Source: Salinisphaera sp. T31B1 (lineage in GTDB: Bacteria > Pseudomonadota > Gammaproteobacteria > Nevskiales > Salinisphaeraceae). Taken from it: a stretch of 64,000 nucleotides of DNA. Shown here one piece after another: positions 1-64,000 of this stretch. The position numbers and the translations under genes were made by a program. Positions within the stretch are counted from its first letter, which is position 1. Each line of letters starts with the position of its first letter. The DNA lies in NCBI RefSeq assembly GCF_040361275.1, contig NZ_APNH01000004.1, forward strand, positions 1 to 64,000, written 5' to 3'. The notes beneath the pieces were generated by a model. It was not told the DNA's origin. It made no database searches and was given only the letters and a program-made list of their open reading frames with translations.

Positions 1-1158
1 TCGGAGGCGCTCGACGCCGATCAGCGCGCCCGGATCGGTGCGGCCGATACGTTCTTCATCGGTACCGGCGCGGGCGACATCGACGACGCACCGGCGGCCG
101 CTCGAGGCTACGACGTGTCGCATCGCGGTGGGGCGCCGGGTTTCGTCCGCGTGACCGAGCAGGGAGGGCTGCAGATCCCGGACTATGCCGGCAACAACTT
201 CTTCAACACCCTCGGTAATCTGATCCGCAATCCGCGCGTCGGGCTGCTGTTCGTCGACTTCCAGACAGGCGGGATGCTGCAGCTGACCGGTCGGGCACGC
301 ATCGATTGGACCCCGCGGAACCCGCACGATCCCAATGCCCGGCGACTGATCGAGGTGACGGTGGATCGGGTCGTGGATCGGCCGGGTGCGCTGGCGCTGC
401 GCTGGCATCGCCCGGCCGGTGCACCGATGCGCCTGGCTGTCGTCGACAAGGTGATCGAAAGCGATCGCATCACCTCGTTCCATCTGGCGGATCCGGACAG
501 CGGCGCGCTGGCGCCGTTCGATGCTGGCCAGCATCTGCCCATCGAGCTGGATATCCCGGATCACACGGGCCGGGTCGGCCGCAGTTATTCGTTGTCGGGC
601 TCGCCCTCTGCGGGTAGCTATCGCCTGAGTATCAAGCGGGAGGATCACGGCCTGGCATCGCGTTTTCTGCACGACCGGGTCGACATCGGCGACTGGATCG
701 AGGCGCGTCCGCCCTCGGGCGACTTCGTCCTGCCCGGCCGGCCCGGGCCGCTCGTGCTGGTGAGTGCCGGCGTCGGCATCACGCCCATGCTCGCGATGCT
801 GCATGCCGTCGTAGCCGGCGCAGCGCCCGTCGGCCATCCGGTCTGGTTCGTGCACGGCACGCGCAACGGGGCGGCGCATGCCTTCCGGAGCGAGGTCGAC
901 GGGTTGATCGCCCGATCCGGCCGGGTGACCCGGCGTATCTTCTACAGCGCGCCCCGCGACAACGATACGTTGGGCGTCGACTACGACGCGCAAGGCCGCG
1001 TCACGGCCGGTGACCTGCTCGGCCTCGGCGCGGGGCCGAATGCGAACTATCTGCTCTGCGGTCCGGCCCGGTTCCTGGCCGATACGAGCGCTGGGCTGGA
1101 AGCCGGCGGTGTCGATTCGGATCGCATCGCGTTCGAGACCTTCGGCCCGGCGGGCTGA
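1..1158 (+). CDS. FMN-binding / ferredoxin-reductase fusion flavoprotein, 5' end off the window
   Basis: The frame is open from base 1, so the true start lies outside the window. About 385 residues are visible. The first ~125 look like a pyridoxamine-phosphate-oxidase-type split barrel (GYDVSHRGG, NNFFNTLGNL, GLLFVDF). The rest is a ferredoxin-NADP-reductase module with an FAD-binding RSYSLSG, an NAD-binding GVGITPML and a CGP motif near the end. By family knowledge this would be a cytoplasmic NAD(P)H-dependent flavoprotein passing electrons between FAD, FMN and an acceptor. Relatives usually continue into a C-terminal 2Fe-2S ferredoxin domain, but this one stops at ETFGPAG, so that domain is missing. 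The substrate is unknown. Confidence 0.8.
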   Translation, partial: SEALDADQRARIGAADTFFIGTGAGDIDDAPAAARGYDVSHRGGAPGFVRVTEQGGLQIPDYAGNNFFNTLGNLIRNPRVGLLFVDFQTGGMLQLTGRARIDWTPRNPHDPNARRLIEVTVDRVVDRPGALALRWHRPAGAPMRLAVVDKVIESDRITSFHLADPDSGALAPFDAGQHLPIELDIPDHTGRVGRSYSLSGSPSAGSYRLSIKREDHGLASRFLHDRVDIGDWIEARPPSGDFVLPGRPGPLVLVSAGVGITPMLAMLHAVVAGAAPVGHPVWFVHGTRNGAAHAFRSEVDGLIARSGRVTRRIFYSAPRDNDTLGVDYDAQGRVTAGDLLGLGAGPNANYLLCGPARFLADTSAGLEAGGVDSDRIAFETFGPAG

Positions 1159-1574
1159 GGCTGTCGTAGCGCCGCCCGTGCCGACGGGTTCTCCGCCGAT
1201 CGAACGGCACGGGCACTACGTGTGGTGTCGTCAGCGCCGGTCGTCTTACGCGGTTCGGCGGTTTGTATCGGTCGGGCCAGCCAGGTGTTCCAAGCGCCGC
1301 GCAGGCGTTGCGGGATGACATGTCACGCCGAGCGCTTGAAATCGAGTATCGAGCGCCTAGATAGAAAGAGAGTCGGCGCTGCTGTATATTCGAACAGCAA
1401 CGACAACGATCGGCGCCAACCGACCGATCGGCCATTCATTACAAGACAGACGCGAAGCCGGCATCCGAGTGCCCGTACTTCTGCACCGCGCCGCGTGTCT
1501 GTGTCACTGAACGACAACTGGGCCCCCGTCAATACAACGCTTTGCAAAAGCGAGAATTACCCAGGAGAACAACA
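1159..1574. other. Intergenic region upstream of the response regulator
   Basis: No convincing gene is seen here. It holds a LexA-like box at 1382-1397 and, at its 3' end, the AGGAG ribosome binding site of the response regulator (1563-1567). I see no clear terminator for the upstream flavoprotein. Confidence 0.6.
1382..1397. promoter_or_regulatory. LexA-like SOS box candidate
   Basis: The sequence CTGTATATTCGAACAG fits the gammaproteobacterial LexA pattern CTGT-N8-ACAG with an AT-leaning centre. It lies about 180 bases upstream of the response regulator start. The half-sites are exact but the inner eight bases are not symmetric, so a chance match is possible. Confidence 0.35.
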
Positions 1575-2219
1575 GTGGCTGAACAAGTTTTCGTCATCGA
1601 TGATGACGACGCAATAAGAGAAACGCTGAAGGTCATCGTCGCCGGCGCTGGATACCGCGTGCGATGTTTCAGCAGCGCAGAACGATTTCTCGATGAACCG
1701 CGGGCCGCTCAGCGCGGCTGCGCCATCGTGGATATGAACCTGCCCGGTATCAGCGGACTGGAACTGCAGAAGCGGATCAGCTCGGCCGGTCTGGATCTGA
1801 GGACCGTATTTCTCACCGGCTACGGCACGATCGCTCTGGCGGTCGAGGCCATGCGCCTTGGTGCGACCAGCTTTCTGATGAAGCCGGCCGAACCCGATCG
1901 CCTGCTCGGTGAGCTCGAGCAGTGCGTGGGCTCGCGGAGTACGCGGGACGAGCGGCGCGAGCAGGCGATCGCTTATGCACAGCAGCTCCGATGCCTGACG
2001 CCGCGCGAAGCCGAGGTGGTCAGCGGCCTGGTCGTGGGGTTGTCGACGCGGCATGTCGCAAGCGCGCTTGGCATAAGCAAGCGCACGGCCGAGAGCCACC
2101 GGGCCAATCTGATGGAAAAACTCGGCATACGCTCGGTGGCGACGCTGACCCGCATGGCATTGCTGGCCCGTCCGTATCACAGTTTGCCGGTGTTCAGGGA
2201 AGTCGGGCGGTGCAGCTGA
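1575..2219 (+). CDS. FixJ/NarL-type two-component response regulator (orphan)
   Basis: A 214-residue response regulator. The N-terminal receiver domain has the acidic cluster DDDD near residue 8, a phospho-acceptor Asp in VDMNLPG, the switch Thr in FLTGYG and the conserved Lys in MKPAEP. A C-terminal LuxR-type helix-turn-helix follows (LTPREAEVV to LGISKRTAESHRANLMEKL). I chose the GTG start because AGGAG sits seven bases upstream and the FVIDDD strand begins six residues later. No histidine kinase gene is adjacent, so its sensor must be encoded elsewhere and the regulon cannot be told from here. Confidence 0.9.
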   Translation: MAEQVFVIDDDDAIRETLKVIVAGAGYRVRCFSSAERFLDEPRAAQRGCAIVDMNLPGISGLELQKRISSAGLDLRTVFLTGYGTIALAVEAMRLGATSFLMKPAEPDRLLGELEQCVGSRSTRDERREQAIAYAQQLRCLTPREAEVVSGLVVGLSTRHVASALGISKRTAESHRANLMEKLGIRSVATLTRMALLARPYHSLPVFREVGRCS

Positions 2220-2657
2220 CGCCGGCCGTATCCTGGCGCTGACGGTGGCTTGGCGGGTCGCGGGTCGGCGGCCTGCGTGAGGCCGGCCAGGCTGATCCGC
2301 ATCGCCCGGTAGCGCGTGTTTGTACCGGACGCGTCGGGGCGATGACCTGTCGGCTCGCGGCTTGGCCCCAGGCGGGTCCGGCGGCGGTCAGGCACCGGTT
2401 CGAAAAAACGATCCGCTGATCGGACGGACGGTCTACCGTGGTTGCGCTGCATTTGCCTGCACTGGCCCGTGGCGTAACCCGGCCCCCCATCGATCGGGTA
2501 ACAATGCTCGACAGCGTAATATATGCGGGCGCGGCCGAGCCGTGTTCGACCGTCAATTCTGGGTGGGCATGCGTACGAGCCCAGGCCGGAAGAGCAAACC
2601 CGCGGCGGGTTCGATCGCCGCGGGTTTGCCTGGCCGGTCTGAGTACCCGGCTATCGC
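2220..2657. other. Convergent intergenic region
   Basis: About 440 bases between the convergent response regulator and sugar dehydrogenase. No ORF with convincing protein features is seen. The notable element is the strong hairpin at 2594-2629. Confidence 0.6.
2594..2629 (-). terminator. Hairpin terminator downstream of the sugar dehydrogenase
   Basis: A perfect 14-bp stem (GCAAACCCGCGGCG paired with CGCCGCGGGTTTGC) encloses an 8-base loop. It sits 29 bases beyond the minus-strand stop codon. There is no long U-tract outside the stem. It could work in both directions, because the plus-strand response regulator also points at it. Confidence 0.6.
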
Positions 2658-4007
2658 TTAGGACGACCTATCCGTTGTGCGATCGCTGGGAGCCGGCGAT
2701 GGTCGGTTCGCGTCATCGCGTGTGACGCGCCAAACGGCGTTGGTCAGATCGTCGGCCACGAGCACCGAACCATCGGGGGCGACGGTCACCCCGACCGGGC
2801 GGCCGCGCGTCTTGTTGTCTTCGGTCAGAAAGCCGGAGACGAAGTCGACCGGATCGCCGGCCGGCTGACCGTTGTCGAACGGGATGAACACGACCTTGTA
2901 ACCGACCGGATCGCCGCGGTTCCAGCTGCCGTGCTCGCCGACGAACACGCCGTTGGCGAACTGGCCGCCCACCTGCGGGTTGGAGAACGCCACGCCCAGC
3001 GGTGCGTGATGTGACCCCAGACTGTAGTCCGGTGCGATGGCCGATTTCACCTTCTCGGAGTTCTGCGGCTTCACCCGCGGATCGACGTGTTGGCCCCAGT
3101 AGCTGTAAGGCCAGCCGTAGAAAGCACCGTCCTTGATGGTGGTCAGATAGTCCGGCACCAGGTTGGGGCCGAGTTCGTCGCGTTCGTTGGCGACCGCCCA
3201 GAGCTGGTCGGTGCCCGGCTGGAAAGTCAGCGCCGTGGGGTTGCGCACGCCCGTGGCATAGGCGCGATGCGCGCCGGTTTCGCGGTCGATCTCCCATATT
3301 TCGGCACGATCGACTTCCGCTTCCATGCCGCGTTCGGTGATATTGCTGTTGGAGCCGATGCCGACATACAGATGCTCGCCGTCCGGGCTGGCGGTCAGTG
3401 ACTTGGTCCAGTGGTGGTTGATCTCGGCGGGCAGGGGCGTGACGAGTTCGGGCGCGCCGCTGGCCTCGAGCTGACCGGGTTCGTAGTCGAATCGGACCAG
3501 CGAGTCCTGATTGGCGACGTACAAGTCGTTGTCGACCAAGGCCAGGCCGTAGGGCGCGTTGAGCCCGTCGGCGAACACGGTCTGTTTTTCATAGGTGCCG
3601 TCGCCATCGCTGTCGCGCAGCAGGGTCAGGCGGTCGCCGCCCTTGACCGACGTGGTGCCCTGCGACTTGATGATGCCGGCGATAAAGTCCTTGGGCCGTT
3701 TCTTCGGCGCCTCGCCGCCGCCCTTGCCTTCGGCGACCAGAATATCGCCGTTGGGCAGCACCAGCGTGTGGCGCGGCACCTTCAGATCGGTCGCGATCGC
3801 GGTGATCGTATAGCCCTCGGGCACGGTCGGTTTGGCGTCGTCCCACGCGGCGGGTTCGGGGATCGTCATGTTCGGCAGCAACCCGCGCTGCGGCTCGGGC
3901 AGGTTGGGGTTGGCGCCGAACTGCTGGTCGGCGTTCGCCGCATGGGCGGCACCGGCGGCCAGAACCATCGACAGGGCTGTGGCATGGACAATGTGGCGTG
4001 TTTTCAT
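2658..4007 (-). CDS. PQQ-dependent sugar (sorbosone-type) dehydrogenase, periplasmic
   Basis: 449 residues with a Sec signal peptide (MKTRHIVHATALSMVLAAGAA, cut near AHA). The mature part is a six-bladed propeller of the soluble glucose/sorbosone dehydrogenase family (GYTITAIATDLKVPRH, GLNAPYGLALV, GVRNPTALTFQPGT, FYGWPYSYWG, FVGEHGSWNR, GRPVGVTVAPDGSVLVADD). Family members oxidise aldose sugars or related polyols in the periplasm with PQQ; the substrate here is unknown. The ATG is preceded by GGAGG at good spacing, which rules out a longer upstream in-frame start. It overlaps the stop of the DUF2231 gene by ATGA, so the two are translationally coupled. The C-terminal ~20 residues are low-complexity and Ser/Arg/Asp-rich. 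Confidence 0.88.
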   Translation of the reverse strand: MKTRHIVHATALSMVLAAGAAHAANADQQFGANPNLPEPQRGLLPNMTIPEPAAWDDAKPTVPEGYTITAIATDLKVPRHTLVLPNGDILVAEGKGGGEAPKKRPKDFIAGIIKSQGTTSVKGGDRLTLLRDSDGDGTYEKQTVFADGLNAPYGLALVDNDLYVANQDSLVRFDYEPGQLEASGAPELVTPLPAEINHHWTKSLTASPDGEHLYVGIGSNSNITERGMEAEVDRAEIWEIDRETGAHRAYATGVRNPTALTFQPGTDQLWAVANERDELGPNLVPDYLTTIKDGAFYGWPYSYWGQHVDPRVKPQNSEKVKSAIAPDYSLGSHHAPLGVAFSNPQVGGQFANGVFVGEHGSWNRGDPVGYKVVFIPFDNGQPAGDPVDFVSGFLTEDNKTRGRPVGVTVAPDGSVLVADDLTNAVWRVTRDDANRPSPAPSDRTTDRSS

Positions 4008-4429
4008 GACCGGCCTCCGGCGTTGGCACGAGAAAAACCGAGTAGCGAGGCCACACAGGCCAGCACGGCGACGACGATCGAAAGAATGAAGCCCGTGGGC
4101 ATCATCGCCCAGGCGTCCCGGGCATGGATCAGCGCGTTGACGAAGCCGAGCACCCAGGTCACCAGCAATAACAGAAAGTACAGCGCATACGGACCGCGCC
4201 GCTCGGCCCGGAACAGGCCGATGAGTGCGCAGAGCATGGCAAGGCCCGTGAAGATGAGCGCACCGGCGATCAGCCACGAAGCAAACGTGCTCCAGATGAT
4301 CAAATACGACGTCGCATAGGCATAGTCGCTCAAGGCGGCGCCGAGAAAGAGGGGAAAGCTGCCGGAAAGCAGCAAGGCATGAAGCGGATGGATTCCGCTT
4401 CGATCGGGTTGTCGGGCAATCGCGGTCAA
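4004..4429 (-). CDS. DUF2231-like four-helix membrane protein
   Basis: 141 residues with about four hydrophobic helices and an HPLHALLLSGSFPLFLGAAL N-terminus, as in DUF2231 membrane proteins. Start is TTG, supported by AGGAG six bases upstream; no ATG lies nearby in frame. Its stop overlaps the next start (ATGA), forming a two-gene operon with the sugar dehydrogenase. DUF2231 genes often neighbour such dehydrogenases. A role as a membrane partner or electron acceptor is inference only. Confidence 0.75.
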   Translation of the reverse strand: MTAIARQPDRSGIHPLHALLLSGSFPLFLGAALSDYAYATSYLIIWSTFASWLIAGALIFTGLAMLCALIGLFRAERRGPYALYFLLLLVTWVLGFVNALIHARDAWAMMPTGFILSIVVAVLACVASLLGFSRANAGGRS

Positions 4430-4800
4430 AGTGAACTCCTGGATCGTGACGGGAAGCCCTGTCCTTCGGCCGGCGTGATGCCGGGAGGGGCGTTGGGCGG
4501 CAGTGTAAGGTATCTTTGATTACCTTGATGTGTATGTCGCAGGGAAGAGGTTGGCGCCGATTCTAAAGCCTGGCTAGCGGTAGAAACACGGGTTCCGTCG
4601 GAATGGCGCGCGGATCGATCTCGTAGCGCGGCCCGGTGGGTTGGAAATCGCGGTGTCTGCCGGCATTTTCGGGCTCGAATGTCAGGTCCGGGGCGGTTCT
4701 GCGCGGCGCGGGTCTTCCGAGCGGCGGCCGTGTTCGGTGTAAAATGAAGCCATCGATTCAGTCCGTGGCCATTAGGGCCGCGCCAAACGCGTTTCAACCG
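4430..4800. other. Divergent promoter region between the DUF2231 gene and poxB
   Basis: About 370 bases that must drive both the leftward sugar dehydrogenase operon and rightward poxB. A likely poxB -10 box lies at 4740-4745. No other gene is supported. Confidence 0.55.
4740..4745 (+). promoter_or_regulatory. Candidate -10 box of poxB
   Basis: TAAAAT preceded by TG-rich sequence (GGTG). The possible -35 (TTCCGA) is at a long 19-base spacing. If this is used, transcription starts near 4752, so the in-frame ATG at 4744 would be untranscribed and the ATG at 4801 would be the start. Confidence 0.35.
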
Positions 4801-6528
4801 ATGGCCAAACAAACGATTGCCGATATCCTGGCCGAATTGCTCATCCAGGCTGGCGTGAAGAACGTCTGGGGTCTGCCGGGCGATTCGCTCAACGGCTTTA
4901 CCGAAGCACTGCGCAAGCGCGATGCGATCCGCTGGATCGGCGTGCGCCACGAAGAGGTGGCATCCCTGGCCGCCGCAGCCGAGGCGGACGCCCACGGCGG
5001 GCTGTCGGTCTGTGCCGGCTCCTGCGGTCCGGGTAATCTGCATCTCATCAACGGCCTGTTCGAGGCCCAGCGCGCCCACGTGCCGATGGTGGCGATTGCC
5101 GCGCAGATTCCCTCCAGTGAGATCGGGCTCGGGTATTTCCAGGAAACCCACCCGCAGAATCTGTTTGCCGAATGCAGCGACTACTGCGAGCTGGTCTCCA
5201 ACCCCGCACAGATTCCGCAGGTGCTGGAAGCGGCGATGAGCAGTGCGATCGTCAATCGCTCGGTGTCGGTGATCGTGCTGCCGGGGGATGTTGCACTGGC
5301 CGATGCGCCCGAGCATTCGCTGGCCTGGCATCCGCCGGTGCGTCCGACCATAGTGCCGCCGACCGATGCGCTCGACGTGTTGGCCGGCCATATCAACAAG
5401 GCGAAGAAGATCACCATTCTCGGCGGCTATGGCTGCGAGGGTTATCACGACGACGTGCTCGCCTTTGCCGAGCGCATCAAGGCGCCGATCGTGCACGCGC
5501 TGCGCGGCAAGCAATCGCTGGAATACGACAACCCGTTTGATGTCGGCATGACCGGGTTGATCGGATTCTCCTCCGGCTACCACGCCATGCGCGAATGCGA
5601 TCTGCTCGTCATGCTGGGCACCAACTTCCCCTATCGCGAGTTCTTCCCCGAGCACGGCAATATCGTACAGATCGATATCCGCGGCTCGCATCTGGGCCGG
5701 CGCTCGCCGCTGGCCATGGGCCTGGTGGGCGATATCGGCCCCACGCTGGCCGCGCTCATTCCCAAGCTGGAAGAAAACACCAGCACCAAGTTTCTGGATT
5801 CATGCCAGGCGCATTACAAGAAAGCCCGAGAGAATCTGGACGATCTGGCCACCCCGCGCGAGGGCGACGAACCGCTACACCCGCAATACCTCACCGCCCG
5901 CGTTTCCGCGCTGGCGCACGACGACACCGTGTTCACCGCCGATGTCGGCACGCCCACCGTCTGGGCCGCCCGCTATATCCGCATGACAAAAGAGCGCCGC
6001 CTCACCGGCAGCTTCATGCACGGCTCCATGGCCGTTGCCGTGCCGGCCGCGATGGGCTGGCAGGTCGCCTATCCGCAGCGCCAGGTTGTGGCCCTGGCCG
6101 GCGACGGCGGCGTGACCATGCTCATGGGCGATCTCATCACGCTGGCCGCGGAAAAGCTGCCGGTGAAGGTCGTCGTCTACAACAACGAAACGCTCGGCTT
6201 CGTCGCCATGGAGATGAAAGCGGCAGGCTATGTCGATGCCACCACCGATATTCCACGGGTGGATTTCGCCAAGCTCGCCGAATCGCTCGGCATTCGCGGC
6301 ATCCAGGTCACCGCGTCGGCCGATCTGGACGAAGCACTCAAGCAGGCCTTCGAACATGACGGCCCGGTGGTCGTGGACGTACGCACCGCCAAGCAGGAAC
6401 TGTCGATGCCGCCGAAGATCGAGGCCAAGCAGGCGCGCGGGTTTTCGCTATACATGCTGCGCGCGGTGATGAGCGGGCGGGGCGACGAAGTCGTCGAGCT
6501 CGGCAAGACGAACTGGTGGGGCCGCTGA
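4801..6528 (+). CDS. poxB: Pyruvate dehydrogenase (quinone), PoxB
   Basis: A 575-residue ThDP- and FAD-dependent enzyme converting pyruvate to acetate and CO2 while reducing ubiquinone at the inner face of the membrane. It matches E. coli PoxB (572 residues) along its whole length: catalytic Glu in RHEEVA (residue ~51), CAGSCGPGNLHLINGLF, GYFQETHPQ, HALRGKQSLEYDNP, the ThDP motif GDGGVTMLMGD to YNN, and the C-terminal lipid-binding tail ending ELGKTNWWGR. The ATG at 4801 gives MAKQTIADIL, which aligns with the E. coli start, although no strong ribosome binding site is seen. It stands alone and is likely stationary-phase or overflow-linked as in relatives. Confidence 0.96.
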   Translation: MAKQTIADILAELLIQAGVKNVWGLPGDSLNGFTEALRKRDAIRWIGVRHEEVASLAAAAEADAHGGLSVCAGSCGPGNLHLINGLFEAQRAHVPMVAIAAQIPSSEIGLGYFQETHPQNLFAECSDYCELVSNPAQIPQVLEAAMSSAIVNRSVSVIVLPGDVALADAPEHSLAWHPPVRPTIVPPTDALDVLAGHINKAKKITILGGYGCEGYHDDVLAFAERIKAPIVHALRGKQSLEYDNPFDVGMTGLIGFSSGYHAMRECDLLVMLGTNFPYREFFPEHGNIVQIDIRGSHLGRRSPLAMGLVGDIGPTLAALIPKLEENTSTKFLDSCQAHYKKARENLDDLATPREGDEPLHPQYLTARVSALAHDDTVFTADVGTPTVWAARYIRMTKERRLTGSFMHGSMAVAVPAAMGWQVAYPQRQVVALAGDGGVTMLMGDLITLAAEKLPVKVVVYNNETLGFVAMEMKAAGYVDATTDIPRVDFAKLAESLGIRGIQVTASADLDEALKQAFEHDGPVVVDVRTAKQELSMPPKIEAKQARGFSLYMLRAVMSGRGDEVVELGKTNWWGR

Positions 6529-6663
6529 CCACGGCGATCCGGTTCGGCTGAGCCACCGACGCGACGGCCGCGGCTCGCTCGGCCTATATCGCATGCGCAC
6601 AATGCCGTTTGCAGGCGCGGGCCGCGAACGGCGCCCACTTCACCACCGCAGGGGTAATCCGGC

Positions 6664-7269
6664 ATGGCGTTATCAGCCCTTTATCTGGCGGCGTTGGAAG
6701 GCTATGCGTATCTGCTGGGAATCATGGCGGTGGCCAACCTCATTCCGCCCCTGCCCGCCGAGGCAACGATCCCCTTCGCCGCGGCCCTGTTCGATGACCA
6801 CGGCCTGCGTGTGCCCGGCGCGATCGGGGCGGCCGCGCTCGGCCTCGTGCTCGGCACATTGCCGCTTTATTATCTGGGGCGGCTGGCCGGGGAGACGCGC
6901 GTCAAACGGTTTCTCGTCGGCCGCGGCCGCTGGCTGCTGATCGAGCCCGCCGACATCGACCGCTCCGGCCGATGGTTTCGCCGCTACGGCGGCGTCCTGG
7001 TCGTCGCGGGTCGTCTCATCCCCGGCATGCGGTCGATGATCTCTCTGCCCGCCGGTTTTCACCGCATGCCGTTCGGCCGTTTTCTTGTATTCACGGTCAT
7101 CGGCTCCACGCTATGGGCCACCGCGCTCGTGCTGGTTGGTCATTGGCTGGCGCACGCATGGCTGGGCGTCACCTCGCTCCGCGTCGGGCTTGCGTTGCTA
7201 TGCATCGCCGTCGTGCTCTACCTCGTCCGGCTCGTTCGCCTGCTTAACGCGCGGGCCGATCAAAGCTGA
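6664..7269 (+). CDS. DedA/VTT-family membrane protein
   Basis: 201 residues of a DedA (SNARE-associated/VTT) inner-membrane protein. The re-entrant region shows NLIPPLPAEATIPFAAAL, and the central hallmark is GRLIPGMRSMISLPAGFHRMP, followed by hydrophobic helices and a basic tail. Family members help flip undecaprenyl phosphate or phospholipids and keep the envelope and proton motive force intact; the exact substrate here is unknown. The start ATG has a modest AGGGG upstream. It lies 135 bases after poxB with no terminator seen between them. Confidence 0.88.
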   Translation: MALSALYLAALEGYAYLLGIMAVANLIPPLPAEATIPFAAALFDDHGLRVPGAIGAAALGLVLGTLPLYYLGRLAGETRVKRFLVGRGRWLLIEPADIDRSGRWFRRYGGVLVVAGRLIPGMRSMISLPAGFHRMPFGRFLVFTVIGSTLWATALVLVGHWLAHAWLGVTSLRVGLALLCIAVVLYLVRLVRLLNARADQS

Positions 7270-7288
7270 ACCGCGAGCGGCGTTCTGT

Positions 7289-7788
7289 GGAAGCAGGTGC
7301 TGCATGCGTGTATGGATATCCTCGGCTCGAATCACCCGACCTACGAGATCCAGACGTTTCCGCGGCGGAGTCTGCTGCGCGACGTGCCCAACCCGATGTT
7401 CTATCGGCTCGAAGCCGATATGAATGTCGAGCTAGACGACCTGTTGCACGGCTCGCTCAGCCCGCTGACATCCGACGATCAATTCGATATGAGAGCCGGC
7501 AGCGGCGGGCTCTGGACGATCGACCATTTCAATAGTGACGCGGCGCCGGAAAACTGCTTTTATGGTCATGGCAGATGCGGCGGCTCGACCGGTCGGTGGG
7601 TACTGTCCGACGCAGCGATCGGCGTGCCGGAGCCGCAATCCCAGCTATTGACCGGCTTGGCGTGCATCGCCGCCTTCGGCGTGCGGGGCACCGGGGTGCC
7701 AGATAGCCGACTGCAGCACGGCGCGCCGGGCGAGAGCGACGACGAGTGCAGTAAAACGATAAATCAGCTGAATCTTGAAGGATGCTGA
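7289..7788 (+). pseudogene. 5'-truncated copy of the PEP-CTERM protein gene
   Basis: From about 7289 the DNA and frame match the intact gene at 8693-9349 (LDILGSN, NPMFY, GLWTIDYFNSD, GRWVLSDAAIGVPEPQS), but the signal peptide and first ~75 residues are absent. The open frame can be read from a GTG at 7297, yet no export signal is present. Bases 7586-7686 match 9201-9301 with a single mismatch in 101, while the earlier part is far more diverged. After FGVR the frame leaves the homology, so the basic stop-transfer cluster is lost. It follows the DedA gene by only 20 bases and has probably no function, though it could donate sequence by gene conversion. Confidence 0.75.
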
Positions 7789-7808
7789 ACTTGTACGGGG
7801 GATAGGTG

Positions 7809-8264
7809 ATGGTGGCTGTTCGATTGATATTCATCGCGAGCCTGCTGTTCGCCTGCGGTTTCACGCCGCCGGAGGGAGGGAATATCGAGGACCGCCCCAA
7901 TGCCGCGCCGCCGACGGGCAGGGATTTGATCGTAGGCGTCTGGACTTGGACGCTTCCAAGCAATGGCTGTAACGAGGTCTATCGTTATTATGCTGACGGT
8001 AAGCTTGCAGTGATCAGTGGTGAAGAGGTGGTGCTGGGCAACTATCAGATCGCAGCTCAGCCGAATGAGTCCGGTCGCTACAAGCTCACTGACACGATTC
8101 GTGTCGACCACCCTGGCATCGACTGTGCCGGCCAGAACGTGGATCTCGCCGGTGACTCGGCTACGATCTATATCCGCTTTCACGAATCCGGCAACGCTTA
8201 CTGGCCCATGTATTCGCCGTCCGGCGATTCTGGCTTCGGGCCGCTGTTTAGAGTTGCCCACTAA
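7809..8264 (+). CDS. Hypothetical small lipoprotein or secreted protein
   Basis: 151 residues that I do not recognise. The N-terminus is hydrophobic (VRLIFIASLLFAC) and LFAC could be a lipobox with Cys at ~16. The mature part reads like a small beta-rich domain (GVWTWTLPSNGCNEVYRYYADGK, YKLTDTI) with two more Cys. The ATG at 7809 has a G-rich ribosome binding region; a GTG three bases earlier is an alternative. It sits between the truncated and intact PEP-CTERM copies, so it may have been trapped by the duplication. Confidence 0.6.
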   Translation: MVAVRLIFIASLLFACGFTPPEGGNIEDRPNAAPPTGRDLIVGVWTWTLPSNGCNEVYRYYADGKLAVISGEEVVLGNYQIAAQPNESGRYKLTDTIRVDHPGIDCAGQNVDLAGDSATIYIRFHESGNAYWPMYSPSGDSGFGPLFRVAH

Positions 8265-8692
8265 GCGGCTGTCAAACGACAGACGGCCGATCGGTGTGAG
8301 TGCCTAGTAACTAGGCAGGGCGATCACTGGCAAGCACGCTTACTGTTGGGCGGATCATTCGATCCTCGCATCCTCGGTGCCTGGACACGCCTCGGATCTT
8401 CCTTGGGCCGGACGGTGCAACGCGTTGGTGCGGACCGGTAGAAAGTCGGTGCGAATTGTTTGTCGGTGAAATTGACAGTACCTTCGCCTGAAACGGGCGA
8501 TAAAAAAGCCCGCTGGAGCGGATATCCGATTGTGTACCTGACCGGTTCCGCAGTCGCCGAACAGTTAGGCCTGTCGGGAAACCTTACACAGGGGCGGGTT
8601 GCGGCGCGTTGTCGTCACGTGTCGCACGCTGCCCGGGCAGCGGAACAAATATTGCTTCACGGACACCTTCAAAACAATAGAAGGGGGATGTC
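8265..8692. other. Leader region upstream of the PEP-CTERM gene
   Basis: 428 bases with no convincing coding sequence. It contains a perfect dyad at 8301-8317, a TTGACA hexamer at 8472-8477 without a well-spaced -10, and a small hairpin with an A-rich loop near 8495-8514. The AAGGGGG ribosome binding site of the next gene ends the region. Confidence 0.5.
8301..8317. promoter_or_regulatory. Perfect 8+8 bp dyad (operator candidate)
   Basis: TGCCTAGT-A-ACTAGGCA is a perfect inverted repeat with one central base. The near-absent loop makes it a poor RNA hairpin but a good site for a dimeric DNA-binding protein. It lies 37 bases after the lipoprotein gene and ~375 bases before the PEP-CTERM gene. 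Confidence 0.35.
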
Positions 8693-9349
8693 ATGAAGCG
8701 ATTGGTCTCAGGGGTACTGTTCTTCTTGTCCGTTACGGCGGCTCACGCCAGCGTGACTTACGAGTGGCAGGCACTCAGCGGTACGGACGACTTCACGACC
8801 ACAAGCGGAGAACTCGTCGTGACGACGGCGGCATATCGGGCCGGGGGCCTGGTTGCCAACGATACCATCGACTATTACGGGAGCCCCTATGGCGCTCGCT
8901 CGGGCGGAAGCGCCGTGCTGCATGCCCGTCTGGATATCCTTGGCTCCAATGGTTGGACTTACCGAATTCAGGCGTATCCGCGGCAAAGTCTGCTTAGCGG
9001 CGTGGGCAATCCGATGTTCTATTCGCTTCAAGCCGATATGAATATCGAGCGTGAGCAGGCCATGCTCAGTGGCTCGCTCAGTCTGTTGACGGTGGAAGAC
9101 GAATTCAGTATGAGCGCCGGTAGCGACGGCCTTTGGACGATCGACTACTTCAACAGCGATGGAGCGCCCGAGAATTGCTTTGTGGGGCGATGCGGCGGTG
9201 CGACCGGTCGGTGGGTACTGTCCGACGCAGCGATCGGCGTGCCGGAGCCGCAATCCCTGCTATTGACCGGCTTGGCGTGCATCGCCGCCTTCGGCGTGCG
9301 GCGTCGTCTCAGCGCACGCACGCCTTCAGCCGGGGTCGACGCTGCGTGA
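8693..9349 (+). CDS. PEP-CTERM-anchored exported protein
   Basis: 218 residues. A Sec signal peptide (MKRLVSGVLFFLSVTAAHA) is followed by a ~165-residue domain of unknown function and a C-terminal PEP-CTERM sorting tail: VPEP near residue 183, a hydrophobic helix and an Arg cluster (RRRLS). By family knowledge such tails are processed by an exosortase and the proteins reach the surface or biofilm matrix; no exosortase gene is in this window. The ATG follows AAGGGGG. A truncated relative lies 1.6 kb upstream. A G+C-rich hairpin follows the stop codon. Confidence 0.8.
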   Translation: MKRLVSGVLFFLSVTAAHASVTYEWQALSGTDDFTTTSGELVVTTAAYRAGGLVANDTIDYYGSPYGARSGGSAVLHARLDILGSNGWTYRIQAYPRQSLLSGVGNPMFYSLQADMNIEREQAMLSGSLSLLTVEDEFSMSAGSDGLWTIDYFNSDGAPENCFVGRCGGATGRWVLSDAAIGVPEPQSLLLTGLACIAAFGVRRRLSARTPSAGVDAA

Positions 9350-9353
9350 GGAC

Positions 9354-9380
9354 GATGGGGCGGCCGGGAGCCGCCCCGTC
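9354..9380 (+). terminator. Hairpin terminator after the PEP-CTERM gene
   Basis: GGGGCGGC pairs with GCCGCCCC across a five-base loop, extended outward by weaker pairs. It starts five bases after the stop codon. No U-tract follows, so efficiency is uncertain. Confidence 0.55.
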
Positions 9381-9604
9381 AGCAACGGACGGGGTCAGGT
9401 CCTGCCTTGGCGCACACTGGAAGACTCGGCCTGGCTCGCTGTGATCCGCTTGCCGGCGTGGCTAACTCGGGCATTGTCCCGGGTCGCGGAATTCAGCAAT
9501 TGGGGTAGCGGTACGTCGGCGCGCTGGCTCGCCGCGTGTCGGCTGTTTTTGTCGCGGCTGTCCAGGCACCTAACGTCGCGCGTGCCGCGTCTTTACCGGC
9601 CGAC

Positions 9605-10342
9605 TCAGTCGGCGGCCGGCCAGTCTCCACCGAGTGCCGTTGTCAGTTGACGGGCTTCTTCGACGAGCACGTCCGACATCCAGGCGACGGCGTCGTCGTC
9701 GAAGCAGGCGCGCGGGCCGGATAGCGACAGGGCGCCGACAAACAGCCCGTGGGCGGCGAACACCGGCGCGGCGACGGCGGCACAGGACGGGTCGCGCTCG
9801 CCGGTGGAGCGGAACAGCAGTGGTGTTTCGCTGTCCAGTGCCTGGCCAGACAACGGGTGGAAATGCTGGATGACCTTGGCCGGTGCTCCGTGCGAAAGCG
9901 GCAATAAATCGCCTGTCTTTACGTTGTCGAGAATCGAGTGGTGAGAATTCACTCGGAACAGGCACAGGCGTTGCCGGTCGTTGTAGCGCATATGAAACGA
10001 TGCGCTCTGGGTGTCGCGTTCGACCAGCCGGTGCAGGGTCGCCAGGACATGCTCCTCGAGCTGGTGGCTGGCGTCGTAGGCGCGCCCCAGCCGGAAGGCC
10101 AGCGGACCCAGCTCGTAGCGCAGGTCCGGGCGCTGAACGATCAGGGCCGCACGTTCCAGCGACACGATCAGGCGCAGGATCGTGCTCTTGTAAAAACCGG
10201 TGACGCGCGACAGCTCGGATAGCGAGGGGGACTCGCTTGCGCTTTCGACAGCGGTCAGGATCTGCAGCGCGCGATCGACGGCCGCCACGCCGCCGGACGC
10301 GCTGGATCTGGATTCGGTCGCGGCGGGGCGGGGCGTCGTCAA
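9605..10342 (-). CDS. IclR-family transcriptional regulator
   Basis: 245 residues. The N-terminal winged helix (AVDRALQILTAVESA, SLSELSRVTGFYKSTILRLIVSLERAAL) and the C-terminal effector-binding IclR domain (GPLAFRLGRAYD, AAVAAPVFAAHGLFVGALSLSGP) are clear. I chose a TTG start at 10342, five bases after the stop of the upstream dehydrogenase gene, with GAGGAAGA about 11 bases ahead. It is the last gene of the leftward aldehyde dehydrogenase operon and probably controls the whole divergent cluster in response to its substrate or an intermediate. The dyad at 12852-12869 is the most likely operator. Confidence 0.88.
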   Translation of the reverse strand: MTTPRPAATESRSSASGGVAAVDRALQILTAVESASESPSLSELSRVTGFYKSTILRLIVSLERAALIVQRPDLRYELGPLAFRLGRAYDASHQLEEHVLATLHRLVERDTQSASFHMRYNDRQRLCLFRVNSHHSILDNVKTGDLLPLSHGAPAKVIQHFHPLSGQALDSETPLLFRSTGERDPSCAAVAAPVFAAHGLFVGALSLSGPRACFDDDAVAWMSDVLVEEARQLTTALGGDWPAAD

Positions 10343-10346
10343 GCGG

Positions 10347-11246
10347 TCAGTCTTCCTCGAATAACAGGCTGATAGCCGGGGCGTACTTGTCGCCGTGGCC
10401 GGCGGCGATCGCACGATCGAAAGTATCGATCAGATTACGGGCGCCGCAGGCATCCACGCCGACCTGTTCGGCCAGAGCCACTGCATAGCTTATGTCCTTG
10501 CGTGCATAGGATACCGGGAATGCCTTTTCAGGGAAGGATTGCGGCAGGATCGCTTTGCGGCCGTGGTTGGCCAGCGCGAAGCTGTCGGCCGAACCGCTGG
10601 CCAGTGCGTCGAACAGGACCGTCGGATCGATGCCCGCGCGCTGGCCGATCGCGCGGGCCTCCGACAATGCCAGCACGGTCTCGTACAGCACCATGTTGTT
10701 GAGAATCTTGACGATCTGGCCGGTGCCGATGTCGCCCGCATGGCGTATATCGCTGGCGAAATGAGCGATCAGCGGTTGGATGGTCGTGAAGATCTCCGGC
10801 TTGGCGCCAACCGGCATGGCCAGCGTGCCGGCCTCGGCCGCGGCCCGGGTGCGCATGACCGGCGCATCGGCGAAATCCACGCCGCGCTCGGCCAGGGCCG
10901 CTGCGACTTCGCGGGTGATATCCACGGGCGAGGTGCTCAAATCGACCACGAGCTGGCCGGCTTGCAGGCGATCGATCAGCCCGTCGTCGCCCATGACCAC
11001 CTCGCGGACGATCTCGCCCGAGGGGAGCGACAGGAAGATGATGTCGGCCTGCCTGGCGATGGTGGCGTAATCGGCGGTAACCGCGCCCGCGGCTTCCAAC
11101 CGGGCCAGCGGCGCGCTGTCGTTGTCGGCCACGAGCACGCGGGCGCCGCTTTTTTCGACCAGATGACGGCACATGGGCTCGCCCATGACGCCGACGCCAA
11201 TAAAACCGAGAGCACGATCGTTCGAGCGGGAATCGTCTGCTTGCAT
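10347..11246 (-). CDS. 3-hydroxyisobutyrate-dehydrogenase-family NAD(P)-dependent oxidoreductase
   Basis: 299 residues of the beta-hydroxyacid dehydrogenase superfamily. The Rossmann motif GVGVMG is at residues 17-22 and the catalytic Lys is K180 in GTGQIVKILNN. The usual substrate-binding motif after DAPV is SGG, but here it reads MRT (DAPVMRTRAAAEAGTL), so the substrate probably differs from the textbook ones. Two tandem ATG codons are possible; the second has GAGGAG seven bases upstream and is used here. The gene follows the aldehyde dehydrogenase by about 50 bases and precedes the IclR gene by five, so all three form one operon. Confidence 0.87.
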   Translation of the reverse strand: MQADDSRSNDRALGFIGVGVMGEPMCRHLVEKSGARVLVADNDSAPLARLEAAGAVTADYATIARQADIIFLSLPSGEIVREVVMGDDGLIDRLQAGQLVVDLSTSPVDITREVAAALAERGVDFADAPVMRTRAAAEAGTLAMPVGAKPEIFTTIQPLIAHFASDIRHAGDIGTGQIVKILNNMVLYETVLALSEARAIGQRAGIDPTVLFDALASGSADSFALANHGRKAILPQSFPEKAFPVSYARKDISYAVALAEQVGVDACGARNLIDTFDRAIAAGHGDKYAPAISLLFEED

Positions 11247-11299
11247 CATAAATCTCCTCGAATGCGGTGGGGAGCCGGCAGTCAGCCGGCAGCGGTCGT

Positions 11300-12769
11300 T
11301 TAGCGGGCAGGGGTATCCAGCTGCCAGTACAGGGCCTTGCTCTGCTGGTACAGGCGTACACCCGACAGCCCCTTCTCGCGGCCGATACCACTGTCCTTGA
11401 AGCCGCCGAATGGGGTAGCGATCGACAGCTGCTTGTAGGTGTTGATCCAGACCGTGCCGGCTTCGATGGCACGGGCCACGCGCCATGCTCTTCGGTAGTC
11501 GGCGGTCCAGATACCGGCGGCCAGGCCGAATGCCGTGTCGTTGGCCTGCGCCACGAGATCGGCCTCGTCGTCGAACGCCAGCACGCACAGCACCGGGCCA
11601 AAGATTTCCTCGCGCACCGGCGTGGCCTGGTTGGGCAGGTCGGTGATCACGGTGGGCTGGTAGAAAGCGCCGTTTTCGAGCCGCTTTTCGCTCGGTCTCC
11701 GGCCGCCGGTGGCGATGCAGCCGCCTTCGCGCCGGGCCGTTTCGATCATCTGTTCGATGCGACCACGCTGTGCAAAGCTGGCGATCGGACCCATCTGGGC
11801 GCCGTCGGTATCGGGCAGGTCGACGCGGATTCCTTCGGCATGCGCGACCAGGCGCTCGAGCACGGTGTCGTATACGCGACGCTGGACGAATAGACGCGAG
11901 CCGGCCACACAGGATTGCCCGCTGCCTTCGAAAATGCCGCCGGCGACGCCGGCGACGGCCGCATCCAGATCGGCATCGTCGAAAATGACGTGTGGCGATT
12001 TGCCGCCGAGCTCCAGGCCGACCGGGATCAGGCGTTCGGCGGCCACGCTGGCAATCGCCCGGCCGCTGGCAGTCCCCCCGGTGAACGACACCATGCGGAC
12101 ATCGCGATGGGCGACCAGAGCGCGGCCGGCGACCGCGCCCGTACCGGGGATGACGTTGAGCACGCCGGGCGGCAAGCCCGCCTCGCGGGCGATGCGTGCG
12201 ACCACCAGCCCGACCGACGGCGTGATCTCCGAGGGCTTGAGGACTACGGCATTGCCCGCGGCCAGCGCCGGCGCGATCTTCTGCGCCTCCATGGTCATCG
12301 GCGAGTTCCAGGGCGTGATGGCAGCCACCACGCCATAGGGCTCGTAGACCGTCATCGACAGATAATCGCCGCGCGCCGGGGTGACCTCCGAGCCCAGCGT
12401 CTCACAGGCGGCGGCGAAATAGCGGTATACCGCGGCTGCGGCGGCCACCTGAGCCTGGCATTCGCGCCAGACCTTGCCGTTCTCGAGCATCTGCAGTGTC
12501 GCCAGTTCCTCGGCGTTGGCTTCGATCCCGTCGGCGATCCGCTGCAGGATGCGCGCGCGCTTGTGCGGTAGCAGGTCACGCCACGCCGGTTGCCGGACTG
12601 CCTCATGCGCGGCTGCAACCGCGGCGTTCACATCGGTCTCGGTCGCCGCCGAGACGTGGTAGTTGACGGCGCCGGTGGCCGGATTGATCGATTCGAGCGC
12701 ATCCGCGCTGCGGGTGATCCATTCGTCGCCGATCAGCATCGGCTTGATGAGGTCGGGGTCGGCAGTCAT
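11300..12769 (-). CDS. NAD(P)-dependent aldehyde dehydrogenase
   Basis: 489 residues of the classical ALDH superfamily, oxidising an aldehyde to the acid in the cytoplasm. Key residues are Asn155 in TPWN, Glu253 in LELGGKSP and nucleophile Cys287 in GSGQSC. The cofactor region (VLKPSEITP, GTGAVAGRAL, SFTGGTASG) is intact. The ATG at 12769 is chosen because AGGAG lies six bases upstream; the ATG at 12775 would touch the ribosome binding site. As the first gene of the leftward operon it probably acts on an aldehyde formed by the dehydrogenase or hydrolase of the same cluster. The exact substrate cannot be read from sequence. Confidence 0.93.
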   Translation of the reverse strand: MTADPDLIKPMLIGDEWITRSADALESINPATGAVNYHVSAATETDVNAAVAAAHEAVRQPAWRDLLPHKRARILQRIADGIEANAEELATLQMLENGKVWRECQAQVAAAAAVYRYFAAACETLGSEVTPARGDYLSMTVYEPYGVVAAITPWNSPMTMEAQKIAPALAAGNAVVLKPSEITPSVGLVVARIAREAGLPPGVLNVIPGTGAVAGRALVAHRDVRMVSFTGGTASGRAIASVAAERLIPVGLELGGKSPHVIFDDADLDAAVAGVAGGIFEGSGQSCVAGSRLFVQRRVYDTVLERLVAHAEGIRVDLPDTDGAQMGPIASFAQRGRIEQMIETARREGGCIATGGRRPSEKRLENGAFYQPTVITDLPNQATPVREEIFGPVLCVLAFDDEADLVAQANDTAFGLAAGIWTADYRRAWRVARAIEAGTVWINTYKQLSIATPFGGFKDSGIGREKGLSGVRLYQQSKALYWQLDTPAR

Positions 12770-12851
12770 TGGCATCTCCTTTTGGGCAGCCCGTGCAGCA
12801 GCGCCATCCAGGTTGCGAGTTCTTCTACTTTGGTATCAGTTGGTCTGCAAA

Positions 12852-12869
12852 ACAGAACGATCGGTCTGT
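12852..12869. promoter_or_regulatory. 18-bp dyad, operator candidate of the IclR cluster
   Basis: ACAGAACGATCGGTCTGT is an inverted repeat centred on CGATCG with one mismatched pair. It lies in the only divergent intergenic region of the cluster, 83 bases upstream of the aldehyde dehydrogenase start and 137 bases upstream of the metallo-lactonase start, where a regulator could control both arms. Confidence 0.45.
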
Positions 12870-13005
12870 CTGGTGGTATGGTTGGCGAGCCAGCCGTGCT
12901 TGTCAAGCACTCTCAATGAACGCGGCTGGGTCGTTATATCAACCGAATCAGATAATTAGATGATTTCGGCTGATGAGTGAGACACAAACCGGCAGGGAAC
13001 AGGAC

Positions 13006-13791
13006 ATGGGCGATCGAGAAATCTTCGAGGTGTATGCCATTCGCTATGCCTCGATGGCACGTGCACCCGGCGCCAACTTCATCGGCGGCGACCCCCACGA
13101 CGGCGCCGACGACATGGATTTCTTCGTCTGGGTTGCGCGCTCGGACCAGCGCGTGCTGGTCATCGACACCGGCTTTGACCGCGCCACGGCCGAGCGGCGC
13201 AAGCGCAATTTTCTGCGCTGTCCGAGCGAGGGCCTGGCGATGCTCGGCATCGACCCTGATGAAGTTCGCACCGTCATCCTTACCCACCTGCACTACGACC
13301 ACGCGGGCAATCTCGGGTTGTTCGGGCGCGCCGAGTTCGTGATCCAGGACAGCGAGATGGCGTTCGCCACCGGTCGGCACATGCGCCACGGGTTCTTGCG
13401 GCATGCCTACGACGTAGAAGACATCGTCGATCTGGTGCGTTCGGTGCACGCCGAGCGCGTGCGCTTCGTCGACGGCCAGGCCACGCTGTGTCCCGGCGTC
13501 GAAGTGCATCTTGTCGGGGGGCACTGCGCCGGGCTGCAGGTCGTCCGCCTGTGGACCCGGCGCGGTTGGTTGGTGCTCGCCTCCGATGCGACCCACTACT
13601 ACGCCAATCTCGAGACCGGCCGACCGTTTCCGATCGTATTCGACGTCGGTCAGATGCTGGCCGGCCACGAACGGCTGCGCGAGCTCGCCGATGCGCCCGA
13701 GCTGATCGTGCCGGGCCACGACCCCGAGGTCATGAGCCGCTACCCGGCGCCCGATGCGGCCAGCGCGGGCGCCATCGTGCGTCTGGACTAG
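13006..13791 (+). CDS. Metallo-beta-lactamase-fold lactonase-like hydrolase
   Basis: 261 residues. The dizinc motif HLHYDH is at 94-99, with further ligand candidates in VGGHCAG, ASDATHYY and VPGHDP. The layout resembles the N-acyl-homoserine-lactonase (AttM/AiiA-like) branch of the MBL fold, whose members open lactone rings; some act on small metabolic lactones. I chose the ATG at 13006 with AGGG seven bases ahead; an in-frame ATG at 12973 lacks a ribosome binding site. It opens the rightward arm of the catabolic cluster, so a metabolic lactone or ester is more likely than a quorum signal. Confidence 0.8.
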   Translation: MGDREIFEVYAIRYASMARAPGANFIGGDPHDGADDMDFFVWVARSDQRVLVIDTGFDRATAERRKRNFLRCPSEGLAMLGIDPDEVRTVILTHLHYDHAGNLGLFGRAEFVIQDSEMAFATGRHMRHGFLRHAYDVEDIVDLVRSVHAERVRFVDGQATLCPGVEVHLVGGHCAGLQVVRLWTRRGWLVLASDATHYYANLETGRPFPIVFDVGQMLAGHERLRELADAPELIVPGHDPEVMSRYPAPDAASAGAIVRLD

Positions 13792-13852
13792 ACGCGGTGC
13801 GCAACACACACCGACCACGCCATACCAGGAACAACCAACGGAGACCAAGATC

Positions 13853-15184
13853 GTGAGTCAACCCTCCAACAGGCTGCACGACCGGGCGATGATGCGCCGG
13901 GTCATGACGGCGAGCTTCATCGGCACGACGGTAGAGTTCTACGACTTCTTCCTCTACGGCACCGCCTCGGCGCTGGTGTTCAACCATCTGTTCTTTCCAC
14001 AGTTCTCGGATCTGGCCGGTACCATCGCCGCGTTCGGCGCGTTCGCTGCCGGATTCGTTGCGCGCCCGATCGGCGGCCTGATCTTCGGGCATTTCGGCGA
14101 TCGGGTCGGGCGCAAGACAATGCTCATTTACAGCCTCGTTGGCATGGGTGTCGCAACGGCCGCGATCGGCCTGCTGCCCACCTACGAGCAGGCGGGATTG
14201 CTCGCTCCGACCCTGCTCGTGGCCTGCCGGCTCGTCCAGGGCCTGGCCGTGGGCGGCGAGTGGGGCGGGGCCGTGCTCATGGCGGTAGAGCACGCCCCAG
14301 ACAACCGGCGCGGACTGGCCGGGAGCTGGACCCAGGCCGGAGCCCCGGCGGGCCTCGTACTGGCGACCGGCGCCTTCGGGCTGTTTTCGCTGCTGCCGGC
14401 CGACGATTTCATGAGCTGGGGCTGGCGCTTGCCGTTCATCTTCAGCGCGCTGCTGGTCGTGCTCGGGCTGGTCATCCGGCTCAAGATGGCCGAATCGCCC
14501 GAGTTCGAGGCTGTGCGCAAGTCCGGGCAGCAATCCCGGCAACCCCTGATCGATGTCTGGAAGCGGCATCCGCTGAATATCGCGCTGGCGGCCGGCGCGT
14601 GCCTGGCGCCGTTCGTGAATTTCTACTTCTTTGCCGTGTTCATCCTGACCTACGCCACACAGACACTCGGCATGGCTCGCGGCCCGGTGTTGACGATCGT
14701 GGCGATCGCCTCGGCCATCGAGGTCGTGACCATTCCGCTGGTGGCAGCGCTGTCTGACCGGCTCGGGCGGCGACGAGTCTTTCTGTTCGGTGCCGTGCTG
14801 TTCGGACTCTATGCCTATCCCTTCTTCTGGATCAGTACCACCAGTGGCTCGCCTCTGGTGCTGGGTGTACTGGCGGTCATCGGCCTGAGCCTGGTGCATC
14901 CGTTCATGTACGGGCCGATGGCCGCGCTGTTCGCCGAGATGTTCTCGCCGGCCGTTCGCTATAGCGGCGCGTCGCTCGGCTACCAGATCGGGGCGATTCT
15001 GGGCGGCGGGTTTGCGCCCATGATCATGGCTTATCTGCTCAACACCGGTGTCGGCGCCACGCAGGCGCTCGCGCCGTATCTGGTGATCGTGAGTGTGCTG
15101 ACCTTCGTGTCGGTGTACTTCGCGACCCAACCCGGCCGGCGTTTGGAGTTCGGGCAGATCAGCTCGTCATCGGACGACAGGTGA
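13853..15184 (+). CDS. MHS-family (MFS) metabolite:proton symporter
   Basis: 443 residues with about 12 membrane helices. The metabolite:H+ symporter signature is clear: ASFIGTTVEFYDFFLYGTA at the start, FARPIGGLIFGHFGDRVGRK-type loop 2-3 and RLVQGLAVGGEWGGAVL in helix 4. Relatives import alpha-ketoglutarate, shikimate, citrate, proline or aromatic acids. The GTG start is preceded by GGAG nine bases away. Its stop overlaps the next start by one base (TGATG). It is likely the importer of the compound degraded by this cluster. Confidence 0.92.
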   Translation: MSQPSNRLHDRAMMRRVMTASFIGTTVEFYDFFLYGTASALVFNHLFFPQFSDLAGTIAAFGAFAAGFVARPIGGLIFGHFGDRVGRKTMLIYSLVGMGVATAAIGLLPTYEQAGLLAPTLLVACRLVQGLAVGGEWGGAVLMAVEHAPDNRRGLAGSWTQAGAPAGLVLATGAFGLFSLLPADDFMSWGWRLPFIFSALLVVLGLVIRLKMAESPEFEAVRKSGQQSRQPLIDVWKRHPLNIALAAGACLAPFVNFYFFAVFILTYATQTLGMARGPVLTIVAIASAIEVVTIPLVAALSDRLGRRRVFLFGAVLFGLYAYPFFWISTTSGSPLVLGVLAVIGLSLVHPFMYGPMAALFAEMFSPAVRYSGASLGYQIGAILGGGFAPMIMAYLLNTGVGATQALAPYLVIVSVLTFVSVYFATQPGRRLEFGQISSSSDDR

Positions 15185-16422
15185 TGTATCCATGCGATGC
15201 CGAGCATGCTCGCCGCTGGCATGGCGCCTGTGCCAGCGACGCCGAACTGAGAGATCTCTCGGCGGCCGCAGAGATCGCGTTCTGCGTCGCTTCGGGTGCC
15301 CAGCGGCTAACTTTTGTCTTCCGCGAAGGGCGATACGCGGGCGGCGAGGGTGTCGAGGCGCCGGCGTTCACTCTGGTGGCCGACGCGACCGACTGGGCGC
15401 GGTTCTTTCGGCCGGTGCCGCCGCCGGCCTATCAGAACTTCTTCGGCATGCGGATGCGCGTGGGTTCGGCCCGTGTCGAAGGCAGCGAGCTGGCCATGGC
15501 GCAGCACGCGCATCTAGTGCGGCGGGTGCTGGAGATCGGCCGCGAGACGCTGGGCGGCACATGCATCGAGCCGGATCCGCCACGGCGTTCTAAAACGCAT
15601 CTGCGCGCGGGCTATGTCGAGATCGGCATCGACGGCCAGCCGGTGGATGTCTTTTACGAATCGGCCGGTACCGGGCCGGACGTGCTGTTGCTGCATACCG
15701 CGGGCGCGGATGGGCGGCAATATCAGGACTTGATGTCCGATACGCAACTCACCCAGCGCTGTCGCCTCACGGCATTCGATCTGCCGGGGCACGGACGTTC
15801 GGACCCATGGCCAGGCGTCGCGCCGGGGGCCTATGCCCTGACCACCGAGCGCTATGCGCAGACCATTCTGGCGGTCATGGATGCGCTGAAGCTCCAGCGG
15901 CCGGTGGTCAGCGGCTCTTCGATGGGGGGCGAGATCTGTCTCGAGATGGCCTATCGGGCAGCGGCTCGGCTATCGGGCGTGATTGCCTGCGAGGCGAGCG
16001 ATCATGTGCCGGGTCGAGCCACGCCCTGGGCCCGGCATCCGCGTATCAATCAGAGCCTGTTCGTTCCCGAGTGGGTCGACGGCCTGATGGCGCCGCAAAG
16101 CCCCATAGCGTGTCGAAAGAAAGTCTGGTGGGGCTATTCACAGGGCGGTTATGCCACGTTTGCCGGCGATATCGACTTCTATACAGGCGACTGGGACGGC
16201 CGCGATCGCGTGGCGGCCATCGATACCCGAGCATGCCCGGTAGTGATGATGACCGGCGAATACGACTACTCCTGTACACCCGCCATGTCGCAGGCTACAG
16301 CGGACAAGATACCGGGCGCCGTGTTCTGGTCGATGCCCTGTCTGGGGCATTTCCCCATGACGGAGAATCCGTCACGCTTTGCCGTGCACTTCAACCGCGC
16401 ACTCGACCTCCTGGGGGTATGA
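15184..16422 (+). CDS. SCP2-like plus alpha/beta hydrolase fusion
   Basis: 412 residues. Residues ~1-130 resemble a sterol-carrier-protein-2-type domain (AEIAFCVASG, RLTFVFREG, LVADATDW). Residues ~140-412 are an alpha/beta hydrolase with nucleophile Ser246 in GSSMGG, acid Asp361 in GEYDY and His389 in LGHFPM; the oxyanion loop is around LLHTAGADG. It probably cleaves an ester or C-C bond of the imported compound, with the N-terminal domain helping to bind a hydrophobic substrate (inference). The start overlaps the transporter stop, so the two are translationally coupled. It ends the rightward operon. Confidence 0.8.
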   Translation: MYPCDAEHARRWHGACASDAELRDLSAAAEIAFCVASGAQRLTFVFREGRYAGGEGVEAPAFTLVADATDWARFFRPVPPPAYQNFFGMRMRVGSARVEGSELAMAQHAHLVRRVLEIGRETLGGTCIEPDPPRRSKTHLRAGYVEIGIDGQPVDVFYESAGTGPDVLLLHTAGADGRQYQDLMSDTQLTQRCRLTAFDLPGHGRSDPWPGVAPGAYALTTERYAQTILAVMDALKLQRPVVSGSSMGGEICLEMAYRAAARLSGVIACEASDHVPGRATPWARHPRINQSLFVPEWVDGLMAPQSPIACRKKVWWGYSQGGYATFAGDIDFYTGDWDGRDRVAAIDTRACPVVMMTGEYDYSCTPAMSQATADKIPGAVFWSMPCLGHFPMTENPSRFAVHFNRALDLLGV

Positions 16423-16585
16423 GGCGCGCTGGATCATGGAGGTGTGCGCGAAGCCGCTCTCGGCGTGTTATCGGCTGCGTTTGTCCGTCGCGCCCATCTA
16501 TCCCGCCCGATGCCCAGTTCGTAACGCACGTGAAGCCCGATTGCCAGAACGGTAAGCTCACGCCAGGTTTTGCGAATAAGACTTC

Positions 16586-17077
16586 ATGAGTATCTGGCGA
16601 GTTGTCTTGGGGATTGTATGTCTGTCGGTGGCCGGTTGGGCACAGGCCGACGACCAGTGGACCGTGGTGGTCGCCGACGTCGACCACACAGGCCAGCCGA
16701 CAACGACGGCTGTATGGCAGCTGCCGGAGATGGCCGACGACCCGATTCTCTGTAATGAGCTGGCAGACACTTTCACCCACAAGCCGTTTGAGGATCGCGA
16801 TCTGACGGGCCGCTGCGTACGTACGGACGCCGTGGTCACGCGGCCGGACAAGGATATGCCGCCTGACAAGCGAACGGTGCTGGCGGTTGCGTTTCACGGG
16901 CAAGAAGACGCATCGATCGCCGCCTATCCGACAATCGAGGTCTGCCGCGCCAATATCCAGTCATCGGTTGCGACCTGGTGCGGGGAGGTCCGTCAGCGGC
17001 TTGTCCAGGCCAGCGATCGAGCCAGCGAGACTCAACCTACGGGGTGGAATGACGTGTCGCCGGCCGTCTCTCGTTGA
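16586..17077 (+). CDS. Hypothetical exported protein
   Basis: 163 residues, not recognised. It has a clear Sec signal peptide (MSIWRVVLGIVCLSVAGWAQA). The mature part holds several Cys (near ILCNEL, GRCVRTD, EVCRAN, TWCGEV), suggesting disulfides in the periplasm. The ribosome binding site is weak. It lies alone between the catabolic cluster and hchA. Confidence 0.6.
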   Translation: MSIWRVVLGIVCLSVAGWAQADDQWTVVVADVDHTGQPTTTAVWQLPEMADDPILCNELADTFTHKPFEDRDLTGRCVRTDAVVTRPDKDMPPDKRTVLAVAFHGQEDASIAAYPTIEVCRANIQSSVATWCGEVRQRLVQASDRASETQPTGWNDVSPAVSR

Positions 17078-17091
17078 GGGAAAAGCCTCAT

Positions 17092-17118
17092 TTGAGATGT
17101 ACGCGCGCCGACTATACT
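17092..17118 (+). promoter_or_regulatory. Candidate sigma-70 promoter of hchA
   Basis: A -35-like TTGAGA at 17092-17097 and a -10 TATACT at 17113-17118 are 15 bases apart (16 if the -35 is read as TTTGAG). The -10 ends 34 bases before the hchA start codon. Confidence 0.45.
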
Positions 17119-17152
17119 GGTGTGACATTCTTCATCCTCTCTGGAGAACCGC

Positions 17153-18010
17153 ATGACCGATACTCAGGTCGAAGACACTCGCCCCACGCCAGACCCGGCC
17201 GAGCACAACGCCTTTTTTCCCTCCCCGTATTCGCTGAGCCAGTTTACGACGCCGAAATCGGACCTGGACGGTGCCGATTATCCGAACCCCTATACGGGCG
17301 GTCGCTTGAAGGTATTGATGATCGGTGCGGACGAGCGATATCTGCCGACCGCCAACGGCACATTGTTTTCGACCGGTAACCATCCCGTGGAGACGCTTGT
17401 GCCGATGTACCATCTCGATAAGGCCGGGTTCGTCTTCGATGTGGCGACGCTGTCGGGCAACCCGGTGAAGTTCGAGCATTGGGCGATGCCCTTGGAGGAC
17501 GCCGAAGTCCAGGGGTTTTTCGACGAGTATCTGGAGCGCTTTCGGCGCCCGCTCAAGCTTGCCGATGTGCTCGAACGGGGGCTGGACGACGATTATGTCG
17601 CGGTCTTCATTCCCGGCGGCCACGGTGCCTTGATCGGCTTGCCTGACAGTGCGGACGTCAAGCGCGTGCTCGAATGGGCTCATGACAACGACAAATTCCT
17701 GATTTCGCTGTGCCATGGGCCGGCCGCGTTCCTTTCGGTCGGCGATAGCGACATGTATCGCGGATACAGTATCTGCGCGTTCCCGGATTCGTTGGACGCC
17801 AAGACACCGGATATGGGTTACATGCCTGGTCACCTGACCTGGCAATTCGGCGCCCGTTTGAAAGACCTCGGCTTCGAGATCGTCAACGACGATATTTCGG
17901 GGGCGACCCATCGGGACCGCAAACTGTTGACCGGTGATAGTCCGCTGGCTGGTAATGCGCTCGGCAAGCTGGCAGCGCGGGCTCTGCTCGACGAGGTCGC
18001 GAACGGGTGA
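17153..18010 (+). CDS. hchA: Glyoxalase III / protein-nucleic acid deglycase HchA (Hsp31)
   Basis: 285 residues matching E. coli HchA throughout: [46 protein letters not shown], nucleophile Cys187 in [10 protein letters not shown] with Glu80 in HPVET, and GYMPGHLTW. The enzyme detoxifies methylglyoxal to lactate without cofactor and is also reported to repair glycated proteins and bases and to act as a chaperone. The ATG follows TGGAGA by five bases. Its stop overlaps the GTG start of the LuxR-type gene by four bases, so the two are cotranslated, which is unusual for hchA. Confidence 0.96.
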
Positions 18011-18720
18011 GGCCGGCCGATAGCGCTTTCGACACGGTCGTGGCCATCGAGCGCAGCGGCACGCTGGCCGCGATCCAGGATGGCGTACGCCGCTTTGCTG
18101 CGCCGTTCGGCTACGACCGTTTCGTCCTGTTTTCGGCGACCGCCGCACGGGACGAAGTGGTCGAGCAGATTTATTGGGTAGAAGGCGATTGGTTCGGCAA
18201 CGGTGAGCCCGTCGACGCCGACATGTATGTTCGCCACTGTCCGTTGACGCGACATGTTCTCGAAACCAGAGAGCCGTTTTTCTGGACAAAGGACGACGGC
18301 GACAATGGGGAGCGATTCCGGGTGGTGGATGGGCCCCGCGGCCCGGGCATTCACGGCGTGCAGGTGCCGGTGTTCGGTCCGCGGGGGCTCGAAGGTGCAA
18401 TGAGCCTGGGCGGAGAACAGATCGATGCGTCTGCGCATGTTCGCCTGGCCGTTTCCATGGTGGCGGCCGCGGCATTCGTCACCGCGCGTCGCCTGCTCGA
18501 AGCGCCGGCCGAGCTGTCGACCGGCCCTCTGTCGGATCGTGAAAAGCAGGTGCTCGCATGGACCGCTGCCGGGCGACGCCAGGCCGATGTAGCAGCGACA
18601 CTGGGTCTGTCGGAGCGGACAGTGGAAAATCATCTGCGCCGGATACGCCAGCGTCTGGGCGCCGCCACCACCGCGGAGGCGATCCGGGTGGCCATACGCA
18701 ACGGCGATCTGGCCAGCTGA
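18007..18720 (+). CDS. LuxR-family regulator with autoinducer-binding-like domain (LuxR solo)
   Basis: 237 residues. The N-terminal ~160 match the autoinducer-binding domain layout ([47 protein letters not shown]). The C-terminal HTH is canonical ([39 protein letters not shown]). The GTG start lies inside the end of hchA (GTGA overlap). No luxI-type synthase is in the window, so it is a solo that may sense foreign acyl-homoserine lactones or another small molecule. The coupling to hchA hints at carbonyl-stress control, but that is inference. Confidence 0.85.
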
Positions 18721-18734
18721 TCTCGCGGACGGCC

Positions 18735-19676
18735 CTACGCCGGTTCGCGACGATCGCCGTCGAGCGTATCGGTCAGAAAATCCTGATCGGCAAAATGCTC
18801 GGCGAGATAGTCGATCAGCAGGCGCACGGCTGGCAGCAAACCACGCCGCGATGGGAAGACGGCCTGAACCACGCCCGTGCGGGGCGTCCAGCCCGGCAGG
18901 GCATCCACGAGCGTGCCGGCAGCGATATCCTGACCGCCGACCAGCATTGGCAGCTGCACCACGCCCAGGCCCGCGAGCGCGGCACGGCGAAGGCTGATCA
19001 GATCGTCGGTCACCAGACGTGGCCGATGGTCGATTTGCGTGCTTGTGCCTGCCGGGCCATCCAGGCACCACGTATGGGTGGGCCCGGGCCGCGTCCAGTC
19101 AAGCGAAGGCAGACCCTGCAGATCGCCCGGCACCGCGGGTTGCCAGTAGCGCTCGAACAACGACGGCGCCGCCATGAGCCGCTGGGGACTGCGTGAGAGC
19201 ATGCGCACCTTGAGCTCGCTGTCTTCAAACGGCGGGAAGCGAACGCGGATGGCCAGATCGAAGCCCTCGCGAATGACGTCTACGCGCCGGCCCGAGGCCT
19301 CGAGTTCGATCCGTACGCCCGGATAGCGTTGCATGAAAGCCGACAGATACTCGGCCACCACGAAACACAACAGCCCCGGCGGACAACTCACGCGGATCAG
19401 CCCGCGCGGTTCGGCGATCGAACGGTCGATCGTCGCCTGGGCGGCCTGGGCCTCGACCAGCATCGCCGCGCAATGTTCGTAATACGCCTGGCCGAGTTCG
19501 GTCACGGTCAGGCTGCGTGTGCTGCGATGGATGAGTACCACGCCCAGCCGTGTCTCCAACTGAGCCAGGCGACGGCTGAGCTTGGATTTCGGTACGCCGA
19601 TCGCACGCCCGGCCGCGGCGAAGCCGCCGTGCTCGACCACTTGAACGAAGTAGAACAGATCGTTGAGGTCCTGCAT
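18735..19676 (-). CDS. LysR-family transcriptional regulator
   Basis: 313 residues with an N-terminal winged HTH (LNDLFYFVQVVEHGGFAAAGRAIGVPKSKLSRR pattern, given in part) and a LysR substrate-binding domain (GLIRVSCPPGL, GFDLAIRVR, GLGVVQLPMLV). It is transcribed away from the pirin gene with 119 bases between their starts. LysR regulators in this layout commonly control the divergent gene, here the pirin-ycaC-pirin set. The ligand is unknown. It converges on the LuxR-type gene with 14 bases between stops. Confidence 0.92.
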   Translation of the reverse strand: MQDLNDLFYFVQVVEHGGFAAAGRAIGVPKSKLSRRLAQLETRLGVVLIHRSTRSLTVTELGQAYYEHCAAMLVEAQAAQATIDRSIAEPRGLIRVSCPPGLLCFVVAEYLSAFMQRYPGVRIELEASGRRVDVIREGFDLAIRVRFPPFEDSELKVRMLSRSPQRLMAAPSLFERYWQPAVPGDLQGLPSLDWTRPGPTHTWCLDGPAGTSTQIDHRPRLVTDDLISLRRAALAGLGVVQLPMLVGGQDIAAGTLVDALPGWTPRTGVVQAVFPSRRGLLPAVRLLIDYLAEHFADQDFLTDTLDGDRREPA

Positions 19677-19795
19677 CCGATCGTTTCATGGATGAGACGG
19701 TGCGTTCGATTCTAGCGCTCTAATCGGCCGAGCGTTACAGGCATAGGATAGCCGGTATTGATCATCAAGGCCGACCGCTTCGGCAGGAGATCGTC

Positions 19796-20662
19796 ATGAA
19801 ACAGGTCACAGGCATCTATACCGCACCGCGAGGCCATTGGGTCGGCGATGGATTCCCCGTACGTTCGCTGTTCACCTACGATCGGATGGGCGCGCATCAC
19901 GTGACGCCGTTTCTGATGCTCGATTATGCGGGTCCGCACGACTTCACGCCGACGGATCGGCGCCGCGGCGTTGGCGCACACCCGCATCGCGGTTTCGAGA
20001 CCGTGACCATCGTCTACGACGGCGAAGTCGAGCATCGCGATTCGTCCGGCGGGGGCGGGATCATCGGCCGGGGCGATGTGCAGTGGATGACCGCCGGCAA
20101 CGGCATCGTCCACGAGGAGTTCCATTCGCCGGCATTCATGCGGCGCGGCGGGCGTTTCGAGGTGGTACAGCTGTGGGTGAATCTAGCGGCGGCGAACAAG
20201 GCCGCAGCGCCCGGCTACCAGTCGATCAAGGCGGCAGACATTCCGTCGGTCGAACTCGACGAAGGCGCCGGACGGCTGGCGGTGATCGCGGGCGACTATG
20301 GGCATGCCCATGGTCCGGCGCGCACGTTCAGCCCGATCAACGTATGGGATGTGCGTATGCGCCGCCACGGGGCGACCACGCTCACCGTCCCGGAAGGGCA
20401 CACGAGCCTGGTCGTGGTGCTCAGCGGCACGGTAGGTATCAACGCCGACAAGATCGTACGGGATGCCGAGCTGGTCGTGTTCGAGCGCGAAGGCGAAAAC
20501 ATCCTTCTGGAGGCCAACAACGATGCCAAGTTGCTGGTGTTGACCGGCGCGCCGATCGACGAGCCCGTGGTCGGCCACGGGCCGTTCGTGATGAACACGG
20601 AACGCGAGATCCGCGAATCGATCGACGGTTTTCGGCAGGGTCTGTTCGGCAAAGCGTCGTGA
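19796..20662 (+). CDS. Pirin family protein (bicupin)
   Basis: 288 residues of the pirin/YhaK bicupin family. The N-terminal cupin metal site is intact (HPHRGFETVT and HEEFH, with the GDVQWMTAGNGIVHEE signature). Bacterial pirins bind Fe or other metals, some show quercetin 2,3-dioxygenase activity, and others modulate enzymes; the role here is unknown. The start has AGGAGA seven bases ahead. It is divergent from the LysR gene and followed by ycaC, so probably controlled by that regulator. Confidence 0.93.
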   Translation: MKQVTGIYTAPRGHWVGDGFPVRSLFTYDRMGAHHVTPFLMLDYAGPHDFTPTDRRRGVGAHPHRGFETVTIVYDGEVEHRDSSGGGGIIGRGDVQWMTAGNGIVHEEFHSPAFMRRGGRFEVVQLWVNLAAANKAAAPGYQSIKAADIPSVELDEGAGRLAVIAGDYGHAHGPARTFSPINVWDVRMRRHGATTLTVPEGHTSLVVVLSGTVGINADKIVRDAELVVFEREGENILLEANNDAKLLVLTGAPIDEPVVGHGPFVMNTEREIRESIDGFRQGLFGKAS

Positions 20663-20754
20663 GCGGTTCGTTTCGCATGGTCTGATCCAGGCTCGAACAG
20701 CGGGTCGGGCGCGGTTACCCGATCTGCCTTCCCCAACCGCACCGGAGGTGCGCT

Positions 20755-21378
20755 ATGTCCTATATCTACAGACGACTCGACAAGAACGATGTGACGCTGC
20801 TCCTGGTCGATCACCAGGCGGGCCTGCTCTCACTGGTACGCGATTTCGGCCCGGACGAGTTCAAGAACAACGTGCTGGCACTGGTCGATATCGCAAAGTT
20901 CTTCGAACTGCCGACGATTCTGACCACGAGTTTCGAGGATGGGCCGAATGGGCCACTGGTGCCGGAGCTCAAGCAAGCGTTTCCTGACGCGCCCTATATC
21001 GCGCGCCCGGGCCAGATCAACGCCTGGGATAACGAGGATTTCGTACAGGCGGTACAGGATACCGGCAGAAAACAGCTGTTGATCGCCGGCGTGGTCACCG
21101 ACGTCTGCGTGGCGTTCCCGGCCCTGTCGGCGATCGAGGCCGGCTACGACGTGTTCGTGGTTACCGATGCCTCGGGTACATTCGACCGAACCGTACGCGA
21201 TGCGGCCTGGAACCGTATGGCACAGGCGGGCGTCCAACTCATGAACTGGTTTTCTGTCGCCGGCGAACTGCACCGCGATTGGCGCAACGATATCGAAGGC
21301 TTCGGCGGCATTCTGGCCAGTCATCTGCCGCACTACTCGAACCTGATTCAGAGCCGCGACGCGGCGATCGGCGATTGA
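20755..21378 (+). CDS. ycaC: Isochorismatase-family hydrolase YcaC
   Basis: 207 residues, very close to E. coli YcaC over the full length (LLLVDHQAGLLSLVRD, PTILTTSFEDGPNGPLVPEL, YIARPGQINAWDNEDFV). The cysteine-hydrolase site has Asp19 and Cys118 in GVVTDVCVAFPAL. YcaC forms a ring-like oligomer; its substrate is not established. A strong GGAGG precedes the ATG. It lies between two pirin genes on the same strand and likely shares their transcript. Confidence 0.95.
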   Translation: MSYIYRRLDKNDVTLLLVDHQAGLLSLVRDFGPDEFKNNVLALVDIAKFFELPTILTTSFEDGPNGPLVPELKQAFPDAPYIARPGQINAWDNEDFVQAVQDTGRKQLLIAGVVTDVCVAFPALSAIEAGYDVFVVTDASGTFDRTVRDAAWNRMAQAGVQLMNWFSVAGELHRDWRNDIEGFGGILASHLPHYSNLIQSRDAAIGD

Positions 21379-21544
21379 TGAGGGCAGAGACGGGTACCTA
21401 CCGGCGGCAGGGCAGTACCATGGTCTGCCGGCGGCCCGGATTGTACCGCGGCCCGCTCGGTTGCCGAAGAACGGGTCGAAGCCGGATCAGAATGAAGCAC
21501 GTCGCCCCTGGATACGCGCGGCGGCGGCAACAGGGAAGCCGTTC

Positions 21545-22492
21545 ATGAGCAATACCGAAACCGATCCCAGTTTGTACGAATCTCTCGAATGCCCGGTGAC
21601 CGATGGGCATCGGCTCATCCAGCATCTGGCAGCACGAACCGCGGACGTCGGTGGAATTCCCGTAAGCCGGCTCATGCCGCAACGGGGCCGGCGCATGATC
21701 GGTGCCTGGTGTTTCCTGGATCACGCCGGACCGGCCGTGTTCTCGTCCGACAGCCAGGGGCTCAAGGTGGGCCCGCATCCGCATACCGGCCTCCAGACCT
21801 TCACCTGGATGCTGGCCGGCGAGATCCTGCACCGCGACAGTCTGGGCAGCGAACAGATCGTGCGTCCCGGCGAAGTCAATCTGATGACGGCCGGATACGG
21901 CATCGCGCATACCGAGGCGTCGCTGGCCGGGGAGTCTGAGCTGCACGCAGCCCAGCTGTGGATCGCTCTGCCGTATGCCGATCGCAATACCGTGCCTCGT
22001 TTCGACCACTATCCCGATCTGCCGCGCTGGCAGGAGCAGGGGGCGGAGATCGTCTTGCTGGTCGGGCGTTTGCACGGCCACGCTGCACCCACGTTGGCTT
22101 TTTCGCCGCTGGTTGGGGCTGACCTGTTCGCAGCCGCCGAGACCAGCGTCCAGATCGGGCTTCAGGCAAGCTACGAATACGGCGTGCTCGTACTCGAAGG
22201 TCGAGCAGCGATCGGTCGGGATTCGTTCGAGCCCAACGAGCTGGCTTATCTCGGCGGGGGCCAAGAGCGGATCACGATCGAGTTGGCGCCCGGCGCGCGC
22301 GTGCTTGTTCTGGGCGGCGAGCCGCTTGATGACGATATCTTCATCTGGTGGAACTTCGTTGGCCACAGCCGCGAGGACATTGCCCGGGCCCAGCGACAGT
22401 GGGAACTGCACGACGACCGGTTCGGCGATGTCCGCGGTTTCGATGGACCGCGCTTGATGCCCCCGCCGATTCCGTGGCGCACGCGGCGCTGA
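21545..22492 (+). CDS. Pirin family protein (second, divergent paralogue)
   Basis: 315 residues, a bicupin of the pirin family but clearly different from the copy 1.7 kb upstream. The cupin signature reads HPHTGLQTFTWML and GEVNLMTAGYGIAHTE, so the His/Glu metal ligands remain. The C-terminal part ends with GHSREDIARAQRQWE, typical of this family. The ATG at 21545 has AGGGAAG in front; a longer upstream reading gives low-complexity residues and is rejected. Presence of two unlike pirins around ycaC suggests related but distinct substrates. Confidence 0.9.
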   Translation: MSNTETDPSLYESLECPVTDGHRLIQHLAARTADVGGIPVSRLMPQRGRRMIGAWCFLDHAGPAVFSSDSQGLKVGPHPHTGLQTFTWMLAGEILHRDSLGSEQIVRPGEVNLMTAGYGIAHTEASLAGESELHAAQLWIALPYADRNTVPRFDHYPDLPRWQEQGAEIVLLVGRLHGHAAPTLAFSPLVGADLFAAAETSVQIGLQASYEYGVLVLEGRAAIGRDSFEPNELAYLGGGQERITIELAPGARVLVLGGEPLDDDIFIWWNFVGHSREDIARAQRQWELHDDRFGDVRGFDGPRLMPPPIPWRTRR

Positions 22493-22560
22493 TCGACACG
22501 GCCACTGGCGAGGCTGGATCGCGCGAAGCCGGCGCGGCCTGCGGACGCAGGGCGGGCGCG

Positions 22561-23769
22561 TCAATCGCGTACGGCGCAGCGCATGGCAAGGGCGAACGCT
22601 GCAAAGCAGACCAGCGAGATCGCCAGCATCGTCCACTCGACCGGCGCATAGTCCTGTTGCACGGCCCAGAGGGCGGCCGCTGAAATGGGCGCGATGCCCT
22701 TGGCGATGTTCGACGGCGCGGATAGCAGGCCGCTGATCGAGCCGTAGCCTTCGGTCCACATGACCTCCTGGACGATCGTGCCGCGCAGGATGGTCATCAT
22801 GCCGTTCGCACCGCCGAACAGGGCGGCGAACAGCAGCAGTGCCGCGGCCGATGTGCCGGCACAAAGGAGGATGACGATGGCGACCGGCACTGCGCCGGTG
22901 ACCGCCAGCCCGATCACCGCCGGGCGCGCGCGCCGCCCAAGAGCGAACCAGAGCCCGCGTGCGGCCACCTGGGCGGGACCGATGGTGGCCATGATCGTCA
23001 ATACCCAGCCCATCGCGACCTGCCGTTCGAGCAACAGCGGAACCAGATGGAACGTCAACGTGGCGAGGGTGGCGTAATAGGCGGTGAAACACACGGCCAG
23101 CGACCAGAAGATGGGCGTACGCAGGGCCCGAGCGGTCGCCGATCGGGCCACGGACTCCTGGGTCTGACGGTCGTCCGCGGACCGTGCCACCGCCGGGCCG
23201 ATGGCCCGTGCATGAACCGGCACGCAGAATGCGAGGTTCACGCCCGCCAACACCACCAGGCAGCCGCGCCAGCCCCACAGGTCGATCAATGCCTGGGTCA
23301 GCGGTATGAATACGGTACTGGCGAAACCGCCGACGAGGGTGATCAGTGTGATCTTGGACCGATACGTATTCGGATAGGCACGTGTGACGATGGCGAAGAC
23401 CGGGTCGTAGAGAACTGCGGCCAGGGCACATCCGAGCCCGATCCACACCACGAACAGCACCCACAGCGCATGCGCCTGGGACCACAGCAGCAGCATGGCG
23501 GCGCCCAGCAGCGAGCCGGCGAGCATGACGGTCCGCCCGTGGCCGCGGTCGATCCATGTGCCGATCGGAAAGGCGGCCAGGCCGGAGACGAGCAGTCCGA
23601 GCGACAATGCCGCGTTGGTGGTCGTACGCGGCCAGCCCATGGTCTGCTCCATGGGCACCACCAGCAGCGAAAACGAATAATAGATCGAACCCCAGGAGAC
23701 GAGCTGGGCCGCGGCGAGTGCCCAACTCGCAGCCGCGCCGCCCTCGCTGTTCGCGGTCTTCGAATTCAT
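22561..23769 (-). CDS. MFS transporter
   Basis: 402 residues with about 12 hydrophobic helices. The loop 2-3 region (FPIGTWIDRGHGRTVMLAG) and helix 4 are of MFS type, and the mid-loop is charged. It resembles the oxalate/formate-antiporter-like or unknown-major-facilitator group that starts with WGSIYYSFSLLVVPM. The substrate cannot be told. The start ATG has only a weak ribosome binding site. It stands alone, convergent with the second pirin gene. Confidence 0.85.
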   Translation of the reverse strand: MNSKTANSEGGAAASWALAAAQLVSWGSIYYSFSLLVVPMEQTMGWPRTTTNAALSLGLLVSGLAAFPIGTWIDRGHGRTVMLAGSLLGAAMLLLWSQAHALWVLFVVWIGLGCALAAVLYDPVFAIVTRAYPNTYRSKITLITLVGGFASTVFIPLTQALIDLWGWRGCLVVLAGVNLAFCVPVHARAIGPAVARSADDRQTQESVARSATARALRTPIFWSLAVCFTAYYATLATLTFHLVPLLLERQVAMGWVLTIMATIGPAQVAARGLWFALGRRARPAVIGLAVTGAVPVAIVILLCAGTSAAALLLFAALFGGANGMMTILRGTIVQEVMWTEGYGSISGLLSAPSNIAKGIAPISAAALWAVQQDYAPVEWTMLAISLVCFAAFALAMRCAVRD

Positions 23770-24080
23770 GGAGCGCCCGAACAGGTGGCCAAGGCGCCGC
23801 CCGGCCCGCCCCTCGAGACGACCACCGGCACGGGGTCAGATGGTTCGCCGGCCCTGGCGACCGAACGTGTCGCGGACCGAGCGCTTCCCGACGCTGGATG
23901 CATGCGTGAGGTGTTCACGGTAAACGGCTGTTATGCCGTACGCCGCAGCCCCGCGTCCATCCCGCACTGCGACAACCGGGCAAGGCGGGCCGGCCTGCCC
24001 GGTCAGCCGGGGCATGCACGCACGAAAAAGGGCAGGTGCACGGCACCTGCCCTTGTCCGGTTGCCGAACGTGTATCCGGC
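23770..24080. other. Intergenic region between two carriers
   Basis: 311 bases between the MFS and BCCT genes, both on the minus strand. It holds the BCCT terminator at 24025-24054. The remaining ~250 bases should contain the MFS promoter; no distinct boxes stand out. Confidence 0.5.
24025..24054 (-). terminator. Rho-independent terminator of the BCCT gene
   Basis: On the minus strand AAGGGCAGGTGC and GCACCTGCCCTT form a near-perfect stem with a three-base loop, directly followed by further T residues. It lies 27 bases after the stop codon. Confidence 0.85.
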
Positions 24081-25697
24081 TCAGGCCGTGCGGGCCTGTT
24101 TCTTGTCGACCAGCTTCAGCAGCTTGTACTCGTGACGAATGCCCTTGAGCAGCGAATAGCACATCAGCAGAAGCACGAAGGTAAACGGCAGCCCGGTGGT
24201 CACCGAGGCCGCCTGCAGCGCCGACAATGCGTCCGAGCCGCCGACCACCAGCAGCGCCGCGGCAATGAAGCCCTCGGCGGCGCACCAGAACACGCGTTGG
24301 GCGGCCGGCGCTTCGGTCTTGCCGCCGGCGGTGATGGTGTCGATCACCAGCGAACCGGAATCCGACGAGGTGATGAAGAACACCAGTACCAGCACGATCG
24401 CCAGGAACGAGGTGATGCTCGTCAGCGGCATGTTTTCGAGCATGCGGAACAAGGTGAGCGACGAATCCTGAATGCCGCCGGCGAGTGATCCCACGCCGTT
24501 GAGCGCCTGATCGACACCGACCCCGCCGAAGGCGGTCATCCAGATGCCGGTCACGACCATGGGCACGATAAGCACGGCGGTGAGGAATTCGCGCACGGTG
24601 CGACCGCGTGAGACACGGGCGATGAACATGCCCACGAACGGCGACCAGGATATCCACCAGGCCCAGTAGAAGATCGTCCACGAGTGATAGAAGGTCTGGT
24701 CTTCGCGGCCGATCGGGTTGCTCAGCGGCAACAGATATTCGGCATAGCCGCCGAAGGTGGTGAGCAGGTTGCCGGCGAATGCGAATACCGATCCGGCAAC
24801 GATCACGAACAGCAGCAGCAGTCCGGCCAGACCCATGTTGATGTTGCTCAGCAGCTTCACGCCGCCGTCGATGCCGCGCAGCACCGATACCAGCGCCACC
24901 GCGGTCACCCCGGCGATGATGCCGATCTCCAGCGGCAGGTTGGCGGGAATGCCGAACAGGAACTCGATGCCGCCGGCGGCCTGCTGGGCGCCGAAGCCCA
25001 GCGATGTCGCCAGACCGAAGATCGTGGCGAGCACGGCCAGCGTGTCGATGATGTTGCCGAGCGTGCCCCAGACGCGCTCGCCGAACAGCGGGTAGAACGT
25101 CGAGCGGATCGACAGCGGCATGCCCTTGTTATAGGCAAAGAATGCCAGCGACAGTGCGACCACGCCGTAGATCGCCCAGGGGTGCAGTGCCCAGTGGTAC
25201 ATCACCGCGCCCATGGCGGCGGTCTTGGAGGCCTGGTCGCCGCCGGAAATATTAAGCGGCGTGCCCGACCATTCGGTGAAATAGCCGACCGGCTCGGCCA
25301 CGCTCCAGAACATCAGCCCGATACCCATGCCGGCGGCGAACAGCATCGCGAACCAGGACATGCGCGAGAACTCGGGCTCGGCGTCTTCGCCGCCCAGGCG
25401 TACGCGGCCATAGGGCAGGCAGATCAGGGCAAGACAGAACAGCACGAAGATGTTGCCGGATACCAGGAACAGCCAGTCGAAGCTGTTGATCACCCAATCC
25501 CGGGCGCCGGACAGCCCGGTCTTGGCGACTTCGGGAAAGATCATGGAGCCGACGACAAACACCAGGATCAGCAGCGCACTCCAGATAAAGACCGGATTGT
25601 GAAGGTCCAGTCCGAGCGGGTGGATGTTGTCTTCGCCGATTTCGTAGTCGAAATCGTAGCGTTCTTCGAGCTCGTCGATTCGTTCAGTCGTATTCAT
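24081..25697 (-). CDS. BCCT-family betaine/choline/carnitine transporter
   Basis: 538 residues with about 12 helices. Family hallmarks are the Gly-rich helix (FAAGMGIGLMFWSVAEP), the sequence MYHWALHPWAIYGVVALSLA, and the Trp-rich signature of helix 8 (FYWAWWISWSPFVGMFIARVSRGRT, given in part). It would import glycine betaine or a similar compound with Na+ or H+. Both termini are hydrophilic and the C-terminus has a Lys-rich tail, a feature linked to osmotic gating in BetP (whether it acts so here is not known). It stands alone with its own terminator and a 290-base upstream region. Confidence 0.94.
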   Translation of the reverse strand: MNTTERIDELEERYDFDYEIGEDNIHPLGLDLHNPVFIWSALLILVFVVGSMIFPEVAKTGLSGARDWVINSFDWLFLVSGNIFVLFCLALICLPYGRVRLGGEDAEPEFSRMSWFAMLFAAGMGIGLMFWSVAEPVGYFTEWSGTPLNISGGDQASKTAAMGAVMYHWALHPWAIYGVVALSLAFFAYNKGMPLSIRSTFYPLFGERVWGTLGNIIDTLAVLATIFGLATSLGFGAQQAAGGIEFLFGIPANLPLEIGIIAGVTAVALVSVLRGIDGGVKLLSNINMGLAGLLLLFVIVAGSVFAFAGNLLTTFGGYAEYLLPLSNPIGREDQTFYHSWTIFYWAWWISWSPFVGMFIARVSRGRTVREFLTAVLIVPMVVTGIWMTAFGGVGVDQALNGVGSLAGGIQDSSLTLFRMLENMPLTSITSFLAIVLVLVFFITSSDSGSLVIDTITAGGKTEAPAAQRVFWCAAEGFIAAALLVVGGSDALSALQAASVTTGLPFTFVLLLMCYSLLKGIRHEYKLLKLVDKKQARTA

Positions 25698-25989
25698 TCG
25701 TGTCCCCCTTGGACAAAACGGCCGCGCGCGCGTCGAGCCTCCCGACGATGGCTCCCCGGGGGCTCAAGACGCAGTAATCGCAGTTCTTCGAAGCCAGAGC
25801 CTAGGCAGCTACCGAATGCCTGTCAAAACGCGGCGGCAGGAGCGGGCGGCGCCATCCTGCCCTGGCGCGGAGTCGTCAGCGGTGTCGAAGAATCTTGAAA
25901 TCAGGAGCGCAGACAAGGCGGTAGCGCGGTCGGGGCTGTCAAACGATAGGCGACGGTCGCCGCGACAAACGTTAGGATGAACCCGGTAC

Positions 25990-27183
25990 ATGAACAGACG
26001 ATACAGCGACAACTCACCGCGTACCGGCGCGCTTTTCGGCTCTTTTGAGGCGGCGCTCGGCGTGCAGGCCGCGGCATGGGAGGCCGACGTGCATCGGCTG
26101 GCCCGTGCGCTGCCGGACGGCCTGCGCCTGGGTACGTCGTCGTGGCACTTTCCCGGCTGGGCCGGGCTGGTATGGGACCGGCCCTACAATGCCAAGCGCT
26201 TGTCGCGCGAGGGCCTTGCAGCCTATGCCCGGCATCCGCTGCTCGGCACGGTCGGGCTGGATCGCGGCTTTTACCGTGCCCTGAGCGCTGGCGAGTACGC
26301 ACACCTGGGCGAGCAGGTGCCGGACTCGTTTCGTTTCATGGTGAAAGCACCGGCCCAGGTGACCGATGGCCTGATACGTACCACCGGCGGACGTGCTCGG
26401 GCCGCCAACCCGGATTTTCTGGACGCCGATCTGGCCTGGCGTGCATTCGTCGAGCCGGCCAGCGCGGGGCTCGGTGATCGGCTCGGCGTGCTGGTCTTCC
26501 AGATCAGCCCGCTGCCCCGGCGCTGGCTGAATGACATGGATGCACTCATCGATCGCCTGCGCGGGTTGCTGGCACGTGCGGCCGACGGGCTCGGGGCAAA
26601 TGCCCGCGCCGTGCTGGCCGTGGAGGTCCGCGATCCGGAATGGCTGGGGCGGCCGTTCGTAGCGGCTCTGAAGCAGGCCGGGGCTACGTACTGTCTTGGC
26701 CTGCATCCGAAAATGCCGCCGATCGATGCCCAGTTGCCGATCCTTCGCGCGCTCTGGCCGGGGCCGTTCGTGTGCCGCTGGAATCTCAATCCGCGCCACG
26801 GCGCCTTCGGTTACGAAAGCGCGCGCGCCGACTATGCGCCGTTCGACCAGTTGATCGACCCGGATCCGCACACGCGCACCGTACTCGCGCGCGTGATGGC
26901 CGGAACCGTCGGCGCGGGACAGCCGGTGTATGTCACGATCAACAACAAAGCCGAAGGCTGTGCACCGCGATCGGTCGGCGAGCTGGCCCGAGCGGTCTGC
27001 CAAGCCGCCGGCCAGCCTGAGGCGGCGTATGCATGCACGTGGGGCCGCTGCACGGGCCCGGCTGATAGCAGGCGTGTCCGGGGCATGCCGGTGGCTGGCA
27101 ATACCCGCGCATCGGCATGGCGCGCACGGGCGAATTCGTTATGCTGCGCCGGCGATAATGAATTCGACGGGATGAATGCATGA
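25990..27183 (+). CDS. DUF72 family protein with an odd C-terminal extension
   Basis: 397 residues. The DUF72 TIM-barrel-like core runs from LRLGTSSWHFPGWAGLVW (residue ~45) to VYVTINNKAEGCAPRSVGELARAV (~330), with an N-terminal stretch (FGSFEAALGVQAAAWEADVHR) typical of this subgroup. Function is unknown. The last ~55 residues are Cys/Arg-rich, show no family similarity and look like translated non-coding DNA; the natural stop may have been lost. The frame ends by overlapping the DUF3144 start (ATGA). Confidence 0.82.
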   Translation: MNRRYSDNSPRTGALFGSFEAALGVQAAAWEADVHRLARALPDGLRLGTSSWHFPGWAGLVWDRPYNAKRLSREGLAAYARHPLLGTVGLDRGFYRALSAGEYAHLGEQVPDSFRFMVKAPAQVTDGLIRTTGGRARAANPDFLDADLAWRAFVEPASAGLGDRLGVLVFQISPLPRRWLNDMDALIDRLRGLLARAADGLGANARAVLAVEVRDPEWLGRPFVAALKQAGATYCLGLHPKMPPIDAQLPILRALWPGPFVCRWNLNPRHGAFGYESARADYAPFDQLIDPDPHTRTVLARVMAGTVGAGQPVYVTINNKAEGCAPRSVGELARAVCQAAGQPEAAYACTWGRCTGPADSRRVRGMPVAGNTRASAWRARANSLCCAGDNEFDGMNA

Positions 27184-27482
27184 GTGGACAGAGTCTTTCG
27201 CCAGCCTTTCGAACACGAGCCGATGCGGTGATCGATCTGCTGAACCGGCAATCGAAGGACACGCCTACTGGCCAGGTGAGCGCCTCGGCGATGTATGCAG
27301 CGGCCCGTTTCAATGCCTTCCAGGTCGCGGCCTCGTCGGAAAGCGCTGAACAGATGGTCGAGGAACGCGACAACGCGGTGGAATATTTTGCCGCCCAGTA
27401 CCGGAAGATGTTCGAAGACCATTTCGATGAGTGCTGTCAGCATTTCGATCGCTATACCGGCCGGGACCGGGAACAGAGCTAG
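27180..27482 (+). CDS. DUF3144 family protein
   Basis: 100 residues matching the small cytoplasmic DUF3144 family: FRTRADAVIDLLNRQ, TGQVSASAMYAAARFNAF and VEYFAAQYRKMFEDHFDE. Helical and acidic, with no known function. The ATG overlaps the DUF72 stop by four bases, suggesting coupling. The gene may be followed by an overlapping or adjacent small gene. Confidence 0.88.
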   Translation: MSGQSLSPAFRTRADAVIDLLNRQSKDTPTGQVSASAMYAAARFNAFQVAASSESAEQMVEERDNAVEYFAAQYRKMFEDHFDECCQHFDRYTGRDREQS

Positions 27483-27493
27483 CCGCGCCGGGG

Positions 27494-27805
27494 GTGTTCC
27501 GCCGAAACCCGGCCGTGCGATCGTCGGCTACCGAGGTCCGTTTCAACGCCGATTTCGATGCGCGTCTGTCCAATACCGGACGGGTCGATGCAGACGATTT
27601 CGCCCGTTTCAGACAGGCGCATACCTACGGGACAGCGCCGCCGATGAACTGGCTGATCGGCAAGCTGGCGTTGCTGCGTGAGCGGCTGGATCGTCAGGCC
27701 GCTCTGGCGCTTTACGAGCCGTCAGCCAGCACGTGTGTGGTCTGCCACGAACCCGCGGTTTTCGAAGACTGGGTCCAGCGACACTTTCCCGACGCGCTCG
27801 CGTAA
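27494..27805 (+). CDS. Hypothetical protein with a CxxCH motif
   Basis: About 103 residues if the GTG at 27494 is used; a GTG at 27515 is an alternative and no start has a clear ribosome binding site. The sequence looks protein-like (VRFNADFDARLSNTGRVDADD, MNWLIGKLALLRERL) with GC-rich third positions. CVVCH near the end resembles a haem or metal site, but no export signal is present. It follows the DUF3144 gene by 11 bases and converges on the VanZ-like gene. I do not recognise the family. Confidence 0.5.
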   Translation: MFRRNPAVRSSATEVRFNADFDARLSNTGRVDADDFARFRQAHTYGTAPPMNWLIGKLALLRERLDRQAALALYEPSASTCVVCHEPAVFEDWVQRHFPDALA

Positions 27806-27928
27806 ACCGGCGCGATGCGCCGGGTCGGCGCCGTTGCCGAGCCGATACGCCGGTTCCCGCGGGAGCATCTATCGATCGTGATCGGTGGTCGGTACGGGCA
27901 TCGGCGGATCCGCTGCGGGATACCCGGT

Positions 27929-29113
27929 CTAGCTGCGCGGATCGGCTCGCGGAGGCTGGCCCTCTTGCAGCCCGGGCATGGCGTCCGGGCGGGCCAGCAG
28001 CGCGAGCAGCACGGCCATCGCGACCGCGATCGCGGCATCGGTGATATCCGCCGACCGGCCGGGAATATGAGTCTGTGCCCATCCCAGCAGGCCGAGTGAC
28101 AAGGCCAGCCCCATTGCAGCGATCGACCAGCGCATGCCGAGCTGCACCAACGTCCACATCAGAGTGCCGTACAGAAAGCTCTTTTCCAGCAGCGACAGCA
28201 GATTGATCGACATCGAGCCGTTCAGCAGGGCAGCGAACGGTACCCAGCCGAATGCCCGGGCCTGGGTATCGAATATGAAGGGCTGCAGGCGTGCGGCGAC
28301 GATCCAGGCGGCCAGTGCCAGGGCCAGCACCCCCGCCTCGGTACGCGTACCGAGGCGGCTGACGAACTGCCATGCGAGCAGCGCGATCAGCCCGCCGATC
28401 ACCTCGCTGGCGCCGAGATGGCTGCCGGTGAGCACGATCTTGGCCGCCCAGACCGCGCCCATCGCCCAGAGCGACAGCAGGGGAATACGCACGGGCAGTG
28501 CAATCCGGGCCAGCAGTGCGGCGACCGCGAACCACATGACCCCGTATCGGCATATTGCGAGTGCCCGGATGTCCGGAGCTACGATCAGAGGCTGTACCGC
28601 GCGCCAGTACGCGTGAAGATCCAGACTCGGTACATAAGGAAACAGCCGGTAGGCCAGGAACACCGCGAGCAGGAATATCGGTATGGGTGCGAGCGGCCCG
28701 GCAGGGCTTGCCCCGCGGTGCACGGCCCATGGACGCACCAAGATCGCCACGACGACGCCGGCGAAAGTACCCACGGTGTTCGGATAGATATCGGCAAAGG
28801 TGCTCAGTCGTCCGGCTACGTGAAGCTGGGCCAGTTCCATCGTCAGGCTGAGCGCCGCGCCAAGCGCTGTGATCGCGATCAGCTGCCATATGGGCCGGGA
28901 TGCCCGGCACGCCAGGGCGGTGAATACGCCCAGCGGCATGTAGAACACGATGTTGCTGAGCAGATTGGGCAGCGAATCGACTGGGTGACCGATCGTGGCC
29001 AGGAGATGCGCAGCGCTCAGCGCACCGTCGGCGCGAGGTTCGAAGGGAAACAGCGACCCGTACACGATGAAACCCGCCGACAACACGGCCATCCAGGCGA
29101 ATGCGCGGATCAT
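27929..29113 (-). CDS. VanZ-like family membrane protein
   Basis: 394 residues with about ten hydrophobic segments. The N-terminal half carries the VanZ-like pattern (FIVYGSLFPFEPR, NLLSNIVFYMPLGVFTAL, ALSLTMELAQLHVAGR, ADIYPNTVGTFAG), and a second hydrophobic half follows. VanZ relatives are linked to teicoplanin resistance in Gram-positives, but in Gram-negatives their role is unknown. The ATG at 29113 gives a natural first helix; the ribosome binding site is weak. It is divergent from the DUF2784 gene with only 72 bases between them. Confidence 0.82.
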   Translation of the reverse strand: MIRAFAWMAVLSAGFIVYGSLFPFEPRADGALSAAHLLATIGHPVDSLPNLLSNIVFYMPLGVFTALACRASRPIWQLIAITALGAALSLTMELAQLHVAGRLSTFADIYPNTVGTFAGVVVAILVRPWAVHRGASPAGPLAPIPIFLLAVFLAYRLFPYVPSLDLHAYWRAVQPLIVAPDIRALAICRYGVMWFAVAALLARIALPVRIPLLSLWAMGAVWAAKIVLTGSHLGASEVIGGLIALLAWQFVSRLGTRTEAGVLALALAAWIVAARLQPFIFDTQARAFGWVPFAALLNGSMSINLLSLLEKSFLYGTLMWTLVQLGMRWSIAAMGLALSLGLLGWAQTHIPGRSADITDAAIAVAMAVLLALLARPDAMPGLQEGQPPRADPRS

Positions 29114-29185
29114 GGGCAGGGTGGCATCATGGCGATCGGGCCGGAAATGGAGCGTGGCGAGAGGCGCAACGATAACGGAGCCGCC

Positions 29186-29578
29186 ATGGTATATGCGATT
29201 GCGGCCGATGCGGTGCTGGTGGTGCATCTGCTGTTCATCGGCTGGGTGGCGTTCGGTGGGCTGGCCGCGTTGGCCTGGCCCCGGCTGACGTGGTTGCACC
29301 TGCCGGCTCTGACCTGGGGGCTGGTCGTTTCGCTCACCGGCCGGCTGTGCCCGCTGACGCCGTTGGAACAGTGGCTGCGCGACAACGCCGGGCAGCAGGG
29401 CTATGCCGGTGGGTTCATCGATCACTATCTTGTCGCGGTAATCTACCCGCAAGGGCTGACTCGAGATCACCAGCTGGCGATCGCGCTAGCGCTTCTGATT
29501 CTGAATACGGGGATCTATGGTCAATTGGTCGTGCGTCGTGCGGGCGCACGAAGACGCCGGCACAAAGACGCCGATTGA
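29186..29578 (+). CDS. DUF2784 membrane protein
   Basis: 130 residues. It follows the DUF2784 pattern: AIAADAVLVVHLLFIGWVAFGG, RLCPLTPLEQWLRDNAGQ and GFIDHYLVAVIYPQGLT, with about three or four helices and a basic tail. Function unknown. GGAG lies five bases before the ATG, which fixes this start. It shares a short divergent region with the VanZ-like gene. Confidence 0.88.
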   Translation: MVYAIAADAVLVVHLLFIGWVAFGGLAALAWPRLTWLHLPALTWGLVVSLTGRLCPLTPLEQWLRDNAGQQGYAGGFIDHYLVAVIYPQGLTRDHQLAIALALLILNTGIYGQLVVRRAGARRRRHKDAD

Positions 29579-29734
29579 GCTTCTGGCGCCAGGCGGCAAT
29601 TGCCGATGGCAAGCCGCATTTGTTGCGCCAGGGGTATCGCACGGCCGATGGTAGCGACGATAATCCAGGCTCGCGACGCGGCACCGGGCGGAAACCGGCG
29701 GGCGCGTCGAACCGACTTGTCAGGAAGCTCGTAG

Positions 29735-30616
29735 ATGGTCGAGACACATTTTCTGGGCGATGCGCGCACGCTGGCCGCGATATCGGTCATTCTGCTCATC
29801 ACGATTGTGGTGGCGAGCACGGTACGCCTGCTCATGATGCGCGCAATCCGGCGCGCCATGCGCGATACCAGCTACGATCCCACCGGGCTGCTGTTCGCCC
29901 GAAGGATCGTCTCCGGCGGGGTCTATCTGGTGGGCATCGGCTGTGCGCTCGCCCAGATTCCGAAGTTCGAGGTCCTGGGGCATTCCATGCTGGCCGGTGC
30001 CGGCGTGTTGACGCTGGTCGCAGGTCTGGCGTCCCAGCAGGTGCTGTCGAACGTCATGAGCGGTGTACTGATCGTCGTGTTCAAGCCGTTCCGGTTGCGC
30101 GATCGCATCACGGTCAACGGCCTCACCGGTGTGGTGGAAGACATGAACCTGCGCCAGATCGTGCTGCGGGATGTCGAGAACAATCGGATCGTGATCCCGA
30201 ATTCCATCGTCTCGAGCAATGCGCTGGTCAACGCACACCACACCGATCCTCGGATGTGCAAGAAGCTGGAGATCGGAATCGGCTATGACAGCGATATCGA
30301 CACGGCGCTGGCGATCCTGGTCGAAGAGGTCGAACGTCACCCGCTGCATATCGATGCACGTAACCCTACCCAAATCGCCAACGGCGAACCGCCGGTGGTC
30401 GCCCGTGTGACCGAGCTCGGCGATTCGGCAGTGATGCTCACGGTCTGGGCCTGGGCCAGTAACTCAGCCGATGCGGTGGTGATGTACTGCGACCTGCTGC
30501 GCCGGGTCAAGCAGCGTTTCGACGCCCAGGGCATCGATATTCCGTTCCCACAGCGGACGTTGAGCTACGCGAAACCAGCCGGCACGGGCGCGCCCGGCGA
30601 CCAGTCCACGGACTAG
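29735..30616 (+). CDS. Small-conductance mechanosensitive channel (MscS family)
   Basis: 293 residues. Two to three N-terminal helices precede the pore helix (LAGAGVLTLVAGLASQQVLSNVMSGVLIV, given for position ~88-116) and the cytoplasmic beta domain (PFRLRDRITVNGLTGVVEDMNLRQ, NNRIVIPNS). It would relieve hypo-osmotic stress by opening under membrane tension. Its size is close to E. coli MscS (286). The ATG has AGGAAG upstream. Together with the BCCT carrier 4 kb away it fits an organism exposed to salinity shifts. Confidence 0.92.
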   Translation: MVETHFLGDARTLAAISVILLITIVVASTVRLLMMRAIRRAMRDTSYDPTGLLFARRIVSGGVYLVGIGCALAQIPKFEVLGHSMLAGAGVLTLVAGLASQQVLSNVMSGVLIVVFKPFRLRDRITVNGLTGVVEDMNLRQIVLRDVENNRIVIPNSIVSSNALVNAHHTDPRMCKKLEIGIGYDSDIDTALAILVEEVERHPLHIDARNPTQIANGEPPVVARVTELGDSAVMLTVWAWASNSADAVVMYCDLLRRVKQRFDAQGIDIPFPQRTLSYAKPAGTGAPGDQSTD

Positions 30617-30774
30617 CCGTCGCGCGCCGCATCCAGCGCGTTGCGGGCGCTATGGCCCGTTGCGGGTAGCCTTGTTAAAACGCCGCATCGGGCCGGTGGT
30701 CGAGCGCCGCGGGTGGCCGATGCCTAGTACACTGATTCGCTTTGCCAGTTGCCGTACAGCCAAGGTTGATTCTC

Positions 30775-31092
30775 ATGGATGAACAAACCCGTATCCAAGC
30801 CGAGGCCGCAGCGTTTCGCGGTTTGATCAAGCATCTTCAGACGCGTACCGACGTACAGAACATCGATCTGATGAACCTGGCCGGATTTTGTCGCAACTGT
30901 CTGTCGAAATGGTACCGGGCCGAGGCCGAGCACCGCGGGGTGGCCATGGACTACGAGCAGGCGCGCGAACACATCTACGGCATGCCCTACGATCAATGGA
31001 AGGCGCGTTATCAGAACGAGGCCACCCCGGCGCAGCAACAGGCGTTCGAGGCCAGCCGCCCCGGTCATGCCGACACGACTGGCGGCAATTAA
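30775..31092 (+). CDS. DUF1244 family protein
   Basis: 105 residues. The conserved DUF1244 block is clear: AAAFRGLIKHLQTRTDVQNID, LAGFCRNCLSKWYRAEAE and YGMPYDQWKARYQ. The two Cys in FCRNCLSKW may bind metal. Small cytoplasmic helical protein of unknown function, common in Proteobacteria. The ATG at 30775 has AAGG nine bases upstream; an upstream in-frame start adds only unconserved residues. Confidence 0.92.
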   Translation: MDEQTRIQAEAAAFRGLIKHLQTRTDVQNIDLMNLAGFCRNCLSKWYRAEAEHRGVAMDYEQAREHIYGMPYDQWKARYQNEATPAQQQAFEASRPGHADTTGGN

Positions 31093-31128
31093 CGGCCCGG
31101 CGCCCGTGCGATCGATGTTCGCAAGCTC

Positions 31129-32208
31129 GTGACCGACACAGGCGTGACCCGAGGTGGCACGCGCTGGCCAACTCTTGTGTTCGGATCGGCCATTGCCGGA
31201 GCAGCGCTGACCGCGTTCGGCCTGCCGGCGGGTTTTCTGCTGGGCCCGATGATCGTGGCGGCGACGCTGGCAATGAGCGTGGGCGGGCCGGCCCTGTCCC
31301 CGCGCGCGTTCGACGCCGCCCAGGCGGTGATCGGATTGATGATCGCTCGTACCATCACCTGGCCGATCCTTGCCGAGATCGGCCACGAGTGGCCGGTATT
31401 CGCCGCCGGCGTGGTGTCGGTGATCGCAGTGAGTCTGGCGATCGGCTGGCTGCTCATGCGCTGGCAGGTGCTGCCAGGCCCGACCGCGCTCTGGGGCACG
31501 TCGCCGGGGGCAGCGGTGGCCATGGTGCTGATGTCGCCGGCCTATGGTGCCGATGAACGCCTGGTTGCCTTCATGCAGTATCTGCGCGTGGTGATCGTGG
31601 CGACGGCCGCTTCCATTCTCGGGGCATTCGCCGCTCCGGATAGGCGTACGCCCAGCGGGTTCGCTGCCTGGGTCGAGCCGTTGCCGGCGATGTCGTTGAT
31701 CGCCAGCCTGGCGCTGTGTGTCAGCGCCTATCTCGTGGGCCGGCGTCTAAGCATGCCGGCCGCTCCGCTCATCGTGGCCATCGTCATCGGCGCGTTCGCC
31801 CAGGACACAGGTCTGGTGACGATCACGCTGCCCGAGCCGCTGCTCGCGCTCAGCTTCACCCTGGTCGGCTGGGGCATCGGGCTGCGTTTCACCCGCCAGA
31901 CGCTCGCTCACGCGCTGCGGGCGCTGCCCGCGATCACCGGGGCGATCGCGTTGCTGATTCTGGTCTGCGGCGGCATCGCCTACCTGATGGTGCGCCTGGC
32001 CGGGGTCGATCCGCTGACGGCGTATCTGGCGACCAGCCCGGGCGGGGCCGATACCGTTGCGATCATCGCCAGTGCCACCCACGTCGACGTCGCTTATGTC
32101 ATGGCGATGCAGCTGGCGCGCTTTCTTGCGGTGATGGTCACCGGCCCGCCACTGGCTCGGCTGATGACACGCTGGGCAGGCTATACCTCGGAACCCGCCG
32201 AGCGCTGA
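31129..32208 (+). CDS. AbrB-type membrane protein (putative transporter, 'ammonia monooxygenase-like')
   Basis: 359 residues with about ten helices in two repeats: each repeat shows the AbrB-duplication signature (GLPAGFLLGPMIVAA, GTSPGAAVAMVLMSPAYGAD and again MPAAPLIVAIVIGAFAQ, TSPGGADTVAIIASATHVD). Often annotated ammonia monooxygenase or AbrB regulator, but it is a membrane protein and those names are misleading. Function unknown; a transport role is inferred. GTG start, 36 bases after the DUF1244 gene. Confidence 0.88.
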   Translation: MTDTGVTRGGTRWPTLVFGSAIAGAALTAFGLPAGFLLGPMIVAATLAMSVGGPALSPRAFDAAQAVIGLMIARTITWPILAEIGHEWPVFAAGVVSVIAVSLAIGWLLMRWQVLPGPTALWGTSPGAAVAMVLMSPAYGADERLVAFMQYLRVVIVATAASILGAFAAPDRRTPSGFAAWVEPLPAMSLIASLALCVSAYLVGRRLSMPAAPLIVAIVIGAFAQDTGLVTITLPEPLLALSFTLVGWGIGLRFTRQTLAHALRALPAITGAIALLILVCGGIAYLMVRLAGVDPLTAYLATSPGGADTVAIIASATHVDVAYVMAMQLARFLAVMVTGPPLARLMTRWAGYTSEPAER

Positions 32209-32284
32209 TCCCGCCGTGCCGACGCCGAGGATGTAACGAACGACCCGCGGGCTGCCCGGCGGGCGATTCAGCCGTATGAGCGGC

Positions 32285-32626
32285 TCAACCGGCGCCCGAG
32301 GTCTCGATCATGTAATCCACGGCCGCCTTGACCTCGGCGTTGCTCAACGTGCTGTTGCCGCCTTTGGGCGGCATGTTGTTATAGCCTTCGATCGCGCGTT
32401 TGTAGAGCAACGGCTTGCCCTGTTCCGAGATACGGCTCGCCCAGGCTGCCTTGTCGTCCACCTTGGGAGCCTGTAGCACGCCCGACGTGTGGCAGGCGGT
32501 ACACACCTGGTTGAACACCTTCTCGCCGGATACGTCATCGGCCTGTGCCGAGAGCGCGCCGACCGCGAGCAGGGCACCGACGCCGAGCGCGATGCGGCGC
32601 CGTAGCAAGACAGGATGAGTAAACAT
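32285..32626 (-). CDS. Cytochrome c5 family protein
   Basis: 113 residues. A signal peptide (MFTHPVLLRRRIALGVGALL to SAQA) is followed by a class I cytochrome c: haem motif CTACH at 42-46 and axial Met85 in NNMPPKGG. Two Cys in the haem site are the only ones; the c5 fold ends in AVDYMI. It carries electrons in the periplasm, perhaps for the PQQ or other dehydrogenases. GAGGAC precedes the ATG, and a TATAAA on the minus strand at 32646-32651 may be its -10. Confidence 0.92.
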   Translation of the reverse strand: MFTHPVLLRRRIALGVGALLAVGALSAQADDVSGEKVFNQVCTACHTSGVLQAPKVDDKAAWASRISEQGKPLLYKRAIEGYNNMPPKGGNSTLSNAEVKAAVDYMIETSGAG

Positions 32627-33000
32627 GCCGTTGTCCTCGATTGTTTTTATATGCGTCACGGCCGCGAATGTCGTCGCGAGCGTGGTCGGCAATGTAGCAA
32701 CGATCGAAGAAAGGCGCCTGTGACATGTTGTCGCAGAAAGCCGCGACCCGACCGGGTTATCTGGACGCTGGGCCTATGAGCGGCTCGGCCGATGTGCGGT
32801 CGTCCATGACCGATACATCCGCGGCGCAAACGACGCACCGGCCGTATCGCCCAACCCGCCGGTTTGGTTGACCGCGACGTCGGAACGCCCTCGATGGCAT
32901 CGTCGCTCGCCTGCGCGGTGACGGTTATCTATGCAGGACATCAACCCGAGCCCCGGCCCGTACCGGTCGCCCGATCTGGAGCGCGGACGACCGGGGCGGC
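32627..33000. other. Intergenic region upstream of the cytochrome c5 gene
   Basis: 374 bases between two minus-strand genes. A TATAAA on the minus strand at 32646-32651 is a possible -10 for the cytochrome gene. I see no gene or RNA here and no clear terminator for the thioesterase gene. Confidence 0.5.
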
Positions 33001-33393
33001 TCACGACTCGTCGAGACGATCCTTGGCATAGCTGATTTCAGTCTTGCCATGGGGCTTGGGCTGGCCCTGTTCGTCGACACTCACGAACACGATCTCGTCG
33101 ATGGTGAGGATCGACTTGCGGGTGATCTTGTTGCGCACCTGGGCACACATGGTCAGCGACGTGGTGCCGAATCGTGTGGCCATGATGCCGAGTTCGATGA
33201 CGTCCGACTGCACGGCGGTGGACACGAAATTGATTTCCGAGATGTATTTGGTGACGATCCGCGAATTCTCGAGCTGGATGATCGCGTAGATCGCGGCCTC
33301 CTCGTCGATCCAGCGCAGCAGACTGCCGCCGAACAAGGTTCCGTTGGGATTGAGATCCTCCGGCTTGATCCATTTGCGGGTGTGGAAATTCAT
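33001..33393 (-). CDS. yciA: Acyl-CoA thioesterase YciA-like
   Basis: 130 residues of the hotdog fold. The conserved pattern is NPNGTLFGGSLLRWIDEEAA and TKYISEINFVSTAVQSDVIELG, with the catalytic Asp in RWIDE. YciA-type enzymes hydrolyse acyl-CoA thioesters broadly and help recycle CoA in the cytoplasm. GGAG lies seven bases before the ATG. Length matches E. coli YciA (132). Confidence 0.9.
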   Translation of the reverse strand: MNFHTRKWIKPEDLNPNGTLFGGSLLRWIDEEAAIYAIIQLENSRIVTKYISEINFVSTAVQSDVIELGIMATRFGTTSLTMCAQVRNKITRKSILTIDEIVFVSVDEQGQPKPHGKTEISYAKDRLDES

Positions 33394-33449
33394 TCGATGT
33401 CTCCGGCAAATGGCTCAGCCTAATACAGCCATGCGCCTGGCCTCATGTC

Positions 33450-34142
33450 CTACTTGTGCCGATCGGAGCCGCACGCCGGCCCGTAGACGGTGCCGCTTGG
33501 CGTCGGCCGTTCGGCCGCGAAACGGTCCAGCGTCCAGGCGAGCAGAGCAGCGGCGATGGCTGCTGGCCACAGGCCGGCCAGGCCCACGTGATGATGCACG
33601 AACGCGCCGATGACCGTGCCCGCGACAAGCGCAGACCACAGCAGCAGATACCAGCACCAGGCCCAGCGTTGTCCGCCGAGCAGGGCATCGGTGACACGTT
33701 GCCCGAGTTTGACCAGCGTACCGGTCATATAGGTCAGGCCGATGCTCACCTCGCCGTTGCGCTCGAACACCGCGTTTTCGGCCCCCATGGCAAGCGCCAT
33801 GGGGGCGATGGCCGCCCAGGTCAGCCCGACCGTCTGGCCGGCGGCGCCGAGCGCGAGCAGGGCGGCCACCAGCGCCACGACCGCCGTGCGACGACGGTGC
33901 CGCGCCACGCGTCCGACCAAGGAACCGAGGATCACGCCGGTCACGAACAGCCCAATCAGTGCCAGCGGCAGGGCCGCCGCCGCCAGGCTGTCAACGAACC
34001 CCACGCCCAGCCGGGTCGAATTGCCGCTCATGAACGACAGGAAATATCCGCCGAGCGTGAGAAACCCCAGGGCATCCACATAGCCGGCGAGCAGGGTGAG
34101 TCCGGCGGCGATCACGCGGTCGCGGCGACGATGGTTGATCAA
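33450..34142 (-). CDS. YoaK/DUF1275 family membrane protein
   Basis: 230 residues with six helices. The DUF1275 signature is clear: AGYVDALGFLTLGGYFLSFMSGNSTRLG, GAENAVFERNGEVSIGLTYMTGTLVKLG-type block in the middle. Function unknown. The annotated TTG start has no ribosome binding site; a GTG ten codons further in (before IAAGLTLL) is possible. The C-terminal ~25 residues are hydrophilic. Confidence 0.82.
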   Translation of the reverse strand: MINHRRRDRVIAAGLTLLAGYVDALGFLTLGGYFLSFMSGNSTRLGVGFVDSLAAAALPLALIGLFVTGVILGSLVGRVARHRRRTAVVALVAALLALGAAGQTVGLTWAAIAPMALAMGAENAVFERNGEVSIGLTYMTGTLVKLGQRVTDALLGGQRWAWCWYLLLWSALVAGTVIGAFVHHHVGLAGLWPAAIAAALLAWTLDRFAAERPTPSGTVYGPACGSDRHK

Positions 34143-34377
34143 GACACGGCAGTGGTCGACGAATGACGGCCGATGTTAACGGCCGCGCGGACTCGGCGCG
34201 GGTCATATCGTTCCATCGGGCCGTTCGGCCGGTCCGGATCCCTCGCGCCGTTGTCCACGAGCCGGTGTCGGGCGCGGTGGCCAGAGCCTCGTGCCGCGCG
34301 ACCGCGGATGGACGCGCTATGTGCCGGTGCTGGGCGCGGCGACCGCATTCGGCCTGGCTCCGTCGAACCGGCGTCCA

Positions 34378-35040
34378 CTATTGGCGGCGCGGATCGGTGA
34401 CGTGATCGGGGTTGTAAGGCCCGAGCGGCAAACCGGTCTGGCGCGCGCCCATCATGTTGAGGTTCGCCTGGCGGGCGACTTCGCGGCTGCGGTCGTCGAC
34501 GGTATCGACGATCTGGTCGACCAGCGCCACCACCACGGCGGCCAGCAGGCCGCCCTGGCCGCTGTTCGAGCCTTCGACCGCGCGTGCCGAGCCATCCCAC
34601 AGCAATGTGCCGGTGTCGGCGTCGACCAGTCGGACATTCACGTCAACCGTCGTGTCCGAGGAAATAACATGGTATTTCTGGCCCCAGTCTTCGATCGTGG
34701 CGTACAGCACGGCATCGGGATCGATGATCTCGTCGATCTTGGACAGTGGCACCGATTGCATCTCGGCCGGCTCGCTCAGCCCGTTGTCCTTCATGAACGC
34801 GTCGACCACGGCGACCGGATAGACGTAATAGCCGGCTTCGGCCAGAGGCCGGGTCACGGTGGACAGATACACGTAAGGGGCATCGACGGCCACGGTATTG
34901 TTGATCGGCGGCAGTACGAGAATCGAACGGGGCGGGTCTGCCCGATAGGCGCTGTAATCGTAGGCCGGCGTGCCCGCGCAGCCGCTGGCGACCAGACAGG
35001 CGCCCACGAGCAGGGCGGCGAGGAGCAGGCGGCGATTCAT
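34378..35040 (-). CDS. DUF799 / GNA1162-type lipoprotein
   Basis: 220 residues. Lipoprotein signal with Cys21 in VASGCAG. The mature part matches the DUF799 (meningococcal GNA1162) fold: RSILVLPPINNTVAVDAPY, LAEAGYYVYPVAVVD, DAVLYATIEDWGQKY, DTGTLLWDGSA. Last gene of a three-lipoprotein operon; its ATG overlaps the DUF4810 stop (ATGA). Such trios are predicted to form an outer-membrane assembly or transport complex, but the cargo is unknown. Confidence 0.9.
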   Translation of the reverse strand: MNRRLLLAALLVGACLVASGCAGTPAYDYSAYRADPPRSILVLPPINNTVAVDAPYVYLSTVTRPLAEAGYYVYPVAVVDAFMKDNGLSEPAEMQSVPLSKIDEIIDPDAVLYATIEDWGQKYHVISSDTTVDVNVRLVDADTGTLLWDGSARAVEGSNSGQGGLLAAVVVALVDQIVDTVDDRSREVARQANLNMMGARQTGLPLGPYNPDHVTDPRRQ

Positions 35041-35411
35041 GGCTGGTCCCCAGTCTGCAGACGGCTCAGGAAAGTCGTCATGAACGTGTCGGATTCAGGA
35101 TAGAGCGCGCGTTCGGTGGCGAACTCGTCGGCAGCTGCGTCGGTATCGCCCTGCATGAAATGCATGTAACCCAGGTGGGCATGCACGCCGGGCGGTACGC
35201 GTTTGCCTTCGGCTTGTGCGCGCTCGATATCGGCAGTGAGCTGCTGAACCTGGGCGCCAGGTTCGGCCTTTCCCGGCTGTTCGTACATCTGATACACGAG
35301 CGTTTCGTAGCTGCCCCAGCGATACAGGGGCTGCGGGCGCTGGACGCAGGCCGACAGCGCCAGAACCGCGGTACAGGCAGTCACGGCCGTTACATACATG
35401 GGACGGCCCAT
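35037..35411 (-). CDS. DUF4810 lipoprotein
   Basis: 124 residues. Lipobox LALSAC puts the lipid on Cys22. The mature part follows DUF4810 (PLYRWGSYETLVYQMY, GVHAHLGYMHFMQGDTDAA) and looks like a short TPR-type helical protein. The ATG at 35411 lies one base after the CsgG-like stop, with GGAG seven bases ahead. It is the middle gene of the operon, overlapping the DUF799 gene by four bases. Confidence 0.88.
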   Translation of the reverse strand: MGRPMYVTAVTACTAVLALSACVQRPQPLYRWGSYETLVYQMYEQPGKAEPGAQVQQLTADIERAQAEGKRVPPGVHAHLGYMHFMQGDTDAAADEFATERALYPESDTFMTTFLSRLQTGDQP

Positions 35412-35412
35412 C

Positions 35413-36102
35413 TCAGCGCTCCGGCGACCACGCGCCATTCTCCATGGCCGCAGTCAGGTGGTTCACGGCCTCGGTAATGGCCAGATTGAGCACCTTGCCA
35501 TTGAGCGTCGCATCGTAGCCGGACGTGCCGCCGAAACCGGCCACCTGACGATTGCTGAGTTCGTATTCGCCGGCGCCCTGAACGGAGTAGATGATTTCGG
35601 ATGTGGTGACGTCGACGACGTTCAAGGCAACCTTCGCATAGGCCAGCTGTGTCTTGCCGGCACCGAGAATGCCGAACAGCTGCATGTCGCCGGTGGTACG
35701 ACGGCCGAACTCGGTCACATCTCCGGTGATCGCGACCTGGGCGCCCTTGAGCGTCTGTTTCTCTCCGCGCAACGAGGCTTCCTGGGCGATCTGCTGCATG
35801 TTGTCGCGATCGACGACCGAGAACCGGTTGGTCTGTTGTAGATGGGTTTTCAGGATCGTTTTGGCCTGGCTGCCCAGCCGGTCGCTGCCATCGCTGAACA
35901 GGCCCTGGCGATAGGTCGATCGGTTCTGGAAGTTGCCGACGACCAGTACATAACGCGGGCCGTTGTAAGCGCTGCCGTAGGTGGCGACCGTCGACGCCTG
36001 AACGCTTCGATGCGACTCGGTGGCGCAACCGGTCAAAGCGATTATCGCCAGCAGGCAGAGCACGCCGGCCCAGCGGACCGGCGACGAAAAAGAGTACTTC
36101 AT
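35413..36102 (-). CDS. CsgG/HfaB-like lipoprotein
   Basis: 229 residues. Lipobox ALTGC with Cys26. The mature part has the CsgG fold pattern (YVLVVGNFQNRS, LKTHLQQTNRFSVVDRDNM, QVAITGDVTEFGRR, LNVVDVTTSEIIYS, LAITEAVNHL). CsgG proteins form outer-membrane secretion channels, but these shorter relatives in DUF4810/DUF799 operons have no proven cargo. GGGGGA eight bases ahead fixes the ATG. First gene of the operon, with a 390-base upstream region. Confidence 0.9.
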   Translation of the reverse strand: MKYSFSSPVRWAGVLCLLAIIALTGCATESHRSVQASTVATYGSAYNGPRYVLVVGNFQNRSTYRQGLFSDGSDRLGSQAKTILKTHLQQTNRFSVVDRDNMQQIAQEASLRGEKQTLKGAQVAITGDVTEFGRRTTGDMQLFGILGAGKTQLAYAKVALNVVDVTTSEIIYSVQGAGEYELSNRQVAGFGGTSGYDATLNGKVLNLAITEAVNHLTAAMENGAWSPER

Positions 36103-36494
36103 CCGGAATATCCCCCGATCGGACGGCTCGGCCTGACGTGCGGCCGGACCGCCGGTTATCGTGCATTTGTACGACTGCCGGCCTGGCACCGACGGTTCCC
36201 CCAGCGCGCAATATAACCGGGGCGGGCATTATCTGTGCAACAAAACGCGGCGTTAATTGGTCGACAGGCACCGCCGGACATGGGCGCCGCGCGGTTGCCG
36301 GCGCGATCCCGCCGGGCTCGACCGGACCGGATGCGCACGATTGATCGGCCGCTGGCGGCGGTGGCACGTCCGAGCCGATGAGCGATTTCCAGACCGGCGG
36401 GACGGCCGCCGGGCGATACCGGCGGGCGCGCCGATTGTCTCTTTCAGGCCGCCGAGTTGTAGACTCGGACCACTCTTTGTCCAGGCAACTGATC
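36103..36494. other. Divergent promoter region (lipoprotein operon / yghU)
   Basis: 392 bases between the leftward lipoprotein operon and rightward yghU. It must hold both promoters. No obvious operator, RNA or gene was recognised. Confidence 0.5.
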
Positions 36495-37382
36495 ATGAAC
36501 GACGAAAACTCTTATACGCCGCCCGCGGTATGGACCTGGGAACAGGCCAGCGGCGGCAAGTTCGCCAATATCAATCGCCCGATTGCGGGACCGACCCACG
36601 ACGCCGAACTGCCGGTCGGCAAGCATCCGTTTCAGCTGTACTCGCTGGCCACGCCCAACGGCGTCAAAGCCACGGTGATGTTCGAGGAGTTGCTGGCGCT
36701 GGGCCATGCCGGCGCCGAATACGATGCCTGGCTGATCAACATCGGCGAAGGCGACCAGTTCTCCAGCGGCTATGTGCAGATCAACCCGAACTCGAAAATT
36801 CCGGTGATGGTCGATCACAGCGCCGACAAGCCGATCCGTGTGTTCGAATCCGGCTCGATCCTGGTCTATCTGGCCGAGAAATTCGACGCTTTTCTGCCGA
36901 ACGACCCGGCGAGTCGTACCGAGGCCATGAACTGGTTGTTCTGGCAGATGGGCAGCGCGCCCTATCTGGGTGGTGGCTTCGGCCATTTTTATGCCTATGC
37001 GCCGGACAAGCTGGAGTACCCGATCAACCGGTTCACCATGGAGGTCAAGCGCCAGCTCGATGTGCTGGACCGTCGTCTGGCCGAGACCCAATTCCTGGCG
37101 GGCAATGAATACACGATCGCCGATATCGCGACCTGGCCCTGGTATGGACAGTTGGTCAAAGGTCGGCTCTACAACGCCGGCGAGTTCCTGCAGGTCCAGG
37201 AATACACGAATGTGCAGCGTTGGGCGGACGAGATCGGCACCCGGCCGGCGGTGCAACGCGGCCGGATGGTCAACCGCGTGTTCGGCGAACCCGAAGAGCA
37301 GCTGCGGGAACGCCACGATGCAAGCGATTTCGAACTGCGTACACAGGACAAGCTGGATGAGGCCGACGCCGACCGGGGCTAG
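36495..37382 (+). CDS. yghU: Glutathione-dependent disulfide-bond oxidoreductase YghU (GST)
   Basis: 295 residues matching E. coli YghU along its whole length: VWTWEQASGGKFANINRP, LPVGKHPFQLYSLATPNG, NPNSKIPVMVDH, RVFESGSILVYLAEKF, GGGFGHFYAYAP and RPAVQRGRMVN. Nu-class GSTs bind two glutathiones and reduce disulfide bonds or peroxides in the cytoplasm. The ATG at 36495 gives the same N-terminus as E. coli. Followed by a clear terminator at 37499, so monocistronic. Confidence 0.95.
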   Translation: MNDENSYTPPAVWTWEQASGGKFANINRPIAGPTHDAELPVGKHPFQLYSLATPNGVKATVMFEELLALGHAGAEYDAWLINIGEGDQFSSGYVQINPNSKIPVMVDHSADKPIRVFESGSILVYLAEKFDAFLPNDPASRTEAMNWLFWQMGSAPYLGGGFGHFYAYAPDKLEYPINRFTMEVKRQLDVLDRRLAETQFLAGNEYTIADIATWPWYGQLVKGRLYNAGEFLQVQEYTNVQRWADEIGTRPAVQRGRMVNRVFGEPEEQLRERHDASDFELRTQDKLDEADADRG

Positions 37383-37498
37383 CCAACACGCTCGCGAAGC
37401 GTTCGATGGATGCGCGCCTCGCGGTGGTGCGCGCTGGCTGGCGGGTATACGCGGATCAGACGAGTGCGCCCGGTCAGCCAACCCCTTCGGCGCTGATC

Positions 37499-37532
37499 CG
37501 CACGGCGGTACGGCCACCGCCGTGCGGGTTTT
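37499..37532 (+). terminator. Rho-independent terminator of yghU
   Basis: CGCACGGCGGT and ACCGCCGTGCG form a perfect 11-bp stem with a six-base loop, followed by GGTTTT. It lies ~115 bases after the yghU stop. Confidence 0.75.
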
Positions 37533-37577
37533 ACAGCCGGTACGGTCGCTGCTGGGCGAGGCGACCCGGCCCGGCGG

Positions 37578-39815
37578 CTAGTCGCTTACCTCATCGGTGA
37601 TGTCGTAAACGAGATTCACGGGCGATGGCCCGAACGAACCGTTGGCGACCACGCCGGTATAGCTGCCGGGTTCGGACCAGTCGCAGACCCCGTCGGGGAA
37701 GACTTCCTGCAGACGTGTCCATTCGGCATCGGTGAACGTGACGCCGTAGTCTTCACGAGACACCGGTTTGAGATCGCATTTCATGATGTTCGCCGCCAGC
37801 GGACCGCCCGCGACATAGCGGGGAAAGCTCCAGGAAGGAAACAGCTCGTTGCACTGCGATCCATCCGTACCCAGCGTCTGCCGTTCGGCAATGAAGGTCG
37901 TCTCATCGCGCCAGCAACCGTCGACAGCGGCGGCCGGCCGGTTGCGGATCACCTTGTCGCGCTGTGTGCCCTGAGCCGTGTCCGCCTTGTCGGCCATGAC
38001 CCAGGCGATGAAGGTCGACCAGGCCTGTTCGTAGGGCACGGGGTCGCCGCGCCACATCACATGGTTGTCGGTATCGCCGTTGGCCACGAGCAGGCGCTCG
38101 CGCAGCGCGAAGTGAAACCATTGGTAATGGTAGCCGCCGTCGTCGTTGTAAATGCCGGTGATATCGAAGATCGGAATCGAGGCCAGGCCGCCGTTACCCG
38201 CGAGTTGCAGCCCGGACTGCTGGGCTCGACGCATCGCGCCCGGGTCGCCCTGGCTGCGGTCGCGTGCGAAGTTGGCGTCGCGATCGTAACCGCCGGCACC
38301 GGCGTTCAGATCCAGAAACTGTGCGACCGAGATCGTGCCGGCATCGAGTGCGGCCAGCCCGTATTGCACCCCGATATTGTCGAACGGCCGCAGCGCGTAG
38401 CCGTCGTTATCGACGCCGTAGATATTGCGCGAGGCGTCATACACCGTAGGCCGCGCGCCGGTCGGATTGCTGTCCGGATCGTAGCGAAGATCGACCGGCA
38501 CGGCATCGTTCCAGGCTGCATCGACCGCATAGCCGGAAATATCGCTGCCTTGCGGACGAACCGGGACCGGATCCGTCCGGCGTGCCTGGTCTGCCAGGTC
38601 GAGATGTGCCTGGGCTGTCTTGTTGCCGGTTACCGCGGCAATCTCGTCGTCGGAGAACTCGCCGGGATGCTGCTCCCAGTAGCGCTGGAGCAGTCGCCCA
38701 TCGGAGGCGGATAGCGCGATCGTCAACGGGTCGGGGAAGGTACAGGCGATCAGGATACCGTCGAACAGCCCGGGGATACGGTCGGCCGGCAGGGCGCTGC
38801 CGTAGGAGCCGCCCGAGCAGCCCGCGCTGACGGTGAACTCCGGCTCGCCATGGTTCTTGATGAACTGTTCCTTGGACATCATGGCCGCTTCGCTGGCGAG
38901 CACGTGGTTGCAGTTGTTCGAGGCGTGCTGCAGCGTATTGGCAAACGTCGCATAGCCTTCGCCGAGCCGTCGCACGTTCAGCAACGTGAAGTCCGCACCG
39001 GCAATCGAGAGATTGCCCTGACTGGCGCCCTGGATGTACCAGCCGCCGGGACAGCCAAAACCCTCCACGGCGATCAGACGTCGATTCCAGCCCTTCGGCG
39101 GGTTGAACGGCGACGGTTGTTCCTCGGTGGTTGGATCGTGCAGGACGGCGCTCTGATAAATGCCCCGATCGACGGTGGCCGTATCCACACGGACCACGAA
39201 GGGACGCGTTGCACCGGTGCTGGTGGTCGTCATCGCCACGTCGTCCGGCAAGACGCCGGTATCGCCCAGGGGCACGAGTTCATCGCCGCCGTCGGGCAGA
39301 TACAGGTAGGTGACCTGCGGCGCAGCCGTGCAGTCGTCATCCAGCGCGCCCTGCAGGCTGGTGCCATCGGGCAGCAGGAACTCGGCGGTCTGGCAGATGA
39401 ACGGGTCCTGATGCGGCCCGGACACGATCGGCCCCGTGATGGGATAGGACGTCAGCTCATAGCGGGTCGAGCGGCCATCCTGGCTGGCGACCAGCGTGTT
39501 GCTACCGTCCTCGAGATCGGTCACCAGGCCGAGCATGTGCCCGGGCAAGGTCGGGCTGGGCTCGAAGGCGTCGGTGATGTCGACGCCGTTGAGCTGGACG
39601 GTCACGGCAGCGCCGCTGGGATCGGGCCCGATGTCAACGAGGGCACTGCCGCCCGAGACATACTCCGGCATCGAGGATACGGCGCGAACCGACGGCGGCG
39701 ATCGGGGCGTGGTATCGCCTGTGGCGATGTCATTGTCGTTGTCTCCGCATCCCGCCAGCGCCAGCACGGCGGCCAGCATCGCTATGGACTGCATTGTTGT
39801 TTTCAGCGGCTTCAC
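37578..39815 (-). CDS. DUF6351 family large lipoprotein
   Basis: 745 residues. Lipobox LAGC with Cys23. The sequence fits the DUF6351 family of large exported proteins of unknown activity; AGCSGGSYGSAL near residue 330 resembles an alpha/beta-hydrolase nucleophile elbow, and a Cys-rich pattern suggests disulfides. The GTG start has GGAG six bases ahead. Downstream of a large amidohydrolase lipoprotein on the same strand but separated by a strong hairpin, so probably separately transcribed. A secreted hydrolase role is inference. Confidence 0.78.
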   Translation of the reverse strand: MKPLKTTMQSIAMLAAVLALAGCGDNDNDIATGDTTPRSPPSVRAVSSMPEYVSGGSALVDIGPDPSGAAVTVQLNGVDITDAFEPSPTLPGHMLGLVTDLEDGSNTLVASQDGRSTRYELTSYPITGPIVSGPHQDPFICQTAEFLLPDGTSLQGALDDDCTAAPQVTYLYLPDGGDELVPLGDTGVLPDDVAMTTTSTGATRPFVVRVDTATVDRGIYQSAVLHDPTTEEQPSPFNPPKGWNRRLIAVEGFGCPGGWYIQGASQGNLSIAGADFTLLNVRRLGEGYATFANTLQHASNNCNHVLASEAAMMSKEQFIKNHGEPEFTVSAGCSGGSYGSALPADRIPGLFDGILIACTFPDPLTIALSASDGRLLQRYWEQHPGEFSDDEIAAVTGNKTAQAHLDLADQARRTDPVPVRPQGSDISGYAVDAAWNDAVPVDLRYDPDSNPTGARPTVYDASRNIYGVDNDGYALRPFDNIGVQYGLAALDAGTISVAQFLDLNAGAGGYDRDANFARDRSQGDPGAMRRAQQSGLQLAGNGGLASIPIFDITGIYNDDGGYHYQWFHFALRERLLVANGDTDNHVMWRGDPVPYEQAWSTFIAWVMADKADTAQGTQRDKVIRNRPAAAVDGCWRDETTFIAERQTLGTDGSQCNELFPSWSFPRYVAGGPLAANIMKCDLKPVSREDYGVTFTDAEWTRLQEVFPDGVCDWSEPGSYTGVVANGSFGPSPVNLVYDITDEVSD

Positions 39816-39857
39816 GTCGATCTCCCTTGATTGAAGAAACGCATGGATACAGGTCTT

Positions 39858-39923
39858 CAGCGCCCGGTCCTCCAGTGACGGGTTCCGCGCTATTGGAGCG
39901 CGGAACCCGTTGCCTGGGCGCTG
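39858..39923 (-). terminator. Two-tier hairpin terminator of the amidohydrolase gene
   Basis: An inner perfect 13-bp stem (ACGGGTTCCGCGC with GCGCGGAACCCGT, 39878-39910, seven-base loop) is framed by an outer CAGCGCCC/GGGCGCTG pair. It lies ~57 bases beyond the amidohydrolase stop codon and before the DUF6351 gene. Confidence 0.75.
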
Positions 39924-39979
39924 TGCGTGGTCGTCGGCTTAGTGCCTGCAGTGGCTTCGGTGGGATCTAAGCTGGCGCG

Positions 39980-42900
39980 TTACTCACGAGCCCCGTCCGT
40001 AAACGGCGCAAGCAGATCGTCGATGGTGTACAGGTGCCCGCCCACCATCACCATCTGCACGTTGGCCGCGGCACGGATGTCCTCCAGCGGGTTGCCATCG
40101 ACGAACGACAGGTCGGCGACCTTGCCGGGTTCGATAGTGCCCAGGTCGCCGCCGCGACCGACGTCGCGCGTCGGCGCCACTGTGGCGGTGCGCAGTGCTT
40201 GATAGGGCGTGAACCCGCCGAACCGTACCTGCGATTCCAGGGTCTGATGCAGGCTCTGTGCGACGTGGACCAGCGGTTCGTCGGTGCCGGCCCAGACCGA
40301 GCCGCCGCCCTGCTGAATCCTGAGCAGCGTTTCGCCTTCGCGGCGCAGGCCCTCACGCGCCACTGTCTGGTCGGTCGTGGTCGCACTATCGTATGTTTCC
40401 TGCAGGCTTTGCAGCTGCCACGGCATAAACAGGGTGGTGATACGGCGGTCGTTGATGTCCTCCGGATGTTCGTTGAACAGGGTGGAGCTGGCGAACGGCG
40501 TGTCGGTGATCGCCATCTTCGAGGCCGTCGCCAGATCGATGACGTCCTGATAGGTATGGCCGCCCAGGCTCTTGGTATGAGAAAACTCCCAGCGCTGGGT
40601 CGCCGACAGGTGCGACATGTCGTCCTGGCCGAAGCCCAGCGACGGGTAGAAGTAGTGCGAGAAGGTCGGCAGGCCCGCGTCGTGGGCCGCCTCGTTGGCT
40701 CGCTTCTGATAGTCGAAGGGCAGGCGCACGTACGTTTTCACCTGATCCATGCCCAGTGCGAAGATGCGTGACAGTTCGTTGGTGAACATCTTCTCGTTGG
40801 AGGTCGTGCGCATGAAGCCGTAGTAGATGCGCGAGCCGTTGATGTGCCCGCCGGTGGTGAAGGCGCGCGGGCCGACGAGTTTTCCGGATTCCAACGCTTC
40901 CTTGCGCGCCTGGCTGCGGTAGGCAGGATCGCCCAGCGAGACGACGCTGGTGATGCCATAAGACAGCAGCTGCCGGCCCAGGCGGGCGCCGACATAAGGG
41001 ACCCATTCACGGTGCATGTGGCCTTCGGTCAGGCCTGGCATGACGGTCAGGTTCGACGCATCGACATAGCGCACGTTGTCAGCCGGCGTTGTATCCTCGT
41101 GATCGCGTATGGCAACGATCCGCTCGTCGGCCAGCTCGATATCGACATCGCTGCGCAGGCTCTGACTGGCGCCGTCCCAGAGCTGGCCGGCGTGGACGAT
41201 GGTGTGCCCCTCGGGCAGCTGCGGTGTCCAGCTCAGATCGACCGGCACGGTCTGGGCATCGCCGCCGCCGGCCGCGATCGTGCGCAGCACGCCGTCGGCG
41301 ATGTACATCAGCTGCTGAGAGTCACCGCGCCAGCTGATGTAGTCGGCGTTTTCGTCGGTGATCAGCTGCGGCGAGCCCGCGGCCTCGCCAGCCGGGCCGA
41401 CCGGCAAGAGGTAGAGCCCGTCACCGCCGTTGTAGGCCATGAACTGACCGTCCGGCGACCATACCGGACCGTTGCCGGAATCGCGTTGGTTGATATTGCT
41501 GAACACATCGTCCGGGTCCGGCGGCATCTGCCGCGTTTCGCCGCTGTTCACGTCGACCACGAGGATATGGTTCCAGCCCTGGCGGAATCGCACCGAGGCG
41601 GCATTCAGCGCGGTCATGGCCAGCGTGTTGCAACTCGGGCCCCAGCTCGGTCGCCCGGCCTCGAACTGCTGCGAGAGCGCATCCACCTGGGTGACGGCGC
41701 CGGAGTCGACGTCGGCCACGTAGGTGATCGGCGGGGTGAACACGCCGCGCCCGGTCTGGAAGACGATGCGGTTGCCGTTCGGGCACCAGTTGGCGCGGTA
41801 CTGGTTCTTGGCGGCGTACTCGTCGCCGGCGAAGGAGGCCAGCACCCGTTCGTCGCCGCTGTCCATGTTGCGGATATAGATCTGTTCGATGCCGTCGCGG
41901 TCCGATGAATAGGCCAGCGACTGACCGTCGGGCGACCAGGTCGGCTGCAGTTCGGTGAACGAATCGTCGGTGATCTGCTGCGGCGCGCCGCCGATGTCCA
42001 TCACCCACAGATCGTTGAGCGCGACGAAAGCGACGCGGCTGCCGTCCGGCGACAGCGCGGGCGTGACGATGCCCTTGACCTGGGCGGCGGGCCGGTCGGC
42101 CCCGTATTCGTGTTTCTTGTAGCTGTAGGTCTTGCGGTCGAACGAGATCTTGGCCTCGAATGGAATCGCGTCGAGACTGCCCCCGTCGAGATCGCGCCGC
42201 TGTATCTTGCCGTCGGAGGTATAGAGCAGGCTGCTTTCGGACAGCCAGCGCGGCCGGAATTGAAAGACATCTTCGTCGTCGTCGGAGACCTGCGCGTCAT
42301 CCACGTAGAGATGGTTGTTGCCGTCCACCAGCAGCGTGTAGGTGATATGGCTGCCGTCGGGCGACCAGGCCGGCGCGTTGATCTGACCGCTCGGCTGACG
42401 GATGAGCACGGCCGTGTTGCCACTCGCATCGGTGGCCTGAATGCTGTACTGGCCGTCGCCGGCGGCGAGGTCGCTCGGAGAACTCACGGTGTAGGCGATC
42501 CGGGTGCCGTCGGGTGACCAGGTCGGCTGATACTCCGACTCGGGATCGTCCGTCCACTGGGTGATATCGCCAGTGACAGTATCCAGCACCCATATATTGG
42601 AGTTGCCCTTGGTCGTCGGATCGTCGTTGCGGTCCGAGGCAAAGGCGATCTTGCTGCCGTCGGGCGAGTAGACCGGCCCGCGATCGTCGTACTGGCCCGT
42701 GGTCAGCGCCTGCACGTCGGAGCCGTCCGGCGCCATCGTCAGGATATGGTAATTATTGTCGGTATAGCCTTGGAAGACGATGCGCTGTCCGTCCGGCGAC
42801 CAGTCCGGCCGGACGAAATCCTGTTCCGGTTCGTTGAGCCGGGTGGCCTCGCCGCCGCCACCGGCCATGCGCCACAGGCCGTTCTGGAGCCCGAAAATGA

Positions 42901-43144
42901 GGGTGCTTCCGTCGGGCGAGAGGTCAGCGTCCAGGTCGGTGCCTTCGGTGATCGTCACCGTCTCTGCCTGGCCGCCGCCCTGTCCGGAACTTGGCGGTGG
43001 CGGCGGTGAACCGCCGCTGTCGACGTTGCTGTCGTTGTCGCTGCAGCCAGTGGCAAGACTGCCCAGCAGCAGGGCAGCGGTGAGATAGCCGGTGGCAATA
43101 GCCGTATGGCTAGTTCCCAGCGGTGTATATCGAGTCTTTCCCAT
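39980..43144 (-). CDS. Lipoprotein with TolB/WD40-like propeller and amidohydrolase domain
   Basis: 1054 residues. Lipobox LATGC with Cys34, then a Pro/Gly linker. Residues ~70-640 contain many WSPDG-type repeats (SPDGSTLIFGL, WSPDGQRIVFQG, YSPDGSKIAFAS), forming TolB-like beta-propellers. Residues ~660-1040 are an amidohydrolase: metal HxH in GLTEGHMHREW, His in FSHYFYPS and Asp in WAGTDEPL. Family members are exported metal hydrolases of peptide- or lactam-like substrates. GGAGA lies before the ATG. Second giant lipoprotein next to DUF6351, possibly in one nutrient-degrading set. Confidence 0.88.
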   Translation of the reverse strand: MGKTRYTPLGTSHTAIATGYLTAALLLGSLATGCSDNDSNVDSGGSPPPPPSSGQGGGQAETVTITEGTDLDADLSPDGSTLIFGLQNGLWRMAGGGGEATRLNEPEQDFVRPDWSPDGQRIVFQGYTDNNYHILTMAPDGSDVQALTTGQYDDRGPVYSPDGSKIAFASDRNDDPTTKGNSNIWVLDTVTGDITQWTDDPESEYQPTWSPDGTRIAYTVSSPSDLAAGDGQYSIQATDASGNTAVLIRQPSGQINAPAWSPDGSHITYTLLVDGNNHLYVDDAQVSDDDEDVFQFRPRWLSESSLLYTSDGKIQRRDLDGGSLDAIPFEAKISFDRKTYSYKKHEYGADRPAAQVKGIVTPALSPDGSRVAFVALNDLWVMDIGGAPQQITDDSFTELQPTWSPDGQSLAYSSDRDGIEQIYIRNMDSGDERVLASFAGDEYAAKNQYRANWCPNGNRIVFQTGRGVFTPPITYVADVDSGAVTQVDALSQQFEAGRPSWGPSCNTLAMTALNAASVRFRQGWNHILVVDVNSGETRQMPPDPDDVFSNINQRDSGNGPVWSPDGQFMAYNGGDGLYLLPVGPAGEAAGSPQLITDENADYISWRGDSQQLMYIADGVLRTIAAGGGDAQTVPVDLSWTPQLPEGHTIVHAGQLWDGASQSLRSDVDIELADERIVAIRDHEDTTPADNVRYVDASNLTVMPGLTEGHMHREWVPYVGARLGRQLLSYGITSVVSLGDPAYRSQARKEALESGKLVGPRAFTTGGHINGSRIYYGFMRTTSNEKMFTNELSRIFALGMDQVKTYVRLPFDYQKRANEAAHDAGLPTFSHYFYPSLGFGQDDMSHLSATQRWEFSHTKSLGGHTYQDVIDLATASKMAITDTPFASSTLFNEHPEDINDRRITTLFMPWQLQSLQETYDSATTTDQTVAREGLRREGETLLRIQQGGGSVWAGTDEPLVHVAQSLHQTLESQVRFGGFTPYQALRTATVAPTRDVGRGGDLGTIEPGKVADLSFVDGNPLEDIRAAANVQMVMVGGHLYTIDDLLAPFTDGARE

Positions 43145-43847
43145 GACTTCTTCTCCGCTTTGTTTTCCCCTCGACCTTTCTTCTACGTCGCGTTTGTATC
43201 CGGCCGGAACTATCCCTTTGTCTTATACAGTCGACCAAATACGGGCGAGGTCTTTGTTGCATATGCAAACTTCTGCCGATCGGGTATGTGGTAATAGCAG
43301 CTTGACACTGCAAAATCGCCGTCCGGATCGAGCAGCAGCGCGGCGCGCGCGCGGCGTGTCGGGGCCCGCACATGCCGACGCGACGCCAGTGGCCGGGTCA
43401 TATGGATGGAACCGGCAGCGAAATCCGTACAGCGCGTCTATACCGACACGTGACCATCGATCGACCGGAAGACCGGAGGGGGCGCTGTAGGACAGGCGGA
43501 CTACGGGCGTGTTGCCGGATGAAAACGGGTGGGACGGCGCCAGCTGTACGCTTGCAGGAACACCATCCCGTGGCCCCTGCGAACAGAGCCCGTCAGAACG
43601 CGGCAAGGCCTGAGCGGTGAGCGGGGTGCTGGACCCGGAGTCTGCCGAGTCAGGGCTCGTGGCCGGGCGAGTGCCGCGCCGGGCGGCCTGTAATGTTCAG
43701 GCTGGCGGCAGGTTGCCGATCGCCTGTTGCTGGCGATCATCGCCACCGGGAGGCCGATGCCGTCGCGCACAGGGCACACCGATATTGGCTACCGAGACGC
43801 CGGGTCTGCCGACCGATGATCCCGCGCCCGAACGCGGCCGTGCGTCG
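43145..43847. other. 703-base gap upstream of the amidohydrolase gene
   Basis: No supported gene. It contains the amidohydrolase promoter region, a perfect 12-bp palindrome at 43257-43268 and, at the far end, the 3' side of the symporter gene. A small G+C-rich hairpin may lie near 43828-43843 but is not a clear terminator. This is the longest non-coding stretch of the window. Confidence 0.55.
43257..43268. promoter_or_regulatory. Perfect 12-bp palindrome (operator candidate)
   Basis: TTGCATATGCAA is perfectly symmetric, 113 bases upstream of the amidohydrolase start on the minus strand. AT-rich in an otherwise GC-rich context. No regulator is known for it. Confidence 0.3.
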
Positions 43848-45446
43848 CTAGAGGCCGAGCTGGACGAAGAAATAGCCCCACAGCCCGCCGGCGACGACGA
43901 GCATGATGATCAGCGCCATCCACACGCGCCGGTATTCGCGGATCAGCGTGGCGCCGCTCGAATCGGCATCCAGAAAACGCCCGATCGTGATCTCGGACAT
44001 GCGCTGGCCTTTCATTTCCTCGAAACGGTCCAGTTCGTAGGTGCTGGGTTTGACGGCCAGACACATCACCACGAGCGTGATCGTGCCCAGCACGAAGGCC
44101 ATCATCAGATTGTCGATACCGGCCGGATAGCTGATCAGCTCGTGGCGCTCGAGTTCGCCCAGCAGGATAAAGCTGATCGAGCCCACCAGCATGCAGGACA
44201 GCACGGCCGCGGCATTGGTACGCCGCCACTGCATGGCGGCCACGATCGTCGGCAGCCAGGCGACCGCGAAGATCGAGCCGGCATAGATCGAAATCCAGTA
44301 GATACCGGCCGGCCGTGCGATGGCGATGACACAGACGATCACCGACACGATCACCTGCGAAATACGCCCGGCGAGCACGCTGCGTTTTTCGTCCAGCTTC
44401 TTTTCGAACAGCTTTTCGTACAGATCGCGCGCCAGGGCGAAGCCGGTGAGCACGAACAGCGTGGAGGCGGTGGACATGATCGAGGCCATCAAGCCGGCCA
44501 GGCCCACGCCGGCCAGCACCGGATTAGTGTGATCCATGAATCCCACGATCATGGCGCGATCGGCCGGCTCGATGCCGGGCTGGATCACCTGCATCGCGCC
44601 CGCGGCGAGATACACCATGAGCTGCATGGCCGGGGCGAAGAACACACCGATGATGGCCACCTTGAGAATCACGAAATCGTTCTTGGCCGGGAACACACGC
44701 GAGACCAGCGCGGGCGTACAGGCAAAGAACAGAATCCAGACCAGGAACTGCGAGATCGACCAGCTCAGCGCGCGATCGTTGGCGCCGGCCAGGGTCCAGT
44801 AGCCGGGCAGGCTGTCGCTCAAACCACGCAGATTGTCCATGCCGGCCTGGCCGATGAGCATGGGCGAGATCACGAACGCGATCGCCAGCATGGTGAAGAA
44901 CATCATGGTGTCGGTATAGACCACGCCATACATGCCCGACAGGCTGCAGAAGATCATCAGCGCGAAGGTGAAGGCGATGATGATCACCGGAAACGGCACG
45001 TCGATGATTTCGGCCAGCACCAGACCCGCGCCGATCAGCTGGATGATGCCGTAGCCCAGCAGGCCGATCACCATGAGGATGAGCGCGACCACGCTCACCC
45101 ATTTGTTGTCGAAACGCCGGTCGAAGAAATCCATCATCGTCCGGCATTCCATGGCCTTCATCTTGCGCCCGATCCAGACCACCGCGATGAGCGTGCCGAG
45201 CCAGGCGCCGAACGAGCCCAGCGCGCCGATCACCAGCGGGCCTTCGCTATAGGAAATGCCGGCGATGCCCATGAGCGTGACCGCGCTCAGGAAGGTCGCG
45301 GCCAGCGTGCCGGTGAGCAGCAGGGTCGAGCCCTGTTCGCCCATCACATAGAAATCGTCGCGGTTCTTGATGAAGCGCGTCAGGCCCGCCGCGACCAGCA
45401 CATAGGCGGCCAGCACGGCGACGAAGATCGTCAGCGTAATATTCAT
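43848..45446 (-). CDS. Sodium:solute symporter (SSS family)
   Basis: 532 residues with about 13 helices. SSS hallmarks: FYVMGEQGSTLLLTGTLAATFLSAVTLMG-type helix 1-2 region, GYGIIQLIGAGLVLAEI, MYGVVYTDTMMFFTML, GLAGLMASIMSTASTLFVLTG (given in part). The C-terminal ~100 residues form an extra helix and loop. It is the last gene of a leftward operon behind an M20 amidohydrolase and a 48-residue membrane peptide, so its cargo is likely the amidohydrolase substrate or product, such as a ureide, carbamoyl amino acid or amino acid. GGGGA precedes the ATG. Confidence 0.92.
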   Translation of the reverse strand: MNITLTIFVAVLAAYVLVAAGLTRFIKNRDDFYVMGEQGSTLLLTGTLAATFLSAVTLMGIAGISYSEGPLVIGALGSFGAWLGTLIAVVWIGRKMKAMECRTMMDFFDRRFDNKWVSVVALILMVIGLLGYGIIQLIGAGLVLAEIIDVPFPVIIIAFTFALMIFCSLSGMYGVVYTDTMMFFTMLAIAFVISPMLIGQAGMDNLRGLSDSLPGYWTLAGANDRALSWSISQFLVWILFFACTPALVSRVFPAKNDFVILKVAIIGVFFAPAMQLMVYLAAGAMQVIQPGIEPADRAMIVGFMDHTNPVLAGVGLAGLMASIMSTASTLFVLTGFALARDLYEKLFEKKLDEKRSVLAGRISQVIVSVIVCVIAIARPAGIYWISIYAGSIFAVAWLPTIVAAMQWRRTNAAAVLSCMLVGSISFILLGELERHELISYPAGIDNLMMAFVLGTITLVVMCLAVKPSTYELDRFEEMKGQRMSEITIGRFLDADSSGATLIREYRRVWMALIIMLVVAGGLWGYFFVQLGL

Positions 45447-45474
45447 GTTCGGTCCCCGGGGATGGTGATCGCGG

Positions 45475-45621
45475 TTAGCGCTTGGTGTGGCGTTCGCGCT
45501 TGAGGCGCTGGATGGTCGGGCGGTATTCGCGCAACAGAATCGCGCCCACCACCACACAGCAGATCACCGTGGTCAGCAGTGCATTGCCGAACAGCATCAG
45601 AACGTAGGGTTTGAAGTCCAT
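45475..45621 (-). CDS. 48-residue single-pass membrane protein
   Basis: A small gene below usual length cut-offs. It starts with MDFKPYVLMLFGNALL, has one hydrophobic helix (residues ~7-30 with a CC pair in the middle) and ends in a strongly basic tail (RLKRERHTKR). GAGAG lies five bases before the ATG. It is placed between the M20 amidohydrolase (21 bases) and the symporter (28 bases) in the same orientation. Other symporters of this class have small partner subunits (DUF485, DUF997), but this peptide is shorter than those. An accessory subunit is the best guess. Confidence 0.7.
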   Translation of the reverse strand: MDFKPYVLMLFGNALLTTVICCVVVGAILLREYRPTIQRLKRERHTKR

Positions 45622-45642
45622 GGCAGCTCTCGTTTGATCGGA

Positions 45643-46863
45643 TCAGGCGTGGCCGGCGCGGGCCAGCACCGCATTGAGGAGCACGTCTGCACCGCTACGC
45701 GCATGCTCGGGCTCGATAGATTCGGCCTCGTGGTGGCTCAGTCCATCAGCGCAGGGGATGAAGATCATCGCCGTGGGGCAATGGGTGGCCAGATGGAAGG
45801 CATCGTGGCCGGCGCCGCTGATCATATCCTGCCAGCGGCAATCCAGTGCGCGGGCGGCCTGTCGAATGTGCTCGATGCAGGCTTCGTCGAAGGGCAGCGC
45901 CGGACTGGCCCAGTGCACCTCGACCGCGCACGCGACACCGCGCGCATGATCGACATCGCGGGCGAGTCGTTCGACATCGGCGATCGCCGCGTCGACCATC
46001 GCATCGTCGGGATGCCGCAAGTCGAGAGTGAATTCGAGCGCGCCGGCGATGGTATTGCGCGAGGCGTCCGCGATATGGAGTTCGCCGATCGTCGCCATCA
46101 GCCCGTCGGTTTCGGCGAACCGCCGCTCCAACCGGTGGATCAACTCGGCCGCGGCGAACAGCGCGTCGCGACGCACGGCCATGGGGGTTGTGCCCGCGTG
46201 CGCTGCCTGCCCGGACAGACGGACGTCGAGCCAGCGAATCGCCTGGCCGCCGGTGACCACACCCACTGCGTTCTGGTTGTCCTCCAGTACCGGACCCTGT
46301 TCGATATGGGCTTCGAAATAGGCGTCGAAGGTTCGCGCCAGTGCGTGCTCGCCCGCCTGGCCGGTGGCCTTTAGGCTGTCAGACACGCTCATGCCGCTGG
46401 CATCGGTTCGCGCCAGTCCCTCGTCGAGCGACATCACGCCCGCGAAGACCGACGAGCCCAGCATTGCGGGGGTGAAACGTGCCCCTTCCTCGTTGGTCCA
46501 GTTGGCGATCTCCAGCGGCGCGCGCGTGGTGATATCGTGATCGTTGAGGGTGCGAATGGCTTCCAGCGCGGCGAGTACGCCGTAAACGCCGTCGAACCGT
46601 CCGCCTTTGGGCTGCGTATCCAGATGGCTGCCCATGACGACCGGCGGGCGGTCTTCGCGCCCGTTGCGTCGGGCGAACAGGTTGCCCATGGCATCCCGGG
46701 CGACCGTGAGTCCGGCAGCCTCGGCCCATTCGACGAACAGCGCGCGTCCGGCGGCGTCTTCGCCCCCGAGGGCCAGGCGACTGCTGCCACCGCCTGCGGT
46801 TGCGCCGATCTCGGCCATGGCCATCAGACTATCCCACAGGCGTTGTCCGTCGGTATGAAGCAT
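45643..46863 (-). CDS. M20-family amidohydrolase (HyuC/AllC-like)
   Basis: 406 residues of the M20 peptidase family branch holding N-carbamoyl-amino-acid hydrolases and allantoate amidohydrolases. Metal and catalytic residues: GSHLDTQPKGGRFDGVYG with His80 and Asp91, NEEGARF with Glu125/126, EAHIEQGPVLE, and HHEAESIEPEHA near the end. It would cleave a ureido or carbamoyl group, releasing ammonia, CO2 and an amino acid. GGGAGA precedes the ATG. First gene of an operon with a small membrane peptide and a sodium symporter, divergent from a LysR regulator. Confidence 0.9.
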   Translation of the reverse strand: MLHTDGQRLWDSLMAMAEIGATAGGGSSRLALGGEDAAGRALFVEWAEAAGLTVARDAMGNLFARRNGREDRPPVVMGSHLDTQPKGGRFDGVYGVLAALEAIRTLNDHDITTRAPLEIANWTNEEGARFTPAMLGSSVFAGVMSLDEGLARTDASGMSVSDSLKATGQAGEHALARTFDAYFEAHIEQGPVLEDNQNAVGVVTGGQAIRWLDVRLSGQAAHAGTTPMAVRRDALFAAAELIHRLERRFAETDGLMATIGELHIADASRNTIAGALEFTLDLRHPDDAMVDAAIADVERLARDVDHARGVACAVEVHWASPALPFDEACIEHIRQAARALDCRWQDMISGAGHDAFHLATHCPTAMIFIPCADGLSHHEAESIEPEHARSGADVLLNAVLARAGHA

Positions 46864-47048
46864 CGGTGTGTCTCCCTGTTCGATACACCGCCGGCGCTGG
46901 GCTCACGGTCGCCGATCGCGCGCGTGCCCTGCAATCGCGGTTATTCGACTCTAATCTAGCGGCATGCGGGCGCTTACCGTCAAAGCACGCGATATTATGC
47001 TCATCATCAATACGGCTAATAAACGAGGGCGACAATGAGGGCAGACGA

Positions 47049-48035
47049 ATGATCGGACGTGATCGGCCGGCCGAGTCGTCGATCAGCGTCCCGGCTCGGC
47101 GAACTCTGGCCGCGCGCCTGGACTGGAACCTGGTTCGCACGTATCGGGTGGTCGCCGAGGAATGCCATCTGTCCCGCGCCGCCGAACGGTTGTTCGTGAC
47201 GCAGCCGGCGGTCAGCCAAGCCATCAAGCGTCTGCAGACCCAGCTCGGCTATACCCTGATTCGACGGCGTGGCCCGCGGATTTCGCTCACCCCGGCCGGG
47301 GAGGAGGTGTATCGCATCGCCCGGGCCGTGTTCGCCGACATGTCGAGCCTGGAGATGCCGATCGAGGGCGTGGCCGAACAGGTGGTCGGGCGGGTCAAGC
47401 TACTCAGCGTCAGCCGGGTTCATTCGGTGGCCTACAACGAATTCCTTATCGATTTTCATCGACGCCATCCACGTATCGAACTGGAAGTCGAGATCATGCG
47501 CGGCCACGACGTGCTCATGGCGGTAAGTCAGAACACTGCCTCGATGGGGATCGGCCTGTGTCGTGTGGATACGCCGCCCATCGAACGGCGGCTGCTGATT
47601 CCGCAGCGGTATGCGCTGTTCTGCGGCCCGCCGCATCGACTGTTCGAGGCGGCCGACATCGATATTGCCGCGCTGCGGCATGAGGATCTGGTCACGTTCA
47701 TCGGCGACCAGTTGGGCGATACGCTGTCGCCGTTGACGCTGTTTCGCGAAAATCACGGTTTTCAAGGTCGCCTTGCCGCTTCGTCGTCCAATCTCGAGGA
47801 AGTCTGTCGACTGATCATGTGCGGGTATGGCATCGGCTTTCTGCCGGAGCATGCGTTCCGTCGCGAAGTCTCGCTGGGAATGCTGCGCAAGCTGCCGCCC
47901 GAGGCGGGTCTGGCCGACGTAGATATACAGTTGCTCTGGCACCGCGAACGACCGATGCGTCCGGCCGAGTCGCTGTTTCGTGACGAGTTGCTCACCGCCT
48001 TCGGCCCGGCTCGTGCCGAAGACGACCGTGTCTAG
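47049..48035 (+). CDS. LysR-family regulator of the amidohydrolase operon
   Basis: 328 residues with the LysR HTH (WNLVRTYRVVAEECHLSRAAERLFVTQPAVSQ, given in part) and an effector domain. The ATG at 47049 has GAGGG upstream. It is divergent from the M20-peptide-symporter operon with 185 bases between starts, the standard arrangement for LysR control of a neighbouring catabolic operon. Its stop codon shares CTAG with the convergent lipoprotein gene. Confidence 0.9.
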   Translation: MIGRDRPAESSISVPARRTLAARLDWNLVRTYRVVAEECHLSRAAERLFVTQPAVSQAIKRLQTQLGYTLIRRRGPRISLTPAGEEVYRIARAVFADMSSLEMPIEGVAEQVVGRVKLLSVSRVHSVAYNEFLIDFHRRHPRIELEVEIMRGHDVLMAVSQNTASMGIGLCRVDTPPIERRLLIPQRYALFCGPPHRLFEAADIDIAALRHEDLVTFIGDQLGDTLSPLTLFRENHGFQGRLAASSSNLEEVCRLIMCGYGIGFLPEHAFRREVSLGMLRKLPPEAGLADVDIQLLWHRERPMRPAESLFRDELLTAFGPARAEDDRV

Positions 48036-48397
48036 CGAGCTTCTGCGACCAGGGTGGTGAGCCGTTGGGTGACCATCTTGCGTCGTTCCAGGGCGGCCTG
48101 GGTCGCCATGGTGTCGGCCATCCGGCGGTCGCTGGCCGGCACCACCGACTGCACATAGCGGCGTTTGGCCTCGACATAATTTTGGTAGGGGCCGTTGCAC
48201 TGAGCCTGGGCCCGCATCGCGGCCTGGCGCGCCGGCAGGGCCCGGTCCGCCGCGTACGGCATGGCGGCGTTGTAGGCACATTGCCAGTACGACTGATAGG
48301 CCGGCTCCGATGGGTCCGGCTGCGGCCCGCCGGCACAACCGGCCAGGCTGACCGCCAGGCAACCGGCGAGGCACGCGAGCCACCCGCGCCGCGTCAT
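48032..48397 (-). CDS. Small hypothetical lipoprotein
   Basis: 121 residues. Lipobox SLAGC with Cys21 in a signal of MTRRGWLACLAGCLAVSLAG. The mature part (YQSYWQCAYNAAMPYAADRALPARQAAM) is helical and rich in Ala and Arg. Not recognised. The stop codon overlaps the LysR stop within a CTAG. Confidence 0.62.
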   Translation of the reverse strand: MTRRGWLACLAGCLAVSLAGCAGGPQPDPSEPAYQSYWQCAYNAAMPYAADRALPARQAAMRAQAQCNGPYQNYVEAKRRYVQSVVPASDRRMADTMATQAALERRKMVTQRLTTLVAEAR

Positions 48398-48464
48398 CTG
48401 CGGCCGCTCGGCGACGTCCCGGCCCGTGGCGTGGCCGGATCGGCTTTGGTCGATATCCACGGCG

Positions 48465-48656
48465 TCAACGTCGCTTCGGATCGCGCGGCGCATCCGCGCG
48501 CGGCGCGACATCGGACGGCCGATCGGTCTGCGCATCTCGGCCCCGGCGCTGTTGCTGGAAGCGGTCCCAGAACCGGCGCGCGGTGCGCTTGATCTTCTGC
48601 TGGTTCTCCGGCTTGCGAAGCCAGTTGGCGGCCATGACGCCGAGCGCTCGTCTCAT
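48465..48656 (-). CDS. Small basic hypothetical protein (63 residues)
   Basis: Starts MRRALGVMAANWLRKPENQQKI and is dominated by Arg/Lys with an Asp/Arg-rich tail. Sequence looks real in composition but has no recognised family; the ribosome binding site is weak. It sits between the small lipoprotein and the fumarase gene. Confidence 0.45.
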   Translation of the reverse strand: MRRALGVMAANWLRKPENQQKIKRTARRFWDRFQQQRRGRDAQTDRPSDVAPRADAPRDPKRR

Positions 48657-48725
48657 CGGGGTGTCTCGTGTGGGAACGGCTTGGGTGGACCAACCCAAAC
48701 TATGGGTGCACACCCGTCGGCATGC

Positions 48726-48754
48726 AACGATCGCTGTCGATGGCAGCGATCGTT
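48726..48754 (-). terminator. Hairpin terminator of the fumarase gene
   Basis: AACGATCGCTG and CAGCGATCGTT form a perfect 11-bp stem with a seven-base loop, directly at the end of the minus-strand stop codon. No long U-tract. Confidence 0.6.
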
Positions 48755-50298
48755 CAAGCGGTCGGATCGTTGCCGGGCGGTGCTGGGCGAACCGGAATGC
48801 GGCCGATCCGGTTGCGCCAGTACGCCGGCCCCGTCTCGTGTACGGATTCGCCGCGCGCATCCACGGCCACGGTTACCGGCATGTCCACGATCTCGAACTC
48901 GTGGATGGCTTCCATGCCGAGATCCTCGAACGCGACCACACGAGCGTGACGGATCGCCCGGGAGACAAGATAGGCCGCCCCGCCGACCGCAATCAGATAG
49001 ACGCCGCCGTGTCGACGGATCGATTCGCGCGCATCGGGGCCACGTTCGGCCTTGCCGATCATGCCGAGCACGCCCGCCTCGCCAAGCATCAGGTCGGTGA
49101 AGGCGTCCATGCGAGTCGAGGTGGTCGGACCGGCCGGGCCTACGGCTTCGTCGCCGACCGCCGCCACCGGGCCCACGTAATAGATGAAGCGACCGTTGAA
49201 ATCCACGCCCTCGGGCAAGGGCTCGCCACGCGCGAACAGGTCGCGGATACGCTTGTGAGCGGCATCGCGGCCGGTGAGCAGATGGCCCGACAGAAGTAGC
49301 GTCTCGCCGGGCTCGAACGCCTGGAGATCAGCCTTGGAGAGCGTATCCAGATTCACGCGGCGGCCGGAATCGTTACGGCGAGTGATTTCGGGCCAGTCCT
49401 CGAGCGCGGGCGGGACGAAGTCGGCGGCACCGCGGCCATCGAGGGTAAAGCCGATATGTCGGGTGGCCGCACAGTTGGGGACAATGGCCACCGGTTTGTT
49501 GGCGGCATGACAGGGGTAGTCGTGAATCTTGACGTCGAGCACCGTGGTCAGCCCGCCGAGCCCCTGTGCGCCTATGCCGAGTGCGTTGATCCGCTCGAAC
49601 AGATCCAGGCGCAGTGTCTCCGTGGCAGTCCGGGCTCCACGTGTCTTGAGCGCCTGTATGTCGATACTTTCGGTACACGCCTTCTTGGCCATGAGCATTG
49701 CTTTCTCGGCGCTGCCGCCGATGCCGATACCCAGAATGCCGGGCGGGCACCAGCCGGCGCCCATCAGCGGTATCTTCCCGAGCACCCAGTCGGCGATGTC
49801 ATCGGAGGGGTTGAGCATGGCGAATCGCGTCTTGGCCTCGGATCCGCCGCCCTTGGCCGATATCTCCACCCGGATTCGGTCGCCGGCGACCAGCTCGGTA
49901 TGAACCACCGCCGGCGTGTTGTCGCCCGTGTTCGCGCGTGCGCCGGCCGGCTGGGCTACGATCGAGGCACGCAGGGGATTGTCCGGATTGCGCCAGGCCC
50001 GGCGTACACCTTCGTCTACCAGCGTCTGCAGATCGTGTTCGCTGTCCCATCGAACCTGCATGCCGACCTGTACGAACACCACGACGATACCGGTGTCCTG
50101 ACAGACCGGACGGTGGCCTTCGGCACACAGCCGCGAGTTGACTAGAATCTGGGCCATCGCATCGCGCGCGGCCGGGGATTGCTCGCGTTCATAGGCGTCG
50201 TTCAGAGCGCGTACGAAATCCGGCGGATGATAGAACGAGATGTATTGGAGGGCGTCGGCGACGCTCTGAACGAAGTCGGATGCACGGATCACGGTCAT
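48754..50298 (-). CDS. Fumarate hydratase, class I ([4Fe-4S])
   Basis: 514 residues of the iron-sulfur class I fumarase (FumA/FumB-like), converting fumarate and malate in the TCA cycle. Cluster ligands are Cys66 in VCQDTG, Cys184 in GWCPPG and Cys276 in PNCAATRH, with spacings like those of E. coli FumA. The C-terminal domain shows GPAGPTTSTRMD and the swivel region GGAAYLVSRAI. The start ATG has a weak ribosome binding site. Single gene. Because the cluster is oxygen-sensitive, a cluster-free class II enzyme may exist elsewhere in the genome. Confidence 0.94.
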   Translation of the reverse strand: MTVIRASDFVQSVADALQYISFYHPPDFVRALNDAYEREQSPAARDAMAQILVNSRLCAEGHRPVCQDTGIVVVFVQVGMQVRWDSEHDLQTLVDEGVRRAWRNPDNPLRASIVAQPAGARANTGDNTPAVVHTELVAGDRIRVEISAKGGGSEAKTRFAMLNPSDDIADWVLGKIPLMGAGWCPPGILGIGIGGSAEKAMLMAKKACTESIDIQALKTRGARTATETLRLDLFERINALGIGAQGLGGLTTVLDVKIHDYPCHAANKPVAIVPNCAATRHIGFTLDGRGAADFVPPALEDWPEITRRNDSGRRVNLDTLSKADLQAFEPGETLLLSGHLLTGRDAAHKRIRDLFARGEPLPEGVDFNGRFIYYVGPVAAVGDEAVGPAGPTTSTRMDAFTDLMLGEAGVLGMIGKAERGPDARESIRRHGGVYLIAVGGAAYLVSRAIRHARVVAFEDLGMEAIHEFEIVDMPVTVAVDARGESVHETGPAYWRNRIGRIPVRPAPPGNDPTA

Positions 50299-50634
50299 GG
50301 CAGCGAACGGACGGGGGGCGATGGGGAATGTTCGCGCCCCGGCCCATGGCTTGGCAACCGCCGCTTCCAGCCGCGGCGGGCGGCCGGCGCGCTGCGCAGC
50401 CGGGCCATGGCATTCGAACGCCGTATGACCACACCAGGCCGCCGCGGCTCCCGCCCGACCGGGCCGATGCGCTGACAGGCCGTGCTATGTCACTGGTTCG
50501 ACAGCGTCAGGTAGGCGGCGGCGCTGCCAGCTGACAGCAACTCAGCCCGCGCTGAACAAGTGGGGATTATGTAAACACTTGATTTGACGATTTTTCTGTC
50601 TATTCTCCGCGGCTCGAATTGCCCGGATGCTTCC
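50299..50634. other. Divergent region between fumarase and mntP
   Basis: 336 bases. It holds a plausible mntP promoter at 50579-50606. I looked for a yybP-ykoY manganese riboswitch, common ahead of mntP, and did not find its conserved core. No gene is supported. Confidence 0.5.
50579..50606 (+). promoter_or_regulatory. Candidate sigma-70 promoter of mntP
   Basis: TTGATT at 50579-50584 and TATTCT at 50601-50606 are separated by 16 bases, and the -10 ends 28 bases before the mntP start. Confidence 0.5.
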
Positions 50635-51198
50635 ATGTCGATCGTTACATCCTTTTCGCTCGGATTCAGCCTGTCGATGGATGCCTTTGCGGCTTCGATC
50701 GCACAGGGGGCCCAGCGCCGCCAGACGCGCTGGCGCGAAGCGCTGCGTGTGGCCTTCTATTTCGGGGCGCTCGAAGCGGTGCTTCCACTGGTCGGTTGGA
50801 CCCTGGGGCTGATGCTGGGATCGGTAATCGCGGCGGTGGATCACTGGATCGCCTTCGCCGTGTTACTGGGTATCGGCACCAAAATGATCTTCGATGTCGG
50901 CGGGACGCAGGCCCGGCCCGACAGCCGTGGCCGGACGGGCCGTGCCCGGTTGCTGTTGCTGGCGCTGGGCACGAGTATCGACGCGGCAGCCGTTGGCGTG
51001 CCGCTGCTTGTGATGGGCGTGCCGATCGTCACCGCAGTGCTGATCATCGGTGCCACGACTTTCGCGATGACCTGCCTGGGCTTCATGCTCGGCGGGATGG
51101 CGGGCAAGCAGGTGCCGCGCTACGCCGAAGGCTTGGGCGGCTGTATGCTCATCGGCATCGGCACCTTCATTCTGCTTGAACACACCGGGCTCGTCTGA
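50635..51198 (+). CDS. mntP: Manganese efflux pump MntP
   Basis: 187 residues with six helices in two three-helix repeats. Key acidic residues lie in the repeats: SLSMDAFAASIAQGA in helix 1 and GTSIDAAAVGVPL in helix 4, matching the functional Asp residues of E. coli MntP (188 residues). It exports Mn2+ and protects from manganese excess. The ATG at 50635 gives the standard N-terminus; the upstream in-frame start is rejected. Usually controlled by MntR and a riboswitch; neither site was recognised here. Confidence 0.92.
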   Translation: MSIVTSFSLGFSLSMDAFAASIAQGAQRRQTRWREALRVAFYFGALEAVLPLVGWTLGLMLGSVIAAVDHWIAFAVLLGIGTKMIFDVGGTQARPDSRGRTGRARLLLLALGTSIDAAAVGVPLLVMGVPIVTAVLIIGATTFAMTCLGFMLGGMAGKQVPRYAEGLGGCMLIGIGTFILLEHTGLV

Positions 51199-51255
51199 TC
51201 CCGCCGTCGCGAGAGCGAGGTGCCGGTCCAGCGGCACGGCGAAACGGAGCCACAG

Positions 51256-52059
51256 ATGACGCACGCTCGAGGCGATATCCGTATCGGTATCGGCGGCTGG
51301 ACGTATGCACCATGGCGCGGCACGTTCTATCCGTCCGATCTTCCACGGACGCGGGAACTCGAGTTTGCCGCAAGCCGGCTGACGACCATCGAGGTCAACG
51401 CGACCTATTATGGCAATCAGAAGCCAGCGACCTTCGCCCGCTGGGCATCGGTTGCGCCTGCAACGTTTCGTTTCGCGCTCAAGGCGCCGCGTGCGGTGGT
51501 AGCCCGCAAGCGTCTCGATGAAGCCGGCGAGGCGATCGAGCGGTTCACGGGCTCCGGTATCGTCGAGCTCGGCGACCGGTTGGGCCCGCTGCTCTGGCAG
51601 TTGCCTGCGTACAAGCGCTACGAGGCTGATGAATTCGCTGCCTTCCTGTCGTTGCTATGCGATCGGGTCGCCGGGCAACGATTGCGCCACGCCGTTGAAC
51701 TGCGTCACCACAGCTTTGCCTGTGTCGAGGTGGTCGCGCGCTGTCGGAAGGCCGGCGTGGCGATCGTTGTGGGCGACGACCCGGCAACTCCGACCATGGC
51801 CGATGCAACCGCAGACTTCGTGTATCTGCGGTTGCAGCGCGGGTGCGACGATATCGAAACCGGATATACGCACGCCGCGCTCGATCGTTGGCGTGATCGG
51901 GTTCGGCAGTGTGCCGCGGGTATGGCGCCGGACGGGCTGTCGCGAGTCAGCGAGTCCGGGGATAGGTCATACACACCGCGCGATGTCTTTGCCTATTTCA
52001 TCCGCGCGGGCAAGCGGCGCGCGCCGCAGGCGGCCATGGCCCTGCAGGCGGATCTGTAA
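51256..52059 (+). CDS. DUF72 family protein
   Basis: 267 residues. The DUF72 core is clear: IRIGIGGWTYAPWRGTFYP, TTIEVNATYYGNQKPATFARW, FALKAPRAVV, VELRHHSF and a C-terminal segment in which related proteins show a conserved Phe/Tyr-rich end. TIM-barrel-like, unknown function. GGAG lies six bases before the ATG. It belongs to a different subgroup from the DUF72 gene at 25990. It follows mntP by 57 bases and may be cotranscribed. Confidence 0.9.
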   Translation: MTHARGDIRIGIGGWTYAPWRGTFYPSDLPRTRELEFAASRLTTIEVNATYYGNQKPATFARWASVAPATFRFALKAPRAVVARKRLDEAGEAIERFTGSGIVELGDRLGPLLWQLPAYKRYEADEFAAFLSLLCDRVAGQRLRHAVELRHHSFACVEVVARCRKAGVAIVVGDDPATPTMADATADFVYLRLQRGCDDIETGYTHAALDRWRDRVRQCAAGMAPDGLSRVSESGDRSYTPRDVFAYFIRAGKRRAPQAAMALQADL

Positions 52060-52089
52060 CGCAGGCCTCTGGCGCGCGTACCGGGGCGA

Positions 52090-52878
52090 TCAGCGGGCGC
52101 GAACGAGCAGATTCTGATGGGCGACCCCGATCCGTCCGGCCGTGTCATAGAGCGTCGAGCTTGCCAGCCCCACACCGTTGGGCTGTGCGATCGTCTCGCT
52201 GTCCAGACCGATCCATTCGCCGATCGGTGCCCGGTGCAGATATACGCTCAGATCGGTGTTGGCAAAGACATGCGTGTCGGCCGGCAGGATCCAGCTGAGC
52301 CCGTTGCCGAAGTCGGCCGCCGCGACGGCGCGCATGGCGGGGGTGTTCGGTTGGCCGGCGATCAGCGGTACCCGTAGCCGCAACCAGGCCGCCGCGGGGC
52401 CGGCGACGCGGCTGCTGCCCCTGGCGAAACGGATCTCCATGGCCTGATCATGAAAGGATTCGCCGCTCGCCATGCCCGGCGCTTCGAATCGCTCCCGGCA
52501 TTGCGTCGGGGCCGGATTCAGCAAGCACTCGTCGACCCGCGGTACGTGGACCGGCTGTTCGCGCCGCATCAGAGCTACGGCACGGCCGACCGGCGCGTCG
52601 TCGTGGGCCAGTACCAGCTCGACACGGCGCGCGGTGCGCCCGCGGCTGGCCGTGGCCGTGACCGTCAACGGTGCAATCGGCACCGGCCGGGTCAGCTCGA
52701 AGGTAAGCCGGGCGAGGACGAAGTCTTCTCCTGCGGCCTGCTGTGCACAATGCGCGAGCAGTCCGGCTGGCGCGCCGCCGTGCTGTGCGTGCATATCCCA
52801 AGGCCCGCGCGCGAGGCCAGTGGCATGATAGAACGCGCCGTCGCGGATGAACACGCTCTGTGCAGGGATCGAAGCCAT
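52090..52878 (-). CDS. Acyl-CoA thioesterase-like protein (double hotdog)
   Basis: 262 residues, of the TesB-like double-hotdog group: N-terminal hotdog with HGGAPAGLLAHCAQQA and LTFELTRPVPIAPLTVTAT, C-terminal hotdog with DLSVYLHRAPIGEWIGLDSETIAQPNGVGLASS (shown in part). It probably hydrolyses an acyl-CoA in the cytoplasm. ATG start with weak ribosome binding site; upstream in-frame extension is unconserved. Convergent with the DUF72 gene. Confidence 0.85.
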   Translation of the reverse strand: MASIPAQSVFIRDGAFYHATGLARGPWDMHAQHGGAPAGLLAHCAQQAAGEDFVLARLTFELTRPVPIAPLTVTATASRGRTARRVELVLAHDDAPVGRAVALMRREQPVHVPRVDECLLNPAPTQCRERFEAPGMASGESFHDQAMEIRFARGSSRVAGPAAAWLRLRVPLIAGQPNTPAMRAVAAADFGNGLSWILPADTHVFANTDLSVYLHRAPIGEWIGLDSETIAQPNGVGLASSTLYDTAGRIGVAHQNLLVRAR

Positions 52879-53227
52879 AGCGGTGTGTCCGAGCTCGTGG
52901 GTGGCTGTGCATCCTGCCACGACGAACGGCCCGGACCTATCCGCCTCGCGCGCCGGCCCCGTCAACCGAAGGAGCCGGGCCCGGCAGCAGTCCTGAGCAA
53001 GCATCCGGGGTAGCCGTTGGCAGCCACGATGGCCCGGACAGGGCGATCCTGGGCGCCACCGCCGGCGTACGGGATGATTGCGCATAGATCTTGCGGACTG
53101 CTGGGAGGCGGCAGCAGTGGCTTGTTCGCGGATTCGTTGACGTGCTCGAACCAGAGTGGCGACATGCAAGGTGGCGGCGTGTGTACACACGATCTAGCAT
53201 GGCGCCTGACCTGTCGCACGCTGTCTC
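52879..53227. other. Divergent region between thioesterase and rluE
   Basis: 349 bases holding both promoters. No gene, RNA or clear operator recognised. Confidence 0.5.
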
Positions 53228-53848
53228 ATGGCCAACTCGTCCGGACGACCATCACGCAAGCCGCCTGCCCGCCGCCGCCCGCGTCCGGCCGCCGCGCGGT
53301 TGCTGGCGTTCAACAAGCCATTCGGCGTGCTCTGCCAGTTCAGCGACGGCGAGCGTCGGGCCACCCTCAAGGATTTCATCGACGTGCCCGATGTTTATCC
53401 GGCCGGTCGTCTGGATCGGGACAGCGAAGGACTGTTGCTGCTGACAAACGACGGCCGACTTCAGGCTCGAATCGCCCATCCCAGGCAAAAGATGATCAAG
53501 ACCTACTGGGCCCAGGTCGAGGGCGAACCCGACACCGGGCAGTTGGACGGGCTACGGGCCGGCCCGAAGCTCAAGGATGGTGCGACCGCGCCGGCCGATG
53601 TGGCCGTGATGGCCGAGCCTGCGCTGTGGACGCGCGATCCGCCGGTGCGCTATCGCAAGACCGTGCCAACGACTTGGCTGGAAATACGTATCGCCGAGGG
53701 ACGCAATCGACAGGTCAGACGGATGACGGCTGCCGTCGGGCTGCCCACGTTGCGGCTGGTGCGCGCAGCCGTCGGCGACTGGGCACTGGGGCCGTTATCT
53801 CCCGGGCAATGGTGCGAGATCGATATCGGTGGAGGCGGGAGGCCCTAG
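53228..53848 (+). CDS. rluE: 23S rRNA pseudouridine synthase RluE-like
   Basis: 206 residues. A basic N-terminal tail (~25 residues) precedes the RsuA/RluE-type catalytic domain: LLAFNKPFGVLCQFSD, catalytic Asp63 in AGRLDRDSEGLLLLTNDG, KTYWAQVEG, and EGRNRQVRRMTAAVGLPTLRLVR. It lacks an S4 domain, as RluE does; RluE makes pseudouridine 2457 in 23S rRNA. The stop overlaps the convergent EF-hand gene within a CTAG. Confidence 0.9.
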   Translation: MANSSGRPSRKPPARRRPRPAAARLLAFNKPFGVLCQFSDGERRATLKDFIDVPDVYPAGRLDRDSEGLLLLTNDGRLQARIAHPRQKMIKTYWAQVEGEPDTGQLDGLRAGPKLKDGATAPADVAVMAEPALWTRDPPVRYRKTVPTTWLEIRIAEGRNRQVRRMTAAVGLPTLRLVRAAVGDWALGPLSPGQWCEIDIGGGGRP

Positions 53849-54228
53849 TCGGTGCGCTTCGACTGGCCGACACCGGTGCCTTCGACGCGTTCCTGACTGC
53901 CGTCGGGATAAACCTTATAGGTCTCGCCACCGGAGGCCGCCGGACCGACCGCGCCGCTGCGCTGGGCGGCCGTCATGCCGGCTTCGAATTGGGCTTGGGT
54001 AATACCTTCCGCGTTCGCGTTTGCTGCACTGTTTTCGATCGTGCCGCGGGTATCCAGCGTGTCGTAGAGTCGACTGACCCGCGCGTCGGCCTCGGCCTCG
54101 CTCTGGCTGATCACGCCGTCGCCGTTGCTGTCCAGACGCTGGAACATGGCCGAGGCCGAGTCGTCGCCCTGGGCCAGTGCCGTGCCGGCGATAGCGACCA
54201 GTGAAACGATGGTGATCTGCTTGAGCAT
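53845..54228 (-). CDS. EF-hand domain exported protein
   Basis: 127 residues. Signal peptide MLKQITIVSLVAIAGTALA. One canonical EF-hand loop at residues 33-44 (D-S-N-G-D-G-V-I-S-Q-S-E) and a weaker second region. It probably binds Ca2+ in the periplasm. GGGAGC precedes the ATG. Convergent stop shared with rluE (CTAG). Confidence 0.82.
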   Translation of the reverse strand: MLKQITIVSLVAIAGTALAQGDDSASAMFQRLDSNGDGVISQSEAEADARVSRLYDTLDTRGTIENSAANANAEGITQAQFEAGMTAAQRSGAVGPAASGGETYKVYPDGSQERVEGTGVGQSKRTD

Positions 54229-54320
54229 GTGCCGCTCCCTTTGTTGTTGTACGTCCGCAGACATTGGCCAGTGGTCGATTAATCGATGCTGAATCCGCCT
54301 CACGGCCTGCGGCGGGCATG

Positions 54321-54352
54321 AAAAAGGCCGGCCCGCCTACGCGGACCGGCCT
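54321..54352 (-). terminator. Rho-independent terminator of the isocitrate dehydrogenase gene
   Basis: On the minus strand AGGCCGGTCCGC and GCGGGCCGGCCT pair over 12 bp (one U-G) with a four-base loop, followed by TTTT. It lies 22 bases after the stop. Confidence 0.85.
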
Positions 54353-54373
54353 GAGTGTAGACCGAGCGGCTGG

Positions 54374-56635
<2,262 letters not shown>

Positions 56636-56805
56636 CGGGATGAAAACTCTATTGCGTTGAACGATAAGAAATACTTGGGGCAATTATAAACTGTCTCAAC
56701 CGTTTTGACGGCTCAACGGCCCAAGTGTTCCCCAACCCGTTTCCATACGCCGGCGTGTGTTGGCGTGGTTCGCGCCCCGCTTCTCCGGATCGATTTACCG
56801 ACTTT

Positions 56806-57417
56806 CTATTGCTCCTTCCGAGCCTTGCCTTCGAGGGGAATCAGATCGCTGCGGGTGCGCCCATAGAACAGAATCTTCGAGCGGTCGTAGTGCGAGAAAC
56901 CGTAGACGGGCATGCCTGCGTCCAGCGGTGCGCCCGTCTTGGCGTCGTAGAACACGGCCAGCAATTTGGCCACGCCCGTGCGTTCCTCACTTTTCCAGAG
57001 TGCGAGCTCCGGTGTCTTGAGCGAGCCGGTCAGAGGGATCGGTACGCTCGCGCTCGGAATGCCGAACAGTTTGGACGTGTTGTCGATCGACAGGGCGCCG
57101 TTGGCGATCTTGAGTATCGCGTCGGCCTGGTCGACGTCGTCGGTGAGGCTGTAGCCCTGTCGCAGTAGCGCGGCGTTGACGCTGTTCAGCGCATAGAGGT
57201 TCTTGTAGTCCTCACTCGTGCCGAACAGGCTGGTATCGACATAGATCGTGTTTCCGGCGGGCAGGTTGGGCTTGATCTGCGATGCGGCATGATCGGCTGC
57301 CGTGGACAACAGCAGCTGTTGGCGGGCAGTCTGCTCCGGGTCGGTTTCGCGCAGGGTCGTACAGCCTGCAAGAACCACGGCGGCGGCAAGTAACGGGGGC
57401 AGGTAGCGGGTCATCAT
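56806..57417 (-). CDS. Lipoprotein, DUF6655-like
   Basis: 203 residues. Lipobox VLAGC with Cys19. The mature part (ARQQLLLSTAADHAASQI, YKNLYALNSVNAALLRQGY, DAILKIANGALSIDN, YDAKTGAPLDAGMPVYGFSHYDRSK) resembles the DUF6655 family; I am only fairly sure of that name. Two tandem ATGs are possible. Function unknown. Stands alone. Confidence 0.7.
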   Translation of the reverse strand: MMTRYLPPLLAAAVVLAGCTTLRETDPEQTARQQLLLSTAADHAASQIKPNLPAGNTIYVDTSLFGTSEDYKNLYALNSVNAALLRQGYSLTDDVDQADAILKIANGALSIDNTSKLFGIPSASVPIPLTGSLKTPELALWKSEERTGVAKLLAVFYDAKTGAPLDAGMPVYGFSHYDRSKILFYGRTRSDLIPLEGKARKEQ

Positions 57418-57649
57418 GTGCGATCGTCCGGTCCGATTGGTCCGTCGAGCCTAGCAAAACCCGCGCGACGACGCGGGCGTACTGACAGACACACCTGACG
57501 GTTGTGGGATACGCGTAGTAATGCGGATTGTGCGCAGGGGTGCCCGGTCGTAGAACGGTATAGCCGGCTGCCGCGGGACGATGCTCGATAGCGGGCGTGG
57601 TATGTCGCGGCCAAGATGGCCGGCATCATCGTTTCTTAGGAGCCATGCA

Positions 57650-57835
57650 ATGGTTGATGAAGATCGCAAGAAAGGCACCGCCGACAAGGTCAAGGGCACC
57701 ATCAAGGAAGGTGTCGGCAAGTTGACCGGCGACGAGCAGAAGGAAGCCGAGGGCAAAGCCCAGAAGAACAAGGGCAAGACCCAGGACAAGGTCGGCCAGG
57801 CCAAGGACAAGGTTCGCGACAAGCTGAACAAGTAG
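57650..57835 (+). CDS. CsbD-like stress protein
   Basis: 61 residues, extremely Lys/Gly/Asp-rich and hydrophilic: KGTADKVKGTIKEGVGKLTGDEQKEAEGKAQ-type repeats (shown in part). CsbD proteins are small stress-induced proteins of unclear function. AGGAG lies seven bases before the ATG. Followed by a very strong terminator, so a short abundant transcript. Confidence 0.92.
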   Translation: MVDEDRKKGTADKVKGTIKEGVGKLTGDEQKEAEGKAQKNKGKTQDKVGQAKDKVRDKLNK

Positions 57836-57854
57836 TTCAGACCGCTCGCATACA

Positions 57855-57887
57855 GCGCGCGTCCGGACTGGACGCGCGCTTTTTTTT
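57855..57887 (+). terminator. Strong rho-independent terminator of the CsbD gene
   Basis: GCGCGCGTCC and GGACGCGCGC form a perfect 10-bp stem with a five-base loop, followed by eight T residues. Confidence 0.93.
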
Positions 57888-57983
57888 GTCGCGCCGGTAG
57901 CGTCTCGAACTATCGTTCTTGTGTCGGCAATTTTTGGCGCTATGAATGGTCTCATGGAGAGACTTCAATCAAGGTAGCGCTGA

Positions 57984-58841
57984 ATGAACATGATTCGTAC
58001 CACGGCCCTGCTGGCCGGCCTGACCGTGTTGCTGGTGCTGGTGGGCCGCATGATCGGCGGCAATGCGGGCATGGTGCTCGCGCTGGGTTTCGCGGCTGTG
58101 ATGAACTTCGGCAGCTACTGGTATTCGGACAAGCTCGTGCTCAAGATGCACGGCGCTCGGCCGGTGGACGAAGCCTCGGCGCCGGAGTTGTACCGTGTGG
58201 TGCGGGAATTGTCCCAGCGAGCCGGCCTTCCGATGCCCGCGGTCTATATCATGGCCTCGGACACCCCGAATGCTTTTGCAACCGGACGCAACCCCGAGCA
58301 TGCGGCTGTTGCAGCCACTGCCGGGCTGCTCCGAATCATGAATCGCGATGAATTGCGCGGCGTGCTGGCCCACGAGCTCGCGCACGTGCGGCATCGCGAT
58401 ACGCTCATCAGCGCCATTGCCGCCACGTTTGCCGGTGCGATCGCCATGTTGGCGAATATCGCCCAGTTCTCCATGATCTTCGGCGGTGGTCGCGACAATA
58501 ACAACGGCGGGCTGATCGGCAGTCTGGCCATGATCTTTCTCGCGCCGCTAGCGGCCAGCCTGATTCAGATGGCCGTGTCCCGTTCTCGAGAGTACGCCGC
58601 CGACGCCGGCGGGGCCGAGATATCGGGCAACGCCATGGGCCTGGCAAGTGCCTTGCGCAAGCTCGAGCAGGGCAATCATGCTCATCCCATGGACAGCGCC
58701 CAGCGTAATCCGACCACTGCGCACATGTTCATCGTCAATCCGTTGTTCGGTGGCAAGTTCGGCAAATTGTTCTCTACCCATCCCGACACCGCGGAGCGTA
58801 TCCGTCGGCTCGAGGCCATCGCGCGAGGCGGGACAGCCTGA
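57984..58841 (+). CDS. htpX: Membrane protease HtpX
   Basis: 285 residues. Two N-terminal helices, zinc motif HELAH at residues 130-134, third ligand Glu in [14 protein letters not shown], and two central hydrophobic segments. HtpX degrades misfolded membrane proteins with FtsH and is heat/envelope-stress induced in relatives. The start has AAGG ten bases ahead. I saw no clear heat-shock promoter. Confidence 0.94.
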
Positions 58842-59202
58842 CCCGGTCGTTCGACACGTAACCGTCGTTGCCTGCCGTACGGTGTCTGGCTGAAGGCTCT
58901 TCGCGAGCCGCGTGTGGCGGGATGGACGTGCGATCGTCGAGAGTGTGCGGACCGTGGCTGGATCGTCCCGTGGGCGAGCCAGCCGGCCGACCTTCGGCGG
59001 CTGGTCCTCGGCATCTAAAAGGTCGATAGATCGAACGAGAGCGCACGCGCAGTTGCGGCTAAAGGGGCACACATGTCGTAACACAAGCCAGCCCACGGGC
59101 GGCGGCCGGCGGCGGATTCGGGCCGGGTTGCATGCATGAATACGATCGCCTGCCGGACCCATACCGGTCCGGCGAAGCCCGGTGTCGGTGATGTGACCCG
59201 TT
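58842..59202. other. Intergenic region after htpX
   Basis: 361 bases between convergent htpX and a small exported protein gene. No supported gene, RNA or clear terminator. Confidence 0.5.
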
Positions 59203-59526
59203 TCATCGATCGCTGCCCATGTCTTGTCGCCGTTGCTCGATCTCGCGGCTGAGGCGGTCGCTCCGGCGATCGCTGTCCGCGCGCGGCGTACGCATGGTGT
59301 TAGGCGCGAAACGACGCGTTGCGTTGTCGGACGTGGATTTCCCACGCAGCTCGGCCGGCGCCGAGTCCCGCTGCTGCGTCGCCTCGGGCAGTGCGCGCTG
59401 GCTGGCCGGTGCGGCGGGGTCGATCGCACGGCCGTTGTTGCTGCCTCCGGTGGTATTGAAGGTGCCGGCCGTCAGGGTGGTCGAGATCATCGCCAGGGCG
59501 GCGGCCAGTACGAGTCGTATATGCAT
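59203..59526 (-). CDS. Hypothetical exported protein
   Basis: 107 residues. Signal peptide MHIRLVLAAALAMISTTLTA. The rest is disordered-looking, rich in Arg, Asp, Ser and Gln (DSDRRSDRLSREIEQRRQD near the end). Not recognised. Divergent from the metallohydrolase gene with 64 bases between starts. Confidence 0.55.
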   Translation of the reverse strand: MHIRLVLAAALAMISTTLTAGTFNTTGGSNNGRAIDPAAPASQRALPEATQQRDSAPAELRGKSTSDNATRRFAPNTMRTPRADSDRRSDRLSREIEQRRQDMGSDR

Positions 59527-59590
59527 CGTCGATCGTCCCGAATCATGGAAGAGTGGTAATGTCGAATATCTGCATTCATCGGTTCCGGAC

Positions 59591-60355
59591 ATGAGCTTAC
59601 TACGCAGCCTTGCTTTATTGGGTCTGTTGGCGACAGCGATACCGGCGATGGCCGGCCCGCCCGCGCAGGGGATCGAGGCGCTGGCCACCGCCGACGGCCC
59701 GATCACGTTGTATCCGGTCCATCATGCAAGTTTCGTGATGCGCTGGAACGGCCACACGATCTATGTCGATCCGGTAGGCCCGGCCGAACGGTATGCCGGG
59801 CTCGGTGCGCCGGACCTGGTGCTGATCACCCACGGTCATGGCGATCATCTGGATACTGATACGCTCGACGCGCTGGATACCGGCGATGCGCTGATGGTGA
59901 TGCCGCAGGCGGTCGCCGATGGACTGGACATGTCCCATGGAAAGACACGCCGCGTTATGGCCAACGGCGACCGTATCGATACGCACGGCATGACCGTTGA
60001 TGCCATGCCCATGTACAACCTGCCCGAAACGCCCGATTCACGGCACCCCAAAGGCTGGGGCAATGGCTACGTGCTGAACATGGGCGGCAAACGGATCTAT
60101 ATATCGGGCGACACCGAAGGCACCGATGAAATGCGCGCGCTCGAGAATATCGACCTGGCGTTCGTGTGCATGAATCTGCCCTATACCATGGGTGTGGAGC
60201 AGGCGGCCGATGCGGTGGCCGAGTTCGCGCCGGCCACGGTGTATCCGTATCACTACCGCGGCCAAGATATCGAACGATTCAAGACGCTGGTCAACCAGGC
60301 CAATCCGAATGTCACGGTGCGTCTATATGACTGGTACGCAAGCCCGGATGCATGA
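59591..60355 (+). CDS. Exported metal-dependent hydrolase (MBL fold, UlaG-like)
   Basis: 254 residues. Signal peptide MSLLRSLALLGLLATAIPAMA. The MBL core has HGHGDH at 81-86, plus GDTEGTDEMRAL and PYHYRG near the end, the layout of the UlaG/L-ascorbate-6-phosphate-lactonase-like branch. Substrate unknown; the signal peptide puts it in the periplasm. The ATG at 59591 lacks a strong ribosome binding site, and a longer frame upstream is antisense to the small exported gene. Confidence 0.85.
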   Translation: MSLLRSLALLGLLATAIPAMAGPPAQGIEALATADGPITLYPVHHASFVMRWNGHTIYVDPVGPAERYAGLGAPDLVLITHGHGDHLDTDTLDALDTGDALMVMPQAVADGLDMSHGKTRRVMANGDRIDTHGMTVDAMPMYNLPETPDSRHPKGWGNGYVLNMGGKRIYISGDTEGTDEMRALENIDLAFVCMNLPYTMGVEQAADAVAEFAPATVYPYHYRGQDIERFKTLVNQANPNVTVRLYDWYASPDA

Positions 60356-60394
60356 CACGGGTACGCCCACGTCGTAAAAGGCCGGTCGCGACCG

Positions 60395-61798
60395 GTGATT
60401 GATCGACGACGCTTCATTCAGGCCGGCGTGGCCGCATTCGCCCTGGGCGGGGTGGCGCGCGCGGCGAGAGCGATCGGCTCGCAGCCGAAGCTTACGCCCG
60501 AGATGTTCGGTGCGCGCGGCGACGGTACCACCGACGACAGTCACGCGTTCGCCGCCCTGGCGGAACGCGTGAATACTCTGGGTGGCGGTCAGGTCGAGCT
60601 GCGTGCCACCACATACCTGGTAGGCGTTCAGCGCATAGATGCCAAGGGCCGGCTCGCCGCCGCTGGGCTGCTGGCCTTCAGCGGCTGTACGCAGCCGCTG
60701 ATCGTGCGCGGCAACGGGGCGCGTCTGCGTTGTGCCGACGGTCAGCGGTTCGGCGTATTCGATCTCGACGGGCAACCGCTGACCGGCCGGCATGGCGACA
60801 AGCACGGCCGGCGCGTTCTCAGCCCTTATCGATTCATGATTCAGGCCGCGCAATGCAGCGGCCCGGTCGAGATCTCGGATCTGGAACTCGACGGCAATCT
60901 CGGCGCCCACGTGATCGGCGGCAAGTACGGCGACAAGGGCTGGCAGATCCAATGCCATGGCTTGTCGCTGCGCAATAACAGTGGAGGCGAGTCGGTGCAC
61001 AACGTGCATTCCCATCATCATGCGCTGGACGGGTTCTATATCGACGGTGTGGATCGGGCGACGCCCGGGGTGAGCCGACGGCTGGACGGGCTGGTCGCCG
61101 ACTACAACGCCCGTCAGGGTATGAGCATCGTGGGCGGTCGCGGGTATGACATTCAAAACAGCCGATTCACCCGGACCGGGCGGGCCGGCTTGTTCAGCGC
61201 GCCGGGGGCCGGGGTGGATATCGAGGCAGAGCGCGGCAAGCGTGTGCGCGGCCTCAATTTCCGCTCCTGTCGTTTTGCCGACAATACCGGCGTGGGAATG
61301 GTCGCCGATACGGGCGACAGCGCGGATGTGGGTTTCGACGACTGCACCTTCGTGGGTACCACATCGTGGTCGGCCTGGCCGAAGAAGCCACGTTACCGGT
61401 TTGACGATTGTCTGTTCGTCGGTGCAGTCGTCAACGCGTATGGCAGTAAGGACCCGGCCCAGGCGACACGGTTCGAGGCCTGTCGCTTTGTGGACGACCC
61501 GGCGCTGTCGCCGACCGGCCATGTCTATCTGCGCAAACAGCTGATCGCCGATCTGGCGCATGCGACCAACGTGCTGTTCGACCGGTGCCGCTTTATCCTC
61601 GATCATGAGGGCGTGCTGCCCTGGAGTGTCGGGCCGATCTATCGTGACTGCGTGATGCGCCAGCGCTCCGACAAGGTCGCGCATACGCGTGGCACCTACC
61701 GCGGAACCACACGGATCGATGGGCCGGTCAAGCTCGCCAAATCCCGGATCGAGGGCACCGTGGTGCTCAACGGCAAGCGGCTGTCGGGTCGCCGCTAG
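60395..61798 (+). CDS. Tat-exported right-handed beta-helix protein
   Basis: 467 residues. A Tat signal (DRRRFIQAGVAAFALGG) is followed by a pectate-lyase-like start (MFGARGDGTTDDSHAFAALAE) and many short beta-helix turns (YDIQNSRFTRTGRAG, NFRSCRFADNTGVG, FDDCTFVG). Such folds bind or cleave polysaccharides; no catalytic residues can be named. GTG start, 39 bases after the metallohydrolase. The TAG stop abuts a MITE-like element. Confidence 0.85.
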   Translation: MIDRRRFIQAGVAAFALGGVARAARAIGSQPKLTPEMFGARGDGTTDDSHAFAALAERVNTLGGGQVELRATTYLVGVQRIDAKGRLAAAGLLAFSGCTQPLIVRGNGARLRCADGQRFGVFDLDGQPLTGRHGDKHGRRVLSPYRFMIQAAQCSGPVEISDLELDGNLGAHVIGGKYGDKGWQIQCHGLSLRNNSGGESVHNVHSHHHALDGFYIDGVDRATPGVSRRLDGLVADYNARQGMSIVGGRGYDIQNSRFTRTGRAGLFSAPGAGVDIEAERGKRVRGLNFRSCRFADNTGVGMVADTGDSADVGFDDCTFVGTTSWSAWPKKPRYRFDDCLFVGAVVNAYGSKDPAQATRFEACRFVDDPALSPTGHVYLRKQLIADLAHATNVLFDRCRFILDHEGVLPWSVGPIYRDCVMRQRSDKVAHTRGTYRGTTRIDGPVKLAKSRIEGTVVLNGKRLSGRR

Positions 61799-61998
61799 GG
61801 GCTGTTACCGTTTCGTGTGAGGCCGCGCCGAAAGACTGTCGTGCGGCAAGGCGGGGCGCCAGCACGTGGCGCGTATTGCCGCAAAACAGCCTTTGTCCCG
61901 AAGGGTTGGGCCTCAAATCGCCCCGGACGGCGTTGCAAGTCTTGTCCGTGACGATTTGAGGACTTCAACGCGGCGCTCGCACGGAACGGCAACAGCCC
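61799..61998. mobile_element. MITE-like 200-bp palindromic element
   Basis: Nineteen-base terminal inverted repeats bound the region: GGGCTGTTACCGTTTCGTG at the left and CACGGAACGGCAACAGCCC at the right, matching at 17 of 19 positions. The interior is further palindromic, with a CCTCAAATCG/CGATTTGAGG stem at 61911-61961 and a GCGGCAA/TTGCCGC pair. No ORF of transposase type. No clear target duplication was seen. Fits a miniature inverted-repeat element, possibly mobilised by an IS with GGGCTGTT ends; it also separates two convergent genes. Confidence 0.6.
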
Positions 61999-62032
61999 GT
62001 TGCACGCCGGCCGACCGGCGGCGGGTCACGCC

Positions 62033-62794
62033 TCAGGACTTGAGCCGATAGCCGGTCTTGAATATCCAGGCGATCAGAGCCAGGCACGCGGCCAGAAACA
62101 CCGCGATCATGCCCAGGCTCAGGCCCACGCTGACATCGGCCACGTCATAGAAACTCCAGCGAAAACCGCTGACGAGATAGACCACCGGGTTGAGCAGCGT
62201 GATCTTCTGCCAGATCGGCGGCAGCATGTCGATCGAATAGAACGTACCGCCCAGAAAGGTCAGCGGGGTGACGATGAGCAGCGGCACCACCTGCAGCTTT
62301 TCGAAGTTGTCGGCCCAGATACCGATGATGAAGCCGAACAGGCTGAAGGTGATGGCGGTAAGCGCCAGAAAGGCGAGCATCCAGAACGGATGTGCGATCT
62401 GCAGGGGTACGAAGAACGTGGATGTGCCGAGGATGATCAGCCCGAGGACCGCGGATTTGGTCGCCGCCGCGCCGACATAGCTGATCACGATCTCCACATA
62501 CGAAATCGGCGCCGAAAGCAGCTCGTAGACGGTGCCGATGAACTTCGGGAAATAGATCGCGAAGGACGCGTTGGAGATGCTCTGGGTCATCAGCGAGAGC
62601 ATGATCAGGCCGGGCACAATGAATGCGCCGTAGCTCACACCCTGGACCTCGGTGATACGCGAGCCGATGGCCGAGCCGAAGACCACGAAATACAGCGAGG
62701 TGGAGATCACCGGCGAGACCACGCTCTGGAACAGGGTGCGCCAGGTCCGGGCCATTTCGAACTTGTAGATGGCGGCTATCGCGTTGAAGTTCAT
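62033..62794 (-). CDS. ABC-2 transporter permease (YadH-like)
   Basis: 253 residues with six helices of the ABC-2 family. It matches E. coli YadH in pattern: [52 protein letters not shown] and [13 protein letters not shown]. Together with the upstream ATPase it forms an inner-membrane exporter of unknown substrate. The start overlaps the ATPase stop (ATGA). Confidence 0.92.
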
Positions 62795-63723
62795 GCGTCG
62801 TCCCGGTTGTGCACCAGCCCCACGAAGATCTCTTCGAGCGAGCTCTGCTGGGTGTCGACGTCGCGCAGGCGTACGCCCGCGGCGTCCAGGTCGCGGAACA
62901 GGCTGTTGATACCGGTCCGTCGGTCGTTGGCGTTATAGGTATAGATCAGGGCCTGGCCCGCGTCGGTGAGCGCCAGGTCGTGTGGCGCCAGCGCGTCCGG
63001 CACGGTCTCCAGGGTGTCCTGCAGATGCAGCGTGAGGCGCTTTTCGCCGAGCTGACGCATGAGTTCGTCCTTGTTCTCCACCAGCACGATCTCGCCGGCG
63101 TTGATCACGCCGATACGGTCGGCCATCTGTTCGGCCTCTTCAAGATAGTGCGTGGTCAGAATGATGGTCACGCCGTGCGCCTGCAGCGAACGCACCACCT
63201 CCCACATGCTGCGGCGCAGTTCGACGTCGACACCGGCGGTGGGTTCGTCCAGGAACAGGATCGACGGTTCATGCGCCAGCGCCTTGGCGATCATCACGCG
63301 TCGCTTCATGCCGCCGGACAGCGTCATGATCATGCTGTTGCGCTTGTCCCACAGGGCCAGATCCCGCAGCACCTTCTCGATATGGGCAGGGTTTTTCGGT
63401 TTGCCGAACAGTCCGCGCGAGAAACTCACCGTCGCCCATACCGTCTCGAAGGCCTCGACGTTGAGTTCCTGTGGCACCAGACCGATGCGTGAACGCGCGG
63501 CCCGATAGTCGGTGATGATGTCGTAGCCGTCGGCCAGCACCTGACCTGCGCTGGGGTTGACGATGCCGCAGATCACGCTGATCAGCGTGGTCTTGCCGGC
63601 CCCGTTGGGGCCCAGCAGGGCGAAGATCCGGCCGGCCGGGATATCCAGATCTACGTGCTTGAGCGCCTGGAATCCGGAGTCGTAGGTCTTGGACAGGTCT
63701 CGTATCGATATGATCGGCTGCAA
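62791..63723 (-). CDS. ABC transporter ATP-binding protein (YadG-like)
   Basis: 310 residues. Walker [10 protein letters not shown] at 38-46, signature LSGGM, Walker B ILFLDEP, and switch His in [15 protein letters not shown]. Length matches E. coli YadG (308). I chose a TTG start at 63723 with AAGGAA seven bases upstream; the frame extends further but with unconserved residues. First gene of the exporter pair. Confidence 0.92.
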
Positions 63724-63891
63724 CGGCGCGTTCCTTGTCGACGGGTGAATTCGTGCCGCGCGGTCCGGGATGACCGGGCCCAGGCATGCCTGATCGATCG
63801 ACGGATCGAACGCAAGCGCATACGACGGACGGCCCCGGATGGATCCTTCGGCGACGGATTCGCGTAGATTGATACTGACAGGAGGCAGATC

Positions 63892-64000
63892 ATGACGCAT
63901 GACGACACTACGGGCTATCACCCGCTCGCTCGCGCCTTCCACTGGCTGGTGGCGGTGCTGGTATTCGCTGTCTGGCCGCTCGGCGCGGTGATCGAGTACG
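63892..64000 (+). CDS. Cytochrome b561-type membrane protein, 3' end off the window
   Basis: Only the first 36 residues are inside the window. They show [18 protein letters not shown] followed by a hydrophobic helix, the start of a cytochrome b561 (CybB-like) haem protein with the first His ligand in FHW. AGGAGG precedes the ATG. Divergent from the YadG-like gene. Confidence 0.65.

Follow-up and report, generated by a model that had tools for sequence, protein, structure and literature searches.

A near-identical sorting tail in two diverged PEP-CTERM genes of Salinisphaera sp. T31B1 and its probable origin by recombination

Organization of the locus

The window, i.e., the whole stretch of DNA analysed here, comprises 64,000 nucleotides from Salinisphaera sp. 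T31B1 (contig NZ_APNH01000004.1, positions 1 to 64,000, forward strand). It contains two related PEP-CTERM loci, which are designated copy A and copy B in the following; their features are listed in Table 1. A first-pass annotation, made from the sequence alone, had described copy B as an intact PEP-CTERM gene and copy A as a 5'-truncated relative upstream of it. Both descriptions were borne out, the former by the open reading frame and its match to TIGR02595, the latter by the alignment of copy A with copy B, which starts at 7289 and contains no counterpart of the first ~71 codons, i.e., of the 5' third, of copy B.

Table 1. Features of the PEP-CTERM locus, with positions in the window.
Feature	Position	Strand	Remarks
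Copy A, diverged body of 5'-truncated PEP-CTERM gene	7289..7585	+	Alignment to copy B
Copy A, shared tail (VPEP and membrane segment)	7586..7686	+	One base differs from copy B
Longest open reading frame over copy A, B-like frame	7297..7788	+	163 aa, GTG start
Lipoprotein-like small open reading frame between copies A and B	7806..8264	+	152 aa; unrelated to copies A and B
TGTCGGGAAACCTTACA, resembles motif 1 as described upstream of PEP-CTERM genes (17 nt, TTTACA end)	8572..8588	+	
Sigma-54-type -24/-12 candidate, GG-N10-GC	8641..8656	+	9/12 consensus positions
Copy B, intact PEP-CTERM protein gene	8693..9349	+	218 aa, ATG start
Copy B, shared tail, then arginine cluster (RRR)	9201..9301	+	Alignment to copy A

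Upstream of copy A lies a DedA-like gene (6664–7269), whose stop codon precedes copy A by 19 bases. Over positions 7264–7299, copy A and the DedA-like gene are in one and the same frame, separated by a single stop codon; this is probably due to chance. Between the copies an unrelated small lipoprotein gene had been noted, and the corresponding lipoprotein-like reading frame, whose lipobox was read by eye, is indeed present. No relative of it was found in the other 16 of the 17 family genomes searched, and no protein family was matched above cut-off. The G+C content by part over 7289–9200 is 57–62%; the neighbouring DedA-like and IclR-like genes have 66–67%, the window as a whole 64.5%, and both shared tails 70%. 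The low G+C content, together with a lipoprotein-like reading frame without relatives, suggests, without proving it, that the whole stretch 7289–9200 is accessory DNA. As to repeats or mobile elements, a genome search with 7687–8692 matched only this region itself. Sigma-70 promoters and terminators in 6400–9700 showed no excess over shuffled sequences.

Divergence of body and tail

Codon-aligned, the two copies are identical at 208 of 283 bases in the body and at 100 of 101 bases in the tail, in agreement with the diverged bodies and the single tail difference reported before. This difference lies at position 7643, where a leucine codon of copy B corresponds to a glutamine codon of copy A, and the exact matches on its two sides extend over 57 and 43 bases; outside the tail, the longest exact run is 14 bases. 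All gaps are frame-preserving. A uniform identity across the pair, which the first-pass annotation had named as speaking against its proposal, was not seen, given this contrast between body and tail.

The body divergence (dS 0.92, dN 0.213) is mostly synonymous, as between two working genes. The tail contains 0 synonymous differences across 28.5 synonymous sites, and in view of the dS of the body, conservation of the protein does not explain the likeness of the tails. The longest stretch containing no more than a single mismatch measures 101 bases. Shuffling of bases, repeated 20,000 times, gave at most 69, and shuffling of codons, likewise 20,000 times, at most 77, so that this length was never equalled. 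The binomial probability of the tail match at the identity of the body is 1.2e-12.

A repeat of ~100 bases is close to short-read length, which might point to an artefact of assembly. Such an artefact is extremely improbable, however, since copies A and B are located in one contig of a genome in 9 contigs, have different flanks on both sides, and are one tail base apart.

Among the matches listed (40 of 57 candidates were scored), the full-length tail occurred at two places of the genome, copies A and B; the 38 other listed matches were 14 to 34 bases long, with E values of 0.03 or worse. A gene search of the same genome found the A/B pair as the sole place with this gene; the family to which copy B belongs is called the B family in the following. 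A homogenisation of tails throughout the genome was considered and rejected: of the other PEP-CTERM genes of this genome, L005, L006, L007, L009 and L010 (without L004 and L011) were set against A, B and one another, and outside the A/B pair the matching pieces were no more than short or moderately similar.

State of copy A

No homology between the copies was detected upstream of 7289 or downstream of 7686, where 734 and 375, respectively, of 1000 shuffles scored as high; a body stretch, used as control, was equalled in 0 of 1000. At the 3' end of copy A, unrelated sequence begins where the arginine cluster would be expected. The longest reading frame over copy A contains neither a signal-peptide segment nor an arginine cluster, and its final 34 residues are unrelated to copy B. 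When copy A was searched for the PEP-CTERM sorting domain (TIGR02595), no family was matched at E values up to 1. The promoter motif pair of copy B (see below) is absent from the 300 bases upstream of copy A, where the best match to motif 1 amounts to 7/14 positions; a sigma-54-like match of 9/12 positions nearby sits inside the DedA-like gene and is not preceded by motif 1. Thus, the promoter and signal peptide which, if present in the upstream copy, had been named as a further argument against the proposal were not found: copy A lacks a promoter resembling that of copy B as well as the 5' third. Its missing 5' half was not found elsewhere in the genome.

With the motif pair, the 5' third, the arginine cluster and a match to the PEP-CTERM model all lacking, copy A looks like a recent and presumably silent remnant. 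Its reading frame is still open and the divergence from copy B is mostly synonymous, so that its death would have to be recent, unless the silence is only presumed.

A partial copy which lacks a promoter, adjoins an expressed copy and has a conserved 3' stretch is also known from pilE and pilS of Neisseria; one report (PMC3899283) describes, immediately upstream of pilE, a partial copy of this gene, and a shared 3' repeat of 65 nt. By analogy, copy A could be a working silent cassette which feeds variant bodies into copy B, as pilS does for pilE. Its lack of a promoter, 5' truncation, position upstream of the expressed copy, open frame and common conserved 3' end would all be compatible with this role. 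It is nevertheless highly improbable, since the one genome at hand contains a single partial copy, and no truncated extra copies were found in Salinisphaera orenii or S. halophila (see below); moreover, identity exists at the 3' end only, with no near-identical 5' stretch (compare the run of 14 bases given above), and no G4 motif was found in 6500–9700 on either strand. The A/B pair lacks most features of systems of the pilE/pilS type.

Sorting signal and promoter of copy B, and the exosortase

Copy B matched TIGR02595 with 20.1 bits (cut-off 16) and remained, with 19.6 bits, narrowly under the cut-off of 20.7 for PF07589. Its N-terminal candidate signal-peptide segment, as read by eye, is MKRLVSGVLFFLSVTAAHAS. 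In the promoter region, a spacer of 52 bases separates motif 1 from the -24/-12 candidate, which is followed after 36 bases by the start codon. Published PEP-CTERM promoters consist, according to Haft et al. 2006 (PMC1569441), of a 17-nt motif ending in TTTACA and a sigma-54-like motif 32–92 bases further on; for Aquincola, RpoN dependence of a PEP-CTERM gene was shown (PMC9850573). Besides that of copy B, no motif pair was found in the 64 kb window; when 4000 stretches of 300 bases were drawn from it at random, 6 held a pair, copy B's own necessarily among them. The score of 14/14 of copy B for motif 1 is partly circular, since the consensus was drawn after viewing copy B, L007 and L013/L014. 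Best motif 1 and best sigma-54 matches were spaced 32–92 bases apart in 8 of 13 upstream regions (copy B included; L011 was outside this sample); those of L004, L006 and L010 had spacings outside this range. Two other genes of the B family, L015 and L016, possess tails without a PEP motif (VPTAG) and upstream regions without a sigma-54 match.

The first-pass annotation had recommended looking for an exosortase gene elsewhere in the genome. One is present, as a single match to PF09721 (218.3 bits), and can be assigned to exosortase A (TIGR03109, 292.8 bits, cut-off 208). Around it, 9 of 10 scanned proteins match NCBIfam models, among them exosortase A and five models of the XrtA/PEP-CTERM system over their cut-offs, and three more just under. 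Copy B resembles the known PEP-CTERM/XrtA substrates (TIGR02595; PMC1569441) in its C-terminal tail, its sigma-54-type promoter with upstream motif, and the XrtA locus in the genome; judging from the published promoter layout and this locus, it looks functional. A fold model of copy B was too poor for use (mean pLDDT 42.8), and no convincing relative was found among solved structures (best E value 0.029).

Occurrence of related genes

Relatives of copy B were found by single-sequence search in 3 of 17 family genomes, i.e., the window's own, S. orenii MK-B5 and S. halophila YIM 95161. A profile search of 8 chosen genomes yielded one further, broken member, in the genome G016. The first half of the body is lacking in this member (L104:5260–5575), the signal-peptide part being joined to the second, and the frame contains a stop. 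Exosortases were detected in 6 of the 17 family genomes, including all three with full-length members; in G016 none was found. Among 369 genomes of the class, a match at E values up to 1e-5 occurred in one, the window's own. Among the genomes searched, the B family was found in Salinisphaera only. No relatives were found on plasmids, in viral contigs or, with copy B as query, in the genome-contig collection.

The search of related genomes, which the earlier annotation had recommended, was successful in part: it gave distant members, with 28–32% identity, and no close relative of the A/B gene pair among the genomes searched. The tails of these members are strongly different. This bears on the notion that the DNA sequence of the tail is itself under constraint, as might be supposed from the location of the sorting signal in it. 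Such a constraint is scarcely credible and was rejected because of the differing tails; besides, among the listed matches elsewhere in the genome of strain T31B1 there were only short tail pieces, despite seven other PEP-CTERM places found.

Concerning the order of genes, DedA-like relatives (63–74% identity) were present in five genomes without a B-family PEP-CTERM gene after them; this holds for the stretches fetched, two of which were short contigs.

A comparable locus in S. orenii and S. halophila

One B-family locus is orthologous in S. halophila (L013) and S. orenii (L014). In its first 64 codons, none of the 50.0 synonymous sites is changed; the following 127 codons show a dS of 1.25 and a dN of 0.226, and the last 24 codons are again without change at their 25.3 synonymous sites. 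In bins of 200 columns, the flanks are mostly 95–100% identical and the body 72–74%. The gene, at about 1560–2090 in gene orientation, has near-identical ends and flanks and a strongly different middle. The state of this body is hardly explicable without recombination, and an exchange of bodies between the sister species may be assumed from the sequences. A deep drop of identity which is confined to the body was seen in this pair alone, i.e., in 1 of 11 orthologue pairs of the two species; one further PEP-CTERM place, L125, lacked a partner and is not among the 11. The pair L015/L016, also of the B family, showed uniform identity of 97–100% with no drop in the body, and in L118/L119 and L122/L121 the drops occurred in places other than the body alone. 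In the PEP-CTERM orthologues L118/L119, a conserved part is flanked on both sides by stretches of 74–81% identity.

This locus would lend support to a recombination of tails in the B family, since the exchange appears to be of the same kind; the pair L015/L016, without such a pattern, argues against it. The locus also permits a different reading of the A/B pair, in which the tails are uniform throughout a population and the bodies vary. A second allele would have come in through recombination with the tail as anchor. Copy A would then be the body and tail which remained from either the incoming allele or the displaced one, and a conversion between A and B would not be required. Exactly such a difference exists between S. 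orenii and S. halophila at one B-family locus; copy A starts near the point at which the bodies of L013 and L014 diverge (about residue 65–72 of the protein alignment); and the right edge of the A/B homology coincides with the edge of the tail. However, the pattern is that of one pair in 11, the species of the window is represented by one genome, and the coincidence of the starting points is approximate, with gaps in the alignment there. An exchange of alleles appears rather unlikely.

Origin of the common tail

In gene conversion between bacterial paralogues, a sharp, short and near-identical tract is found within diverged copies. The A/B tract is likewise sharp and near-identical, but reaches the edge of the homology on one side. 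The earlier proposal, that of an old duplicate whose tail was recombined recently, is upheld by the dS of the body as against 0 changes in 28.5 sites of the tail; as regards plain gene conversion within complete copies, the proposal is left unsettled by the missing 3' homology (375 of 1000 shuffles, see above). That the A/B homology ends at the right edge of the tract argues against a simple conversion inside complete copies. The exchange may have been one-sided, or the end of copy A may have been deleted later; a meeting of alleles which already had the tail in common fits as well.

The reading which we consider probable is as follows. Copies A and B would be old paralogues of a Salinisphaera family of PEP-CTERM surface proteins, and the tail would have been copied recently from one locus to the other by homologous recombination, i.e., gene conversion or one-sided strand exchange. 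Copy A would have lost its promoter, its signal-peptide part and its native 3' end, and would now be a silent remnant. Copy B could be made from the sigma-54-type promoter and exported, its VPEP tail being processed by exosortase XrtA, and it may form part of a surface system linked to exopolysaccharide. Direction and donor of the transfer cannot be told from one genome. For this recombination between paralogues as for the exchange of alleles, the basis is homologous recombination within short stretches that are shared. The sharing of the tail itself is clear, and its kind, recombination between duplicate genes, is fairly ordinary.

For PEP-CTERM/XrtA substrates, rapid family expansion and a similarity of tails far stronger within than between species were described, the tails marking sets of fast-evolving proteins (PMC1569441). 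That text, in which the stem "recombin" occurs 0 times, deals with likeness of proteins, whereas the tail of A and B is common at the level of DNA, with zero synonymous change. The A/B pair thus shows at the DNA level one route to alike sorting tails in a genome, a likeness which had been reported for proteins in 2006 (same source). Among the papers searched, none pairs "PEP-CTERM" with "gene conversion". Together with the locus of S. orenii and S. halophila, the A/B pair points to a separate recombination of the bodies and the tails of exosortase substrates.

A more far-reaching idea is that the B family in Salinisphaera swaps its surface-exposed middle via the conserved ends, within and between species, with copy A as a stored cassette of body plus tail for copy B, i.e., a variation system of the cassette type, acting on an exosortase substrate, in a free-living halophile; this seems very doubtful. 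If bodies were exchanged often, the B family would be a place for studying surface variation in a free-living bacterium.

Other observations

The model of the flocculation-associated protein PepA (NF033554) gave weak matches in 4 of 7 B-family members, none of which came near the cut-off of 80 bits. With 25.9 bits (E value 7.8e-6), the best one spans residues 133–211, i.e., body and tail; copy B itself matches in the tail only. The likeness may be taken as a lead to function only.

Upstream of a B-family gene, ~447 bases in a frame which appears cupin-like by eye are present in S. orenii and absent in S. halophila (L102:8895–9341 as compared to L103 near 9341).
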